Source: a gamma proteobacterium SCGC AAA076-P13 (GTDB taxonomy: Bacteria; Pseudomonadota; Gammaproteobacteria; Magnimaribacterales; D2472). Taken from it: a DNA stretch of 64,000 bases. This document shows positions 1 through 64,000 of the stretch, piece after piece (within the stretch, counting starts at the first letter, position 1; each line of letters begins with the position of its first letter). A program made the position numbers and the translations under genes. The notes under the pieces were generated by a model, which did no database searches, was not told where the DNA came from, and worked only from the letters and a program-made list of their open reading frames with translations. The stretch covers positions 1 through 64,000 of the forward strand of contig ARRA01000003.1 in NCBI GenBank assembly GCA_000384935.1, given 5' to 3'.

Positions 1-1
1 C

Positions 2-892
2 GAATTTGGATTAATGGCTGGTGCAGATAGAGTTGAGGGTACTCTTTTTGGTAATGGAGAGAGAACAGGAAATGTTGATATTGTTACATTGGCATTAAAT
101 ATGTTCACGCAAGGGATAAATTCTAACCTAGATTTCTCAAATATAAATAAAGTTATGCGTGAAGTTGAATACTGTAACCAACTTCCTGTTCATCCTAGGC
201 ATCCTTATGCGGGTGATCTTGTTTTTACAGCCTTCTCAGGCTCCCATCAAGATGCTATCAAGAAAGGTTTTCAAGGGATGAGAGAATCTAACGATCCTAA
301 ATGGGAAGTTCCATACCTTCCAATTGACCCTGCTGACCTTGGAAGAAGCTATGAGGCTGTGGTTAGAATAAACTCGCAATCTGGTAAGGGTGGAGTAGCT
401 TTTCTTCTTGAAAAAGATCATGGAGTATCTTTACCTAGAAGACTTCAAATAAGCATGAGCCAAAAAATACAAAGATTAGCTGATGAATCTGGAAAAGAAA
501 TAAACACTTCACAGATTTGGGAAATATTTGAAACTAACTTTTTAATACCAAAAGAAGGATTTTCTTACTTAAATCATAAATCATCATCAGAAAATGGTAT
601 TCATCATTTAGATTTAAATCTAAACATAAATGGTAATGAAGTTACTATTAATGGCTCAGGAAATGGCCCTATTGACTCTTTAATGAACGGACTTACTAAG
701 AAGATTGGTACTGAAATAAAAGTTTCTGATTATCACCAATCAGCAATATCATCAGGTTCAGATGCTAAGGCGGCTGCATATATTGAACTAGAGCTTGATG
801 GGAAGACTAGCTGGGGAGTAGGCATTAATCCAAATACCACAATAGCTTCCTTCGAAGCCATTATTGTTGGTCTTAGTAAATTAAATAGCTAA
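2..892 (+). CDS. leuA: 2-isopropylmalate synthase, C-terminal part (5' end outside window)
   Basis: The enzyme condenses acetyl-CoA with 2-oxoisovalerate in the first committed step of leucine synthesis. The frame is open to the window edge (codons before the ATG at 14 read E-F-G-L), so the true start lies upstream. About 296 residues are visible. The motifs EGTLFGNGERTGN, EYCNQLPVHPRHPY and AFSGSHQDA belong to the end of the TIM barrel of the long LeuA type found in actinobacteria and many proteobacteria, rather than the E. coli type. GKGGVAFLLEKDHG and LPRRLQ mark the linker. The last roughly 110 residues fit the LeuA dimerisation domain, where leucine feedback binding occurs in the family. 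The stop overlaps the stop of the convergent crotonase gene by 4 nt. Family call is secure; the subtype is from motif memory. Confidence 0.95.
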   Translation, partial: EFGLMAGADRVEGTLFGNGERTGNVDIVTLALNMFTQGINSNLDFSNINKVMREVEYCNQLPVHPRHPYAGDLVFTAFSGSHQDAIKKGFQGMRESNDPKWEVPYLPIDPADLGRSYEAVVRINSQSGKGGVAFLLEKDHGVSLPRRLQISMSQKIQRLADESGKEINTSQIWEIFETNFLIPKEGFSYLNHKSSSENGIHHLDLNLNINGNEVTINGSGNGPIDSLMNGLTKKIGTEIKVSDYHQSAISSGSDAKAAAYIELELDGKTSWGVGINPNTTIASFEAIIVGLSKLNS

Positions 893-1662
893 TCAAAATT
901 AGGCTCTCTTTTTTCAAAAAAAGCTGACACTGCTTCATAATTTTGTGGGCTTCTTGTGAGGCCATTTTGAATCTCTGCTTCATGTGAAAAAGTTTTCCAA
1001 TAATCATTGTGAAGAGAATCTCTCATGAGTTTTTTTGTATGTGCTAAGGATTGTGATGGTCTTTTTGCAAGCTTTAGTGCCCAATCCATTGAGGATTTCA
1101 TTAACTCTTCTTCAGGCACAACTTTATTAACCATTCCAAAATGTAAACATTTGTCAGCCATTATTTTCTTTGCTTCGATAGCGTACTCGTAAGCTTTTGA
1201 ATATCCCATAAATCTTGGCAAAAACCATGATAGACCTCCATCAGGCACTAATGCAATATTGCTAAAGACAGACAAAATATACCCATTTTCAGACATCACT
1301 CGTAAATCGCATGACATTGCAATTGAAGCTCCAACACCTGCTGCTGGGCCCTGAACAGCTGCAATAACAGGCTTGGGCATAGAGATAATATTCTCAAAAA
1401 ATGGCTTAAAACCTCTCATAAGAGCGTCCTGAGAGCCCTCCCAAGATGATTCTCTTTCACTTAAGTCTGCTCCAGCACAAAACCCTCTACCTGAAGCATT
1501 TATGATTACTACTTTTATATCATCATCATCTTTTACATCACTGGTAGCTTTTTGAAAGTCCCATATAAATTGTTCATTAACAGCATTCAAAAGCTCTGGT
1601 CTATTAAATGTAATTGTTGCTATTTTGTCTTGTTTTACTAAATCTAATGTTTCAAATTTCAT
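889..1662 (-). CDS. enoyl-CoA hydratase/isomerase (crotonase superfamily)
   Basis: 257 residues, the usual length for a single-domain crotonase. FCAGADL (61-67) and QGPAAGVGAS (104-113) form the oxyanion hole that stabilises the acyl-CoA enolate. PDGGLSWFLPR (140-150) has no Glu at the position used by classical hydratases and looks more like the PaaG-type isomerase group, in which an Asp is used. The substrate is unknown; fatty-acid or aromatic-CoA degradation is plausible. It is the last gene of the long minus-strand run, 27 nt downstream of tilS, and its stop overlaps leuA. A second crotonase with the same WFLPR motif lies at 39066-39935. Confidence 0.88.
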   Translation of the reverse strand: MKFETLDLVKQDKIATITFNRPELLNAVNEQFIWDFQKATSDVKDDDDIKVVIINASGRGFCAGADLSERESSWEGSQDALMRGFKPFFENIISMPKPVIAAVQGPAAGVGASIAMSCDLRVMSENGYILSVFSNIALVPDGGLSWFLPRFMGYSKAYEYAIEAKKIMADKCLHFGMVNKVVPEEELMKSSMDWALKLAKRPSQSLAHTKKLMRDSLHNDYWKTFSHEAEIQNGLTRSPQNYEAVSAFFEKREPNFD

Positions 1663-1689
1663 ATCTTATCTCCTCTTATATTATATAAG

Positions 1690-2643
1690 CTACTTTTTTA
1701 AAATAACAATATGGCCATCTTTTTTGTATAGCCTGCCACCTGGCTGATCCATATCTGCTCTTGACCAGCTAACTTCTGCGTTAGGCCCAGGACTTGATAA
1801 AAGAAATACCTTTATAATTTCTTCAGAAACCTTCTTATTTGGGTAAGCAATCCCTTCTTCTTTAATGGAATGTCTAATTATGTCTATTGCCGTTGATGAG
1901 TCTAGCTGCTTTAGTTCCTTGATTGAAATTTTTGTTCCTATTAAGTGTTTGTATTTTGAAAAGAAAAGTTGAGAAAATATTTTATTTCTTTCTTGTAGTA
2001 ATTTGGAAGTATTAGATATCCTTGATGAGACACTATTCCATCTCTCACCAATTAAAGGCATAAGACTATTTCTAACAAAGTTTCTATCTTGATTAACTTC
2101 AAAATTAGAGAGGTCTTCAATAAATTTAATGTCCCTTAGCTTGATAAAATCTAATAGCTCTTTTTTAGAACAATCCAAGAGTGGTCTTACCAAAGTGCCC
2201 TTTCCAACAGATCTTTTTAATTGTGGCCCACCAAGACCATCAGATCCTGTACCTCTAAAAAGTCTTAACAGAAAAGTTTCAGCAACATCATCAGCATGAT
2301 GAGCCATTAACAGTTGATCACCTTCTTCTAGAATATTTTCAAATTCTTTATACCTTTGTTTTCTTGCAGCAGATTCTAGCCCATCACCTGAAGTTTCGAC
2401 CTGAATAGATCTGATTGTAATAGGCAAATTTAATATTTCGCAAATCGACTTACAATGGTCTTCCCATTTTTTACTATCATCTGATATGTTGTGATTAATA
2501 TGGATTGCTTCCAAATTAAGCTCATGTCTATCTCTAAGATCAGAGATTAAGTAAAGCAGAGCAGATGAATCACTGCCTCCACTAAAAGCAATATAAATTT
2601 TGTTATCAAGATTTAAGTGATTTTCTAGATTAATTTTCAGCAC
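1690..2643 (-). CDS. tilS: tRNA(Ile)-lysidine synthase, short form
   Basis: TilS ligates lysine to C34 of the CAU-anticodon tRNA-Ile, so that it reads AUA codons and is charged with Ile. The N-type ATP pyrophosphatase signature SGGSDS is at residues 21-26, followed by AIHINH and LMAHHADDVAETFLLRLFRG, which are characteristic of the family. At 317 residues it is about 115 shorter than E. coli TilS; the catalytic domain and part of the second domain are present, but a full C-terminal domain does not appear to fit. The start is GTG, 3 nt from the accA stop, so translation is probably coupled. The accA-tilS neighbourhood is also seen in enterics. Confidence 0.93.
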   Translation of the reverse strand: MLKINLENHLNLDNKIYIAFSGGSDSSALLYLISDLRDRHELNLEAIHINHNISDDSKKWEDHCKSICEILNLPITIRSIQVETSGDGLESAARKQRYKEFENILEEGDQLLMAHHADDVAETFLLRLFRGTGSDGLGGPQLKRSVGKGTLVRPLLDCSKKELLDFIKLRDIKFIEDLSNFEVNQDRNFVRNSLMPLIGERWNSVSSRISNTSKLLQERNKIFSQLFFSKYKHLIGTKISIKELKQLDSSTAIDIIRHSIKEEGIAYPNKKVSEEIIKVFLLSSPGPNAEVSWSRADMDQPGGRLYKKDGHIVILKK

Positions 2644-2646
2644 AAC

Positions 2647-3645
2647 CTAAGAACCAATTCTTAAGAGTCTTTCATACCTTCTTTTAACTAGATCATCTGG
2701 TGATAATGAACTTAGTTTAGATAAATTATTTACTATTGAGCTTTTAATACTTTGCGAAATTAGATCATAGTCTCTGTGAGCTCCGCCCAATGGCTCTAAA
2801 ATAATCTCATCAATTATATTAATTTTTTTCAACTCTCCTGATGAAACTTTCATAGCATCTGCTGCATCAGAAGCTTTTTCAGCAGTTCTCCAAATTATGG
2901 ACGCACATGCCTCTGGTGATGCAACTGAATAAGTTGCATATTCAAGCATGGATAAATGATCGCCAACACTTATTGCCAATGCTCCTCCTGAGCCGCCTTC
3001 ACCGGTGATAACAACTATTATTGGTGTTTTTAATTCTGACATGACAGCTAAATTTCTAGCTATTGCCTCGCTCTGACCTCTTTCTTCGCCTTCTACTCCT
3101 GGATATGCACCTGCAGTATCAATAAATGTGATTACGGGTAAAGAAAATTGCTCTGCTAAATGCATTAATCTTTTAGCCTTTCTATAGCCTTCTGGTTGAG
3201 GCATGCCAAAATTTCTTCTAACCTTTTCCTCTGTCTCTCTTCCCTTTTCATGTCCGATAATCATAACTGGTGTGTTTTCTAAATATGCGATTCCACCTAC
3301 AATTGCTGCATCATCTCCAAACTGTCTATCGCCATGCAATTCGTCAAAATCTAAAAAAATTCTTTTAATAAAATCTAATGTGTGAGGTCTTTGCGGGTGC
3401 CTTGCTACCTGAACAGTCTGCCATATAGATAACTTAGAATAGATCTTTTTAGTAAGTTGATCTCTTTCTTTTTGCAGGGCCAAGATTTGAGTATTTAATT
3501 CAGGGCTATCTATATCTGCATTTTTAAGCGCAGATATTTTTTCAGAAACTTCCTGAATTGATTCTTCAAACTCAAGAAATTTACGATCCTCAGTATTTTC
3601 TTTTTGAGGGATATATTCAGATAATTTGCTTTCTTTGTCTGTCAT
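2647..3645 (-). CDS. accA: acetyl-CoA carboxylase, carboxyltransferase subunit alpha
   Basis: AccA pairs with AccD to transfer carboxyl from carboxybiotin to acetyl-CoA, giving malonyl-CoA for fatty-acid synthesis. 332 residues against 319 in E. coli. The N-terminal helical region (LEFEESIQEVSEKISAL) is followed by the crotonase-fold core with GHEKGRETEEKVRRNFGMP, FIDTAGAYPG and GEGGSGGALAISVGD, the last being the oxyanion-hole glycines. It lies 35 nt downstream of dnaE, in the conserved lpx-rnhB-dnaE-accA cluster. accB, accC and accD are not in the window. Confidence 0.97.
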   Translation of the reverse strand: MTDKESKLSEYIPQKENTEDRKFLEFEESIQEVSEKISALKNADIDSPELNTQILALQKERDQLTKKIYSKLSIWQTVQVARHPQRPHTLDFIKRIFLDFDELHGDRQFGDDAAIVGGIAYLENTPVMIIGHEKGRETEEKVRRNFGMPQPEGYRKAKRLMHLAEQFSLPVITFIDTAGAYPGVEGEERGQSEAIARNLAVMSELKTPIIVVITGEGGSGGALAISVGDHLSMLEYATYSVASPEACASIIWRTAEKASDAADAMKVSSGELKKINIIDEIILEPLGGAHRDYDLISQSIKSSIVNNLSKLSSLSPDDLVKRRYERLLRIGS

Positions 3646-3680
3646 AAATTTTTATATGTAATCTTTTTTAAAAGATTTAA

Positions 3681-6600
3681 TTATATCTCCAAAGCTTCAC
3701 TACCAAATAGTTCTTTTAAATAACTAATATTTGATAATGTCGGTAGAAACTTAAAATTGTCTCCAATATTAATTATAGCTTCAGACTCATCTGTTGAAAC
3801 TCTTATATGAAGCTGACACACTCCCTCTTTCCAGAAACTAGCATCTATTTCATCTAATTTCTCTGAAAACTTATCCAAGGATAATAATTCTGATTTCTCT
3901 ATATTTACAATAATCTTTAAAACCTTTTTTGGTAATTCAGAGTCTAGCGTGTGGACTTCTTTAACTCTCATTCTATACATTGCATCACCAAGATCTTTAG
4001 ATCTAAAGTCATCGATTTCCACAGCACCTTTTAGAACTAATATTTGGCCTTCTTTTAGGATATTATGGCAATCTTCTAACGTTTCTCCTGCAACAACACC
4101 ATCCATAACGCCTGTGCCATCATCAAAATTTATAAAAGTTAATGGCTTGCCTTTTCTATCTTTTATTTGCCTCACACTATTGATTAAGCACACCAATGAA
4201 GCTCTTTTGGTGTCATGACTAATATCAGAAATTTTCTTTGATCGTATTGGCTTGATAGAGCCCTCAATTGCATTTACCGGATGCCCAGATAAATAATACC
4301 CAAGTGATTTCTTTTCTAAAGCTAAAAGCTCGCTTAAAGGCATATCGGAGGTATTTTTGTATTTTTCGTAAGGATCGAATTCATGATTTATGGTTGCAAA
4401 CAAATCGCCATTTTGGGCAACTTCTGCAGATGAGCCATTTGCACTACCTTTAAGCATATCCTCTACACAAGCAATTGCTATTGTTCGAGAGGGAGCAATA
4501 CTATCAAATGCTCCAGACTGAGAAAGTGCCTCTAATGACTTTTTTCCACCGAGCTTAATATCGGTTTTATTTGAGAAATCCCATAGATCCTTAAAAACAT
4601 CTGTTTTTCTTTTCTGACATACATGCTTTATAAAAGAATCTGCTACTCCTTTTATAGCACCCAATCCATACTCTATATCCTGGCTGTCATTAACTAAAAA
4701 ACGCTTATCACTTGATAGAATATTTGGGTTAAGAACATTGATGCCCATTCGTTTACATTCTTGTATCAAGGCATGAATCTTGTCTGTATTCCCTAATTCA
4801 GTTGATAAAACAGCAGACATGAAATGTTCAGGATAATAGGTCTTTAGATAAGCAGTCTGATAAGAAATTACGGCATATGCGGCCGAATGAGATTTATTAA
4901 AACCATATTCTGCAAATTGCTCTATTAGCTCAAATATTTTTTCAGCTTTATTTTTTGGAATAGACTTTTCTTCACAACCCTTAATAAAAATCTCTCTTTG
5001 TTCTTCCATTTCTTCAATTTTCTTTTTGCCCATTACACGTCTTAATATATCTGCTTCGCCCATTGAGTAACCAGCCAGAACTCTTGCGGCCTCCATAACC
5101 TGTTCCTGATAAACAATTACTCCATAAGTCTCAGACAATACAGGCTCAAGTAGCTCATGAGGATAAACTACAGGGCTTTTTCCATGCTTTCTATCTACAA
5201 AAGTAGTATGCATTCCAGAATTAAGTGGACCAGGTCTATACAAGGCCAATAAAGCTGTAATCTCTTCAAATTTTGTTGGCTTCAAGCTTTTTATAAGAGC
5301 TCTCATTCCTGTCGACTCTAATTGAAAAACAGCCATAGTCTTTCCAGAGGATAGTAATTCAAATACCTTTGGATCATTAAGAGGAATTTTATCTAAATCT
5401 AATAAATCTTTATGATTTTTAGTTGCATTTATTGATTTAACGGCTCGATCAATTACTGTTAATGTTCGCAAACCAAGAAAGTCAAACTTTACAAGGCCTA
5501 TTTTTTCAACATCATCTTTATCATACTGAGTCATCACGGATGAGGATTGTCTATCATTATAAATAGGACAGAAATCTGAAATACTTCCTGGGGCGATAAC
5601 AACACCACCAGCATGTTTTCCAACATTTCTAGCTATACCTTCTAACTTATAAGCAAGCTCAACAATTTCTTTTACTTCTGGATCATTTTTAGAGGCTTGA
5701 GCAAAAATTGGCTGCTCCTCCTTAGCTCTATCCAAAGTCATTCCAGGTGCAAATGGAATCATTTTAGAAATCCTATCGCCAACTGCATATGGTTTACCAA
5801 GAGCTCTTGCAACATCTCTTACAACTGCTCTTGCGGCCATAGTCCCGAATGTAGCTATCTGTGATACTGCATCAGAACCATACTTATTACTTACATAATC
5901 TATGACCTTGTCTCTTTTTTCCATGCAGAAATCAATATCGAAATCTGGCATCGATATTCTTTCGGGATTAAGAAATCTTTCAAAAAGAAGCCCATGCTCA
6001 AGTGGATCAAGAGTTGTGATTCCCAATGCAAATGCAACCAAAGACCCGGCACCAGAACCTCTTCCAGGGCCTACAGGAACATCATTATCTTTAGACCACT
6101 GAATAAAATCATAGACAATTAAAAAATAACTAGAAAACCCCATGGTCTTTATTTGGTCTAGCTCATACTTCAGCCTATCTAAATAAATTGTTGTCTTAGT
6201 ATCATCAAATTTATTAATATATACGTCCAGTCTCTTGCTGGATAAATCTACCAAGAAAGAATCAAAATCATGTTCTTTGGGGACTGGATATTCTGGTAAG
6301 AAATAATTCTTAGTATGGATAGATACATTACATTTCTTAGAAATTTCAATAGTATTTGAGATAAGTTCATCAAAACCATCAAATAAATCTTCCATTTCTG
6401 CCGAGGATTTAAAGTACTGCTCTTTAGAAAAAAGCTTTTCTCTGTTGGGGTCATTTAAAGTCTTTCCAGTATTTATACATACTTTTGTTTCATGGATATC
6501 AAAGTCTTCTTCTTTAGAAAATAAAACATCATTTGTTGCAATCAATGGAATACCTTTTTTAGATGATAAAGGAAGTAGATTGGCAAAATATTCATTTTCA

Positions 6601-7121
6601 TCAAGCCTATTAGTCCTTTGTACCTCTAAAACAAAATCATCATCAAAAGCTTTTAGAAACTGGTCAATACGTTTTTCAGCATCTTCGATCTTATTTCTTT
6701 TAAGTAGATTAAAGATATGACTATCCTTACCTCCAGATATAACAACTATGTCATCTTTTAATTCAGTTAAGCTTGCAAAATCAATGATTGGGGTTTGGAA
6801 ATTATAATTATTGTGAGCTAAAGAAATTATTCTCATTAAGTTTTTGTGCCCTTGATTTGTTTTTGCCAAACAAAGAAGTTCATGAGACTGATCATCCTCT
6901 CCAAAAGCTACTCTTATAGATGATCCCGATATTGGTTTAATGCCAGCGGCTTCACATTTATTAAAAAATTTAACAAGGCCAAACATGTTTGATTTATCAG
7001 TTAGGGCTACTGATGGAATATTGTGCTTAACAGCACTATCGATAATTTGATTTATAGTTAAAAGCCCCTGAGTAATACTGAATTCTGAAGAAACTCTTAA
7101 ATGTGAAAACGAGTTCTTCAT
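3681..7121 (-). CDS. dnaE: DNA polymerase III subunit alpha
   Basis: Catalytic subunit of the replicative polymerase. The longest ORF is 1148 aa from a TTG that overlaps the rnhB stop (TTGA). I prefer the ATG two codons later because ATG starts dominate here; the TTG start (7127) remains possible. Counting from the TTG start, the order is: PHP domain at the N terminus (FSHLRVSSEFSITQG); GPGRGSGAGSLV at 353-364; PDFDIDF at 394-400 carrying two catalytic aspartates (E. coli D401 and D403); KFDFLGLRTLTVID with the third aspartate; the tau/beta-binding region; and an OB fold near the C terminus (SLVCLINSVRQIKDRKGKP). Length matches E. coli (1160). Confidence 0.97.
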   Translation of the reverse strand: MKNSFSHLRVSSEFSITQGLLTINQIIDSAVKHNIPSVALTDKSNMFGLVKFFNKCEAAGIKPISGSSIRVAFGEDDQSHELLCLAKTNQGHKNLMRIISLAHNNYNFQTPIIDFASLTELKDDIVVISGGKDSHIFNLLKRNKIEDAEKRIDQFLKAFDDDFVLEVQRTNRLDENEYFANLLPLSSKKGIPLIATNDVLFSKEEDFDIHETKVCINTGKTLNDPNREKLFSKEQYFKSSAEMEDLFDGFDELISNTIEISKKCNVSIHTKNYFLPEYPVPKEHDFDSFLVDLSSKRLDVYINKFDDTKTTIYLDRLKYELDQIKTMGFSSYFLIVYDFIQWSKDNDVPVGPGRGSGAGSLVAFALGITTLDPLEHGLLFERFLNPERISMPDFDIDFCMEKRDKVIDYVSNKYGSDAVSQIATFGTMAARAVVRDVARALGKPYAVGDRISKMIPFAPGMTLDRAKEEQPIFAQASKNDPEVKEIVELAYKLEGIARNVGKHAGGVVIAPGSISDFCPIYNDRQSSSVMTQYDKDDVEKIGLVKFDFLGLRTLTVIDRAVKSINATKNHKDLLDLDKIPLNDPKVFELLSSGKTMAVFQLESTGMRALIKSLKPTKFEEITALLALYRPGPLNSGMHTTFVDRKHGKSPVVYPHELLEPVLSETYGVIVYQEQVMEAARVLAGYSMGEADILRRVMGKKKIEEMEEQREIFIKGCEEKSIPKNKAEKIFELIEQFAEYGFNKSHSAAYAVISYQTAYLKTYYPEHFMSAVLSTELGNTDKIHALIQECKRMGINVLNPNILSSDKRFLVNDSQDIEYGLGAIKGVADSFIKHVCQKRKTDVFKDLWDFSNKTDIKLGGKKSLEALSQSGAFDSIAPSRTIAIACVEDMLKGSANGSSAEVAQNGDLFATINHEFDPYEKYKNTSDMPLSELLALEKKSLGYYLSGHPVNAIEGSIKPIRSKKISDISHDTKRASLVCLINSVRQIKDRKGKPLTFINFDDGTGVMDGVVAGETLEDCHNILKEGQILVLKGAVEIDDFRSKDLGDAMYRMRVKEVHTLDSELPKKVLKIIVNIEKSELLSLDKFSEKLDEIDASFWKEGVCQLHIRVSTDESEAIINIGDNFKFLPTLSNISYLKELFGSEALEI

Positions 7122-7123
7122 AC

Positions 7124-7669
7124 TCAAGACGTACCTTTAAATGATTTTCTATGGATTAAGCAACTGCCATGAGTTCTTATATTTTCAATATGGGCCTTAG
7201 TGCCATAGCCTTTATGCTGCCTGAAGCCATAATTTGGGTAAATAATATCTTGTTTCATCATTAGATCGTCTCTATACACTTTAGCAATTATTGATGCAGC
7301 ACTTATTTCTGCAATCAAAGAATCTCCACCAATAATAGTTTCAACTAATATGTCTATTTCAGGCTTGTGAGTTCCATCGACAAGTACCTTGTTAGGCATA
7401 ATTGGTAAGTTAAGTATAGCTCTTTTCATTGCTAATAAAGAAGCTTGTAGAATATTTATATCATCTATTTCCTCAACAGAAGCAGAGCCATATGCAAAAC
7501 AAGAATTCTCAATAATTTTTTGATTTAATTGCTCTCTTTTAGTTTTGGAAAGTTTTTTTGAATCATCTAGGCCTTCAATTTTATTCTTTAAAATAACAGC
7601 AGCAGCAATTACTGGGCCTGCTAGAGACCCTCTTCCCACTTCATCTACTCCAGCAATTAATTCAGTCAA
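7124..7669 (-). CDS. rnhB: ribonuclease HII
   Basis: Cuts RNA in RNA-DNA hybrids, including single ribonucleotides misincorporated in DNA. 181 residues. IAGVDEVGRGSLAGPVIAAA at the N terminus holds the DEVGRG motif with the first two acidic metal ligands (D9 and E10). LVDGTH and AEISAASIIAKVYRD carry the remaining conserved residues, and the YGFRQHKGYGTKAH segment is typical of bacterial RNase HII. It overlaps lpxB by 4 nt at its start and dnaE at its stop, so the three are probably translationally coupled. Confidence 0.97.
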   Translation of the reverse strand: MTELIAGVDEVGRGSLAGPVIAAAVILKNKIEGLDDSKKLSKTKREQLNQKIIENSCFAYGSASVEEIDDINILQASLLAMKRAILNLPIMPNKVLVDGTHKPEIDILVETIIGGDSLIAEISAASIIAKVYRDDLMMKQDIIYPNYGFRQHKGYGTKAHIENIRTHGSCLIHRKSFKGTS

Positions 7670-8787
7670 AGTCGTCTAATTATTTTAGCAGTTTCTTGAA
7701 AACCCTCACCAAGAAGCAAGTTTTGAAGTTTTAATGCATAATCATCAAGACAGAAACCCTGTTGCATCTTTTCAGCTTCTTTCATTAAATTTTGTTTATT
7801 ACAATCTGATTGGATTAACTCAGGAAAAATTCTTGATCCCAATAATAGATTTGGGAGGCCTACATTATCTATCTTAAGCATTCTTGAAATAATCTCATAA
7901 TTAATAAAACTTGTTTTGTAACAAATTATTGGGTTACAACTTAGAACAGCTGCCTCTAAAGTAGCCGTTCCTGATGTAACAATTGAATAATCAGACACTG
8001 ATAAAAATTCGTTTGAGCAATTTTTATGAACATGAATAGGGAGTGATGGGGGTACCATGTTCTTAATATCTTTCATGGATGAGCTATCTACAGCTGGAAT
8101 GAGATATTCATAATCACTATATTTTTCTGAATGCTCTTTAATAAAATCTATATATGTTGGCAGTAAGTTACTGATTTCAGATTTTCTACTACCTGGAAGA
8201 ATAGATACATAATGCTTATCAGCAGCAAGATTATATTTATTGTAAATAACCTGAATATTTCCTTTTTCAAGATGGCTGAAAGGATGCCCGAGGTGAATAC
8301 TTTTTAAATTTTCTTTTTGATAAAACTCATGTTCAAAATTAAATAGGCATATAGTCATGTCAATAAAATTTCTAATGTGTTTGAGCCTGCCTTGCCTCCA
8401 CACCCATACAGATGGACTAACTAATTGGATATTTTTTGTATGGCCTTTTTTCTTTAGCTGTTTATGAATAGTTATATTGAAATCAGGAGAATCAACTCCA
8501 ATAAAATAATCAATCTTTTTATCTTCAAATAAACTTATGAGTTTTTTTCTTAGCTTGCTTAACTCTCTAAAATTTTTAAGAGGCTCAACCAACCCCATTA
8601 CATTAATTTTTTTAAAATCAAATTCTGATTTAAGACCTAATTCAGATAATTTTGGACCACCAATACCGAAGAGTTCAATGTCCGTATCATTTTCATTTTT
8701 TAAAGATTTAATTAGCTCTGCGCCTAGGAGATCTCCTGAGTGTTCACCAACAACGATGCCTACTCTAAGAGTTTTTTTTGTTTGCAC
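7666..8787 (-). CDS. lpxB: lipid-A-disaccharide synthase
   Basis: GT19 glycosyltransferase that joins UDP-2,3-diacylglucosamine and lipid X into the lipid A disaccharide at the inner membrane. 373 residues (E. coli 382). Diagnostic parts are VVGEHSGDLLGAELIKSL at the N terminus, FIGVDSPDFN, LVSPSVWVWRQGR, SILPGSRKSEI and TSGTATLEAA, all conserved in LpxB. It starts immediately after the lpxA stop and overlaps rnhB by 4 nt. Together with lpxD, fabZ and lpxA it shows that the organism makes lipid A. Confidence 0.97.
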   Translation of the reverse strand: MQTKKTLRVGIVVGEHSGDLLGAELIKSLKNENDTDIELFGIGGPKLSELGLKSEFDFKKINVMGLVEPLKNFRELSKLRKKLISLFEDKKIDYFIGVDSPDFNITIHKQLKKKGHTKNIQLVSPSVWVWRQGRLKHIRNFIDMTICLFNFEHEFYQKENLKSIHLGHPFSHLEKGNIQVIYNKYNLAADKHYVSILPGSRKSEISNLLPTYIDFIKEHSEKYSDYEYLIPAVDSSSMKDIKNMVPPSLPIHVHKNCSNEFLSVSDYSIVTSGTATLEAAVLSCNPIICYKTSFINYEIISRMLKIDNVGLPNLLLGSRIFPELIQSDCNKQNLMKEAEKMQQGFCLDDYALKLQNLLLGEGFQETAKIIRRL

Positions 8788-9567
8788 TTATCTTAAAATG
8801 CCTCTAGTAGAGGATTGAATTGATTTAATAAATGTATCTAAGAACTTATCATCGCTTTCTCCTGATAGCATAATAAGCTTGTTTACAGCATCTTCTAACC
8901 TGTAACCCTTTTTATAAACTAATTTATAAGCTTTTTTGATGAGACTGATAGATTCTGAAGAAATTTCATTTCTTGACATGCCAACAGAATTTAGGCCAAT
9001 CACTCTAGCAGGATTCGATGCTACTTTTACATAAGCAGGCACATCCATAGTGATAGATGAATTCATTCCAACAAAAGAGTAGTCACCCAATATGCAAAAT
9101 TGATGAACGGCAGAAAAACCACCAATAGTTACAAAACTTCCAACTTCAACATGCCCGGCAATACCTGCGCTATTTGCAAAAACATTACTATCCCCAACTA
9201 TGCAATCATGAGCAACATGAGCATAGGCCATAAATAAATTATCATTTCCAATTTTTGTAACGGCTTTATCTTGAACAGTTCCTCTATGGATAGTAACCCC
9301 TTCTCTAAAAATATTATTGTCACCAATAATTAGTTCAGTTTTCTCACCTTTGTATTTTTTATCGGGAGTATCTTCACCTATTGATGAAAACTGGTAAATA
9401 ATATTATTTTTACCTATTTTTGTAGGGCCTTTTAAGACAGAATGACTGAGGACAGATGATCCCATTCCAATCTCAACATCATCTCCAATAATACAAAATG
9501 GACCAATCTCTACTGAAGGATCAATTTTAGCAGAATCACTAATTACTGATGTGGGATGAATACTCAT
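8788..9567 (-). CDS. lpxA: UDP-N-acetylglucosamine acyltransferase
   Basis: Transfers R-3-hydroxyacyl from ACP to UDP-GlcNAc, the first step of lipid A synthesis. 259 residues (E. coli 262). Hexapeptide repeats starting with IHPTSVISDSAKIDPSVEIG build the left-handed beta helix. AYAHVAHDC contains the catalytic His equivalent to H125. A helical C-terminal region (ISLIKKAYKLVYKKG) follows. It overlaps the fabZ stop by 1 nt and abuts lpxB. Confidence 0.97.
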   Translation of the reverse strand: MSIHPTSVISDSAKIDPSVEIGPFCIIGDDVEIGMGSSVLSHSVLKGPTKIGKNNIIYQFSSIGEDTPDKKYKGEKTELIIGDNNIFREGVTIHRGTVQDKAVTKIGNDNLFMAYAHVAHDCIVGDSNVFANSAGIAGHVEVGSFVTIGGFSAVHQFCILGDYSFVGMNSSITMDVPAYVKVASNPARVIGLNSVGMSRNEISSESISLIKKAYKLVYKKGYRLEDAVNKLIMLSGESDDKFLDTFIKSIQSSTRGILR

Positions 9568-10007
9568 TAGACCTTTCTATCCGCACACATGATTGTTGCT
9601 GAACAAGCTAACTCGCCATCAACTTCAGCTCTAGTTTCAAACTTCCATATACCCCTTTTCTCATTAACAACTTTACTAAAAAGATCGATAGAATCATTTG
9701 GACCTACTCTTTTTCTAAACCTTGCCTTGTCTATTCCAGCAAAAACATATAAAGATCCACTTTCTGGAGTCTTCTCTAAAGTTTTGAAGCCTAAAATACC
9801 AGAAGCTTGTGCTAGTGCTTCGATGATAAGCACACCGGGCATAATTGGGTTATTGGGAAAATGGCCTCTAAAATAATCCTCTTCAGGTGAGTTGTGTTTT
9901 ACGCAATGAATAGATTTGCCAATATCAATACTTTTTATTTCATCAATAAATAAAAATGGTTCCCTATGGGGAAGAAATGTAGATATTTCATCATATAAAT
10001 CAAGCAT
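9567..10007 (-). CDS. fabZ: 3-hydroxyacyl-ACP dehydratase FabZ
   Basis: Dehydrates 3-hydroxyacyl-ACP in the fatty-acid elongation cycle and competes with LpxA and LpxD for the same substrates. 146 residues in a single hot-dog fold. FLPHREPFLFIDEI and GHFPNNPIMPGVLIIEALAQ carry the catalytic His and Glu. It lies between lpxD (1-nt gap) and lpxA (1-nt overlap), the conserved placement in Gammaproteobacteria that is thought to balance phospholipid and lipid A supply. A separate FabA is encoded at 36244. Confidence 0.97.
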   Translation of the reverse strand: MLDLYDEISTFLPHREPFLFIDEIKSIDIGKSIHCVKHNSPEEDYFRGHFPNNPIMPGVLIIEALAQASGILGFKTLEKTPESGSLYVFAGIDKARFRKRVGPNDSIDLFSKVVNEKRGIWKFETRAEVDGELACSATIMCADRKV

Positions 10008-10008
10008 T

Positions 10009-10944
10009 TTAGCCTCTATTTTTAATAAAGATTGAGGATTTAGCCCAGTCTTTTTGATTTTGAGCAGGCATTATACCTATATAGTTACCAGATTTTTTAA
10101 TATTTTTTGTTATGAGAGTATGAGCTCCGACTGAAACATTATCACATATTGAGAGATGCCCTAAAATCCCTGAAAGACCTCCCATTTGAAGGTTCATTCC
10201 TATTGTTGTTGAGCCTGCAATAGCACAACAAGCCGCAATAGCAGAGTTTGCACCTAAAATTACATTGTGCGCAATATGTACTTGATTATCTAACTTAACT
10301 CCATCATGAATTTCGGTATCATCTAAAGCCCCTCTATCAATAGTACAGCCTGCTCCAATTTCAACATTAGATTTTATAATTAAGCCGCCTAATTGCTCTA
10401 TTTTAATATAACCATCTTTTGATGGGGCATAACCAAAACCATCAGAACCAAGAATTGAATTATTGTGAATGATTGAATTTTTACCTACATGTACATCTTG
10501 AACAAGAGAACTATTTGACTTAATAACAACATCGTCTTCAATAATACAACCAGGTCCTATTAAAACATTTGCTCCAATTGTTACATTGGTTCCAATTTTA
10601 GATGATGAAGAAATTACTGCAGATGGGTGAATTATATGATTATCTAAATCATATGAGGGGTTTTTAAAAAGTACAGTCAGTTTTGCAAAAACTGCATAAG
10701 GATTATCTGATTTTAAATAATTCAATCCCTCTACTATTTCAAAATCTTCATCAACAACTACAGCAATGGCTTTAGTGGTTTTTAAAAAGCTTTTATATTT
10801 TAAGTTAGTAAGAAATGTTATTGAATTGGGGTTAGATTTTTGTATAGAGGCCAGATTGTTGACAACAGCATTTCCGTTGCCAACAACCCTAGAATTTGAA
10901 TATTCTGCTAGTTCAGCTAGTGTAAAATTCTTCTCTTGGGACAC
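10009..10944 (-). CDS. lpxD: UDP-3-O-(3-hydroxyacyl)glucosamine N-acyltransferase
   Basis: Third acylation step of lipid A synthesis. 311 residues, about 30 shorter than E. coli LpxD (341). An N-terminal uridine-binding domain (SQEKNFTLAELAEYSNSRVVG; SITFLTNLKYKSFL) is followed by hexapeptide repeats (HPSAVISSSSKIGTNVTIGANV) and HIAHNVILG with the catalytic His. The trimerising C-terminal helix seen in E. coli appears to be shortened. It overlaps skp by 1 nt. Confidence 0.96.
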   Translation of the reverse strand: MSQEKNFTLAELAEYSNSRVVGNGNAVVNNLASIQKSNPNSITFLTNLKYKSFLKTTKAIAVVVDEDFEIVEGLNYLKSDNPYAVFAKLTVLFKNPSYDLDNHIIHPSAVISSSSKIGTNVTIGANVLIGPGCIIEDDVVIKSNSSLVQDVHVGKNSIIHNNSILGSDGFGYAPSKDGYIKIEQLGGLIIKSNVEIGAGCTIDRGALDDTEIHDGVKLDNQVHIAHNVILGANSAIAACCAIAGSTTIGMNLQMGGLSGILGHLSICDNVSVGAHTLITKNIKKSGNYIGIMPAQNQKDWAKSSIFIKNRG

Positions 10945-11480
10945 TACTCTGATTGAGTATTAGCCCCTGATGCAGCAACATCAAGCATAGATGTAACGTC
11001 ATCAGTTAAATCTAAAGCAGGGTCACTAAATAAAATATTATCATTTTTTTGTAAAAGCACTTTTATTTGTTTTGCCTGAATTAGCTCGCCAATAATTTTT
11101 TGCATTGCTTGTCCATTAGCAGAAAAAACTTGCTGAGCTGTTTCTTCTTGAGCTTGTTGGATTTTTCCCGCTAAAAATTCTAAATCCTTCCCTTTGTCTT
11201 GAATATCTTTTTGCATTTGAGCAATTTCTGCTTGAGATAAAGTCTCTAAATCTTTCTGAAGATTTTCAGCAATACTTTGTCTTTCTGCCTGAAGAGACTG
11301 TGCTTCTTCAAGATTAGAAGCATAATCAGCATCTTCTTCAAGCGCTTTAAATGCATCTGCAGCAGCCTGAGTAGACAATACTGCTGTTCTCATGTCTATT
11401 ACAGCCATTCCATCAACAGCAAATACTGGTACTGATAAGACCAGAACTAAAAATAAATTAAATTTCAATACGTTTTTCAT
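10944..11480 (-). CDS. skp: periplasmic chaperone Skp/OmpH family
   Basis: Skp holds unfolded outer-membrane proteins on their way to the BAM complex. 178 residues. A signal peptide is visible (MKNVLKFNLFLVLVLSVPVFA), followed by VIDMRTAVLSTQAA, the usual start of the mature protein. A long charged, Gln-rich coiled coil (about residues 45-125) forms the tentacles of the trimer, and a short C-terminal beta segment follows. Sequence identity in this family is low; the position between bamA and lpxD makes the assignment firm. Confidence 0.93.
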   Translation of the reverse strand: MKNVLKFNLFLVLVLSVPVFAVDGMAVIDMRTAVLSTQAAADAFKALEEDADYASNLEEAQSLQAERQSIAENLQKDLETLSQAEIAQMQKDIQDKGKDLEFLAGKIQQAQEETAQQVFSANGQAMQKIIGELIQAKQIKVLLQKNDNILFSDPALDLTDDVTSMLDVAASGANTQSE

Positions 11481-11516
11481 AATAACCCCTTAATTGGTGT
11501 GCCCATTTTATATCAA

Positions 11517-13934
11517 TTAGAATACATTGCCTACAGTGAATTGGAATTCCTTTGTCTCTTCATACTGGCCAGCATTAGTTGGTTTTGCTATAGCAAAGCT
11601 CATTGGACCAAAGCCAGTTACAAACGTAATACCAACACCATAAGAATACCTTAATTCATCAATTGATGGTTTATAGCAATTAAATTGATACTCTTTACAG
11701 TTATCTGAAAAGACATTACCAAAATCAAAGAAGAAAGCAGACCTCATTGATCTTTGATCCTCAATAAATGGAAGTCTAAATATTAACTGGAGGCTACCTT
11801 CAATTTTTACATTTCCGCCAATTGAAACTCTTTTGTTATATTCTGAATTAGCATATGGGTTAAGATATGGCGCATCCGGAATTAAGTCGCCGTCTGTATC
11901 TATTAGATTTGGGCAGCTACCTTCTGCATAATTGAACTCATAACAAGGCGCTTCTGTGCTCCTTGGCCCCAATGTATTTGATTCAAAGCCTCTGAGTGAT
12001 CTAGGTCCACCTGCGTAGAAATTTTGAAAGAAAGGTGTTTCTTTGGTATCTCCAAAGGTTGATAAATAACCAATCTCTCCATTGAAACCAAAAACCAAAT
12101 CTCGGCCTAGAGGCTGATAGAATTTTTGTCTTAAGTTAATTCTATAATAATTTAAGTCACTTCCTGGTATTGTTGCTGAAATACTTACAGCAGTAGATGC
12201 CCCATCTGTTGGATACATTCCTCTATTTAATGTAACTCTTTGCCATTGCGTTTGAAGATTTAATGTTTCAAATATGCTTCCCTCTGCATTTACAAAGTCC
12301 CATATCTCCCTAGCAGGCTGTGTTCCTACGCTGATGTCTGTTTTGTCGTAAGTAAGACTTAAATTTAATCTTTGTATATCTGATATAGGCCAACCATATT
12401 GAATGCCGATACCATTCGAATTGGTGAGGTAATTAGCAACATTGTACTCACCATAATCTGTTTCTCTAAAGTAAGCGTTATAGCCCAAGCTAACTCCATC
12501 TTTTGTTGCAAAGGGATCAAGGAATGCAAGATTATATTGTTCACTATAGACATTCTTATTGATACCAATTGATACAGTATTACCGGTTCCTAGAAAATTT
12601 TGTTCTTGAAGATTAAACCCGAGCATAAGACCAAAGTCACTATATCCAATATTTCCACCAATAGAGCCAGTATTTTCTTCTTCAACACTGTACATAATAT
12701 CTATTTGATCATCTGTTCCAACCACGGGAATGGTTTCAACATTGACTTCTTTAAAATATCCAAGCCTTTCTAATCTTATTTTTCCAGCTTCAATGCTATT
12801 ATCAGATGACCAGGCACCCTCAAACTGCCTCATCTCTCTTCTCAGCACATAATCTTGAGTAAGATTATTGCCTGCAAATAAAATTTTTCTTGTATAAGTT
12901 CTTTTTCCTGGAACTACAGAAAATGTAATTTTTACGTCTTGCGAATCATCATCAACAACTGGATTACCACTGACTTCAGCAAAGGCATAGCCTTGGTTAC
13001 CCAAAACATTAGTAAAAAATTCTTCTATACTAGTAATTTGTGCTTGAGAATAAATTTGATCCTTTAAAGTATTCGTTATTTCTTCGTAAACTTCGTCGCC
13101 AAAAGGCAAATCTCCAACAACCTCAACATCATTGATAGTGTATTGCTCACCTTCAAAAATATTAAAATTTATAAAAATGGATTTTTTATCTTTTGATAGG
13201 CTGATTTCTGAAGACTCTATAGAAAACTTAAGATAACCCCTGTTTAAATAAAATGATTCTAAACTCTCAATATCGCCTTTTAATTTTTCTCTTGAGTAAG
13301 CATTATCATTTGAAAGAAAAGAAAAGAAAGAGCCAGATGATAATTCAAAGCCATCTAATAAATCTTCATTTGAAAAGAGCTCATTACCAATAATGTTAAT
13401 GCTTTCAATTGTTGCACTTTTTCCTTCATCAACTTCAATAATAAGCTCTAATCTATTTCTAGGTTTCTTGACTTCCTCAATATCAACCCCTGCACCATAT
13501 CTTCCATTTGAAGCATAAGACCTAACTAGCTCAGATTTTACCTTTTCAAGCGTTGATCTTTTATAGACCTCACCCTCTTTAATTCCAACACCATCTAAAC
13601 TTTCTAATAATTGTTCTGTTTTTAGTGCCTTATTTCCAGAAATGCCTATAGCTGAAATAGATGGTCTCTCTTGGACAACAATAATTAGTGTATTGCCATC
13701 TTTAGCTATTTTAATATCATCGAATTGTTCTGTAGCAAAAAGTGATCTTGTAATATCCGTTGATTTTCTTTGATCTATTTTGTCGCCCACGCTTATTGGG
13801 ATAACATTAAAAATACTCCCAGTAGAGACTCTTTGTAATCCTATAATTCTAATATCGCTTACAAGAAAGTCATCAAAGGCAAAAAGCTGAGTTGATATCA
13901 TTAACCCAAGAATATAAATTTTAAATGTTTTCAA
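11517..13934 (-). CDS. bamA: outer membrane protein assembly factor BamA
   Basis: Omp85-family insertase that folds beta-barrel proteins into the outer membrane. 805 residues (E. coli 810). It has a signal peptide (KTFKIYILGLMISTQLFAF) and five POTRA repeats over roughly residues 24-420 (for example VSDIRIIGLQRVSTGSIF and IKEGEVYKRSTLEKVKSEL). A 16-strand barrel follows, with GGPRSLRGFESNTLGPR as the loop 6 RGF motif. The protein ends in the aromatic F expected of a barrel. An 8-nt gap separates it from rseP. bamE of the same complex is at 26037. Confidence 0.97.
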   Translation of the reverse strand: MKTFKIYILGLMISTQLFAFDDFLVSDIRIIGLQRVSTGSIFNVIPISVGDKIDQRKSTDITRSLFATEQFDDIKIAKDGNTLIIVVQERPSISAIGISGNKALKTEQLLESLDGVGIKEGEVYKRSTLEKVKSELVRSYASNGRYGAGVDIEEVKKPRNRLELIIEVDEGKSATIESINIIGNELFSNEDLLDGFELSSGSFFSFLSNDNAYSREKLKGDIESLESFYLNRGYLKFSIESSEISLSKDKKSIFINFNIFEGEQYTINDVEVVGDLPFGDEVYEEITNTLKDQIYSQAQITSIEEFFTNVLGNQGYAFAEVSGNPVVDDDSQDVKITFSVVPGKRTYTRKILFAGNNLTQDYVLRREMRQFEGAWSSDNSIEAGKIRLERLGYFKEVNVETIPVVGTDDQIDIMYSVEEENTGSIGGNIGYSDFGLMLGFNLQEQNFLGTGNTVSIGINKNVYSEQYNLAFLDPFATKDGVSLGYNAYFRETDYGEYNVANYLTNSNGIGIQYGWPISDIQRLNLSLTYDKTDISVGTQPAREIWDFVNAEGSIFETLNLQTQWQRVTLNRGMYPTDGASTAVSISATIPGSDLNYYRINLRQKFYQPLGRDLVFGFNGEIGYLSTFGDTKETPFFQNFYAGGPRSLRGFESNTLGPRSTEAPCYEFNYAEGSCPNLIDTDGDLIPDAPYLNPYANSEYNKRVSIGGNVKIEGSLQLIFRLPFIEDQRSMRSAFFFDFGNVFSDNCKEYQFNCYKPSIDELRYSYGVGITFVTGFGPMSFAIAKPTNAGQYEETKEFQFTVGNVF

Positions 13935-13942
13935 TTAACTTC

Positions 13943-15304
13943 CTAAAAAAATCTTGAAACGTCGTTAAATACTGCAAATATCATCAACATACCTACAAGA
14001 ATTGCACCGCCGCTATAAATATAGTTTTCTACTTTTTCTGACAAAGGTTTTCCTCTCAATGCTTCAATACCAAGTAGTGTGAGTTGCCCACCATCAAGCA
14101 CTGGTATTGGTAGAAGATTTAACACAGCAAGACTTATACTTAACAATGCCATAAGATACATAAATGGAAGGAGGCCTGCCTGGGCAGTATTACCTGCCAT
14201 TTCAGCAATACCTATAGGCCCACTTAGATTTTCAGTACCCATATTGCCAGTTAGCATTTTTCCAATGAATTGTAATGTTTTCTTGCTTAGGTTATAAGTT
14301 TCAAAAACGCCTTTGTATATTGATTGTATGAGAGTTCTACTAGTTCCAAATGCTATTCCCAAAACTCCAAATTCAAGACCTTCTTCATTTGTTATAGAGC
14401 CAACCTTTACAGGGATTTGCATTAACTCATTATTCCTTTGGATGCTAAATAATGCAGTAGAGTTTGGGATTGCAGAAACTACTTCTCTGATATCACCAGC
14501 AAATAATATTTGCTTACTATCAATTTTTGTAACTATGTCATTTGGCTTAAGCCCTGATAATTCAGCTGCCCCACCCGAAAGAACCTGTCCAACAATAGGC
14601 CTCATTTTATTTTCCACGGTAAGACCAAGATATCCTAGCGGGTTAGCCTGAGATTCTGATGTGGGCAAGTAATCGTTGACTTTAATGCTTACATTAACAG
14701 GATCGCTAATATCATTTCTTTGAAGCCCTAAATCTATATAGCCAGAATATCCAGCATATGAAAGCAGCTCTAGGTTAATATCCTTGGGGTCATTAATTTC
14801 AACAGAATTGATTGATTTAATTTGATCTCCAGACACTATAAATTCATTTGCATCCTTGAAAACAATAGAAGAACTTTGCTCTTTTATAACTGAAACTGCT
14901 TGAGGGTCAGGGGTGTTCAAGAAAATTATAGAAAAAATAAAGATTGAAAGAAGGAAGTTGGCTAGGGGCCCAGCAAACATAATGGAAGCCCTTTGCCACT
15001 TAGGTTTTGAATCAAAGGTATTCTTTATTTGCTCTTCAGAAAGAGTGTTTCTTATTTCTGGCTCCACTTCGATCAATTTATTAGTGATCATAGAGACATA
15101 TCCACCCAACGGAAGTAGCGATAGAGCAAATTCAGTCCCATGTTTATCCATTTTGGTATAAACGACAGGACCCATTCCAAGTGAAAACCTCTGAACATGA
15201 ACTTTACATAGTCTAGCAACTATGAAATGGCCATATTCATGAATGGTAACAAGAACACCAAGAAGAGCCATAAATGATAAAAGGTAAATAATAAAAGTAA
15301 TCAT
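13943..15304 (-). CDS. rseP: site-2 protease RseP
   Basis: Intramembrane zinc metalloprotease that cuts anti-sigma-E factor RseA and signal-peptide remnants. 453 residues (E. coli 450). The HEYGH zinc motif is at residues 23-27 in the first membrane helix. Two periplasmic PDZ domains lie in the middle (GYLGLTVENKMRPIVGQVLSG is part of one). The second motif, NLLPIPVLDGG, which supplies the third zinc ligand, precedes two C-terminal helices. It sits between bamA and dxr as in other Gammaproteobacteria. Confidence 0.96.
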   Translation of the reverse strand: MITFIIYLLSFMALLGVLVTIHEYGHFIVARLCKVHVQRFSLGMGPVVYTKMDKHGTEFALSLLPLGGYVSMITNKLIEVEPEIRNTLSEEQIKNTFDSKPKWQRASIMFAGPLANFLLSIFIFSIIFLNTPDPQAVSVIKEQSSSIVFKDANEFIVSGDQIKSINSVEINDPKDINLELLSYAGYSGYIDLGLQRNDISDPVNVSIKVNDYLPTSESQANPLGYLGLTVENKMRPIVGQVLSGGAAELSGLKPNDIVTKIDSKQILFAGDIREVVSAIPNSTALFSIQRNNELMQIPVKVGSITNEEGLEFGVLGIAFGTSRTLIQSIYKGVFETYNLSKKTLQFIGKMLTGNMGTENLSGPIGIAEMAGNTAQAGLLPFMYLMALLSISLAVLNLLPIPVLDGGQLTLLGIEALRGKPLSEKVENYIYSGGAILVGMLMIFAVFNDVSRFF

Positions 15305-15317
15305 AATTTCTTATTTT

Positions 15318-16472
15318 TTAAGAGATGGATTTTACCACCTTCTTAGCCTCCATGCGTGATTCTATATCTTTTTCATAAATTGATTCTATATCACTAATAT
15401 TAGACATAGGAGTTGTCTCAAAAGTTCTATAAATCACATCATAAATCTGATTAAATGAAATTTCATCTTCAAGAAAATTCTTCACAGCGATTTCATTAGC
15501 TGCATTAAAAACGATTCCTGAGCTATTACCATTTTTACATACCTCTCTAGCGATATTTTCTAATTTTTTTCTGTCTTCTGGAAATTCATTAAAGGTTAAA
15601 CTTAATGAAGAGAAATCAATGGCATCAAAATTATTTTTTAGCCTTCTTGAATCAGATAAAGCATGGGCTATTGGTACTGTCATATCTGGGTTGCTCATCT
15701 GGCATATACTTGATCCGTCTCTATAAGAAACAATAGAGTGGACAATGCTTTGAGGATGAATGACTAATTCAAAAAACCGCTCATCTAAACCAAATAAATA
15801 CTTAGCCTCTATCAATTCAAGACATTTGTTAACAAGAGTGGCTGAATCGATAGATATTTTAGATCCCATGCTCCAGTTAGGATGCTTTAATGCTTGCTCT
15901 TTAGTTACACCCTTTAGACTAGAGAGACTCTTATTTAAAAAAGGTCCTCCAGATGCAGTAATTATTATTTTAGAAACATCGTCAGTATTTTTTTCTCCCG
16001 CCAAGCATTGAAAAATAGCATTATGTTCACTATCTATTGGAATAATAGTTGTGCCAGAAGATTCTGCTGATAGTAAAATTAATTCTCCAGCAGCTACAAT
16101 ACTCTCTTTATTTGCTAATAAAATTATCTTTCCTGTTTTTGATGCAATTGCAGTTGCTTCAAGACCTGCAAAACCAGTAATAGCAGAGACAATAATATCT
16201 ATATTATCATCATTGATTAAAGCATTAAGATCAGGGCTTCCATTTAAAACTTTGCTATTAATTTGATTATCTTCTTTGATTTTATTAAAAGATTTTTCAT
16301 TATTAATATGAATATATTCTGGTGTGAAAGCTTCTGAAATATCTTTAGCTTTAGATGTATTACTATCCAAAGTTATTGCATATAAATTCAAAGATTGTTG
16401 ATTTTGCGCAATTACAGAAAGAACACTGTCACCAATACTTCCAGTAGCCCCAAGCAAAAGTATATTTTTCAT
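15318..16472 (-). CDS. dxr: 1-deoxy-D-xylulose 5-phosphate reductoisomerase
   Basis: Converts DXP to MEP with NADPH, the committed step of the non-mevalonate isoprenoid pathway. 384 residues. The NADPH-binding motif GATGSIGDS is at residues 8-16. LLANKESIVAAGELI, IIPIDSEHNAIFQCL, ITASGGPF and HPNWSMGSKISIDSATLVNKCLELIEA are the conserved catalytic blocks. It abuts cdsA with no gap. UppS and IspB, also in the window, use the isoprenoids downstream of this step. Confidence 0.97.
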   Translation of the reverse strand: MKNILLLGATGSIGDSVLSVIAQNQQSLNLYAITLDSNTSKAKDISEAFTPEYIHINNEKSFNKIKEDNQINSKVLNGSPDLNALINDDNIDIIVSAITGFAGLEATAIASKTGKIILLANKESIVAAGELILLSAESSGTTIIPIDSEHNAIFQCLAGEKNTDDVSKIIITASGGPFLNKSLSSLKGVTKEQALKHPNWSMGSKISIDSATLVNKCLELIEAKYLFGLDERFFELVIHPQSIVHSIVSYRDGSSICQMSNPDMTVPIAHALSDSRRLKNNFDAIDFSSLSLTFNEFPEDRKKLENIAREVCKNGNSSGIVFNAANEIAVKNFLEDEISFNQIYDVIYRTFETTPMSNISDIESIYEKDIESRMEAKKVVKSIS

Positions 16473-17291
16473 TTACAGAAGAATAATTATTAGTAGCGTG
16501 ATTGCCGGTGTTGCAGAAAAGTGTGAATCCACTCTATCTAATATACCTCCATGACCAGGCAGCATGGAACCAGTATCCTTTATTCCGCTTTGCCTTTTCA
16601 GAAAACTAAAGAAATAGTCACCCGTAAAGGCAAATATAGATCCAATAACAAGAATTAGTATCAAAAGCGGATTAGATTCAAAAAAATAAACTAATAAAAA
16701 TCCAAAAATAGCCGAACCGCATATTCCACCAAGAAACCCTTCCAATGTTTTATTTGGGCTTATTTCTTTGAGCAATGAGTTTTTTCCAAAAAAAGAGCCA
16801 ACCAAGTATGCGGAGCTATCTGATATAGCCGAGTTAAGAATAATTATTAGCATTAGGTAGTAATTAGAAAATGACAGGAAGCTGTCTTGGCTAATTAAAA
16901 ATACACCGCTTCCAAAAAAACCAATTGGTATAAGTGTTCTTAGATAAGTATTTTCAAATGAAATAAAGCTAAGTTTTATATATGATTTTGTTGCAAGTGA
17001 AACGCAGAACAAAAGCCAGAAGATTGATGTAAAAAATACAATGTAGAGAAAAAATTTATCAGAATATAACGCTGTTAATATTGCAAACAATGAAATAATA
17101 ATACAGTCTGCTATATAGCTCTTATTGTTAGAGTTTTTAAACCATTCAAAAATACTTAGCCCTGTTATCAATGAAAGAGATGCTACGAATACATATTCAT
17201 TTTCAAGAAAAATAATAAGAAAGACCGGCACAGTTATGCCTAGTCCAGTTAAGGATCTTGTTATAAAATTTTGTTTAAATTCTTGCGCCAA
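16473..17291 (-). CDS. cdsA: phosphatidate cytidylyltransferase
   Basis: Makes CDP-diacylglycerol from phosphatidic acid and CTP, the branch point for all phospholipids. 272 residues with about eight membrane helices. SPNKTLEGFLGGICGS and DTGSMLPGHGGILDRVDS are the CTP- and metal-binding signature near the C terminus. The start overlaps the 3' end of uppS by 17 nt, so coupling is likely; no better internal start was visible. Confidence 0.96.
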   Translation of the reverse strand: MAQEFKQNFITRSLTGLGITVPVFLIIFLENEYVFVASLSLITGLSIFEWFKNSNNKSYIADCIIISLFAILTALYSDKFFLYIVFFTSIFWLLFCVSLATKSYIKLSFISFENTYLRTLIPIGFFGSGVFLISQDSFLSFSNYYLMLIIILNSAISDSSAYLVGSFFGKNSLLKEISPNKTLEGFLGGICGSAIFGFLLVYFFESNPLLILILVIGSIFAFTGDYFFSFLKRQSGIKDTGSMLPGHGGILDRVDSHFSATPAITLLIIILL

Positions 17292-18000
17292 ACCTTCTAC
17301 TCACTTTATTAAATTTATTGATACAGCTTATAAAATCATCTTTTTCAAAATCAGGCCAAAATTTGTCTATAAAAAATATTTCGGCATAGGCAATTTGGTA
17401 TAAAAGAAAATTGCTGACCCTTTTATCTCCGCCTGTTCTGATTAATAAATCAATTTTATCTTCAGGCACACACGAGGAATTACTCACCATTTCTTCATCT
17501 ATATCATCTATATGAATTTCCTTAGCAAGAACTCTCGAAGAGATATTTTTTGTTAAATCAACTATATCCTGTCTACCACCATACCCCAAAGCAACATTCA
17601 AATTTAGTGATGGCTCAGAAGTGTTAGTATTAAACTCAGCTTCCTTAATTTTTTTTGATATTTTTTTTCCGAAATCATCATGTCTTCCAAAAAATGTAAG
17701 TTTTACTTTCTGCTCAATTAGTTCTGGAACCTGTTCCTCTATAGCGGTTAGAACTAATTTTTTAATAGCCTCTATCTCTGCTTTTGGGCGTGACCAGTTT
17801 TCTGAGCTAAAAGCATAAAGTGTTAGTGATGATATTTTTTGTTGCACAGATTCCTGAACTATATCTTTAACAACCTGAACTCCCTTTTGATGCCCTTTAC
17901 TTATATTCAATGAATTAGATAAAGCCCACCTTCCATTTCCATCCATTATAATAGCAACGTTTAAATTATTTCTTGATGCTTGTTTTAGTATCATAGCCAT
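17275..18000 (-). CDS. uppS: di-trans,poly-cis-undecaprenyl-diphosphate synthase
   Basis: Extends farnesyl diphosphate with cis isoprene units to C55-PP, the lipid carrier for peptidoglycan and O-antigen. 241 residues. IIMDGNGRWA (17-26) contains the catalytic Asp and the phosphate-binding Arg; LTLYAFSSENWSRP and DLLIRTGGDKRVSNFLLYQIAY are the other signature blocks. The end of the latter usually reads RISNFLLWQ, so the match is close. It lies 9 nt after frr, with no clear Shine-Dalgarno before the ATG. Confidence 0.97.
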   Translation of the reverse strand: MAMILKQASRNNLNVAIIMDGNGRWALSNSLNISKGHQKGVQVVKDIVQESVQQKISSLTLYAFSSENWSRPKAEIEAIKKLVLTAIEEQVPELIEQKVKLTFFGRHDDFGKKISKKIKEAEFNTNTSEPSLNLNVALGYGGRQDIVDLTKNISSRVLAKEIHIDDIDEEMVSNSSCVPEDKIDLLIRTGGDKRVSNFLLYQIAYAEIFFIDKFWPDFEKDDFISCINKFNKVSRRFGARI

Positions 18001-18009
18001 GATGGCTTT

Positions 18010-18564
18010 TTAGATTTCTAGTAGATCAGCTTCTTTTTTCTTAAGTTCTGCATCAACAAGAGCTATATATTTGTCTGTTTCTTTTTGTATTAAGTCTTCT
18101 AGGCGTCTTTGATCATCCTCGGAAATGTCCCCAGATGACTGATTATCTTTAATAGATTGATTAGAGTCTCTTCTTATATTTCTTACTGAAACTCTAGCAT
18201 TTTCTGCCTCTGATCGTGCCTGTTTGATATAGTCTTGCCTAGTCTCTTCTGTTAAAGATGGCATTGAAATTCTTATAAGATCTGATGAAGTACTTGGATT
18301 TAATCCTAAATTTGAATTCATGATAGCTTTCTCAATCTCAGGAATAAGTGATTTATCCCATGGTGAGATAACTAGAGATCTTCCATCTTCAACACTAATA
18401 CTTGCAGCTTGATTAAGAACAGTAGGAGTTCCATAGTAGTCAACTTTTACACCATCTAGAATAGATGGATTAGCACGACCTGTTCTAATTTTATTAAAAG
18501 CTTGATTTAAAGAAGAGATGGACTTATCCATTCTTTCGCTAGCGGCATTTATTATTTCATTCAT
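18010..18564 (-). CDS. frr: ribosome recycling factor
   Basis: With EF-G, splits post-termination ribosomes. 184 residues (E. coli 185). FNKIRTGRANPSILDGVKVDYYG is the usual N-terminal helix of the three-helix domain, and WDKSLIPEIEKAIMNSNLGLNP is the conserved hinge region. A charged coiled coil with RNIRRDSN forms the C-terminal half. It lies 1 nt after pyrH in the conserved order rpsB-tsf-pyrH-frr. Confidence 0.97.
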   Translation of the reverse strand: MNEIINAASERMDKSISSLNQAFNKIRTGRANPSILDGVKVDYYGTPTVLNQAASISVEDGRSLVISPWDKSLIPEIEKAIMNSNLGLNPSTSSDLIRISMPSLTEETRQDYIKQARSEAENARVSVRNIRRDSNQSIKDNQSSGDISEDDQRRLEDLIQKETDKYIALVDAELKKKEADLLEI

Positions 18565-18565
18565 A

Positions 18566-19279
18566 TTAAGATATTAATGTACCTATCTTTTCACCGCAAA
18601 TAATATTTTTAAGAGCATCAGGCGTATTCACATTAAAGACTTTTATAGGCAGCTTATGATCTCTTGCTAATGTTAATGCTGTTGCATCCATTACTTTTAA
18701 GTTTTTAGAAATTGCATCGTCAAAAGATAATTCTGAGAAAAATTCTGCATTCTCATTTACCTCAGGATCCGAATCATAAACACCATCAACTCTTGTTGCT
18801 TTCAACATTAAATCAGATTGAGTCTCAATAGCTCTTAGACAACCAGCTGTGTCAGTAGTAAAAAAGGGATTTCCAGTTCCAGCAGTAAATATAACAACAT
18901 AACCATCACTTAATAACTGAATAGCTAGTCTCCTATCATAATGCTCAACCATTCCAGACATTGATATTGCAGACATTACTCTTGTTTTTATTCCGGCTCT
19001 TTCTAAAGAATCTCTTAAAGCAATTCCATTCATTACAGTAGCAAGCATACCCATATGATCGCCAGCCACTCTATCCATTCCTGCTTTGTTTAGTTTTTCA
19101 CCCCTAAAAAGATTGCCACCACCAATGACAATACCTATTTGAGCACCAAGCTCTTTGCAGGCGCTAACAGAAGAAGCCATTTGATCAAGAATTTTTGGAT
19201 CGATACCGTGCTCATCATCACCAGCAACAGATTCCCCACTAAATTTAACAAGGATTCTTTTATGGATAAGATTGGTCAT
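18566..19279 (-). CDS. pyrH: uridylate kinase
   Basis: Phosphorylates UMP to UDP; the bacterial enzyme is a hexamer of the amino-acid-kinase fold regulated by GTP and UTP. 237 residues. [17 protein letters not shown] at the N terminus, [49 protein letters not shown] and VDGVYDSDP are family blocks. It lies 4 nt after tsf. Confidence 0.97.
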
Positions 19280-19283
19280 AAAA

Positions 19284-20141
19284 CTATTTTAACTGCTCAG
19301 CAACCTCATCGGCAAAATTCTTTGTTTCAACCTCGATACCCTCACCAACTTTTAATCTAGAGAACGAATGAATAGATGCATTATTCTTATCAAGGAGATC
19401 TTGTATTGAAAGATCAGGATCTTTTACAAAGGATTGAGATAATAAAGAAACTTCAGATAAATATCTATTAAGCTTACCTTCAATCATTTTTTCCATTATT
19501 TCCTTAGGCTTTCCAGACTCTTCAGCCTGAACCATATAAATAGCTTTTTCTCTTTCTAAAACTTCTGAGTCAAGATCGTCTTTAGACAAACACAGTGGAT
19601 TAAAAGCTGCGACATGCATAGCTATATCTTTAGCTAAAGACTCATCGCCACCTGAGACAACAACTACAGACGCAAGTTTTGAGTCAGAATGCATATATAC
19701 TCCTGCATTCATGCTGTCATCATATTCAACAGTATTTAGCCTTCTAAGTTGAATATTTTCTCCAATCCCCTGAATTAAAGCTTTTCTTTTCTCTTCAATA
19801 TCAGATTCTTGTATTTCTGTAATATCAAGTAATTTATTTTTTGAGATAAATTCTTCAACATCATCTGCAAATCCTATAAAGCTTGAATCTTTGGCTGCAA
19901 AGTCAGTTTCAGAATTTATTTCGATTAAAGTTGAATAGCTGTCTCCAGAAAATGCTCTGAGAATTCCATCTGCAGCTACTCTAGATGCTTTTTTTTCTGC
20001 TTTCAAAGCACTATTTGATCTTAATAAATCTAATGCTTTTTGAATATCACCATCACAATCCACTAATGCTTTTTTGCATTCCATCATTGCTACGCCTGAC
20101 ATATCTCTTAATTCTTTAACTTGAGCTGCTTTGATTTCCAT
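19284..20141 (-). CDS. tsf: elongation factor Ts
   Basis: Nucleotide exchange factor for EF-Tu. 285 residues (E. coli 283). The N-terminal UBA-like part ([22 protein letters not shown]) and [17 protein letters not shown] are the EF-Tu contact regions; [16 protein letters not shown] lies in the core. It starts 2 nt after rpsB in the usual rpsB-tsf operon. Its partner EF-Tu is not encoded in the window. Confidence 0.97.
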
Positions 20142-20143
20142 TA

Positions 20144-21073
20144 TTATTTAACTTCCTCTTTCGTTTCAGTATTTTCAACTTCTTCAACAACAGGTACTTC
20201 TTCAACCACAGCTTCAGCTACAGCTTCTTCTGCTACAGCCTCAACAACAGGTGCTTCTTCAGCTACAGCTTCTTCTGCTACAGCCTCAACAACAGGTGCT
20301 TCTTCAGCTACAGCCTCAACAACAGGTGCTTCTTTTTTTATAGTCTGAATGACTGGTGATTCTTTATCAGAAATAGGTGAGTAACCTTTTGATGACTCTA
20401 AACCTCTAGCACAAGAATCTGCAATAATTTTAGTAATTAGTCTAATTGATCTAATAGCATCATCATTTCCTGGTATTACCATATCGATTCCATCAGGATC
20501 TGAGTTAGTGTCAACTAAGGCTATAACAGGTATTCCCATTTTTTTTGCTTCTAGAACTGCTATTTTTTCATATTTCACATCAATTACAAAAATAGCATCG
20601 GGTAGACCTTTCATGTCTTTTATACCACCAACACTTGCTTCTAGTTTAGTATGTTCTTTTTGCATTTCAACAGCTTCTTTTTTAATAAGCTTTTCAATTC
20701 TTCCAGAAGAAATCATTTCCTCTATATCCTGAAGTCTTCTTATTGAACCTCTAATTGTTTTCCAGTTAGTTAGAGTTCCACCTAACCATCTTTTATTAAC
20801 ATAAGGTAACCCTAATGCGGATGCCTCGTCTTTGATTGTTTTGCTTGCAGATCTTTTTGTACCAACAAATAGAACTTTATTACCTTTTGAGCATACATCC
20901 TCTACCTTAGAGGCAGCGGCACTTAGATGTTCTTGGGTAAGATCAAGATTGATAATACTAATTTGTTTTCTTGTATCAAAAATATATTGCTCCATCTTTG
21001 GATTCCAAAACCTTTTTTGATGACCGAAATGAACGCCTGCGTGTAACAGGTCTTTTACTGAAACTATACTCAT
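20144..21073 (-). CDS. rpsB: ribosomal protein S2 with acidic repetitive C-terminal tail
   Basis: Small-subunit protein S2. Residues 1 to about 235 match the family ([68 protein letters not shown]). The remaining 70 or so residues are a low-complexity tail built from [10 protein letters not shown] and EEAVA units and ending in TKEEVK. E. coli S2 has 241 residues against 309 here. At DNA level the tail contains exact 45-bp tandem copies (separate entry). The start has a good Shine-Dalgarno (AGGAG) and follows a leader with a possible autoregulatory structure. The core is secure; the function of the tail is unknown. Confidence 0.97.
20217..20336 (-). repeat. exact tandem repeat inside the 3' part of rpsB
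   Basis: On the plus strand a 45-bp unit (a 15-bp gctacagcttcttct segment plus a 30-bp segment beginning gctacagcctcaacaaca) occurs twice without mismatch at 20217-20261 and 20262-20306. A third copy of the 30-bp segment follows to about 20336, where the match ends. In frame on the minus strand it encodes alternating EEAVA and [10 protein letters not shown] peptides. Identical codons imply recent duplication or slippage, so copy number may vary between strains. Confidence 0.9.
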
Positions 21074-21084
21074 TTTATTCTCCT

Positions 21085-21134
21085 GGGGTTATTTCTCCAA
21101 TCCCAATAAAGCTGACTCAAGTGAGCACCCCAAC
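21085..21134 (-). promoter_or_regulatory. candidate S2-responsive leader of rpsB-tsf
   Basis: In the mRNA strand the 5' UTR of rpsB contains GGGGTGCTCACTTGAGTCAGC. GCT-C-ACT can pair with AGT-C-AGC across a tight loop, and GGGGT can pair with ACCCC just upstream of the AGGAG ribosome site, which could hide it. Autogenous control of rpsB-tsf by S2 through a conserved leader is known in Gammaproteobacteria. The match to that element here is from recollection and visible pairing, not from a covariance model. Confidence 0.5.
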
Positions 21135-21170
21135 TTTAAAATCTAGGATCTTCGTGTTAAAAGTTGTTGT

Positions 21171-21199
21171 ATTCTATAGAAGATTTAACGCTTTTAAAA
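21171..21199 (-). promoter_or_regulatory. possible rpsB promoter
   Basis: The -10-like TAGAAT (plus strand 21171-21176) is identical to the -10 of the candidate str promoter before rpsL. The -35 region at 17-bp spacing reads TTTTAA and is weak. It is the only sizeable gap (127 nt) between dapB and rpsB, so a promoter is expected here; the exact box is uncertain. Confidence 0.35.
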
Positions 21200-21200
21200 G

Positions 21201-21863
21201 CTATTTGTTTTCAAAAAAATCTTCTAATTGATACAAACCTGGGTCTTTTTTTAATATTTTTTTGGCTATTTCGATAGCACCTTCAGCAAACACGTCTCTT
21301 GAAAGAGCCTCATGTTTAAATTCAACCTCATTAATATCATTTTTAAAAGAAACTTTATGTATACCAAAAACATCTCCTATTCTTTTTGAGTCAATATTTA
21401 TAGATAAAATATTTTTAGCAAGATCGTGCTTTTTTATAAGATTCTTTATCTCAATCGCAGTTCCTGATGGAGCATCTACTTTTGATATATGATGAATCTC
21501 TTCAATATTGCATTCCAACTTATGCATATTATCCTGAAGAAATTTCTTAATAGAATTCTTTAGAGTAAAGATTCCTTTGCTCATATTAAATGAAAGAAGT
21601 ATTGGCCTTGCGAGAGATTCATTTTCAATCAATTTTATCTGCTCACCACTAAAGCCAGTTGTTCCAATAACAAAAGGAATATTTGTTGTTTTAAATTCTT
21701 GTAAATTGTTTATTAAAGATTCAGGTCTTGAAAAATCGATAACTACATCTATTTCTTTAGAAGATTTTTCGGTAACAACTGAAATTGCATCATCCTTTAG
21801 AGATAGCTCAAGTATTGCATTACCCATTTTTCCAGAAGCACCATTGATAAAAATATGAAGCAT
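21201..21863 (-). CDS. dapB: 4-hydroxy-tetrahydrodipicolinate reductase, short form
   Basis: NAD(P)H-dependent step of the lysine and diaminopimelate pathway. 220 residues, about 50 fewer than E. coli DapB (273). The nucleotide-binding GASGKMG is at 8-14, FVIGTTGFSG near 64-73, and EIHHISKVDAPSGTA at 122-136 contains the catalytic His pair and the substrate-binding DAPSGT. Much of the shortening lies before VVIDFSRPE, where the usual second beta-alpha unit is compressed. It lies 2 nt after dnaJ; the dnaK-dnaJ-dapB order is common in the class, but carAB does not follow here. Confidence 0.95.
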   Translation of the reverse strand: MLHIFINGASGKMGNAILELSLKDDAISVVTEKSSKEIDVVIDFSRPESLINNLQEFKTTNIPFVIGTTGFSGEQIKLIENESLARPILLSFNMSKGIFTLKNSIKKFLQDNMHKLECNIEEIHHISKVDAPSGTAIEIKNLIKKHDLAKNILSINIDSKRIGDVFGIHKVSFKNDINEVEFKHEALSRDVFAEGAIEIAKKILKKDPGLYQLEDFFENK

Positions 21864-21865
21864 TT

Positions 21866-22969
21866 TTATTCTTTAAATTTATCTGCTGCTTTGGAAAATG
21901 ATTCGGTTCCAGGATAGTTTTTAGACTGATTTAACGAGTCTGTAAATTCTTTTAATAACTTTGACTGTTTTCTATCAAGACTCGAAGGAGTTTCAACAAT
22001 AACTCTACATAACAAGTCACCCCTTCTAGAATTTCTTACAACTGCTGCGCCCTTGCCCTTAACTCTAAAAATTTTTCCGGTTTGAGTTTGAGGGGGGATC
22101 TTTAAGGACAAAGAACCTTCAAGAGTAGGAATTTTTATAGCTCCTCCAATTATAGATATCTCAAATGGAATAGGAGCCTCTAGATATAAATCCTTGCCTT
22201 CTCGCTCAAAAATCGGATTATCAATCACTCTTATTGCGACATATAAATCACCTGACTGACCTCCTTTTTCCCATTCACCTTCTCCAGTCAACCTAACCTT
22301 GTCTCCATTATCAACACCTGCTGGAATGTTTACTGATAAGGTTTTATTCTCTTTAGTAGCACCAAGGCCTCTGCATGGCTTACATGGATCTTTTATTGTC
22401 TGTCCTGATCCTGAACATGCAGAGCATGTCTGCTGTACAGAGAAAAATCCTTGTTGCAATCTTACTTGACCTGCTCCATTGCAGTTTGAGCATACGCTTG
22501 GGCTCGAGCCTCTTGCTGCTCCACTTCCATCACAATCTGTACAAGATTTATGAGAAGGTATTTTTATTTTTTTCTGGGCACCAAGAACTGCCTCTTTGAG
22601 ACTAAGATCTAGATTATATTGAAGGTCGGAACCTCTTCTAGATCTTCTTGATGAAGATCTTGTTCCAAAAACATCCCCAAAGATGTCTCCGAAGATGTCA
22701 TTAATGTTTACATCATTGAAACCTTGGCCTCCGCCACCCATTCCCTTAACACCTGAATGACCGAATTGATCATATGCAGATTTTTTTTGGGGATCATTGA
22801 GAACTTCATAGGCCTCTGCTGCTTCTTTAAATTTAGCATCAGCTTCTGGGTCGTCCGGATTTCTATCAGGATGAAATTTCATAGCCTTCTTTTTGAAGGC
22901 TTTTTTTAGCTCGGCAGAAGAAGCATCGCGAGAGACTTCTAGTGTTTCATAATAGTCTCTCTTTGACAT
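21866..22969 (-). CDS. dnaJ: chaperone DnaJ
   Basis: Hsp40 co-chaperone that delivers substrates to DnaK and stimulates its ATPase. 367 residues. The J domain carries HPD at 33-35. A Gly/Phe-rich linker (GVKGMGGGGQGFND) and four zinc-binding repeats follow (CTDCDGSG, CSNCNGAG, CSACSGSG, CKPCRGLG), then the C-terminal substrate-binding domains. It lies 9 nt after dnaK and is expected to be transcribed from the sigma-32-like promoter before grpE. Confidence 0.98.
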   Translation of the reverse strand: MSKRDYYETLEVSRDASSAELKKAFKKKAMKFHPDRNPDDPEADAKFKEAAEAYEVLNDPQKKSAYDQFGHSGVKGMGGGGQGFNDVNINDIFGDIFGDVFGTRSSSRRSRRGSDLQYNLDLSLKEAVLGAQKKIKIPSHKSCTDCDGSGAARGSSPSVCSNCNGAGQVRLQQGFFSVQQTCSACSGSGQTIKDPCKPCRGLGATKENKTLSVNIPAGVDNGDKVRLTGEGEWEKGGQSGDLYVAIRVIDNPIFEREGKDLYLEAPIPFEISIIGGAIKIPTLEGSLSLKIPPQTQTGKIFRVKGKGAAVVRNSRRGDLLCRVIVETPSSLDRKQSKLLKEFTDSLNQSKNYPGTESFSKAADKFKE

Positions 22970-22978
22970 ATTTCTGTT

Positions 22979-24901
22979 TTACTTATCTTCTTCTTTTACT
23001 TCTTCATACTCAGCATCAACTGTATTTTGATCAGCATCTTCTTGAGCATTATTGACCTCTTCTCCGCCTTCTGCAGAATCGGCATCTTGTGCATAAAGCT
23101 TTTGAGTTAATGGTGTAAGAACATCATTAAGATTTTTAGTTGCAGATTCTATCGATTCAGTATTTTCTGATGCTATTGCTTCCTCTAAACTAACTACAGA
23201 TGCCTCAACCTGCGATTTTTCTTCATCAGATAATTTATCTCCTGATTCATCTATAGTTTTACGAGTTGCATGAACTAACATGTCTGCATTATTTTTTGTC
23301 TTAACCAACTCTTCAAATTTTTTATCATCTTCAGCGTTAGCTTCGGCATCTTTAACCATATTTTCTATATCTTCATCAGAAAGCCCGCTTGATGCTTTAA
23401 TAACAATAGATTGTTCTTTGCCTGTATTTTTATCTTTTGCTGAAACATTCAAAATGCCGTTAGCATCTAAATCAAAAGAGACTTCAATTTGAGGAGTACC
23501 TCTTCCAGCTGGTGGAATATCAGTAAGATTGAATTGTCCAAGTGATTTATTCTGAGATGCTTGTGTTCTTTCACCCTGAATTACATGAACAGTTACTGCT
23601 GTTTGATTATCTTCAGCAGTTGAGAAAACTTGTGATTTCTGAGTTGGAATAGTTGTATTTTTTTCAATAACAGGAGTTGAAACTCCACCTAGGGTTTCAA
23701 TTCCCAAAGTTAAAGGAGTAACATCAAGCAACAAGACATCAGTCGTGTCTCCTGATAAAACTGAACCTTGAATAGCTGCCCCAACTGCAACTGCTTCATC
23801 TGGATTTAGATCTTTTCTAGGTTCTTTTCCAAAAAATTCAGATACTTTCTTTTGAACTAAAGGCATTCTTGTCTGCCCTCCAACCAGTAAAATTTCTGAG
23901 ATATCTGCATTTGCTAGTTTGGCATCTTTTAATGCTAATTTGAGAGGCTCTAAACTTTTATCAACTAAATCTTCAACTAAGGACTCGAGTTTTGCTCTGG
24001 TTATTTTATGAACAAAATGCTTTGGTCCTGAGCTATCGGCTGTAATATATGGCAAATTGACTTCCGTTTGTTCTGATGAAGATAGTTCAATTTTAGCTTT
24101 TTCTGCTGCCTCTTTTAGCCTTTGTAATGCAAGTGGATCACTCTTTAAATCAAAACCAGATTCGTCTTTAAACTGCTCAACAAAATAATCTATAAGTCTT
24201 AAATCGAAATCCTCTCCTCCTAAGAAAGTATCACCATTTGTAGATAGCACCTCAAATTGATGCTCTCCATCAACATCAGAAATTTCAATTATTGATATAT
24301 CAAAAGTTCCGCCACCTAAGTCATACACCGCAACAGTTGAATCTCCTTTATGCTTATCTAGACCATATGCTAGGGCAGCTGCTGTTGGCTCATTTATAAT
24401 TCTTTTAACATCAAGACCTGCTATTTTTCCAGCATCTTTGGTTGCTTGTCTTTGAGAGTCGTTAAAGTAAGCTGGTACTGTAATTACAGCCTCTTTTACC
24501 TCATGCCCTAAATAGTCTTCTGCAGTTTTTTTCATTTTCTTAAGAATTTCTGCAGCTACCTGAGGTGGAGCTAATTTTTTATTTGCAGCCTCAACCCATG
24601 CGTCACCATTATCAGCTTTGATAATTTTATAAGGGACCATGTCAGCATCTTTACTAACCACTTTGTCGTCGAAAGTCCTGCCAATTAATCTTTTAATTGC
24701 GTAAAGAGTATTTTCTGGATTAGTGACAGCCTGCCTTTTAGCTGGCATTCCTACTAGCACCTCATCATTATCTGTATAAGCAATAACAGATGGAGTTGTT
24801 CTGCCACCCTCCGCATTCTCTATAACTTTTTGTTGTTGTCCTTCAATAACAGCTACACAGCTGTTAGTTGTTCCTAAATCAATTCCTATTATTTTTGACA
24901 T
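22979..24901 (-). CDS. dnaK: chaperone DnaK (Hsp70)
   Basis: ATP-dependent chaperone. 640 residues (E. coli 638). [15 protein letters not shown] starts the actin-like ATPase domain; [33 protein letters not shown] and [11 protein letters not shown] are its other signatures. The substrate-binding domain follows [14 protein letters not shown], and an acidic C-terminal tail ends in EEVKEEDK, close to the EEVKDKK end of other DnaKs. It lies 11 nt after grpE. Confidence 0.99.
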
Positions 24902-24912
24902 TTATCTTTCCT

Positions 24913-25467
24913 CTAATTTTTAATAACTGTAACTCTGGCTGGTCTTACTACTCTTGTGTGCAGCTCCCAACCTCTCTGAAATACGTTTCCAATCGCACCA
25001 TTTTCTTTGTCCTTATCTTGCTCCATGGTTACCGCTTCGTGCTTTTCCGGGTTAAATTCTTCATTAACAGGATAGATGGGTATCATTCCAAATTTATCAA
25101 GGGCAGATTCAAAAGACTTTAGCGTAAGCTCTATACCTTCTTTTTCCTCTGGAGCTCCAGATGAAAGGTTATTTAAGGCATGTTCTAAACTATCTATTAC
25201 AGGCAATAACTCAACAAGTAATTTTTCTACACCATACTTATGAGCTTTTTCGACCTCAGATAGAGTTCTCTTTAGAGCATTATCTAAATCTGCATTAGCG
25301 CGAAGTATGGATTTCTCTAATTCTTCTTTTTTATCAAGAAGTTCTTCATACGAAAGAGTTCCAATATCATCAGTTGATTCACTGTCTTTTACTTCAACTT
25401 CAACTTCTTCATTTACTAGATTGTCAGAATCTACATTTGTAGCTTTTGATTTTTTCTGTTTTGCCAT
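24913..25467 (-). CDS. grpE: nucleotide exchange factor GrpE
   Basis: Releases ADP from DnaK. 184 residues. A charged disordered N terminus is followed by a long helix (SYEELLDKKEELEKSILRA), which dimerises as a coiled coil. The beta domain contains GMIPIYPVNEEFNPEKHEAVT and GNVFQRGWELHTRVVRPARVTV, both conserved. It is the first gene of the heat-shock operon; a near-consensus sigma-32 promoter lies 23-50 nt upstream. Confidence 0.97.
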   Translation of the reverse strand: MAKQKKSKATNVDSDNLVNEEVEVEVKDSESTDDIGTLSYEELLDKKEELEKSILRANADLDNALKRTLSEVEKAHKYGVEKLLVELLPVIDSLEHALNNLSSGAPEEKEGIELTLKSFESALDKFGMIPIYPVNEEFNPEKHEAVTMEQDKDKENGAIGNVFQRGWELHTRVVRPARVTVIKN

Positions 25468-25471
25468 AATT

Positions 25472-25501
25472 AAATCCCGTTTGAATCATATATTGGGATT
25501 T
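25472..25501 (-). promoter_or_regulatory. inverted repeat spanning the grpE -10 box and ribosome-binding region
   Basis: AAATCCC and GGGATTT are perfect 7-bp arms separated by 16 nt. In the grpE mRNA sense, the upstream arm coincides with the sigma-32 -10 box and the downstream arm with the only purine-rich stretch before the ATG. RNA started at the sigma-32 site would lack the upstream arm; read-through RNA from fur would contain both. Confidence 0.55.
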
Positions 25502-25517
25502 AAATTTTCAGTTCAAG
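25490..25517 (-). promoter_or_regulatory. sigma-32 (RpoH) type promoter of grpE-dnaK-dnaJ
   Basis: In the minus-strand direction CTTGAAC (25511-25517) is followed by 13 nt and CCCAATAT (25490-25497). This fits the known RpoH consensus, CTTGAAA then 13-14 nt then CCCCATnT, with one difference in each box. The spacing and the heat-shock operon downstream make it convincing. Transcription would start near 25483, giving a leader of about 16 nt before the grpE ATG. Confidence 0.85.
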
Positions 25518-25526
25518 GGCTGAACT
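25510..25526. repeat. short palindrome AGTTCA-N5-TGAACT over the grpE -35 box
   Basis: Perfect 6-bp arms around AGGGC, directly after the fur stop and overlapping the -35 of the sigma-32 promoter. It could be a weak 3' hairpin for fur mRNA or a protein-binding site. There is no T-run that would make it a standard terminator. Confidence 0.4.
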
Positions 25527-25530
25527 AAAT

Positions 25531-25950
25531 TTAAGATTCTATTTTTCTTACGTGCAGAACCATGCTGTGATCAACCAACTCATAACCTTTTCTTTTAGCA
25601 ATGTCGTGTTGAAGTTGCTCTAATTCCTTGTCATGAAATTCGAGAACCTTTCCAGTATCAACATCTACCATATGGTCATGATGTTCATCTGAGTTAATTT
25701 CATAAACAGCTTTACTGTTCTCAAAATGATGTTTTGTTACCATTCCAGCAGCCTCAAATTGAGTTAAAACTCTGTAAATGGTTGCCAGTCCAATATCTTC
25801 ATTTTGTGAGATCAGCTCTCTGTATATATCTTCAGCGCTAAAATGAGCTTCTTCTTGAAGTGCGGTTGATGCCAAAACTTCCATTATTTTAATTCGAGGT
25901 AAAGTCGCCTTTAGCCCAGCTTTTTTTAGTTCTTCAGTTTGATTAGCCAT
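25531..25950 (-). CDS. fur: ferric uptake regulator Fur, cysteine-free
   Basis: Fe(II)-dependent repressor of iron uptake. 139 residues. The winged-helix part includes GLKATLPRIKIMEVL, HFSAEDIYREL and GLATIYRVLTQFEAAGMV. The HHF, DEHHDHMVDVDTGKVLEF and VDHSMVLHV segments hold His/Asp/Glu metal ligands. The structural-zinc cysteines of E. coli Fur (CLDC) are replaced (DVDT), and the whole protein contains no cysteine. The Pseudomonas type also lacks the full CxxC. It is divergent from bamE as in Pseudomonas (omlA-fur). I could not see a clear Fur box in front of it. Confidence 0.96.
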   Translation of the reverse strand: MANQTEELKKAGLKATLPRIKIMEVLASTALQEEAHFSAEDIYRELISQNEDIGLATIYRVLTQFEAAGMVTKHHFENSKAVYEINSDEHHDHMVDVDTGKVLEFHDKELEQLQHDIAKRKGYELVDHSMVLHVRKIES

Positions 25951-26036
25951 TTTTTAAACTTTAATTATTTTTTATTGTCATATTACTTATAGTGAACAGA
26001 CTTTACAGATATAACAAAGTATAATCCAAAATAATT

Positions 26037-26372
26037 ATGAAACAACTCACCCGCACATTCTATATTCTTTCTGTAGTGTTTATTATCAGCTCATGCTCTT
26101 CATTTAGTCCTTTCAAGGTTCCTGTTCTTCAGGGCAATATAATTGAAGATGAGGATGTGGATAAGCTTGTGATTGGTCAAACACAGGACCAGGTTCAATT
26201 CATATTAGGTACTGCAGTAATTAAAGATCCCTTCCATGAATCTAGATGGGATTATATAAATTCTGTTCAAATTGGCGATGAAGTGGTCACAGAAAAAAGA
26301 CTTACTATTTTTTTTGATGAAAATGGATTAGTAAAAAACTGGATAACTGTTAATAGCTCCGAAGAGGACTAA
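26037..26372 (+). CDS. bamE: outer membrane assembly lipoprotein BamE (OmlA/SmpA)
   Basis: Small lipoprotein of the BAM complex that stabilises BamA-BamD. 111 residues. The signal ends in a lipobox with Cys20 (FIISSC). The mature part contains the BamE fold signature: VDKLVIGQTQDQVQFILGTA, then FHESRWDYINSV and RLTIFFDENGLV. A TATAAT at 26020-26025 sits so close to the ATG that a transcript from it would be almost leaderless, and no Shine-Dalgarno is visible. Its stop shares the tetranucleotide CTAA with the convergent rnfH stop. Confidence 0.95.
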   Translation: MKQLTRTFYILSVVFIISSCSSFSPFKVPVLQGNIIEDEDVDKLVIGQTQDQVQFILGTAVIKDPFHESRWDYINSVQIGDEVVTEKRLTIFFDENGLVKNWITVNSSEED

Positions 26373-26647
26373 ACCTTATTCAATCTTCTCTCTTTTGGAT
26401 CCTGAACAAGTGGCCTAAGTATCTCAACCCTTTCTCCTTCTCTTAACCTGTATTTACTTGGCAAAGGTTTAAAATTTCCATCTAAAACCTCGCTATTAAC
26501 TGCAAGCTCATATTTATGATCAATTAAGGATATAATTTTTTTTATCTCTTCAAATTCAACCAGCTCAGCAACAGTCAAACTAGAAGAAACATCAAAGGAT
26601 AGAAAGTGCTGGTCTTGTAAGCCCTGATAAGAAAAGAATACTTTCAT
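26369..26647 (-). CDS. rnfH: RnfH family protein (UPF0125)
   Basis: Small ubiquitin-like-fold protein of unknown biochemical role, usually encoded next to ratA. 92 residues. VFFSYQGLQDQHFLSFDVSSS, LTVAELVEF, LPSKYRLREGERVEILRPL and the C-terminal DPKERRLNKV are typical; DPKE.RR is the most conserved segment. It overlaps ratA by 4 nt. Confidence 0.93.
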   Translation of the reverse strand: MKVFFSYQGLQDQHFLSFDVSSSLTVAELVEFEEIKKIISLIDHKYELAVNSEVLDGNFKPLPSKYRLREGERVEILRPLVQDPKERRLNKV

Positions 26648-27063
26648 GTTGCTCTTTTAATAAATGAGTCAATGATGGTGGATGCAAATTTATCAACCAA
26701 AGCCTGTGGAGCAAGGGCATTAAGTAAAAAAGGCAGCTCAAACTCAGCATTAAAATCTATACTACATGAATCCTTAGTCTTGGCCTCAACCACCCACTTG
26801 CCCTCAAAGTAGTCAAAAGGACCTTCGGTTTGGTTTATTATAATCGAGTCCTCAGAAAGAGTATTTTCGGAAACAATAAAATATTCTTTTCCTAAAATAT
26901 TAAACTCAAGTCGTCCTATTTCTAAAGGGTAATCACTTTTAAGAAGAGAAGCCGCTGAACAGCCTGGGATAAACTTGGAGTATTCATCAAATTTTAAAAC
27001 AACATCTAAAGCTTTTTGTTTATTAATATCTATATCCTTTTTAAAATGAATATTTCTTTTCAT
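26644..27063 (-). CDS. ratA: RatA family START-domain protein (coenzyme Q-binding type)
   Basis: 139 residues forming a single SRPBCC/START lipid-binding fold, with FDEYSKFIPGCSAASLL, LEFNILGKEYFIVSEN and GPFDYFEGKWVVEA. E. coli RatA was reported to block 70S assembly, while the eukaryotic relatives (Coq10) bind ubiquinone; the sequence does not decide between these roles. The smpB/ratA-rnfH neighbourhood is conserved in Gammaproteobacteria, here with two membrane genes inserted between ratA and smpB. Confidence 0.9.
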   Translation of the reverse strand: MKRNIHFKKDIDINKQKALDVVLKFDEYSKFIPGCSAASLLKSDYPLEIGRLEFNILGKEYFIVSENTLSEDSIIINQTEGPFDYFEGKWVVEAKTKDSCSIDFNAEFELPFLLNALAPQALVDKFASTIIDSFIKRAT

Positions 27064-27071
27064 TTAAAAAT

Positions 27072-28421
27072 TTAAAAGAACTGTCTATAGAAAATATAAG
27101 CAACAGATAAAGGAGCTATAAATTTTACAAAAAATCGCCATAACATGTATAAAACTTTATTCATTGCACCAATTTCATCAGTTATTAACGATTTTTTCAT
27201 AAACCAACCAACAAAAATTGCTATAAACATTCCACCTAATGGAAGCAATACCTGATTGGTAATAAATTCCATTGAATCGAGAAAGTTTCTATCAGAAATC
27301 AGGTGAAAGTCAGACCATATATTAAAACTCAGAGCCGAACCTATACCGAGAACCCAAGCAACAAATGCAATAATTTCAGCAGATCTTTTTCTAGGTAAAA
27401 TTCCTTCTTCCGATAAATAAGCAACACCAGGTTCTAACAAAGATATTGATGAACTTAAGGCTGCAACTGAAAGTAATATAAAAAATAGTGGGCCAACAAA
27501 TTGACCATATTGCATTTGATTAAAAGCAGAAAGCATTGAAACAAATACTAATCCAGGGCCGCTATTAGGCTCTAAACTAAAAGCAAAAATAATCGGAAAA
27601 ATAGCTATACCAGCCACAATTGCAACAAGCGTATCTAGTGACGCAACTGTAAATGAGTTACTAACTATACTTTGATCCTTCGGCATGTATGCTCCATATG
27701 CCATGATCGAACCCATTCCAAGACCTAAGCTAAAAAATGCTTGCCCCATAGCCTGCAACAATGTATCTGAAGTAACGTTAGAAAAATCAGGAGCAAACAA
27801 AAATGTCATTGCTTTATTAAAATCACCGTTGATCATCGCGTAGATAACCATAAAAATCATTAGCATCCCAAGCAGTGGCATTAATATTTTGACCATTCTA
27901 CCAATACCATCTTTGATACCAGCCGATACGATTAAAGCAGTTAAAGTCATGAAGACTGTATGCCAAAAAAGCAAATTAAGAGGTGATGAGATAACATTTG
28001 AAAATTGATCAGTGGCACTTAATGCTCCTGAAGAAGTTGCAGAAATAAAAATATAATTTAAGCATATGCCAGCTATAACACTATAAAAAGAAAGTATAAG
28101 AACACCTGCAAAAATACCGCTCCATCCAACAAATCGCCATAATGGAGTTGTATTAGAATCAACAGCAACTCTCCTCATCGCATTAACTGGACTGTTACCC
28201 GCTCTTCTACCAATAACAATTTCACTAACCATGATTGGCAATCCGATAGCTAAAATGCAACCCAAATAAATGAGAACAAAGGCACCACCACCATTTGTTC
28301 CTGCTTTATATGGGAATCCCCAAATGTTACCTAACCCAACTGCAGAGCCAGTAGCAGCAAGAATAAAAGTCCATTTACCAACCCATGCGCCATGAGATTT
28401 AAGTTGTTTTTGTATTTCCAT
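27072..28421 (-). CDS. sodium-dependent transporter of the NSS/SNF family
   Basis: 449 residues with about 11-12 membrane helices, LeuT-like. Helix 1 carries GSAVGLGNIWGFPYKAGTNG (27-46), the unwound segment that binds Na+ and substrate in this family. FYSVIAGICLNYIF and LGLGMGSIMAYGAYM are further family blocks. The substrate is probably an amino acid or a similar small organic molecule but cannot be told from sequence. It lies 8 nt upstream of ratA and 6 nt after the DUF3429 gene, so it is likely cotranscribed with both. Confidence 0.92.
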   Translation of the reverse strand: MEIQKQLKSHGAWVGKWTFILAATGSAVGLGNIWGFPYKAGTNGGGAFVLIYLGCILAIGLPIMVSEIVIGRRAGNSPVNAMRRVAVDSNTTPLWRFVGWSGIFAGVLILSFYSVIAGICLNYIFISATSSGALSATDQFSNVISSPLNLLFWHTVFMTLTALIVSAGIKDGIGRMVKILMPLLGMLMIFMVIYAMINGDFNKAMTFLFAPDFSNVTSDTLLQAMGQAFFSLGLGMGSIMAYGAYMPKDQSIVSNSFTVASLDTLVAIVAGIAIFPIIFAFSLEPNSGPGLVFVSMLSAFNQMQYGQFVGPLFFILLSVAALSSSISLLEPGVAYLSEEGILPRKRSAEIIAFVAWVLGIGSALSFNIWSDFHLISDRNFLDSMEFITNQVLLPLGGMFIAIFVGWFMKKSLITDEIGAMNKVLYMLWRFFVKFIAPLSVAYIFYRQFF

Positions 28422-28427
28422 AATTTT

Positions 28428-28892
28428 TTAAAAATTTAAAGGGTTACTATAAGGGTTGATCCAGTATGCAGATGATATCAGAAAACTAATAGAGACTAAC
28501 AGAGACAACATTTTTCTAAATTGCATATAATCTTCACTTCTTTTAACAAAATCCTCGGTTGATCTTTCAAAATAATAAAAAGATTGAAAACTTAACACTG
28601 AAATTAATAAAGCGCTCAATATAAACTGCAAATATATTAGTAGTAATAACATGCAGCCTATCAAACTATAAGCTATACCTATAGCAAGATTTATCTTTTG
28701 GTTTTTTTGATCGTCTCTCCATCCCCATGCCATTCCACCCAAAAAGGTAAGAATAATTGATCCATAGGCAATTTGAAAAATTATTGCAGTCTGTGCAATA
28801 GTTTCACCAAATATCCATGGAATAATCGCCAAAATAGCGAATGGTACAAATCCAATATATCCAAATGTTGCTTTTATGTAATCAATATTCAT
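28428..28892 (-). CDS. DUF3429 family membrane protein
   Basis: 154 residues, four or five hydrophobic segments, no signal peptide. GYIGFVPFAILAIIPWIFG and YGSIILTFLGGMAWGW match the DUF3429 pattern (an LGGxxWG motif after helix 2). No biochemical function is known to me for this family. Its position directly before the SNF transporter suggests an operon, but no functional link follows from that. Confidence 0.75.
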   Translation of the reverse strand: MNIDYIKATFGYIGFVPFAILAIIPWIFGETIAQTAIIFQIAYGSIILTFLGGMAWGWRDDQKNQKINLAIGIAYSLIGCMLLLLIYLQFILSALLISVLSFQSFYYFERSTEDFVKRSEDYMQFRKMLSLLVSISFLISSAYWINPYSNPLNF

Positions 28893-28945
28893 CTTAAATT
28901 TAATTTTTATGTTGCACTGTAACTATCTAAGGACATAATAAAGGT

Positions 28946-29413
28946 ATGTCTAAAGATAAACCTGCCTTAATTGTAAAGAATAAAACTGCATCAAGGAACT
29001 ATGTACTTGGTGATACCTTTCAGGCTGGAATTGTTTTAGAGGGATGGGAAGTAAAATCTCTTAGAAATGGCAAAATTGATGTTAAGAATAGTTATGTTAC
29101 TTTTAAAAAAGATGAAGCATGGTTATTCGGCATTAAAATTGACCCCCCGGCTTCATTAAAAGATTTTAATGTAGATCCAGTTAGAACAAGAAAACTCTTG
29201 TTAAATAAGAGAGAAATATCAGAACTTCAGAAGCTAAAAAATGAAAAAAATTTGACGATTATTATGACTTCAATGTATTGGAAGGATAATCATATTAAAT
29301 GTGATATTGCCACAGGAAAAGGTAAGAAAGTTCGTGATCAAAGGCAAGATATTAAGAAAAGAGACTGGGAACGTGACCAGGGTAGAATTCTTAAGAATGC
29401 CAAAAAACAATAG
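28946..29413 (+). CDS. smpB: SsrA-binding protein SmpB
   Basis: Binds tmRNA and brings it to stalled ribosomes for trans-translation. 155 residues. KNKTASRNYVLGDTFQAGIV, LEGWEVKSLRNGKID, DPVRTRKLLLNKREI and the basic C-terminal tail (KGKKVRDQRQDIKKRDWERD) are all characteristic. The tmRNA gene itself starts 49 nt downstream on the same strand, so both partners of the rescue system are adjacent. Confidence 0.98.
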   Translation: MSKDKPALIVKNKTASRNYVLGDTFQAGIVLEGWEVKSLRNGKIDVKNSYVTFKKDEAWLFGIKIDPPASLKDFNVDPVRTRKLLLNKREISELQKLKNEKNLTIIMTSMYWKDNHIKCDIATGKGKKVRDQRQDIKKRDWERDQGRILKNAKKQ

Positions 29414-29443
29414 CCATCCTACTAAAAATTTTAAGTAATACTG

Positions 29444-29449
29444 TATAAT
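29444..29449 (+). promoter_or_regulatory. possible -10 box of ssrA
   Basis: A perfect TATAAT lies 13 nt before the first base of the tmRNA. The -35 region is not recognisable, so this may be a weak or activator-dependent promoter, or the tmRNA may partly be processed from smpB read-through. Confidence 0.45.
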
Positions 29450-29461
29450 CATCATCCCTAT

Positions 29462-29810
29462 GGGGGCGAACAGGGTTCGACGTTTCTACTGGACTCCGAA
29501 GCGCATGCCAAGATTGTGGTAATTCTTGTAAAACATACTACAAAAAATTTAGTTGCAAATAACGACAACTACGCTTTAGCAGCTTAATGCTAACCGATAC
29601 CAGAATTGACTATGGTTTGAAGTATCGGCAAATATCATAGTCTAGCCAAGCTGTGTTGCTTGGACACAGTTTGGTTAAAACTAATCAAGCTCGCTTTTGT
29701 ACCCTGCTCCTCGGGTCACGAAAGTTAAAAAGCCAATTGGGTGAGCTATGCATGTAGAAGTTAGGCTGAAGGATTAGCGGACGCGGGTTCAATTCCCGCC
29801 GCCTCCACCA
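29462..29810 (+). ncRNA. ssrA: transfer-messenger RNA (one-piece)
   Basis: Rescues stalled ribosomes and tags the stalled peptide for proteolysis. The 5' end GGGGGCGAACAGGGTTCGAC and the 3' end, with a T arm (GCGGGTTCAATTCCCGC), acceptor GCCTCC and an encoded CCA, pair into the alanine-tRNA-like domain. The tag frame starts at GCA 29555 and reads ANNDNYALAA, then TAA at 29585-29587. The last residues YALAA are the usual ClpXP/SspB-type degradation signal; E. coli has ANDENYALAA. Pseudoknot segments follow. Ends are from pairing, total 349 nt including CCA. Confidence 0.97.
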
Positions 29811-29840
29811 TTTTTAATATCTAATAGGACAAGGAACTGT

Positions 29841-30347
29841 ATGAGAAAAAATATATTACCAACTTTGTTATTTTCTTTTTATTCATCTGTTGTATTTGCA
29901 AATCCGGCATGTATTTCAAGCAATGAAAAGCTTGGTGATTCTGCATATTGGTCTATAACAGCAATAGAATTGTTTGATCAAAAAAGATATGAGGATGCTG
30001 TGGCGGTTGTTGATCTATGTTTTGATATTTGGGGGCCTGAGGCTCAAAAAATTCAAAAAGAAATGCATGATAATAATGAGCCTGCACCTGCGGTTGGTAA
30101 GGTTAGTCCCAAACAAAAAAAGGCTATTCAAGAAAACTTTCTAATGAATGATGTTTCTATGGCGTTATGGACAAAGGCTATTTCATTGGACAAACTAGGT
30201 CTAGATACTTATGCCATAGACGCCTATATTAAATGCATAAATATGACTCATGGCAGAGTATGGGATTCGGGAGGATATGAGCCCAATGGGTGGTTTTGGA
30301 GCCCTGCAGACGATTGTGCCAATAAAGTTAAAAAATTTATTCAATAA
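29841..30347 (+). CDS. secreted helical-repeat (TPR-like) protein of unknown function
   Basis: 168 residues with a good Shine-Dalgarno (AAGGA) 6-10 nt before the ATG. A signal peptide is visible (LLFSFYSSVVFANPA). The mature part has two amphipathic helical pairs resembling TPR units: around YWSITAIELFDQKRYEDAVAV, and around MALWTKAISLDKLGLDTYA with AIDAYIKCINM. The C terminus carries a Trp-rich block, RVWDSGG then NGWFWSPADDC, which I believe recurs in uncharacterised proteobacterial proteins. Three cysteines in the mature part could form disulphides. I do not know a function. It lies between ssrA and a TonB-dependent receptor, but a 185-nt gap separates it from the receptor gene, so they need not share a transcript. 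Confidence 0.8.
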   Translation: MRKNILPTLLFSFYSSVVFANPACISSNEKLGDSAYWSITAIELFDQKRYEDAVAVVDLCFDIWGPEAQKIQKEMHDNNEPAPAVGKVSPKQKKAIQENFLMNDVSMALWTKAISLDKLGLDTYAIDAYIKCINMTHGRVWDSGGYEPNGWFWSPADDCANKVKKFIQ

Positions 30348-30402
30348 TTCTTATCAGAAAATAATTCAATTGCAATAGCATCATTAAATATAGTTTTTTA
30401 CT

Positions 30403-30487
30403 GTGTACATTGCTCAAAAATACTGTTACTTTCAGTCAATAAATGCATACTTAGTATGCACATTTGTTATATACAATAAGTGTACAT
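30403..30487 (+). promoter_or_regulatory. upstream region of the TonB-dependent receptor with symmetric sites
   Basis: TGCATAC-TTA-GTATGCA (30444-30460) is a perfect 7-bp inverted repeat, a size typical of a dimeric regulator site. GTGTACAT occurs on both sides, at 30403-30410 and 30480-30487, 77 bp apart, each containing the palindrome TGTACA. A -10-like TATACAAT follows at 30470-30477. The regulator is unknown and the sites do not resemble a Fur box. Confidence 0.4.
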
Positions 30488-30532
30488 AACATTTTTAACG
30501 AAAAAATATTTAAATATCAGGGGGATATTTTT

Positions 30533-33220
30533 ATGAATAAAATAACTAGTATTTTATCTTCGCTTTTTGCGATTGCATTTTTATTTGCACCAGTTGGGCT
30601 TGCTGCTCAAGAATCTTCTGTTGAAGAAGTTGTTGTAACTGGTTCATATCTAAAGAGTAGTGCAAAAGATGGAGCAAGTGCTGTCGAAGTAATTGGCAGA
30701 GACACGATTGAAGACTTGGGGGCATCAACTGCTGCAGATATTATAAGAAATATAGCTGTTGACTCAGGATCTGAAAATAACCCAGATTCGTTTACATCTG
30801 GTTCTACTCAAGGAACATCCAATGTAAACCTTAGAGGTCTTGGTCTATCATCAACATTAGTGTTGGTTGACGGTCGAAGACAAACTATTGCAGCTGGTAC
30901 ATCTAACGATGGTGCTGTATTTGTTGATACAAATATGATTCCGATGATTGCAACTGAAAGAGTTGAAATTTTAAAAGAAGGTGCTGCTTCTATATATGGC
31001 TCAGATGCTGTTGCAGGTGTTGTTAACTTTATCTTAAGAAGAGACTTCGAAGGTATTGAATTTAACTTATCACAACAAAATACAGATATGGGCGACCAAA
31101 CTGATGACAGTATGGGCGTTATCTGGGGTACTCAAACTGGAAATACAAATGTCGTAATGGCATACAGCCAATTAGATAGATCTCCTTTAGCTGGAACAGA
31201 GCTATCAGACTACTCTCAATTAGCAATAAGTAGTTTTGGTAACAGCTTTTTGGTTTTGCCTCCTGGGCCTGTTCCAAGCCTCACTCCAGCTCAATACTTT
31301 ACTAACATAGCTGATGGGGATTACGCTGGCACATATGCGATATATCAAAATGTTCCTGATGCTAATTGTTTGGCAAATAAAGGAGTTTTATTACCTTATA
31401 CAAATGCAGCATCAGCTGCTCTTCCGGGTGGCGAAAGATGTGGTTTTTATTATGGTGATAGATTTAACTTAGTTAACACGGAAGAACATTCAAGTGTTTA
31501 TCTATCATCAAAAACATCATTTGATAATGGTGTAAATTTTGAATTTGATTATATGGCAACTGATATTGATGTTTTTGATAACCCTCAATCACCTTCATAT
31601 CCTGCCCTTTCATATTTATCTAAACCAGTTATGCCTGGTGTTGCAGGAAGCCCTTTTTCATACCCTGTTTTATGGATAGGAAGAGCATTAGGTTCAGCAT
31701 TCCCATCACCGCTTGCTCCAAGAAGCAACACAAATGAAAGAATTTCATTTGGCTTGAATGGAACAATGATGAATGGAAATACATGGGAAGTTCATTTCAC
31801 AGATAGTGAGCAAGTTCACTCTTACTTCCAGCCTGATACAAGTACATCAAGATTTGATGCTGCTATTAACGGTGTTGGTGGTGTTAGCGGAACAGAAACA
31901 TGGAATCTATTTGATAATTCACAAAACTCAGCCTCATTAATTGCTCATATTTCTTCTGGGGAAGAAAGAACAACAGTTGCTGACTTAATGGTTTTAGACT
32001 TTCTAGTAACTGGAACTACAGATGGCGGTGTTGATTTTGCTACTGGGCTTCAAATGAAGAAAGAAGGTTATAACGTTGAAAGAAATGATGCTTCAAAGGC
32101 TGTTTTTGGTCCTGATGGAAGCATCACTCAGCAATCTGACCTAATATTCTTAGGTGGTGGTTTAGAGAATAAGGATAGCAGAAACTCAACAGCAATATTT
32201 GCTGAGGCATCTAAAGATGTAAGCGATAAGCTTCAAGTGATTGGTGCTGCTAGATATGAGCAACTTACTTCAGAATCAACATTTGATCCTAAAGTTTCTA
32301 TGAGATACCAAATGAATGACAATCTTGTCTTAAGGGGTTCTTACAGTACTTCATTCAGAGAGCCTTCTCTATCTCAGTTATCGACTTCTTTAGTTTCACT
32401 TCAAGGTCTTCAGGATTTTAATCCAGATGGAACTAGAAAAGGTTCAACAGCCTTTATAAGAGTTGCTGTTGCACATAACCCTGATCTAGAACCAGAAACT
32501 TCTGAAAATACTAACTTTGGAGCAATTTGGACACCGAATGATCAAACTTCTTTGTCGGTTGATTATTGGGGTATTGATTATGAGAATGTTATTACCATTG
32601 AAAATGCTCAAGGTAAAATCGTTGCTGATCCAACAGATCCTGATATTAAAAGAATATCTGGAACTCTAGTGGGTGTGACTACTGAATATCAGAATGCTGA
32701 AAATGTAGAAGCAACCGGTCTTGATATTGAAGGTTCATACAACTTTGATACTTCATGGGGTCAAGCTTCAGTTGGATTTAATACTGCACGTATTCTAAGT
32801 TATGAAATTCCAAATAGTTCGGGTGGAATGAGAGATGTCGTTGGTTTATTCAACTATGACAACTTTGCAAGATCTATGCCTGAAACTAAATCAGTAATAT
32901 CAGCTAAATTATCTAACGGTGATCATAATTTTGCAGCTTATATCAGAATGATTTCTGAGTATGAGACTACGAGAGCACTTGATGCAACTGCAACAGCTAG
33001 AGGGTTTAGTCAAGATGTTGATAGCTTTACTACTTTAGACCTAAGATATTCTTACGATATGGAAGTGTCTGGATATGACGTAAAACTATCTGCAGGAATA
33101 AACAATGCTACTGATGAAGCAGCACCAATTGTTTATGACGCAGCTAACTTTAGTTATGATCCAAAACATCATGATCCTAGAGGTCAGATGGTATTTCTTG
33201 GAATAAAAGTATCTAAGTAA
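30533..33220 (+). CDS. TonB-dependent outer membrane receptor
   Basis: Energy-coupled outer-membrane importer. The ORF opens at 30464, but the ATG at 30533 has an upstream CAGGGGG ribosome site and gives a proper signal peptide (residues 1-25, ending GLAA), so 895 aa is preferred over 918. A TonB box follows at about 31-38 (EEVVVTGS). The plug domain contains STAADIIRNIAVDSG, NVNLRGLGLSSTLVLVDGRR and GAASIYGSDAVAGVVNFILRR. The rest is the 22-strand barrel, with LRGSYSTSFREPSLSQL and NTNFGAIWTPNDQTSLSVDYW. It ends KVSK rather than in an aromatic residue, which is unusual for an outer-membrane barrel. Substrate unknown; no neighbouring hydrolase or transporter points to one. Confidence 0.95.
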   Translation: MNKITSILSSLFAIAFLFAPVGLAAQESSVEEVVVTGSYLKSSAKDGASAVEVIGRDTIEDLGASTAADIIRNIAVDSGSENNPDSFTSGSTQGTSNVNLRGLGLSSTLVLVDGRRQTIAAGTSNDGAVFVDTNMIPMIATERVEILKEGAASIYGSDAVAGVVNFILRRDFEGIEFNLSQQNTDMGDQTDDSMGVIWGTQTGNTNVVMAYSQLDRSPLAGTELSDYSQLAISSFGNSFLVLPPGPVPSLTPAQYFTNIADGDYAGTYAIYQNVPDANCLANKGVLLPYTNAASAALPGGERCGFYYGDRFNLVNTEEHSSVYLSSKTSFDNGVNFEFDYMATDIDVFDNPQSPSYPALSYLSKPVMPGVAGSPFSYPVLWIGRALGSAFPSPLAPRSNTNERISFGLNGTMMNGNTWEVHFTDSEQVHSYFQPDTSTSRFDAAINGVGGVSGTETWNLFDNSQNSASLIAHISSGEERTTVADLMVLDFLVTGTTDGGVDFATGLQMKKEGYNVERNDASKAVFGPDGSITQQSDLIFLGGGLENKDSRNSTAIFAEASKDVSDKLQVIGAARYEQLTSESTFDPKVSMRYQMNDNLVLRGSYSTSFREPSLSQLSTSLVSLQGLQDFNPDGTRKGSTAFIRVAVAHNPDLEPETSENTNFGAIWTPNDQTSLSVDYWGIDYENVITIENAQGKIVADPTDPDIKRISGTLVGVTTEYQNAENVEATGLDIEGSYNFDTSWGQASVGFNTARILSYEIPNSSGGMRDVVGLFNYDNFARSMPETKSVISAKLSNGDHNFAAYIRMISEYETTRALDATATARGFSQDVDSFTTLDLRYSYDMEVSGYDVKLSAGINNATDEAAPIVYDAANFSYDPKHHDPRGQMVFLGIKVSK

Positions 33221-33240
33221 TTTATTTAGATATTTAATTA

Positions 33241-33271
33241 AAAGGCAGCCCTTAAAGCTGCCTTTTTTTTT
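33241..33271 (+). terminator. intrinsic terminator after the TonB-dependent receptor
   Basis: AAAGGCAGC and GCTGCCTTT form a 9-bp stem with a 7-nt loop, followed by an uninterrupted T-run. It is the clearest intrinsic terminator in the window and isolates the receptor gene from rpsT. Confidence 0.93.
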
Positions 33272-33292
33272 ATGCTAAAAAATATGGACATT

Positions 33293-33307
33293 ATGAGCTT
33301 TGCTCAT
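33293..33307 (+). promoter_or_regulatory. hairpin in the rpsT upstream region
   Basis: ATGAGC-TTT-GCTCAT is a perfect 6-bp inverted repeat 31 nt before the rpsT ATG. It could be part of the S20 leader or an operator. S20 represses its own translation in E. coli, but I cannot show that this element is the site. Confidence 0.35.
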
Positions 33308-33338
33308 TAAACTACGCACTCTTTAACGAAATATAAAT

Positions 33339-33602
33339 ATGGCTAACTCAAAACAATCACTTAAAAGAGCAAAACAAAACGCTGAGACATATAAGCTCAG
33401 ACACGCTCAAAGATCAATGGTAAGAACTGCTGTTAAAGCTGTTCGTGCAAGCATTGATGAGAATGACTCCGTAAAGGCTAAAGAAGCACTAACAAAAGCT
33501 GAAAAAGTCCTAGACTCTTCTGCTTCAAAGAAAGTGATTCATAAAAATGCCGCTGCTAGAACTAAGAGCAGGCTTTCAAAAGCTGTTAAAGCCCTAGGTT
33601 AA
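33339..33602 (+). CDS. rpsT: ribosomal protein S20
   Basis: 87 residues, the normal length. The start MANSKQSLKRAKQNAETYKL and the C-terminal IHKNAAARTKSRLSKAVKAL are typical of this helical 16S-binding protein. It is monocistronic, bounded by the terminator at 33241 and the convergent obgE, whose 3' end overlaps it by 9 nt. The start is ATG, not the UUG used in E. coli. Confidence 0.98.
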   Translation: MANSKQSLKRAKQNAETYKLRHAQRSMVRTAVKAVRASIDENDSVKAKEALTKAEKVLDSSASKKVIHKNAAARTKSRLSKAVKALG

Positions 33603-34616
33603 ATCTAATTTACTTTGTGATATAACTTCTTCAAGAGATTGAAGGAGCTTCTGTGTGCCCTCTCCTGTGGCTGCAGATATAAAGAAAATGTCTTCTTCTG
33701 CTATGTCTAACTCCTCTTGAATGTGGCTGGAGTGAATTTCAAGATCATCTTTGTTTATCAAATCAATTTTATTACAAACTATCCATGATACTTTTTGAGT
33801 TAAATCGTCTTTGTATGCACTTAACTCATTCTTAAGGAGTTTGATTTGCTCTATGGGGTCAAGATTATCTGTTGAGTACAAGTCAACAAATATTAACAAT
33901 AAACCTGTTCTTGAAATGTGTTGTAAGAATTTAATACCAAGGCCCGCTCCTTCTGAAGCACCTTCGATTAAACCAGGAATATCGGCAATAACAAAACTTG
34001 AGTCTGATCCCTCTATTGTTCCAAGGTGAGGTCTAAGTGTTGTAAATGGATAACTTCCTATCTTAGGCTTTGCGGATGAAACTTTATTAAGGAAGGTAGA
34101 CTTGCCTGCATTAGGAAACCCAACCAAACCGACATCAGCCAATGACTTTAGTTCGAGTCTAATAAACCGAACTTCACCCTCAAAACCCAATGTAAATTTT
34201 CTTGGAGCCTGGTTTGTACTCGATTTAAATCTGGCATTGCCTTGGCCACCATCGCCACCTTTGGCCAGAATATACTCAATATTGTCATCACAACAGTCTA
34301 GTAGCTCATCCCCAGATATATCATCATAAATAACAGTTCCTTTTGGGATGTCAATTACAAGATCTTCAGCTGCAGAACCTGTCTTATTTTTTCCTGAACC
34401 AGGTCTGCCATTTTTTGCAATAAAAACTCTTTTATTTTGAAAATCAATAAGTGTATTTTTATTTAAATTAACTCTAAAAACGACGTCAGCTCCCTTTCCC
34501 CCATCTCCGCCATCAGGCCCGCCAAATGGAATATATTTTTCTCTACGGAAACTAGATGCGCCGGCACCACCATTTCCAGCCCTAACTTCGAGAAAGGCCT
34601 CGTCAATGAAATTCAT
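33594..34616 (-). CDS. obgE: GTPase Obg (CgtA), ribosome assembly
   Basis: GTPase that acts in late 50S assembly and the stringent response. 340 residues. The Gly-rich Obg domain covers about 1-158 (VRAGNGGAGASSFRREKYIPFGGPDGGDGGKG). The G domain has GFPNAGKSTFLNKV (G1), TLRPHLGTI (G2), DIPGLIEGASEG (G3) and CNKID (G4). The acidic C-terminal tail of E. coli Obg is absent. It is the last gene of rplU-rpmA-obgE. Confidence 0.97.
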   Translation of the reverse strand: MNFIDEAFLEVRAGNGGAGASSFRREKYIPFGGPDGGDGGKGADVVFRVNLNKNTLIDFQNKRVFIAKNGRPGSGKNKTGSAAEDLVIDIPKGTVIYDDISGDELLDCCDDNIEYILAKGGDGGQGNARFKSSTNQAPRKFTLGFEGEVRFIRLELKSLADVGLVGFPNAGKSTFLNKVSSAKPKIGSYPFTTLRPHLGTIEGSDSSFVIADIPGLIEGASEGAGLGIKFLQHISRTGLLLIFVDLYSTDNLDPIEQIKLLKNELSAYKDDLTQKVSWIVCNKIDLINKDDLEIHSSHIQEELDIAEEDIFFISAATGEGTQKLLQSLEEVISQSKLDLT

Positions 34617-34629
34617 GATTTAAGAAACG

Positions 34630-34887
34630 TTATTGAGTAATAACGTTCGCTGTTTTTCTGCTTTTAGGGCCTTTATAAGTAAACTCAACAACACCAGCTG
34701 CCTTAGCAAATAAAGTATCATCTTTACCTATTCCTACATTAATGCCCGGATGAGTATTAGTTCCTCTTTGACGAATAAGAATCTCACCAGCTTTTACAAC
34801 TTGTCCGCCGTATCTTTTTACGCCAAGCCTTTTGGCGTTGGAATCTCTACCGTTCTTACTGGAACCACCTGCTTTCTTATGTGCCAT
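34630..34887 (-). CDS. rpmA: ribosomal protein L27
   Basis: 85 residues. [29 protein letters not shown] is the standard N terminus, whose tail reaches the peptidyl-transferase centre. There is no extra N-terminal propeptide of the Firmicutes type. It overlaps the rplU stop by 1 nt. Confidence 0.98.
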
Positions 34888-35207
34888 TATTTACTCTCTA
34901 ATTTAATATCTTTAATTTCTACTTTTGAATGCCTAGCTCTATGACCCGTTTTTGTCATACTGTGCTTTCTTCTTCTAAAGCGAAGAATAGAAATTTTATC
35001 TGATTTAACAACATCAACAACTTCAGCTGTAACCTTAACATTAGATAAATAAGGTTGACCAATCTCAACATTCTTATCATCAACATAAAGCAAAACATTC
35101 TCAAAAGTTATCTTTGAACCAGGTTCATCCTTTAATAAATCAACAGGCAAAGTCATGCCTTTCTCAATTTTATGTTGTTTTCCACCTGATTCTATTACTG
35201 CGTACAT
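34887..35207 (-). CDS. rplU: ribosomal protein L21
   Basis: 106 residues. [17 protein letters not shown] at the N terminus and [24 protein letters not shown] near the C terminus are diagnostic. It is the first gene of rplU-rpmA-obgE, divergent from ispB as in E. coli, with a good promoter 24 nt upstream. Confidence 0.98.
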
Positions 35208-35230
35208 ATTTATATCCTAAAAGGGTGCAA

Positions 35231-35259
35231 AATATACGCTTTAATGAAGAATTTATCAA
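35231..35259 (-). promoter_or_regulatory. sigma-70 promoter of rplU-rpmA-obgE
   Basis: On the minus strand TTGATA (35254-35259) is separated by 17 nt from TATATT (35231-35236). Both boxes are close to consensus and the spacing is optimal. The start would be about 18 nt before the rplU ATG. Confidence 0.75.
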
Positions 35260-35267
35260 TACTTATG

Positions 35268-35273
35268 TATAAT
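35268..35273 (+). promoter_or_regulatory. possible -10 box of ispB-fabA-fabB
   Basis: A perfect TATAAT lies 24 nt before the ispB ATG. No good -35 is visible at 16-18 nt. It shares the 89-nt intergenic space with the divergent rplU promoter. Confidence 0.5.
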
Positions 35274-35296
35274 TTTGCTTTAAAAAATATTTAAGC

Positions 35297-36247
35297 ATGT
35301 CAGATAAAAATTTAATAAATAAAGATCTTAAAGAAGTTAATAATCTTTTAAGAAAAAATATTATTAAAGAAAAGACCATTTCTAATCTTTATTCCTATAT
35401 TTTTAAAAAGAATGGGAAGCAATTAAGAGCTAGATTAAGCCTTATAGCTTCCTCAGCAGACAGAAGGCAAGGAAAGAAAAGACTTAAGTTAGCTGCCATA
35501 ATTGAACTTTTACACAACGCAACACTTGTGCATGATGATGTTGTAGATGAGTCACCAACTAGAAGAGGAGTAAAATCAGTAAATAATATTTGGACAAATG
35601 CTCATGGAGTTTTAATTGGGGATTATATTTATTCTAAAGCGTTTATGCTTATGGTTGAGCTAGGTAATTCAAAAATTTTGGAAGAGCTATCTAATGCAAC
35701 CAATGATATTTCTAAGGGTGAATTAATTCAGCTTGATGCTATTGCTAACACTGGCATTTCATTATCTGAGCTTGAAGATATAAGTTACTTTAAAACAGGA
35801 AGGTTATTTGAAGCTTCAGCAAAATGTGGCGCCCTTTTATGTAATTCAAAAAAAAGTTACGTGAATAGCATATCTGAGTGTGCAAAAAATCTTGGGATAG
35901 TTTTTCAAATAAAAGATGATCTATTAGATTATTTAGGAAATGAGAATGCCCTTGGCAAACCTGCATTTCAGGATATTAAAGAGGGAAAAGTAACTTATCC
36001 ATTTTATTTTGCATATCAAAGCGCAAATTCTCATGATAAAAAAATTCTAAGTACCATGCTTGGTAATAAAAAAGTTTCACATTCAAAAGTATCTAATTTG
36101 ATTGAAAAGCTGGGTGGAATAAACGATACAGAAAATCTTGCAACAAAATATATAAATAAATGTAAAGTACTTGCTGGTAAATTAGATAACGATATACAGC
36201 AAGAAATGTTAAAATTATTAGATAGTTCAATAAATAGGATTAGATGA
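35297..36247 (+). CDS. ispB: octaprenyl (polyprenyl) diphosphate synthase
   Basis: Trans-prenyltransferase that makes the ubiquinone side chain. 316 residues. The first aspartate-rich motif is in [15 protein letters not shown] (D80, D81, D84) and the second in [18 protein letters not shown] is the substrate phosphate-binding block. Chain length cannot be read from sequence with certainty; the position opposite rplU favours IspB. It overlaps fabA by 4 nt (ATGA), which is not a usual neighbour. Confidence 0.93.
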
Positions 36248-36768
36248 CTTTTATACCTCAAGCAAAATATTCAAAAGAAGAATTAATAGAGTGCGGGAAT
36301 GGCAAGCTCTTTACTAAAGATGGTGATGGTAGATTGCCCTCTGATGAAATGTTGATGTTTGATGAAATTATTAATATCAATGACTTTGGTGGAGAATTTG
36401 AAAAAGGTACAGTTGTTGCTAATCTAAAAATAAATCCTGAGTTATGGTTTTTTAAATGTCATTTTAAAGAAGATCCTGTCATGCCTGGATGCTTAGGCCT
36501 TGATGCAATGTGGCAATTGCTGGGGTTTTACTTGCTTTGGTCTGGTCTTCCTGGAATAGGTAGAGCTTTAGGAGCAGAGAATATTAAATTTTTTGGACAA
36601 GTTCTGCCATCAGCTGATACCGTAAGATATGAACTTGATATTAAAAGAGTTATAAATAGAGGTGCTATTCTTGGTGTTGCCAATGGCAGAATGTTCGTTG
36701 ATGATAAAGAAATTTATAATGCAGAAAAACTAAAAGTTGGTTTATTTAACGATCCGAGTAGCTTCTAA
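36244..36768 (+). CDS. fabA: 3-hydroxydecanoyl-ACP dehydratase/isomerase FabA
   Basis: Dehydrates 3-hydroxydecanoyl-ACP and isomerises the product to cis-3-decenoyl-ACP, the entry to unsaturated fatty acids in Gammaproteobacteria. 174 residues. The catalytic His73 is in [22 protein letters not shown], with Asp87 as partner (E. coli H70 and D84). [19 protein letters not shown] is also conserved. The gene is coupled to ispB upstream and abuts fabB downstream. Confidence 0.98.
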
Positions 36769-37976
36769 TGAAAAATGTAGTCATAACTGGTGTTGGAATT
36801 AAATCATGCATAGGCAATACCTATGATGATGTTCTTGAAAGTCTCAAGCTTGGTAAGTCAGGGATAGTTTCAAATACCTCATATGCAGAAATGGGATTTC
36901 GTAGCCAGGTATCGGGATCAATGGATATTGATTTTTCACAATTAATTGATAGAAAATTATTACGTTTTATGGGCGAGTCAGCGGCATATTCATACCTTGC
37001 TGCCCAAGATGCTATTTCCATGGCATCTCTTTCTGACGAGCAATTAGATTCTCCAAGAGTTGGCATAGTGGCTGGTTCAGGCGGTGCATCAACTAGAGTT
37101 ATGGTTACAACTGCAGATATAGCAAGAGAAAAAGGGCCAAAAAGAATAGGACCATATGCAGTAACTAAATCCATGGGCAGTTCAATTTCTGCAATATTAG
37201 GAACTGCATTCAAAATCAAGGGTGTCAATTATTCAATCTCATCGGCATGTGCTACTAGTGCGCATTGTATAGGCCATGGTGCTGACTTAATTAAATCTGG
37301 TCAGCAAGATATCGTTATTGCTGGAGGCGGAGAAGACGAACATTGGAGCTCTTCGAGTTTATTTGATGCAATGGGTGCACTATCCTCGAACTTTAATGAC
37401 AATCCATCAGTTGCTTCAAGACCGTATGATAAAAATAGAGATGGTTTTGTAATATCGGGTGGTGCAGGGATTTTAATCCTTGAAGAGGAAGAGCATGCCA
37501 AAAAAAGAAATGCAAATATACTAGCAAAGCTATCAGGATATTATGCAACCTCTGATGGATATGACATGGTAGCTCCATCTGGTGAGGGTGCTCTAAGGTG
37601 TATGCAGGGAGCCCTTAAAAGCTATGGGTCTGATGTAGATTACATAAATACTCACGGAACAAGTACTCCAGTTGGAGATATAGCAGAATTGAATGCTATT
37701 AATGAACTATTTGGAGATAATGGACCTGTTATAAGCTCCACTAAATCGATGACAGGGCATTCTTTGGGAGCCACCGGAGCTCAGGAAGCTATATATTCTA
37801 TAATGATGTTACGTGATAAGTTTATAGCTCCGTCTATTAATATTGAAGACCTTTGTGATGAGGCTAAAGGCTTAAAATTAAATACTGAAACAACATCATC
37901 TGAAATAAAATCAGCTATGAGTAATTCTTTTGGTTTTGGTGGAACTAATGCAAGTTTAATTCTTACCAAATACTAA
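36768..37976 (+). CDS. fabB: 3-oxoacyl-ACP synthase I FabB
   Basis: Elongates the cis-unsaturated acyl-ACP made by FabA. 402 residues (E. coli 406). The Cys-His-His triad is visible: Cys161 in ISSACATSAHCIGHG, His in NTHGTSTPVGD and His in STKSMTGHSLGATGAQE. FGFGGTNASL is at the C terminus. It overlaps fabA by 1 nt, so the pair should be made in parallel. The stop shares CTAA with the convergent flavin oxidoreductase gene. Confidence 0.98.
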   Translation: MKNVVITGVGIKSCIGNTYDDVLESLKLGKSGIVSNTSYAEMGFRSQVSGSMDIDFSQLIDRKLLRFMGESAAYSYLAAQDAISMASLSDEQLDSPRVGIVAGSGGASTRVMVTTADIAREKGPKRIGPYAVTKSMGSSISAILGTAFKIKGVNYSISSACATSAHCIGHGADLIKSGQQDIVIAGGGEDEHWSSSSLFDAMGALSSNFNDNPSVASRPYDKNRDGFVISGGAGILILEEEEHAKKRNANILAKLSGYYATSDGYDMVAPSGEGALRCMQGALKSYGSDVDYINTHGTSTPVGDIAELNAINELFGDNGPVISSTKSMTGHSLGATGAQEAIYSIMMLRDKFIAPSINIEDLCDEAKGLKLNTETTSSEIKSAMSNSFGFGGTNASLILTKY

Positions 37977-39052
37977 TACATTTTTATAAGTGAATCTTTA
38001 GTATATGGATTGATATCTTCTAATCGCCCTTCTTTCATTTTAATAACCCATTCGTGATCTGATAAAAGAGCTCTTCCAACTGCAACCATATCGTACTTTT
38101 CATCATTGATATCTTGAACTGCCTTGTCGATACTTGCGATCTTTGCAGGAGCCATCATGTCTGTAAAGTCACCATCAAGACCAACACTACCTACGCTCAT
38201 TGTTGGAATATTCATAAGTTTTTTGGTCCAATAAGCAAGATTTTCATCTGATCCCTCAAACTCACTTTCCCAAAATCTTCTCATGCTTGAATGCAGATAG
38301 TCGAGACCAGCATTACATGGGCCTGAAAGAACCTCTAATAAATCATCAGGACTTTGTGCTAATTTAGCCGCATAATCTTGCTGCTTCCACTGAGAGAACC
38401 TTAGACCAACAATGAAATCATTAGATACATTATCTCTAATTGCTTTTGTTATTGATGTTGCTAGAAAAGACCTAGATTTAATTGACCCACCAAAATTATC
38501 GTCTCTATCATTAGTTCCATTCCAGAAAAAGTTATCTATTAAATATCCATGTGCACCATGAATTTCAACACCATCAAAACCAAGCTCTTCACAAATTTTT
38601 GCATCGCTAGCGTATGCCTCTACTGTCTCTTCAATATCAAAAGATGACATTGCATGTGCAACTCTCTTTCCAGGCCTCACTAAGCCAGATGCTGTGTGCC
38701 CAGGAATTTCAGGATTTGGTCCCATTCCTAACTTACGAAAGCCGCCACAATGCCACAACTGTGCTATTACATGACCATTATTTTCTTTTATTCCTTCGAC
38801 AACTTTTTTCCATCCCTCTCTTGCTTCTTCTGAATCAAGCCTTGGTACATTTGGATATGCACTAGATGCCTCATGACTAACTTCAACACCTTCAGTAATG
38901 ATTAGTCCTACTTCTGCTTTGGCTCTTCTTTTGTAGTATTCAACAACCTCATTAGTTGGTATTCCTCCGGGCGACTGATTTCTTGTCATTGGAGCCATTG
39001 CAATCCTATTTCTCAATATAGTATTTTTTAACTTGTATGGCTCAAACAACAT
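37973..39052 (-). CDS. NADH:flavin oxidoreductase, old yellow enzyme family
   Basis: FMN-containing TIM-barrel ene-reductase family. 359 residues. LKNTILRNRIAMAPMTRNQSP at the N terminus, VIAQLWHCGG, FDGVEIHGAHGYLIDNFFW, NDRDDNFGGSIKSRS and MVAVGRALLSDHEWV are standard OYE blocks. There is no C-terminal FeS/FAD extension of the dienoyl-CoA reductase type. The substrate is unknown. It lies 13 nt after a crotonase gene, which hints at acyl-CoA or enone metabolism. Confidence 0.93.
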   Translation of the reverse strand: MLFEPYKLKNTILRNRIAMAPMTRNQSPGGIPTNEVVEYYKRRAKAEVGLIITEGVEVSHEASSAYPNVPRLDSEEAREGWKKVVEGIKENNGHVIAQLWHCGGFRKLGMGPNPEIPGHTASGLVRPGKRVAHAMSSFDIEETVEAYASDAKICEELGFDGVEIHGAHGYLIDNFFWNGTNDRDDNFGGSIKSRSFLATSITKAIRDNVSNDFIVGLRFSQWKQQDYAAKLAQSPDDLLEVLSGPCNAGLDYLHSSMRRFWESEFEGSDENLAYWTKKLMNIPTMSVGSVGLDGDFTDMMAPAKIASIDKAVQDINDEKYDMVAVGRALLSDHEWVIKMKEGRLEDINPYTKDSLIKMY

Positions 39053-39065
39053 AATTTATTCCTTA

Positions 39066-39935
39066 TTAATCTTTAAAATTATCTTTTTCAAAAGGGAAGA
39101 AATCTGGCATATCTTTACTTACTTTATTTTCAAAGACAGCATCTCTTTTTTCTAAAAATGACATCACACCTTCAGCCGCATCTTTAGATTTACCTCTTGA
39201 TTCAATTACCTTGCTATCAACCTTGTGAGCATGTTCGGGAGAATCTTTTTGAGAAAGGCTCCAAATCATTTGTCTTGTTAACGCAACGGAAACTGGGGAG
39301 GATTCTTTGATCATCTTCTTAGCAATTTCTTCAGTTTTGCTCATTAGATCATCTGGTTCAACTTTATATGAAACTAGCCCACTAGCAAGAGCCGCATCAA
39401 CATCAATCATTTCTCCTGAGTAACACCATTCCAGACTTTTTGAAATGCCAACAAGTCGAGGTAAAAACCAACTAGAACATGCATCTGGAGCAATACCTCT
39501 CTTGGTAAATGGAAATGAAAATTTACTTAATGAGGATGCTACCCTAATGTCTGCAGCAAGTTGAAGTGTAGCTCCAACACCAACAGACACCCCATTACAA
39601 GCTATTAGAATTGGCTTGAGGCATCTATACATTCTTAAAGCAAGAATGCCTCCAGAGTCTCTATTAAAGTCTTCTTTATATTTAGATGAATTATCAAATT
39701 CTGAATTAAATGTGTCTTTACCTGCTGACAAGTCAGCGCCAGCACAAAAAGCTTTCCCTGAAGCGCTCAAGATAACTGCTCTTATGCTGTCACTATTATC
39801 TATATAATCGAATATACTTAAAAGATCTTTAAGCATTTGTTGATTAAATGCATTGAGCTTATGTGGTCTATTTAATGTTACGTACCCAATATTTTGATCT
39901 TCTTTAAAAAGAATTGTTTTGAAATCTGAAATCAA
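39066..39935 (-). CDS. enoyl-CoA hydratase/isomerase family protein
   Basis: 289 residues. AFCAGADLSAGKDTF and GVSVGVGATLQLAADIRVAS form the oxyanion hole. GIAPDACSSWFLPRLVG lacks the Glu of classical hydratases and resembles the isomerase-like crotonase at 889, so the two may be paralogues. The C terminus carries about 25 residues beyond the usual end (KVSKDMPDFFPFEKDN). The order ssb-crotonase-OYE with gaps of 11 and 13 nt suggests one transcript. Confidence 0.88.
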   Translation of the reverse strand: MISDFKTILFKEDQNIGYVTLNRPHKLNAFNQQMLKDLLSIFDYIDNSDSIRAVILSASGKAFCAGADLSAGKDTFNSEFDNSSKYKEDFNRDSGGILALRMYRCLKPILIACNGVSVGVGATLQLAADIRVASSLSKFSFPFTKRGIAPDACSSWFLPRLVGISKSLEWCYSGEMIDVDAALASGLVSYKVEPDDLMSKTEEIAKKMIKESSPVSVALTRQMIWSLSQKDSPEHAHKVDSKVIESRGKSKDAAEGVMSFLEKRDAVFENKVSKDMPDFFPFEKDNFKD

Positions 39936-39946
39936 ATCAATTCTAT

Positions 39947-40387
39947 TTAAAACGGAATATCGTCGTCTGTTAATCCGGGTCCTGAGTCATCCTGTGGAAA
40001 AGGAGATTCCGTTTCACTTACAGGCGATTGTGATGGATTTGAGTTAGAAGCTCTTGAACCTAGCATAGTTAACTCGTTACCAACTATTTCTGTAGTCCAT
40101 CTGTCTGCACCAGACTTATCTTGCCACTTTCTAGTTTGTAACTTACCTTCTATATAAACACTTGAACCTTTATCTAAATATTTTTCAACAATTTCAGCCA
40201 ACTTTCCAAAATAAACAACCTTATGCCATTCTGTTTTATCTCTCATTTCGCCGCTTTCTTTGTCTTTCCATGACTCGGTAGTGGCTATTGAGATATTCGC
40301 TACTGCTGATTGGGTTGCTGTATATCTCATTTCAGGCTTTTGACCTAAGTTACCAACTAAAATTACTTTATTTACGCCTCTGCTCAT
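39947..40387 (-). CDS. ssb: single-stranded DNA-binding protein
   Basis: 146 residues. The OB fold occupies about 1-108 ([58 protein letters not shown]). A Ser/Pro/Gln linker is followed by the acidic tip DDDIPF, which recruits replication and repair partners. A GAGGT ribosome site precedes the ATG. It is divergent from uvrA as in many Gammaproteobacteria. Confidence 0.98.
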
Positions 40388-40457
40388 AATTACCTCTTAT
40401 AATATTCATAGAAGTTTAACCTAAATTAATTTTTTCATCACGGATATTTTGAATCTT

Positions 40458-43274
40458 ATGGATAGTATTTTTATAAAAGGCGCACGCACACATAATCTTA
40501 AGAATATTAGCTTAGAGATTCCTAGAAATAAGATTATTGTTATTACTGGTCTCTCTGGTTCTGGTAAATCATCTTTAGCATTCGATACCTTGTATGCAGA
40601 AGGCCAAAGAAGGTATGTGGAATCTCTTTCTACTTATGCACGTCAATTTTTATCTATGATGGAAAAGCCAGATGTTGATCAAATTGAAGGACTTTCTCCC
40701 GCAATATCTATAGAACAAAAATCAACTTCACATAATCCAAGATCTACAGTGGGAACTGTTACTGAGATATACGATTACCTCAGACTTTTATATGCAAGAA
40801 TTGGTTCACCGATATGTCCTGATCATGGAGAAGAGCTTAAAGCCAAGACAGTTTCTGAGATCTGCGATGAGGTTCTGAAAATAAAAGAAGGAACCAAGAT
40901 AATGATTCTATCCCCAATTGTAAGAGGTAAAAAAGGAGAGCATTTAGCAGTTTATGAGGACTTAAGAAAGAGCGGATATGTTCGGGTGAAGGTAAATGAT
41001 GTTGTATATCCTATTGAAGAATTTCCTGAGTTAGAGAAAAATAAAAAACATGATATTTCTGCAGTAATTGACAGGCTCGTAATTAAAAATAATGAAGAGG
41101 ATAGATCGAGGCTGGCTGAATCAATTGAAACTTCTTTAAACCTTTCAAGCGGACTAGTGCAGATAGAAAGTATTGATAACAAACTATTAACACTATACTC
41201 GTCTAATTTTTCATGTACTCAATGCGGATATGCAATAGCAGAGCTTGAGCCTAGAATGTTTTCATTTAACAACCCTTATGGCGCTTGCACAAGATGTGAT
41301 GGGCTTGGGGTTATCCAATATTTTAATGAGAATAGATTAATCCAAGATGATGAGGTGTCTATATCAAATGGTGCAATCAAAGGGTGGACTAGAAGGAATA
41401 GATTTTATTTCTATCAACTTAAATGTTTAAGCGCTCATTTTGATTTTAGCTTAACTGCAAAATGGAAAGATTATCCTCAAGATATAAAAGATATTATTCT
41501 TTGGGGGTCAAAAGAAAAAATTGATTTTTCACATAGATTCAGAAGTGGTAGCAAAATCGTGAGAAAACATAAGTTTGAAGGAATCATACCAAGTACTGAA
41601 AGAAGATTTAAAGAAACAGATTCAGATTTTATTAGAGATGAGTTATCAAAACTAATGTCTAAAAGCTCTTGTGATGAGTGTGAAGGATCAAGATTAAACA
41701 CACAATCAAGAAATGTTTTTATAAACAAAACTCAAATACATTCAATAACAGGCATGAGGATTAATGAAGCATCCAGTTTTATTAAAAATATGAAGCTTGA
41801 GGGTGCGAAAGAAAAGATAGCTGAAAAAATTCTAAAAGAAATTTCTGAAAGGCTTACATTTTTAGAAGATGTTGGGCTTAATTATTTAACCCTTGAAAGA
41901 AGTGCTGATACTTTATCTGGTGGCGAGGCACAGAGAATTAGACTTGCAAGTCAAATTGGATCTGGCCTGGTTGGTGTTACCTATGTTCTTGATGAACCAT
42001 CAATAGGGCTGCATCAGAGAGATAATGAAAAATTAATTAAAACTTTAAACAATCTTAAGAGCCTTGGAAATACTGTAATAGTCGTTGAGCATGACGAGGA
42101 AGCTATCAGGTGCGCTGATCACATTATTGATATAGGTCCAGGAGCTGGAAAGCATGGAGGTGAAATATGCGCTGAGGGCGATCTTGAAGCTATTTTAAGC
42201 AATAAGAACTCCATAACTGCGAAATACCTTTCAGGTGAAAGACAAATAAAAATTCCATCAAAAAGATTGATTCCAAATGAAAAGATGATCAAAATTATTA
42301 ACTCTTCAGAAAATAATCTTCAAAATATTTCAGCTGAAATACCAATTGGTATTTTTACATGCATAACCGGGGTGTCTGGGTCTGGAAAATCATCACTGAT
42401 TAACCAAACATTATTGCCAATAAGTTCATTTATGCTCAATAAAGCAAAGTTAAATAAAGAAATTAAGTGCGATAAAATTGAAGGTCTCGAACACTTGGAT
42501 AAGGTTATAAGTATAGACCAATCACCAATAGGGAGAACTCCTAGATCTAATCCAGCAACATATACTGGCTTATTCTCATATATAAGAGATCTTCTTTCAC
42601 AAACTATAGAGGCAAAATCTAGAGGATATAAACCAGGAAGATTTAGTTTTAATGTAAAAGGCGGAAGGTGTGAGGCATGCCAAGGTGATGGTATGACAAA
42701 GGTTGAAATGCATTTTCTAGCTGATGTGTATGTTAAGTGTGATGTTTGTGAGGGAAACAGATATAACGAACAAACTTTAGAAGTTAAATATAAAGAAAAA
42801 AATATAAGTGAGATTTTAAATATGACTGTTGAAGAAGCATTAGTATTTTTTGATGCCCTTCCTGCGCTAAAGAAAAAACTAGTAACTTTGGATGATGTTG
42901 GCTTAGGCTACATAACCTTGGGGCAATCAGCAACAACTCTTTCTGGGGGCGAGGCCCAGAGAATTAAACTTGCTAAAGAATTGTCAAAAAGAAGCACTGG
43001 TAAAACTTTATTTATATTAGATGAGCCAACAACAGGCCTTCATTTTGCTGATATAGAATTATTACTAAAAGTATTAGATAGGCTTAAAAAACAAGGAAAT
43101 ACTATCGTAGTAATAGAGCATAACCTTGATGTGATTAAGACTGCTGATTGGATTATTGATTTAGGTCCCGAAGGTGGAAGTGATGGAGGGAATATTGTTG
43201 CTACAGGAACCCCTGAAGATGTTGCTAAGATTAGCAACTCCTTCACAGGTCAATTTCTTGAAAAAATGTTATAG
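40458..43274 (+). CDS. uvrA: excinuclease ABC subunit A
   Basis: Damage-recognition ATPase of nucleotide excision repair. The ORF track starts at a TTG (40449); the ATG three codons later gives [17 protein letters not shown], matching the usual UvrA N terminus, so 938 aa is preferred. Two ABC modules are present: Walker A motifs in [13 protein letters not shown] and [13 protein letters not shown], and signatures [14 protein letters not shown] and [14 protein letters not shown]. Zinc-binding cysteines are CTQC with CTRC, and CEAC with CDVC. No SOS box was recognised in the 70-nt gap to ssb. It ends 1 nt from the convergent rplQ. Confidence 0.98.
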
Positions 43275-43275
43275 A

Positions 43276-43689
43276 TTATGCTGCTGTTTCTTCTTTTAGC
43301 TCAGGAGCTTCTGAAGAGCTTTCTTCTCCAGCCATTCTGTCGACAAGCTCAATATAGGCCATATCAGCTTTATCACCAGGTCTAAAGCCAGCTTTTATTA
43401 TTCTTGTATATCCGCCCTTTCTATCTTTTGAATTAACTGAAATCTCAGTGAACAATTTTGCAACTGCAGCATCTGATCTCAATCTACTAAATGCAAGACG
43501 TCTGTTTGCAACAGAATCTTCCTTGCCTAAAGTAATAAGTGGCTCAATAACTTTTCTTAGCTCTTTTGCTTTAGGGAGAGTTGTTCTAATAATATCCTGC
43601 TCAATTAAAGCTATTGCTAAATTTTTTAGCAAAGCCTTCCTGTGAGATGAATTTCTATTAAGTTTTCTTCCTGCTTTTCTATGTCTCAT
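43276..43689 (-). CDS. rplQ: ribosomal protein L17
   Basis: 137 residues. [25 protein letters not shown] is the diagnostic N terminus, followed by [27 protein letters not shown] Glu/Ser/Ala-rich tail of about 18 residues extends beyond the core. It is the last gene of the alpha operon, with 1 nt between its stop and that of uvrA. Confidence 0.98.
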
Positions 43690-43693
43690 TTTA

Positions 43694-44659
43694 TTATCCT
43701 ACTGGTGGCCAATTATCCACATTCATTCCTAAAGATAACTCTTTAGAAGCAAGAACATCTTTAATCTCGTTAAGTGATTTCTTTCCTAAATTTGGAGTTT
43801 TTAATAAATCAAACTCAGACCTATGAATAAGATCTCCAATTAAGAAAATGCTTTCAGCTTTTAGACAGTTAGTTGATCTAACTGTTAATTCTAGCTCTTC
43901 AATTGATCTTAAAAGGAAAGGATCAAAGTCATTTTGATCTTTCTTAGCTTCTTGTTCAGCAATAGCATCTAAATCGACAAAAGAACTAAGTTGTTGTTGA
44001 AGGATAGTAGCTGAATGCTCAATAGCCATTTTTGGGTCTAATGTGCCATCAGTTTCAAGCTCAATAACTAATTTATCAAGATCAGTTCTTTTTTCAAATC
44101 TTGCATTATCAACTGTATATGAAACTCTTCTTACAGGACTATATGATGCATCTACCTTCAAAGCACCAACTACTCTATCCTCATCATCTCTAGTATCAGC
44201 TGGCTCATAACCTCTTCCAGTCTGCACTGTAAGTGTCATTTTTAGATTTACTTTATCTACAATAGTTGCAACATGAAAATCTTGATTTACAAGTTCTACA
44301 TTTCCAGGAACATCAAAAGATGATGCTAAAACATCACAAGGTCCGGTTACATCAAGAGTAATTTCAGCAGTATTGCCCTCTATAATATTAACAGGCATAT
44401 CTTTGATGTTAAGAAGAATATCTATTACATCCTCTCTAACACCTTCAATAGTGCTGTACTCATGGGATATACCATCAATAGCAACATCTGTTACAGCTGC
44501 ACCAGGCATTGAGGAAAGAAGAATTCTTCTTAACGCATTTCCTAATGTATGACCAAAACCCCTTTCTAATGGCTCTAGTGTAATTTTTGATAGATTTGGT
44601 GTTATGTCGTCAACTTGTATCTCAGTTGGGACTAAAAGATCTATTACTGATATTTGCAT
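43694..44659 (-). CDS. rpoA: RNA polymerase subunit alpha
   Basis: The track ORF begins at 44701 inside the rpsD end. The ATG at 44659 has a GGAG ribosome site and gives [15 protein letters not shown], aligned with E. coli MQGSVTEFLKP, so 321 aa is preferred. The N-terminal dimerisation domain includes [21 protein letters not shown]. The C-terminal domain has [16 protein letters not shown] and [17 protein letters not shown], the helix-hairpin-helix that binds UP elements and activators. Confidence 0.98.
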
Positions 44660-44681
44660 AATTTTCTCCGTCTTTAATGTT

Positions 44682-45305
44682 TTATTTTGAGTAAAGCTCA
44701 ATAATAAGATTTTCGTTAATTTCTGTACTTAAATCTGTTCTATCAGGAACTGATTTGAATACTCCCTTTAAGTTTGCTTCATCAACTTCAAGCCAATCAC
44801 AATCTTCTCTCGTAGCTGCTATTTTTAATGCAGCAGCAATTCTTAAGTGGCCTTTCTTGTTATCTCTTACCTGAACTTCATCTCCGGCTTTCATTTGATA
44901 AGAAGGTATATTTACAACTTCACCATTAACTTTAAAGGCCTTATGAGAAACCATTTGTCTTGCTTCAGCTCTTGTTGAACCAAAACCCATTCTATAGACA
45001 ACGTTATCCATTCTCTTTTCTAATAATGACAATAGGTTTTCACCAGTATTACCTTTAGTAGATGCAGCTTTTTTATAGTAATTTCTAAATTGCTTTTCTA
45101 AAACGCCATACATACGTCTTACTTTTTGTTTTTCTCTAAGCTGAAGACCGTAATCTGAAAGTCTTCCACGTCTTGCGCCAGCCGCAACACCTGGAGGAGA
45201 ATCCATATTACATTTTGATTCAATTGCTCTTACACCACTTTTCAAATAAAGGTCTGTTCCTTCTCGTCTTGAAAGCCTTAGTGTCGGTCCTGTATATCTT
45301 GCCAT
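44682..45305 (-). CDS. rpsD: ribosomal protein S4
   Basis: 207 residues. [47 protein letters not shown] and the S4 RNA-binding domain ([12 protein letters not shown] type, here [20 protein letters not shown]) are clear. S4 is a primary 16S binder and, in E. coli, the repressor of the alpha operon. 11-nt gap to rpsK. Confidence 0.98.
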
Positions 45306-45316
45306 TTAATACTCCC

Positions 45317-45694
45317 TTAAACTCTTCTTTTCTTAGATGGACGACAACCATTGTGAGGCAGTGGCGTAACATCTGTGATACTTTTAATTTTTAATCCACA
45401 CGCATTTAAAGATCTGATTGCAGACTCTCTTCCGCCACCAGGTCCTTTAACCTTAACGTCTAAATTTATCATTCCAAATTCTTTTGCAGCATTTCCAGCT
45501 TTATCTGCAGCTATCTGAGCAGCAAATGGTGTGCTTTTTCTTGATCCCTTAAAACCAGATCCGCCCGAGGTAGCCCAACATACGGTATTACCTTGCTTGT
45601 CTGTTATAGTTACAATTGTGTTGTTAAATGATGAGTGTATGTGTGCAACACCATCGGTAACAATTTTTTTACCCTTCTTTCCTTTTACTGCCAT
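45317..45694 (-). CDS. rpsK: ribosomal protein S11
   Basis: 125 residues. [38 protein letters not shown] and the C terminus [18 protein letters not shown] are diagnostic. One nt separates it from rpsM. Confidence 0.98.
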
Positions 45695-45695
45695 C

Positions 45696-46055
45696 TTATG
45701 ATCCTCTCATAGGTTTCTTAGCGCCTTTTCTTGTTCTTGCGTTATTCTTTGTATTTTGACCTCTAGTAGGTAATTTTCTTCTGTGTCTAATTCCACGGTA
45801 ACTACCTAGATCCATAAGTCTCTTTATATTTGTACTTATATTTCTTCTGAGATCACCTTCAACAACAAACTTGCCAATAGCAGTTCTTAAGTTTTCAATT
45901 TCATCTTCTGTTAAGTCAGAAATCTTTCTTGTGTAATCAATCTTTAGCTCTTTACAAATGTCTTGTGCTGTTTTTCTACCAATTCCAAATATGTGAGTTA
46001 ATGAAATCTCAACATGTTTATTCTCTGGAATATTTACTCCTGCTATCCTTGCCAT
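45696..46055 (-). CDS. rpsM: ribosomal protein S13
   Basis: 119 residues. [26 protein letters not shown] is the usual N terminus, with GLRGIRHRR-like [17 protein letters not shown] in the C-terminal half. It starts only 3 nt after the rpmJ stop, so there is no room for the alpha-operon leader pseudoknot known from E. coli. Confidence 0.98.
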
Positions 46056-46058
46056 ATC

Positions 46059-46175
46059 TTAACCTTGCCTTTGTTTATGTTTTTGGTCTGTTTTACAGAT
46101 TACAAATAAGACACCATTTCGTCTTACAATTTTGCAATTTCTGCAGATTTTCTTCACTGATGCTTTAACTTTCAT
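46059..46175 (-). CDS. rpmJ: ribosomal protein L36 (not in ORF track)
   Basis: 38 residues, too short for the supplied track. It translates as [20 protein letters not shown], then [18 protein letters not shown]. Cys11, Cys14, Cys27 and His33 are the four zinc ligands of the C+ form. It lies between secY and rpsM, its normal place, with an AGGT ribosome site just before the ATG. The antisense ORF at 45929-46168 is a shadow. Confidence 0.97.
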
Positions 46176-46176
46176 A

Positions 46177-47478
46177 TTACCTTTTATAGTTTTTTAAATT
46201 AGCTTTTTTCATTAATGATGAGTATTGAGTTGACATCATATGCGATTGAACTTGTGCCATGAAATCCATCAATACAACAACAATAATTAAAACCGATGTG
46301 CCACCAACAGATATTGTTGGTGATATACCAGCAAAATTGATTAGGGCTAATGGAAGCAAGCATATCAATGTTAAATATATTGCTCCAAATACTGTTAATC
46401 TAGCTAAAACAGCATCTATATAATTTGAAGTTTGCTCGCCTGGTCTTATTCCAGCTATGTATGCACCTGAACGTTTTAAATTATCTGAAACTTCTCTAGT
46501 ATTAAATGTAAGTGCCAACCATATGAAACAGAAACTTATAATCAATCCTGCAAACACAAGAATATATAATGGCTGTCCTGGATTTAATGCTAATGAAAAA
46601 CTTTGCAAGAATCCTAGTGACTCGCTTTGCCCAAACCATGTTGATAATGATGCTGGAAAAAGTAAAAAAGTGCTTGCAAAAATAGCTGGTATAACTCCCG
46701 CCATATTAACCTTAAAAGGTAGGTGGCTCGTCTGAGCCTGCATGAGCTTTCTACCTTGTTGTCTTTGTGCATAATTAACTGTAATTCTTCTTTGGCCTCT
46801 TTCAATGAATACAACAACGGCTATTACTGCCATTGATAAAAGTCCTATTGCAATTAATAACAGTACACTAATATCACCTTGTCTTGATTGCTCTAATGCT
46901 TGACCAATAGCACCAGGTATTCCAGTAAGAATACTAGTAGCAATAATGATAGAAATTCCATTACCAATTCCCCTTTCTGAAACTTGTTCACCTAACCACA
47001 TTAAAAACATTGTTCCAGCTACTACCGAAAATACAGCAGATACGAAAAATGACGGACCAGGTGTATACGCTAGACCGCTAGCGGATAAGGTAACTGCCAA
47101 TGCTGAAGCTTGAATGAAAGCTAATATCGCAGTTCCATATCTTGTATATTGGGTAATAGTATTCCTTCCAGCTTGACCATCTTTTTTAAGCTCTTGTAAA
47201 TAAGGTATTGAATTAGAGAACAACTGCATGATAATTGCTGCAGAAATATATGGAACAACATTAAGAGCAAAAATACTCATTCTTTCTAACGCTCCGCCAG
47301 AAAATAAGTTGAACATTTCAATAATAGTTCCTTGGTTTTGATCAAACAAAGCCGCCAATCTATCAGGGTCAATACCAGGTATAGGAATATGTGTTCCTAT
47401 TCTATAAACAAGAATAGCAACAAATACGAAACGAAGTCTTTTCCAAAGATCGCTCATTCCTGTACCTTGATCAGTCAT
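46177..47478 (-). CDS. secY: protein translocase subunit SecY
   Basis: Channel of the Sec translocon. 433 residues with ten membrane helices. [56 protein letters not shown] and [18 protein letters not shown] are conserved. The N terminus is about 10 residues shorter than in E. coli, and an internal Met at position 8 would make it shorter still. It lies 1 nt upstream of rpmJ and 3 nt downstream of rplO. Confidence 0.98.
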
Positions 47479-47481
47479 AAA

Positions 47482-47988
47482 TTATTCCGAAATCCTGTCT
47501 GCTTTTTTAACGCCTTTTGGCCTTACAACTGGAGCAATAACATCAGCAACACTTCCACCAGCTTTCTCTATAGACTCTTTTGCGCCCTTAGTAACTTTTA
47601 TGCCTTCAACTTTTAATTTTGATTCAAGATCAAAAGTACCAAATATTTTTACTTTTTTTACAGACTTAGAAATAATTTTATTTTCTTTTAAAGTCTCGAT
47701 AGTAATGACATCAAGCCCATTAAGGTTTTTTACATTTACTTCTTTTAAATGGTTATTTGTTCTAGAAGTGAAACCAAATTTAGGTAACCTCATTTGAAGT
47801 GGCATTTGCCCACCTTCAAAACCAGCTCTTACACCTCCACCAGTTCTAGATTTTTGACCTTTGTGACCTCTACCAGCTGTTTTTCCTGTTCCAGAGCCCA
47901 TTCCACGACCAACTCTCTTTCTATTTTGAGATGTCCCTTCATTAGACAAACTGTTTAGCGTCATATTGTTTGTTTCGTTTTCACTCAT
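47482..47988 (-). CDS. rplO: ribosomal protein L15
   Basis: 168 residues, about 24 more than E. coli. The core starts MTLNSLSNEGTSQNRKRVGRG, then GMGSGTGKTAGRGHKGQKSR. Eight residues precede the Met that aligns with the E. coli start; the upstream ATG is kept because it has an AGGAAAG ribosome site and the internal one has none. The C-terminal tail is also longer (VVRPKGVKKADRISE). Confidence 0.97.
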   Translation of the reverse strand: MSENETNNMTLNSLSNEGTSQNRKRVGRGMGSGTGKTAGRGHKGQKSRTGGGVRAGFEGGQMPLQMRLPKFGFTSRTNNHLKEVNVKNLNGLDVITIETLKENKIISKSVKKVKIFGTFDLESKLKVEGIKVTKGAKESIEKAGGSVADVIAPVVRPKGVKKADRISE

Positions 47989-47989
47989 T

Positions 47990-48178
47990 TTAGCTTTCCT
48001 GAATCTCTATCATGTCAGATATTTTATTAACAAGTCCTCTATTACTAGGAGTGTCAACTACTGTTACTGTTTGGTTTAGTCTTTTAAAACCAAGCCCTTT
48101 AATGCAAAGTTTGTGTCTTTTCATTCGACCTATTCCACTTTTTACTAACTTTATTGTCATTGTTTTTTCTTTACTCAT
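47990..48178 (-). CDS. rpmD: ribosomal protein L30
   Basis: 62 residues. [45 protein letters not shown] match the L30 ferredoxin-like fold. It overlaps rpsE by 4 nt. Confidence 0.97.
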
Positions 48179-48684
48179 GATGCTTTCTCAACTTTTTTTC
48201 CTCTTCTTGCTGCAACGGTATCTGGAGACTCCATTGCGCTTAAAGCATTAATAGTAGCTCTTACAACATTTACAGGATTCGTAGATCCATAACATTTAGC
48301 CAAAACATTTTGAACTCCAGCTAACTCAAGAACAGCCCTCATTGCACCACCAGCAATAATTCCAGTACCTTCTGATGCTGGTTGCATATATACATTTGCA
48401 GAACCATGCTTAGCTTTAACTGGATACCATAAAGTTGTATTGTTTAACTCAACCTCAACCATGCTTCTTCTTGCATTTTCCATAGCTTTTTGAATTGCGA
48501 TTGGCACTTCTTTTGCTTTACCTCTTCCAAAACCAACTCTTCCATTACCATCACCTACAACAGTCAAGGCGGTAAAGCCAAATATACGTCCGCCTTTTAC
48601 AACTTTTGCAACTCTGTTCACTTGGACTAACTTTTCTTCTAAAGCGTCAACTTGTTGATTGTTTGCTACATTATTTTCTTTCAT
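48175..48684 (-). CDS. rpsE: ribosomal protein S5
   Basis: 169 residues. The N-terminal dsRBD-like domain includes [19 protein letters not shown] and [19 protein letters not shown]. The C-terminal domain has [24 protein letters not shown]5 lies near the decoding site and the mRNA entry. Confidence 0.98.
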
Positions 48685-48691
48685 AATTTAA

Positions 48692-49039
48692 TTAAAACTC
48701 CAGTCCAGCTTTTCTAGCTGAATCAGCTAATGCTTTTATTCTTCCATGATATTTATAACCAGATCTATCAAATACAACTTTCTTAATTCCATGTTCAATA
48801 GCTCTTTCAGCGACTCTTTTACCAACCGCTTCAGCACTTTCTGTATTGTTAGATCTATTTTCTAAGTCTTTCTCAACTGTAGAGGCTGATGCAATTACTT
48901 TCGTGCCTAAATTATCAAAAATTTGTGCATAAAAGTTTTTTGAAGATCTATAAACTGAAAGTCTTGGAGAATCCTGATCCTTAATTTTCATTCTAGTTTT
49001 CTTTGCTCTTCTTAATCTAGATATATTCTTATCGCTCAT
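48692..49039 (-). CDS. rplR: ribosomal protein L18
   Basis: 115 residues. RLRRAKKTRMKI, PRLSVYRSSKNFYAQIFD and VVFDRSGYKYHGRIKALAD are typical of this 5S rRNA-binding protein. 3-nt gap from rplF. Confidence 0.98.
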   Translation of the reverse strand: MSDKNISRLRRAKKTRMKIKDQDSPRLSVYRSSKNFYAQIFDNLGTKVIASASTVEKDLENRSNNTESAEAVGKRVAERAIEHGIKKVVFDRSGYKYHGRIKALADSARKAGLEF

Positions 49040-49042
49040 TTC

Positions 49043-49585
49043 TTATGCTCCAGCTGCTTTTTTAGCTTCTTTTCTTCTTACATTTTCATCAGAATATCTA
49101 ACGCCTTTGCCTTTATATGGCTCAGGTGGTCTAAATGCTCTTATTTCAGCTGCTGCTTGACCTAGAATCTGCTTGTTATAACTTTTCAACACTACTTCTG
49201 TTTGTGATGGAGTTTCTACTTCAACTTCATCTGGAAGTTGATACTTAACTGGATGTGAAAAACCTAGAGTAAGTTCTAATAATTTGCCTGATGCCTTAGC
49301 CCTATAACCAACACCCTTCAATTCAAGCTTCTTTTCAAAACCTTGAGAGACGCCAACTATCATATTATTAACTAGAGCTCTTGTAGTGCCTGCTAATGCA
49401 ATAGACTGCTGTTTTGTTTCGTCATACTTAACATGTATTATATTTTCAATAACTTCTAATGAAATTGTTTCAGGTAGATCAAAGCTCATTTCGCCAATCT
49501 TTCCCTTAACCTCAATAGATGCATTAGTTACATTGACATTAACGCCTTCTACTATATTTATTGGATTTTTTGCTACTCTGGACAT
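49043..49585 (-). CDS. rplF: ribosomal protein L6
   Basis: The track ORF starts at 49621 inside rpsH. The ATG at 49585 gives MSRVAKNPINIVEGVNVN, the normal N terminus, and is preceded by GAGGT, so 180 aa is preferred. VGYRAKASGKLLELTLGFSHPV and IRAFRPPEPYKGKGVRYSDE are diagnostic. Confidence 0.98.
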   Translation of the reverse strand: MSRVAKNPINIVEGVNVNVTNASIEVKGKIGEMSFDLPETISLEVIENIIHVKYDETKQQSIALAGTTRALVNNMIVGVSQGFEKKLELKGVGYRAKASGKLLELTLGFSHPVKYQLPDEVEVETPSQTEVVLKSYNKQILGQAAAEIRAFRPPEPYKGKGVRYSDENVRRKEAKKAAGA

Positions 49586-49586
49586 A

Positions 49587-49982
49587 TTAAAATACCTCAC
49601 AAAGAATTTCGCCACCAACATTCTTGGATCTTGCTTCTGAATCAGTCATTAAGCCTTGGTTGGTAGATACTATAAAAGCGCCCAAACCATTTTTAACTGT
49701 ATCTAAATCAGTTGAGGCTGAGTAATTTCTTAAACTTGGCTTACTTATTCTCTTAATGGTTTTAATTGCTGGTGCTGAATTATGGTATTTGAGAGCGACT
49801 TTAAGAGATGGCTTGCCATCTTCTTCTACTCTTTCTACTGATTTAATGTAGCCCTCTGAAACTAAAACATTGATTAGCTCATGTTTTAATTTAGAGTGAG
49901 GAACCATCACATTGACTTTGCCACGCATTAAGCCATTACGAATTCTTGTTAAACAATCTGCTATAGGATCTTGAAAACTCAT
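49587..49982 (-). CDS. rpsH: ribosomal protein S8
   Basis: 131 residues. DPIADCLTRIRNGLMRGKVNV at the N terminus and GLGAFIVSTNQGLMTDSEARSKNVGGEILC at the C terminus are typical. In E. coli S8 represses the spc operon through a site at rplE; I did not identify that site here. Confidence 0.98.
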   Translation of the reverse strand: MSFQDPIADCLTRIRNGLMRGKVNVMVPHSKLKHELINVLVSEGYIKSVERVEEDGKPSLKVALKYHNSAPAIKTIKRISKPSLRNYSASTDLDTVKNGLGAFIVSTNQGLMTDSEARSKNVGGEILCEVF

Positions 49983-49986
49983 ATTA

Positions 49987-50292
49987 TTACCAACTTGATT
50001 TAACTAAACCTGGGATATCGCCTCTCATTGCGGCTTCTCTCAGCTTGATTCTACTTAGGCCAAATTTTCTATATACAGCATGAGGTCTGCCTGTAATTTG
50101 ACATCTTCTTACAACTCTTGAAGGACTAGAGTTTCTTGGAAGCTTTTGAAGCTTGATAGAAGCCTCATACCTTTCCTCACTCGAAGCGTTAGTGTCATTA
50201 ACAATTGCTTTCAAGCTTGCTCTTTTTTCAGCAAACTTAGCAACTGTTTTAATTCTCTTAACTTCTCTAGCGATCATTGATTTTTTTGCCAT
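49987..50292 (-). CDS. rpsN: ribosomal protein S14
   Basis: 101 residues, the long zinc-independent form. [57 protein letters not shown] and the end PGLVKSSW are diagnostic. It lacks the CxxC pairs of the short form. Confidence 0.98.
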
Positions 50293-50301
50293 TTCTAATA
50301 C

Positions 50302-50841
50302 CTACTTTTTAAATGGAAATTCTAAAACTTCTAATAAAGCTTTAGCATCTTCTTTGTTTGTTGCCGACGTATTGATACAAATATCCATACCTCTAATTGT
50401 GTCTACATTATCGAATTTAATTTCTGGGAAAATAATTTGCTCTTTAATACCAAAATTGTAGTTTCCCTGGCCATCAAAAGATTTAGGATTAAGCCCTCTG
50501 AAGTCTCTTTCCCTTGGAATAGCAATATCAATCAACCTTTCCATAAACTCATACATTTTGTTTCCTCTAAGAGTAACTTTGCAACCAATCGGCCAACCTT
50601 CTCTTATTTTGAAACTTGCAACAGACTGTCTAGCTTTAGTAACAACAGGCTTTTGCCCAGCTATTGCTGTCATATTTTGAACAGCAGATTCTAAATGTTT
50701 TTTGTCATTTGCAGCTTCACCAACACCCATGTTAATAACTACTTTAGTAAGCTTTGGAACAGCCATGACATTATTCATACCTAACTTCTCTTGAAGAACG
50801 GCCTTTAGTTCTGTGTTATATCTTTCTCTTAAATTTGCCAT
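50302..50841 (-). CDS. rplE: ribosomal protein L5
   Basis: 179 residues. [55 protein letters not shown] and [21 protein letters not shown] match this 5S rRNA-binding protein. It is directly adjacent to rplX. Confidence 0.98.
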
Positions 50842-51171
50842 TTACTTAATCTCTTTTTTGTCTGATTTAAATAATCGTATTTTTTTTCCATCACTATCTT
50901 TTGAATAGGAAATCTTATCTTTTGATTTTTTTGAAGGATTCCATATAGCAATATTAGATAACTCAATCGCTGCCTCTTGCTCTACAACACCACCAGTAAT
51001 GCCCATTTCTGGATTTGGTTTAGTGTGTTTTTTTACCATGTTAATACCAGTAACAAATCCTTTATTTTTTGCTTTAAGTATTTTTCTCAAGGTACCTTTT
51101 TTGCCCTTATCTTTCCCAGTGACTACTACAACTTCGTCACCTGTTTTTAATTTTGTTGGAACAATATTCAT
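50842..51171 (-). CDS. rplX: ribosomal protein L24
   Basis: 109 residues. The KOW motif is in KTGDEVVVVTGKDKGKKGTLRK, and GINMVKKHTKPNPEMGITGG follows. An assembly-initiating 23S binder. 2-nt gap to rplN. Confidence 0.98.
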   Translation of the reverse strand: MNIVPTKLKTGDEVVVVTGKDKGKKGTLRKILKAKNKGFVTGINMVKKHTKPNPEMGITGGVVEQEAAIELSNIAIWNPSKKSKDKISYSKDSDGKKIRLFKSDKKEIK

Positions 51172-51173
51172 TT

Positions 51174-51542
51174 TTATATAACCTCAGGAGCCAATGAAAG
51201 AATTTTCATATGCTTTCCATCTCTAAGCTCTCTAGTAACTGGTCCAAAAACCCTAGTGCCAATTGGAGCTTTTTGATTATTAATTAGGACTGCGGCATTC
51301 TCATCAAATTTAATTAGTGAGCCATCTTTTCTTCTTACACCTTTTCTTGTTCTAACAATAAGGGCGTCGACAACTTGTCCTTTCTTAACTTTCCCAGTAG
51401 GAATAGCCTCACGAATTGCTACTTTGATTATGTCACCAATGTTGGCATACCTTCTTTTTGATCCGCCAAGGACTTTAATACACATGACGCTTCTAGCACC
51501 GCTATTATCAGCGATTTTTAAAAGTGATTGCATTTGAATCAT
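51174..51542 (-). CDS. rplN: ribosomal protein L14
   Basis: 122 residues. [27 protein letters not shown] and [13 protein letters not shown]-type [26 protein letters not shown] are diagnostic, ending [10 protein letters not shown]. It overlaps rpsQ by 1 nt. Confidence 0.98.
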
Positions 51543-51829
51543 TATTCATTCTCCCCAGTAACTTCAGCTTTTTCTGATACATTTTGGACATCGCCTTCAA
51601 CCAGAATCCAAGTTTTGCTCTTAGAGAATGGTCTGCATTCTTTAACAGTTACTTGATCACCAATTGCAGCGCTATTGTTTTCATCATGAGCATGAACTTT
51701 TGTTGCTCTCTTCATGACTTTCCCATACAGAGGATGCTTGACTTTTCTTTCAATTTTTACAGTTATCGTTTTATCAGCCTTGTCGCTAATTACAACTCCT
51801 GAAAGAATTCTTGGATTAGTTGAGTTCAT
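51542..51829 (-). CDS. rpsQ: ribosomal protein S17
   Basis: 95 residues. [29 protein letters not shown] and [15 protein letters not shown] match the S17 OB fold. A Glu-rich tail of about 12 residues extends past the core. 1-nt overlaps at both ends. Confidence 0.98.
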
Positions 51830-52035
51830 TATTTGCTATCCTTAATTTTTAATTCATTCATTAATGTTTTTATTTTTGCAATTCTCTTTCTTACTAAAGT
51901 CAGTTGGTTGGTTTCGTTAAGTTGTCCAGTTTTATGCTTAATTCTTAAATTAAATTGAGACTCTCTACTAGTTGCTAATTCAGCATCTAGTTGTTCTAAA
52001 TTCTTTTTTCTTAGATCTAAAATTTCTTTGCTCAT
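51829..52035 (-). CDS. rpmC: ribosomal protein L29
   Basis: 68 residues, two long helices. [32 protein letters not shown] and [15 protein letters not shown] match L29, which sits at the tunnel exit next to the signal-recognition-particle site. Confidence 0.97.
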
Positions 52036-52446
52036 TTATACATCCTTTCTTATAAAGTGAGTTTTAACTGGAAGTTTTGCAGCGGCTAATTTAAAAGCCT
52101 CTCTAGCTAGTTCTTCTTCAACACCGGCCATTTCAAACATGACTTTTCCAGGCTGAACAAGAGCAACCCAGTACTCTACATTACCTTTACCTTTACCCAT
52201 ACGAACTTCTAAAGGCTTTTTAGTAATTGGTTTGTCTGGAAAAATTCTAATCCAGATATTTCCACCCCTTTTAATGTGTCTTGTCATTGCTCGTCTAGCT
52301 GCTTCGATTTGTCGAGCGGTTATACGCCCTCTATCAGATGCAACTAATCCAAACCTACCAAAGGCAACTGTATTACCATTTTGTGCAAGACCTCTATTAC
52401 GGCCTTTGTGCATCTTTCTAAACTTAGTTTGTTTTGGTTGTAACAT
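52036..52446 (-). CDS. rplP: ribosomal protein L16
   Basis: 136 residues. [44 protein letters not shown] and [23 protein letters not shown] are diagnostic of L16, located near the A site of the peptidyl-transferase centre. Confidence 0.98.
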
Positions 52447-52451
52447 AATTA

Positions 52452-53111
52452 TTAATTAGCCCCTATATCTACTTTGTATGGGTCTTCAGTGATTTCACCT
52501 TTAAATACCCAGACTTTTACACCAATAATTCCATATGTTGTTAATGCTTCGGCAGTACCATAATCGATATCTGCTCTAAGTGTGTGCAAAGGAACTCTTC
52601 CTTCTCTGTACCACTCGGTTCTTGCAATCTCAGCACCATTTAATCTTCCTGATACCTCAACCCTTACACCTTTAGCACTTTGTCTAAGAGCGCTTTGAAC
52701 AGTTCTTTTCATAGCTCTTCTAAACATAACCCTTCTTTCTAATTGCTGAGCGACACCCTCGGCTAAAATCTGAGCATCTAAATCAGGTTTTCTAACCTCT
52801 TTAATATTTATTTGTGCTGGTTTTTTAACAATTTTTTGAACTGCTTTTTTTAGGTTATCAATTTCCTCACCTCTTTTACCAATAATAATTCCAGGTCTAG
52901 ATGTGTAAATTGAAACCACAAAATTCTCTGCAGATCTTTCTAGCTCAATTTTACTGATTGATGAATTTTTAAGATTTTTCTTAAAGTACTCTCTAACTTT
53001 TAAGTCTTGAACTAAATTAGTTGAGAAATCTTTACCTTTAGCATACCAATTTGCATTTTGCTTTTTAGAGATACCTAGTCTAAAACCTGTTGGATTTACT
53101 TTTTGTCCCAT
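52452..53111 (-). CDS. rpsC: ribosomal protein S3
   Basis: 219 residues. [16 protein letters not shown], the KH domain with [18 protein letters not shown], and the C-terminal [33 protein letters not shown] are clear. It lines the mRNA entry tunnel. It overlaps rplV by 1 nt. Confidence 0.98.
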
Positions 53112-53449
53112 TATTTATCCCCTTCGGCTAAAATTATTTCGATATGACAAGTAGGCTTGATGATCCTATCGGCTCTTCCACGCGCCCTAGGCTTCATTCT
53201 TTTTAATCTCATGCCTTGATTAACAATTATTGATTTAACTGAAAGCATATCGACATCAGCATTATTATTATTTTCTGCATTAGCAATTGCAGATTCTAGT
53301 AATTTTTTTATAACTGCAGACCCTTTTTGTTTATTAAAAACTAAAAAGTCCATCGCATCTTGTACAGATTTTCCTCTTATTGCATTGGCAACTAGACCAG
53401 CTTTTTGAGGAGACAGTCTAGTTCCTTTTAGATATGCTCTTGTTTCCAT
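53111..53449 (-). CDS. rplV: ribosomal protein L22
   Basis: 112 residues. [24 protein letters not shown] and the C-terminal [24 protein letters not shown] are typical. The extended loop lines the exit tunnel and is the site of macrolide-resistance changes in other bacteria; nothing unusual is seen. Confidence 0.98.
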
Positions 53450-53721
53450 TATTTAGCCTTCCTATCGCCTGAGTGCATTTTAAAAGTTCTGGTTATAGCA
53501 AATTCACCTAGTTTATGACCAACCATATCTTCATTAATATAAACTGGCACATGCTGTCTACCATTGTGAACAGCAATTGTTAATCCAACCATTGAAGGAT
53601 TTACCATTGACCTTCTAGACCATGTTTTAATTGGTCTTTTGTCATTAGATGCTAATGCAGCCTCAACTTTCTTTTCTAAAGATAAGTCTATGAACGGTCC
53701 TTTTTTTAGTGATCTTGGCAT
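53449..53721 (-). CDS. rpsS: ribosomal protein S19
   Basis: 90 residues. [20 protein letters not shown] and the C terminus [20 protein letters not shown] are diagnostic. 3-nt gap from rplB. Confidence 0.98.
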
Positions 53722-53724
53722 AAT

Positions 53725-54552
53725 TTACTTCCTGCTTCCTCTTCTTCTTATAATGAGGTCATCTGTTCTTTGATTTTTTCTAGTTTTGTATCCTTTTGTT
53801 GGAACACCCCATGGAGTAGATGGATGTCTTCCACCCGAAGTTCTTCCTTCACCACCACCATGTGGATGGTCAACAGGGTTCATAGCAACACCTCTTACCG
53901 TAGGTCTAACACCCCTCCATCTTTTAGCACCAGCTTTTCCTAGAGATTTTAAATTATTCTCTTGATTAGATACTGTTCCTAAGGTTGCTCTACATTCCCA
54001 TAGAACCTTACGAGTTTCTCCGGATTGAAGTCTTAATGTTGCATAAATACCTTCTTTAGCAACTAATCTAGCTGATGTTCCAGCACTTCTTGCCATTTGA
54101 GCACCTTTTAAAGGCTTAAGCTCAACACAATGAACATTAGTTCCTAAAGGTATATCTTTTAGTTTCATTGAGTTGCCAACTTTAATTTCACATTTTTCAG
54201 CTGAAATTACCTCATCGCCAACTTTAATTTTAGCTGGGGCAATAATGTACCTTCTCTCACCATCTTTATATAAAAGAAGAGCTATGTGAGCAGATCTATT
54301 TGGATCATATTCTAGTCTTTCAACTACAGCCGGAATATCAAATTTATTTCTTTTAAAGTCGATTACACGATAATGCTGCTTATGACCACCACCCTGATGT
54401 CTAACAGTTATTCTGCCGTTGTTATTACGCCCACCATTTTTAGACTTAGCTTGTGTTAAGGATTTTAACGGCTTACCTTTGTATAAATCAGTTTTAATGG
54501 CAATTACGCCACGTCTACCTGGACTAGTTGGTTTTGCTTTAATAATAGCCAT
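53725..54552 (-). CDS. rplB: ribosomal protein L2
   Basis: 275 residues. [26 protein letters not shown] and the C-terminal [22 protein letters not shown] are diagnostic. The conserved His in HPHGGG is required for peptidyl-transferase assembly. 2-nt gap from rplW. Confidence 0.98.
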
Positions 54553-54554
54553 GA

Positions 54555-54851
54555 TTAATTAACACCCTCGAACTGAATTTCTGAATCTTTACTTAAAGAT
54601 ACAAATGCTTTTTTATAATCTGATTTTTTATAAAGGCCATTTTTATTTCTTTTTCTTTTACCTTTAACAATTGATGTTGTTACTTTTGTAACTTCAACTT
54701 TAAATAATTCTTCAACTGCTTTTTTAATCTCTCTTTTATTTGCAGTTAGATCAACCTTGAAGACTATTTGTTTCAATGATTCTCCAACTCTAGCTGACTT
54801 TTCAGTAACTATAGGAGATTTAATAAGAGTGAATAGTTTTTCGTTATGCAT
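54555..54851 (-). CDS. rplW: ribosomal protein L23
   Basis: The track ORF starts at 54896, inside rplD. The ATG at 54851 gives [20 protein letters not shown], the normal N terminus, for 98 aa, and overlaps the rplD end by 8 nt. [17 protein letters not shown] is the conserved exit-tunnel helix. L23 is the trigger-factor docking protein. Confidence 0.97.
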
Positions 54852-55458
54852 CAATCCACTCCTCAATTTGTTTAAAAGCATCTGCAGTAACTGCAACTTT
54901 ATTTGCTTTTAATAAGTTAACAGGATTAATTTCTCTTACCGTTATTACATCAACATTTGGTATGTTTCTTGTAGATAAATATAAGTTCATATCTAGTTCA
55001 TCAATTATGATTAATACCTTACTAAGAGAGAATTCATTAAGTAATGAAACTATTTCTTTAGTCTTAGGTTTATCTAAAACAGGTTTTTCAATAGCAACTA
55101 ATCTTCCTTGTCTTAGTAATTCTGAGAATATAGACCTGATAGCAGCTCTATACATCTTTTTATTGATCTTTTTACTATAGTCTCTAGGAGTTGCAGCAAA
55201 AGTTACACCACCGCCTCTCCACAAAGGACTTCTAATTGTTCCAGCTCTCGCTCTACCTGTTCCTTTTTGTCTAAAAGGCTTTTTACCGCCGCCTCTTACT
55301 TCTGATCTAGTTTTTTGTTTGGATGTTCCCTGTCTTGCACCTGCCATAAAGCTAACTACAGCTTGATGAACTAAAGACTCATTAAAGTCTTTGCCGAATG
55401 CGCTATCAGATATATTAATATCTTGATTTTTTGTGGATGATAGTAATTCTATTTTCAT
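54844..55458 (-). CDS. rplD: ribosomal protein L4
   Basis: 204 residues. [42 protein letters not shown] is the tunnel loop, followed by [19 protein letters not shown]. In E. coli L4 represses the S10 operon through its leader; the candidate leader before rpsJ is listed separately. Confidence 0.98.
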
Positions 55459-56090
55459 GATTTCTTCAACGCCGGTTTAATTTTCAATTCAGATCCATTA
55501 AAGCCTGGAACAGCACCTTTTATATAAAGAACGCTATTTTCTACATCTAGGTCAACAATCTTTAAACTTTGAACAGTCTTTTGAACATTACCCATGTGGC
55601 CTGACATTTTTTTTCCTTTCCAAACTCTTCCTGGTGTTTGACATTGACCAATTGAGCCATGAGCTCTGTGGGACAATGAGTTACCATGAGTTGCATCTTG
55701 CATTGCAAAGTTATGACGCTTAATAACACCTGCATAACCTTTACCTTTTGAGGTTCCAGTAACATCGACATATTGACCAATTTCAAATATATCAGCGGTT
55801 AGATGTTTGCCAACCTTCATATCATCAGCAACTTCATCACCAGATCTAAATTCTGCAAGAATTCCTGGCTCAAGATTTATTTTTTTATAAAATTCGCTTT
55901 TAGATTTATTAACATTATTGGACTTATTAACTTTAGAAACAACAAAAGCATTGTATCCATCTCTAGAAGTAGTTTTAATGTCTGCTAAAAAGTTACCACA
56001 AACTGAAACTGCAGTAACAGGTATCGACTCTCCGTCTTCTAGGAAAAGACGAGTCATACCAGATTTTTTTCCTATTAAGCCTATGCTCAA
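55455..56090 (-). CDS. rplC: ribosomal protein L3
   Basis: 211 residues. [26 protein letters not shown] and [46 protein letters not shown] are diagnostic. An AAGGAG ribosome site precedes the ATG. A 60-nt gap separates it from rpsJ and holds a small GC-rich patch in otherwise AT-rich DNA; it overlaps rplD by 4 nt. Confidence 0.98.
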
Positions 56091-56150
56091 TTTATTCTCC
56101 TTTATACGGGGCTAATACCCTCTATGGCCGCATTCGCGTTAATTAATGAA

Positions 56151-56462
56151 CTATCCTAAGCTTATTTGAACATCTACCCCTGAGGATAGATCTAACTTCA
56201 TCAAAGCATCAACTGTTTTATCAGTTGGTTGGACTATGTCCATAAGTCTTTTGTAAGTAACAATTTCATATTGGTCTCTTGCATCTTTATCTTTATGAGG
56301 AGACTTCAATATAGTTGTTCTTTCCTTTTTAACAGGTAGAGGAATTGGACCATTAATAATTGCACCAGTTTTTTTAACTGTTTCCACTATTAATTTTGCT
56401 GAAGCATCTATCAGTCTGTAATCAAAAGCCTTAAGCCTAATTCTGATTGATTGATTCTCCAT
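56151..56462 (-). CDS. rpsJ: ribosomal protein S10
   Basis: 103 residues. [29 protein letters not shown] and [30 protein letters not shown] are diagnostic; S10 (NusE) also works in transcription antitermination. First gene of the S10 block, with its own promoter upstream. Confidence 0.98.
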
Positions 56463-56500
56463 TTTTATCCTTTAATTATCCCTATCTATTTATTTTTACT

Positions 56501-56522
56501 ACTTTTGCTTATCGCAAAAAGT
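56501..56522 (-). promoter_or_regulatory. hairpin at the 5' end of the rpsJ leader
   Basis: In mRNA sense ACTTTTTGC and GCAAAAGT pair around GATAA with one bulged base, starting near the predicted transcription start. It may be part of an S10 leader, but the leader is only about 60 nt, much shorter than the 172-nt L4-responsive leader of E. coli. Confidence 0.4.
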
Positions 56523-56527
56523 GGCGT

Positions 56528-56557
56528 ATTTTAAGCTTCTAAGAGCCTAACTGTCAA
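56528..56557 (-). promoter_or_regulatory. sigma-70 promoter of the S10 cluster
   Basis: On the minus strand a perfect -35 TTGACA (56552-56557) and a -10 TAAAAT (56528-56533) are separated by 18 nt, in the 125-nt gap between fusA and rpsJ. This is one of the strongest promoter-like sequences in the window. Confidence 0.8.
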
Positions 56558-56587
56558 CATTAATTATGAGTTATATGAGCTTATATA

Positions 56588-58690
56588 TTAATTAGCTTTT
56601 AACCCTTCCGCTATATTGTTTGGAACCTCACCATACTTGGTAAATTCCATTGTAAATGTAGCTCTACCCTGGGTAGCTGATCTAAGGTCTGTTGCATAAC
56701 CAAACATTTCGGCTAATGGTACTTCTGATGAAACTTCTTTACCGGAAGTAATATCGTCCATGCCTAAAATAATTCCTCTTCGTCTATTTAAATCACCAAC
56801 AACGTCTCCCATATGTTCTTCAGGAGTTACCACTACAACTTTCATAACAGGTTCAAGTAAAGCAGGTTTAGCTTTATTGGCTCCATCTTTCAGCGCATAA
56901 GATCCAGCAATTTTGAATGCCATTTCATTTGAATCAACATCATGGAATGAACCATCGTATAAGGTTGCTCTAAGAGCTAATAATGGATACCCAGCTATAA
57001 CACCATTTTGCATTTGCTCTTGAATACCTTTATTTACTGCTGGTATGTATTCTTTTGGTATAGCACCGCCAACAATTTTATCAACGAACTCATACTCATC
57101 ATCTAGCCCTAATGGCTCTAGTTTTAACCAGACATGACCATACTGACCTTTACCACCACTCTGTCTTACAAATTTACCTTCCACTTCAACAGTTTCTTTA
57201 ATTGTTTCTCTGTATGCTACCTGAGGTTTACCTATGTTTGCTTCAACTGAAAATTCTCTTCTCATTCTATCAACAAGAACATCTAAGTGAAGCTCGCCCA
57301 TGCCAGAAATAATTGTTTGTCCTGACTCTTCGTCACTAGCAACTCTAAATGAAGGGTCTTCTTGAGCTAACTTTCCTAGTGCAAGAGACATTTTTTCTTG
57401 ATCTGGCTTAGATTTTGGCTCAACTGCTACTGAAATAACAGGTTCGGGGAAATCCATTCTCTCTAAAACAATCTGCTTATTAGCATCTGACAATGTATCA
57501 CCTGTAGTAATATCTTTTAAGCCAATACAAGCTGCTATATCACCAGCTCTTACTTCTTTAATTTCTTCTCTATTATTCGAGTGCATTTGAACCATTCTGC
57601 CAACTCTTTCTTTTTTAGATTTAGTGGAGTTTACGACAGCATCTCCAACCTTTAGCACGCCTGAGTAAACTCTTATAAAAGTTAAGGTACCTACAAATGG
57701 ATCTGTTGCGATTTTAAAAGCAAGCGCAGAAAAAGGTTCATCATCTGATGATTTTCTTGAATCTTCTTCTTCATCCTCTTGGGAATTGTTAGGAATAACT
57801 CCAGTAATAGCTTTAACCTCATCTGGAGCAGGTAAAAATTCTACTACTGCATCTAACATAGCTTGAACGCCTTTGTTTTTAAATGCAGAGCCGCATAAGC
57901 CAACAATTAGCTCATTTGCTAACGATCTAATTCTTAAACCTTCTTTTATTTGATCTTGTGAAAGCTCACCTGATTCTAAATAAGTATCCATGAGTTCTTC
58001 GTTAGCCTCAGCAGCTGCTTCGACCATTTCTTCTCGTAACTGAGAACACTTATCCATTAAATCTGCAGGTATATCTTTTTCTTCAAAAGTTAATCCTTGA
58101 TCTTCTTCATTCCAATAAATTGCACGCATTTTTATTAAATCAACTACGCCTTTGAATTCTTCTTCTGAGCCAATGTTATATTGTATTGGGACTATATTTG
58201 CTTGAAGCCTATCTTTAATCTGGCCAATTACTCTTTCAAAGTTGGCTCCTGCTCTGTCCATTTTGTTTACAAATACAACTCTTGGCACTTCATATCTATT
58301 GGCTTGCCTCCATACTGTCTCAGATTGAGGCTCAACACCTGAGGTTGCACAAAATACTACAACAGCTCCATCTAAAACTCTTAGAGACCTTTCAACTTCA
58401 ATAGTGAAATCAACGTGACCAGGTGTATCAATAATATTAATTCTATGTTGAGGGAATTGTTGCTCCATTCCACTCCAAAAACATGTAGTTGCAGCTGAGG
58501 TAATTGTTATTCCTCTTTCTTGTTCTTGCTCCATCCAGTCCATAGTAGCTGCGCCATCATGAACCTCACCAATTTTATGAGAAAGACCAGTGTAAAAAAG
58601 AACTCTTTCAGTTGTAGTTGTTTTACCTGCGTCAACGTGTGCGCATATACCAACGTTACGATATTTATTTAATACTATTTGTCTAGCCAT
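56588..58690 (-). CDS. fusA: elongation factor G
   Basis: Translocation GTPase. 700 residues (E. coli 704). G domain: [19 protein letters not shown] (P loop), [12 protein letters not shown] (switch I), [16 protein letters not shown] (switch II) and [11 protein letters not shown]. Domains II-V follow, with [15 protein letters not shown] and [17 protein letters not shown]. It has the canonical single-copy str-operon position after rpsG. No tuf gene follows; rpsJ comes next. Confidence 0.98.
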
Positions 58691-58718
58691 AATTGATATT
58701 TATATATTTGGTTGGTTA

Positions 58719-59189
58719 TTAAAATCTGAAATGTGAGAAAGCTTTATTAGCTTCAGCCATTTTGTGAACATCTTCTCTTTTTCTAACTGCTGAACCCTTT
58801 TTTTGAGATGCGTCCATAAGCTCACCAGCAAGTCTAAGATTCATTGATTTTTCACTTCTTTTTCTTGCAGCATCAACAATCCATCTCATAGCAAGCGCCT
58901 GTCTTCTAGACGGTCTAATTTCAATTGGCACTTGGTAGTTTGCACCACCAACTCTTCTAGATTTAACCTCAACAACAGGGCTAACTTCTTCAAGCGCTTT
59001 CATAAAGATACCTAATGGGTCTTCTTTTGAAGTTTTAGTTATTTGGTCAAAAGCACCATATACAATTTTTTCAGCTACAGATTTTTTACCGTCTTTCATA
59101 AGGTTGTTCATGAATTTGGCAAGTATGACGTCTTTGTACTTAGGATCTGGTAATACTTTTCTTTTTTCGGGACTTCTTCTTCTTGGCAT
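58719..59189 (-). CDS. rpsG: ribosomal protein S7
   Basis: 156 residues. [43 protein letters not shown] and [24 protein letters not shown] are diagnostic. 2-nt gap to rpsL; in E. coli S7 regulates the str operon from the rpsL-rpsG interval, which here is too short for that structure. Confidence 0.98.
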
Positions 59190-59191
59190 AA

Positions 59192-59563
59192 TTATTTACC
59201 TTTTTTGGCTCCATATTTGGATCTTCTTTGTTTTCTATTTGCAACTCCAGATGTATCTAGAGTTCCCCTCACTGTGTGATATCTAACACCAGGAAGATCT
59301 TTAACTCTTCCACCTCTGATTAAAACCAATGAATGCTCTTGAAGATTGTGCCCTTCTCCACCTATATAAGATGTAACTTCAAAACCACTTGTTAATCTAA
59401 CTCTGCAAACTTTTCTTAAAGCTGAATTAGGTTTTTTAGGAGTTGTTGTATACACACGAGTGCAAACACCTCTTCTTTGAGGACATGCATTTAATGCTGG
59501 TACATCTGTCTTTCTAACTTTAGGTTTTCTAGACTTTTTTAATAACTGATTTACTGTTGCCAT
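59192..59563 (-). CDS. rpsL: ribosomal protein S12
   Basis: 123 residues. [47 protein letters not shown] and [18 protein letters not shown] are diagnostic. The lysines in TPKKPNS and GRVKDLP, changed in streptomycin-resistant mutants of other bacteria, are the wild-type residues. First gene of the str block. Confidence 0.98.
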
Positions 59564-59588
59564 AATATTTTTTATTGGTTAGGCCGCG

Positions 59589-59617
59589 ATTCTATAGATT
59601 AGATCAATTGCGGTCAA
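59589..59617 (-). promoter_or_regulatory. sigma-70 promoter of rpsL-rpsG-fusA
   Basis: On the minus strand TTGACC (59612-59617) starts just after the rpoC stop codon and is followed after 17 nt by TAGAAT (59589-59594). Only 56 nt separate rpoC and rpsL, so promoter and leader fill the whole gap. Confidence 0.75.
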
Positions 59618-59619
59618 CA

Positions 59620-62600
59620 TTATTCCTCCGTTTCTTGAAGTTCTTGTCTTAGTGCTGCTTCAATATCATCTGCAGAAAGAGTTTGCTCTTCAAGGTCAAA
59701 TTGTTTTTTATTTTTTAATTTATCATGGAATTCCATACCTGTTCCTGCAGGAATGAGCCTTCCAACTACTACGTTTTCTTTAAGACCTCTTAAGTGATCT
59801 TTCTTACCAGTAACCGCTGCTTCAGTAAGCACTCTGGTTGTCTCTTGGAAAGATGCTGCAGAGATAAATGAGTCAGTTGCTAATGATGCTTTAGTAATAC
59901 CTAATAGAACTCTTTCAAATTCTGCTGGAGTATTGCCTGCGGATTCAACCTTTGCATTTTCTTCGACTAGCTCTGCATAGCTCACTTGGTCGCCTTGAAT
60001 GAATTTAGTATCACCACCATCAACGATTAAAGCCTTTCTGAGCATCTGTCTTAAGATAGTCTCAATGTGTTTATCATTAATTGATACACCCTGAAGTCTA
60101 TAAACATCTTGAATCTCATTAACTATAAAATTGGTTAATTCAGGAATTCCTTTAAGTCTTAGAATGTCATGCGGGCTGTAAGGTCCGTCTGAAATAATAT
60201 CGCCTTTAGTAATTCTTTCTCCTTCAAAAACTGAAAGAGTTCTATGTTTTGGTATTAACATTTCAGTATTTTGAGCTTTCTTAGTAGCTCCTTCTGGAGT
60301 AATAACTAACCTAATTTTACCTTTAGTTTCCTTACCAAAAGATATAATTCCTGTTTCCTCTGACAGAACAGAAGCATCCTTAGGCTTTCTAGCTTCAAAT
60401 AAATCTGCAACTCTAGGAAGACCACCGGTAATATCTTTGGTCTTTGAAGCCACTAACGGCATTCTTGCTATAACCTCGCCCGCTGTGATTTTTTGGCCAT
60501 CTCTTAGATTGACCAATCCGCCAGCTGGAAGTGGATATTCAGCAGGAGCATTAAAATCTCCTATAAGAAGAACTTTACCTTTTGAGTCTACGATTTCTAC
60601 TTTTGGAGATAAATCTCTTCCAGCAGTAGGCCTATCAGAAACTTCGATGATCTCAATACTAGACAACCCAGTAAGCTCATCCATTTGCTCTCTAACAGTA
60701 ACTCCATCTTCTATATCAATAAATCTAACTTTTCCTGAAGCTTCTGCAACAATAGGTCTTGTATAAGGATCCCATGATGCAACTTTTATTCCAGCCTCTA
60801 GATCAGATTGATCTTTTACTTCCAATGTCGCTCCATAAGGAACTTTGTATTGTTCAGTAATTTTTCCACTTGGCTCAGTAATTGTTGCCATAGCATTTCT
60901 AGAAACAACAACCTCTAATTTGTCTTTATTTGTAACTGTTTTCATATCATCTGAGAAAGTTACAACACCAAGATTCTTATTATAAATTGCATTATCTTCA
61001 GATGAGCTTGAAGCAGCTCCACCAATATGGAATGTACGCATAGTTAGCTGAGTTCCTGGCTCTCCAATAGATTGAGCTGCAACAACACCTACAGCCTCTC
61101 CTCTATGAACCAGATGACCTCTAGCAAGGTCTCTTCCATAACATTTTGAGCAAACACCTATAGAAGCCTCACAAGTCATTGGAGATCTTACTTTTAATGT
61201 AGCAAGATTTAATGAATCAATACTATCAACAGCATCTTCATCAAGCATGGTGTCTTTTTCAAATAAAACATTACCATCATTATCAAGGATAGGTTCAGCA
61301 ATAACTCTTCCAAGAATTCTATCGGTTAATGCTTGTATTATTTCACCACCATCGATAATAGAGGTTACTGTGATAGATTCCTCAGTACCGCAGTCTTCAA
61401 TATTAATTACTGAATCCATTGAAACATCACAAAGTCTTCTTGTTAAATAACCTGAATTAGCAGTTTTTAAAGCTGTATCTGCAAGCCCTTTTCTGGCTCC
61501 ATGGGTAGAAATAAAATACTGTAATACTGAAAGGCCTTCTCTAAAGTTAGCTGTGATTGGTGTTTCAATAATTGACCCATCAGGCTTGGACATTAAGCCC
61601 CTCATTCCTGAAAGCTGTCTAATCTGTGCTGGAGATCCTCTAGCACCGGAATCAGCATATATATATACAGAGTTAAATGATGATTGCTCAACATCTTTTC
61701 CATCAGGTGTTTTAGCAGTTTCAGTACTTATTTTTTCCATCATAGCTTTTGCTACTTGCTCGTTAGCTCTCGACCAAATATCGATAACTTTGTTGTACCT
61801 TTCTCCTCTTGTAACAAGACCTGAATCAAACTGTTTTTCAATAGCCTTAACTTCTTTTTCAGAGTCATCAATAATTTTTGCTTTTTGCTCAGGAATAACA
61901 AAATCATTTACACCAATAGATGAGCCTGATCTAGTTGAAAAGTCAAAACCTAGATACATTAATTGGTCAGCAAAAATAACTGTTTCTTTAAGTCCTGCTT
62001 TTCTGTATGAAATATCTACTAATTTTGATACTAGTTTTTTATTTAATACTTTATTTATGTTTTCAAAACCAACTGCATTTGGAGTAATTCTCCATATCAA
62101 GACTCTACCTACAGTAGTTTCATGAATCTGTCTCTCGCCATCTTTATCAGTAATTCTTACTTTGATAGCAGCGTGAATATTTATCGTTTCTGTCTCATAA
62201 GCCCTTAATACTTCATCGGGGTCACTGAATACTCTTCCTGCTCCGTTTGCGCTGGCATTGTCTCTAGTCATGTAATACAAACCTAGAACAATATCTTGCG
62301 TTGGGTTAATTATTGGTGAGCCATCAGCAGGTGATAAAATATTGTTTGTAGACATCATAAGTGCCCTTGCTTCGAGTTGCGCCTCTAAAGTCAAAGGAAC
62401 GTGCACAGCCATTTGATCTCCATCAAAGTCAGCATTAAATGCAACACATACCAAAGGATGAAGCTGGATAGCTTTTCCTTCAATTAATTTTGGTTCAAAA
62501 GCCTGCAGGCCTAATCTATGAAGAGTAGGAGCTCTGTTTAACATAACAGGATGTTCTCTAATAACATCCTCAAGAACTTCCCATACCTCTGGCGTTTCCC

Positions 62601-63801
62601 TTTCTACAAGTTTTTTTGCAGCTTTAATGGTAGTCGCTAATTCTCTTTGTTCTAACTTTCCATATACAAATGGTTTAAATAGCTCTAAAGCCATTTTTTT
62701 TGGCAATCCGCATTGATGTAATTTTAAAGTTGGACCTGAAACAATTACCGATCTTCCAGAATAATCGACCCTCTTTCCTAAAAGGTTCTGTCTAAATCTT
62801 CCGCCTTTACCTTTAATCATATCTGCAAGAGATTTAAGAGGTCGTTTATTGGTTCCAGTAATAACTCTTCCTCTTCTTCCATTATCTAGGAGGGCATCAA
62901 CTGATTCTTGAAGCATTCTTTTTTCATTTCTTACAATGATTTCAGGTGCATTAAGCTCTAAAAGTCTTTTTAATCTATTATTTCTATTTATAACTCTTCT
63001 ATATAAATCATTTAGGTCTGAAGTGGCAAAACGCCCACCCTCAAGCGGCACTAGAGGTCTTAAGTCTGGCGGTAATACAGGCAATACATTCATTACCATC
63101 CACTCAGGTCTATTTCCTGACTCGTTAAATGCTTCTAATAATTTTAATCTTTTAGATAGCTTTTTAAGCTTAGTTTCTGAGTTAGTTTGAGGTATCTCTT
63201 CTCTTATGATTCTAATCTCTTCATTAATATCAAGCTCTTCAAGAAGGATTTGAACAGACTCTGCTCCCATACCTGCCTGAAACTCATCACCAAATTCTTC
63301 ATATTTTTCAACCCATTCTTCTTCAGTTAAGATTTCTCCTTTTTCAAGGGGTGTTAATCCTGGGTCAGTAACAATATAGCTTTCGAAATATAAAACTCTT
63401 TCAATTTCTCTTAATGTTGTATTTAAAAGTAAGCCGATTCTTGATGGGAGTGATTTTAAGAACCATATGTGTGCTACTGGCGCAGCTAAATCTATATGTC
63501 CCATTCTTTCTCTTCTAACTTTCGCTAAAGTGACTTCTACTCCACACTTTTCACAAACAACACCTCTGTGCTTCATTCTTTTATATTTACCACAAATACA
63601 TTCGTAATCTTTTATTGGACCAAATATTTTAGAACAAAATAACCCATCTCTTTCTGGTTTGAAAGTTCTATAGTTTATTGTTTCTGGTTTCTTTACTTCA
63701 CCAAAGGACCAAGATTTGATTACTTGTGGAGAAGCTAGTCCTGCAGAAATGGTAGTAAAATCATCCTGCCCTGTTTTTAAAGAATTTAATAAGTCTCTCA
63801 A
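59620..63801 (-). CDS. rpoC: RNA polymerase subunit beta'
   Basis: 1393 residues (E. coli 1407). The start is TTG with GGAG 9 nt upstream; the protein then reads (M)[10 protein letters not shown] and [20 protein letters not shown], matching the E. coli N terminus, so TTG is well supported. The zinc site 1 cysteines are in [19 protein letters not shown]. The catalytic Mg2+ motif is [12 protein letters not shown]. The second zinc site includes [44 protein letters not shown] is in the trigger-loop region. It lies 9 nt after rpoB. Confidence 0.99.
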
Positions 63802-63810
63802 TTTAATCTC

Positions 63811-64000
63811 CTAGTTTTCTGAATCTAATTCGAGGTTAATTCCAAGTGATTTAATTTCTTTACTAAGAACATTAAATGACTCAGGGATATTTGCTTCCAT
63901 TTCATAACTTCCATCAACAATATTTTTATACATTTTAGTTCTACCAGATACATCATCTGACTTAACAGTTAGCATTTCTTGCAGAGTATAGGATGCTCCA
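63811..64000 (-). CDS. rpoB: RNA polymerase subunit beta, C-terminal end (continues beyond window)
   Basis: The last 63 codons are visible on the minus strand: [40 protein letters not shown] and [13 protein letters not shown] followed by TAG. This aligns with the E. coli RpoB end ([23 protein letters not shown] type). The rest lies past position 64000, and the fragment is missing from the ORF track. Confidence 0.97.

Follow-up and report, generated by a model that had tools for sequence, protein, structure and literature searches.

The -10 box of a sigma-32 promoter as a candidate translational insulator between fur and grpE in a SAR86 family

In one family of the SAR86 cluster, the gap between fur and grpE carries a sigma-32 promoter whose -10 box and spacer are complementary to the Shine-Dalgarno (SD) stretch of grpE, and the two complementary arms vary by clade yet remain complementary. 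The best explanation of this arrangement, and one to which we give somewhat better than even chances, is that the -10 box and spacer of the promoter serve as a translational insulator over the grpE SD. The promoter would lie so near grpE that the leader holds just the SD and the start codon; the heat-shock polymerase, starting just past the -10 box, would then produce a tiny leader with an accessible SD, whereas a polymerase arriving from fur would copy the promoter as well and turn the -10 box and spacer into the anti-SD strand of its RNA. Read-through mRNA would thus support poor translation of grpE, the heat-shock mRNA, devoid of the upstream arm, would be translated, and under this model probably only the latter yields good grpE translation. 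The half of the mechanism that concerns the heat-shock mRNA rests on standard sigma-32 geometry, and the half that concerns the long form on folding and comparison.

Results

The window, by which we mean the whole stretch of 64,000 nucleotides analysed (contig ARRA01000003.1), belongs to a host of the SAR86 cluster with a genome of 1.3 Mb; the named genomes closest to it in GTDB are from SAR86. On its minus strand, to which all features below belong, the order is fur, a gap of 63 nt, grpE and then dnaK. The fur gene (25531..25950; Pfam PF01475, E 4.8e-40) encodes a Fur family regulator of 139 aa, ends with the stop codon TAA at 25533-25531 and would be the source of the read-through mRNA that reaches grpE. 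The grpE gene (24913..25467; Pfam PF01025, E 6.3e-42) encodes 184 aa from an ATG at 25467, and the next gene of the operon, dnaK (22979..24901, assigned from its open reading frame), has a strong SD of its own, AGAGGAAAG, as found in SAR86 dnaK leaders. The promoter between fur and grpE consists of a -35 box, CTTGAAC (25511..25517), which is kept as CTTGAA(C/G) across the family of the window (f1), and a -10 box, CCCAATAT (25490..25497); the resulting string CTTGAAC-N13-CCCAATAT fits the pattern CTTGAA - 13 to 14 nt - CCCNAT and has a single occurrence in the genome, which also encodes RpoH (TIGR02392 match at G000:C5:37605-38408, E 5.8e-116). Transcription from sigma-32 promoters starts a few bases downstream of the -10 box. 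With this geometry, i.e. 6-9 nt past the box, the heat-shock mRNA is predicted to have its 5' end at 25481..25484, and the grpE leader offers no SD-like stretch other than GGGA (25478-25475).

A first-pass annotation of the window had pointed to a perfect repeat formed by AAATCCC (25501-25495) and GGGATTT (25478-25472) with 16 nt between the arms, and had identified the downstream arm as the only SD-like stretch of grpE. The latter statement holds, GGGA being the sole candidate, and the repeat is present where it was placed, although its true length is 9 bp and not 7: the upstream arm, TTAAATCCC (25495..25503), made up of spacer and -10 box, forms nine perfect pairs with the downstream arm, GGGATTTAA (25470..25478), which begins with the GGGA core, so that the repeat sets the -10 box and spacer opposite the sole SD stretch of grpE and the CCC of the -10 box belongs to the upstream hairpin arm in read-through RNA. 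Folding also agrees with the two transcript forms that had been proposed, since a read-through RNA of 106 nt is predicted to adopt the -10/SD hairpin (-19.7 kcal/mol, z -2.8) and the predicted 5' end of the promoter mRNA leaves out the upstream arm. The window contains six perfect repeats of 9 bp (loop 3-25, at least three G-C pairs) as against 4.5 +- 3.9 in Markov resamples, and the repeat alone is therefore unremarkable; the evidence for the hairpin is comparative, in that the place and the conservation are remarkable and the repeat itself is common.

A second hairpin, TTTAGTTCA-GCCCT-TGAACTGAA (25507..25529), is predicted over the -35 box in read-through RNA. Comparison by eye places it mostly in genus g1, where it seems to be retained despite a change of the -35 box from CTTGAAC to CTTGAAG (G013, G015), and finds it absent from most other genera.

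GrpE was searched for in 203 genomes of the order, and the sequence upstream of its gene was examined at 137 loci. In f1, which comprises ten genera, each of the 85 loci with an inspected intergenic region has retained fur, followed by the sigma-32 promoter and grpE, so that the promoter recognized by the first-pass annotation in one genome recurs in every intergenic region of the family examined; rpoH itself was found in 200 of the 203 genomes of the order. The predicted grpE leader in f1 measures 12-21 nt, and the -10 box takes the forms CCCAATA, CCCTATA, CCTCATA, CCTTATA and CCCCATA among relatives. In two sister families, f2 (L171-L188) and f4 (L139-L157), grpE overlaps fur or starts at most 17 nt from its stop codon (spacing -65 to +17 nt, as computed from automatically picked start codons), and there is no sigma-32 promoter between the two genes. 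We had anticipated a loss of rpoH in these families, wrongly, as the gene is present, and when sigma-32 promoters were sought ahead of fur, only doubtful candidates turned up, in g12. The arrangement in f2 and f4 makes co-transcription of fur and grpE plausible in this order.

In family f3 (L158-L190), grpE often has a TTG start preceded by a strong GGAG SD, and stretches of the spacer that are rich in U could pair with AAGGAG, a pairing for which the statistics give no support. Hairpins in g15-g21 that look analogous by eye gave weak or null results in the tests, and we therefore make no claim for f3. At one locus (L069, G101) grpE is interrupted by a stop codon or frameshift and the match to fur is partial, possibly owing to a sequencing error in the assembly.

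The predicted cost of opening the SD, calculated at 20 C with 45 nt of coding sequence included, averages 9.0 kcal/mol in the read-through mRNA of f1 loci versus 2.7 kcal/mol in the sigma-32 mRNA. The mean difference, long minus short form, is thus 6.3 kcal/mol, and it exceeds 1 kcal/mol in 68 of the 71 distinct loci. Within the window, grpE has the costliest SD opening among the 27 genes with an SD-like core (9.6 kcal/mol versus a mean of 3.6). The contention that the ribosome site is free in the short mRNA fits the family mean better than it fits the window genome, in whose own short mRNA opening costs 5.6 kcal/mol, or 3.2 with less coding sequence, because weak pairing into the coding region leaves the SD partly paired; as modelled there, 'free' is a relative term only.

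Loci outside SAR86 behave differently. At 29 gammaproteobacterial loci where grpE has a sigma-32 promoter, the median leader length is 56 nt, and the SD opening cost differs between long and short forms by a mean of 0.3 kcal/mol, with no locus above 4. The gene before grpE in other gammaproteobacteria was identified by Pfam as hrcA in all three loci tested (L235, L236, L241). Many of the loci outside SAR86 (L224-L263) have a -35 CTTGAA that overlaps the last codons of the upstream gene, a position held by fur in SAR86. The leader contains GGG in 69% of f1 grpE genes versus 3% of SAR86 dnaK genes, 0% of f3 grpE genes and 16% of the genes of the window, and by these sequences the grpE SD of f1 appears to have shifted from GGAG towards forms that contain GGG.

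The strict sigma-32 pattern matched mainly the fur-grpE site in six genomes of the family, and other heat-shock genes therefore served as controls. The promoter of groES is diverged, its leaders are about 60 nt long and its -10 box does not overlap the SD; its full upstream context raises the cost of SD opening in some genomes (6.9 versus 1.0 kcal/mol in G000), which makes it a weaker control than the 29 grpE loci. Matches to TIGR03346 (ClpB) were half-length, below the cut-off and probably ClpA, and were left out.

The strongest of the rival explanations, which we judge possible but rather unlikely, is that the pairing is an unselected by-product without any regulatory role, since a -10 box with CCC and a purine-rich SD (GGG/GGA), when 10-20 nt apart, would pair in any longer transcript. 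When both promoter boxes were kept and the rest was shuffled, the mean opening cost of the long form already reached 6.9 kcal/mol versus 9.0 for the native sequences, so that a large share of the cost comes from a CCC box near a GG-rich SD. Shuffling of the spacer alone was significant in just 19 of 71 f1 loci (3.6 expected), mostly in g1 and g9, and genera g2, g10 and some g5 loci have little or no excess pairing; foreign arms, too, pair with an average of -7.4 kcal/mol.

Against a by-product speaks the way in which the arms differ between clades: the positions flanking CCC and GGG vary on both arms. The pair AAATCCC/GGGATTT of g1 and much of g9 is replaced by ATATCCC/GGGATAT in part of g9, TCCTCATA/TATGAGGA in g4, TCCCTA/TAGGGA in g3, CCCAATA/TATTGGG in g6 and part of g5, CCCTAT/ATAGGG in a g5 subclade and CCCATA/TATGGG in G106. 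In the remainder of g7 (L127-L131), the arm ACCCTA, accompanied by CTCC, is a spacer sequence that precedes the -10 box TCCATATA and covers UAGGGUGGAG; box and arm are thus separate, and pairing in this genus falls outside what a CCC in the -10 box would bring about. A GGG-containing SD, moreover, arose in f1 only. The first-pass annotation had staked its proposal on the arms being present and covarying in relatives, and the hairpin indeed persists with changed arms.

Statistical tests of this complementarity carry different weight. Native arm pairs have a mean of -9.44 kcal/mol versus -7.63 +- 0.23 with randomly dealt leaders, a value reached in 0 of 5000 deals; shuffles of partners within a genus gave 0/5000 in g9 and 36/5000 in g5, and permutation of whole genera as blocks gave 472/20000. 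With the SD core kept and the remaining leader shuffled, a Wilcoxon test at the level of genera gave p 0.005. Twenty-nine sequences that share one register have 84.3% of their cells paired versus 80.3 +- 1.4 in shuffles (2/500) and a covariation of 0.174 versus 0.131 (5/500), the latter carried by columns 18-46 (AU 17, UA 6), 16-48 (UA 21, AU 4) and 20-44 (UA 22, UG 5), and every slid register pairs worse. A test on edge-disjoint tree pairs respects relatedness: it yields a mean arm interaction of -1.07 kcal/mol with a sign-flip p of 0.0035 under the loosest pairing rule, p 0.11-0.18 under stricter ones and 0.17 in a plain sign test. Marginal results of this kind speak for a by-product, and since the tree-aware p ranges from 0.0035 to 0.18 with the pairing rule, coevolution of the arms is suggestive, not proven; arm covariation is significant by permutation but only suggestive once phylogeny is controlled. 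The complementarity itself is shown by the comparison, whereas selection for it as an insulator is inferred.

The remaining explanations fare much worse. That the hairpin chiefly acts on fur mRNA, weakly terminating it or stabilizing its 3' end, with the overlap of the SD being secondary, would suit the hairpin's position directly past the fur stop and the second hairpin over the -35 box in g1; we consider it very improbable, because the stem has three G-C pairs, a long loop and, in the window genome, no U run, and the grpE SD is consistently at the centre of the pairing. A search for an intrinsic terminator, a G+C-rich hairpin with a U run behind it, found none. Scarcely any probability, slightly less again, falls to a DNA operator at which a repressor would bind the inverted repeat over the -10 box as HrcA does on CIRCE, an idea invited by the overlap of a heat-shock promoter with an inverted repeat and by the presence of hrcA directly upstream of grpE in other gammaproteobacteria. 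In f1 the loop varies from 6 to 20 nt, the end of the arm lies 0-10 nt from that of the -10 box, sequence and register are variable, and G-U replaces a Watson-Crick pair in 26 of 589 pairs, a substitution that a DNA-binding dimer could not tolerate; variable loops and arm positions together with G-U pairs are as expected for RNA rather than for a protein-binding DNA dyad, and a CIRCE or HrcA-type dyad of fixed spacing and fixed sequence was looked for in the f1 loci and not found. Equally remote is an RNA thermometer, in which melting of a hairpin that does cover the SD of a heat-shock gene would add heat induction, as the first-pass annotation had also suggested: the mean opening cost falls just from 9.0 kcal/mol at 20 C to 7.2 at 37 C (short form 1.6 at 37 C), so that heat hardly opens the long form and the SD is still paired in silico in read-through RNA at 37 C, the sigma-32 mRNA has no upstream arm to melt, and an Rfam search gave no thermometer or other match at E up to 1.

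Discussion

The logic that we propose for the fur-grpE insulator has a close precedent, of which the first-pass annotation was unaware. In phage T4, the early and middle read-through mRNAs of gene e (lysozyme) and of I-TevI form a hairpin that hides the SD, while a late promoter that occupies the hairpin's upstream strand gives rise to an mRNA that lacks the hairpin and is translated (PMC3014915, PMC2988022). By analogy the SAR86 arrangement would work like the gene e system, the logic being known and the setting new: the longer SAR86 transcript is likewise predicted to fold a helix over the SD, and, given the start site that we infer, the promoter likewise lies in the upstream strand, the -10 box (25497-25490) overlapping the arm (25503-25495). 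The T4 case, however, involves a phage late promoter and has been demonstrated experimentally, whereas the SAR86 case involves a chromosomal sigma-32 promoter and is predicted from sequence and evolution; in SAR86, unlike T4, the -10 box itself is part of the anti-SD strand and the arm sequences differ by clade.

Other systems are more distant. In IS10/Tn10 and IS50, RNA started outside the element folds over the ribosome site of the transposase, unlike the RNA made from the promoter of the element itself; this protects a mobile element without an alternative sigma factor, whereas the SAR86 hairpin would insulate two chromosomal genes from one another. Yersinia yopN resembles SAR86 grpE in being bacterial and in having two forms of transcript and a hairpin at the SD, but the hairpin is present in both its long and its short mRNA, acts as a thermometer and does not select between promoter forms (PMC8612567). 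The hrcA-grpE loci of other gammaproteobacteria resemble the SAR86 locus in that a sigma-32 promoter close behind a co-directional gene drives grpE, and differ from it in their long leader, their mostly GGAG-type SD and the lack of a difference in SD opening between long and short forms. In the literature searched, mostly without subscription papers, there was no report of such an arrangement for grpE, for sigma-32 genes or for SAR86.

The reach of the proposed insulation is narrower than the whole chaperone operon to which it had first been ascribed. The grpE SD is predicted to be hidden in read-through mRNA, but dnaK is preceded by a strong SD of its own, and the direct effect is therefore confined to grpE; translation of dnaK from the read-through mRNA would continue unless polarity intervenes. 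For the family as a whole we see about even chances that a sigma -10 box doubles as the anti-SD strand of a selected insulator, which would bring the logic of T4 gene e into a chromosomal heat-shock operon. Such an insulator would have arisen where the promoter lay very close to grpE behind fur, would have been kept for long with changing arms, and would have given way to genes that overlap or abut in the promoterless sister families.

If the fur-grpE insulator is real, one stretch of 30 nt starts one mRNA and silences the translation of another. Complementarity between -10 box and SD would then be worth seeking at alternative-sigma promoters with very short leaders, and the approximately 70 natural variants of the arm pair constitute a ready test set. 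In compact genomes, where promoters are packed between co-transcribed genes, the arrangement would allow genes that are 50-70 nt apart to stay independently controlled without a terminator.
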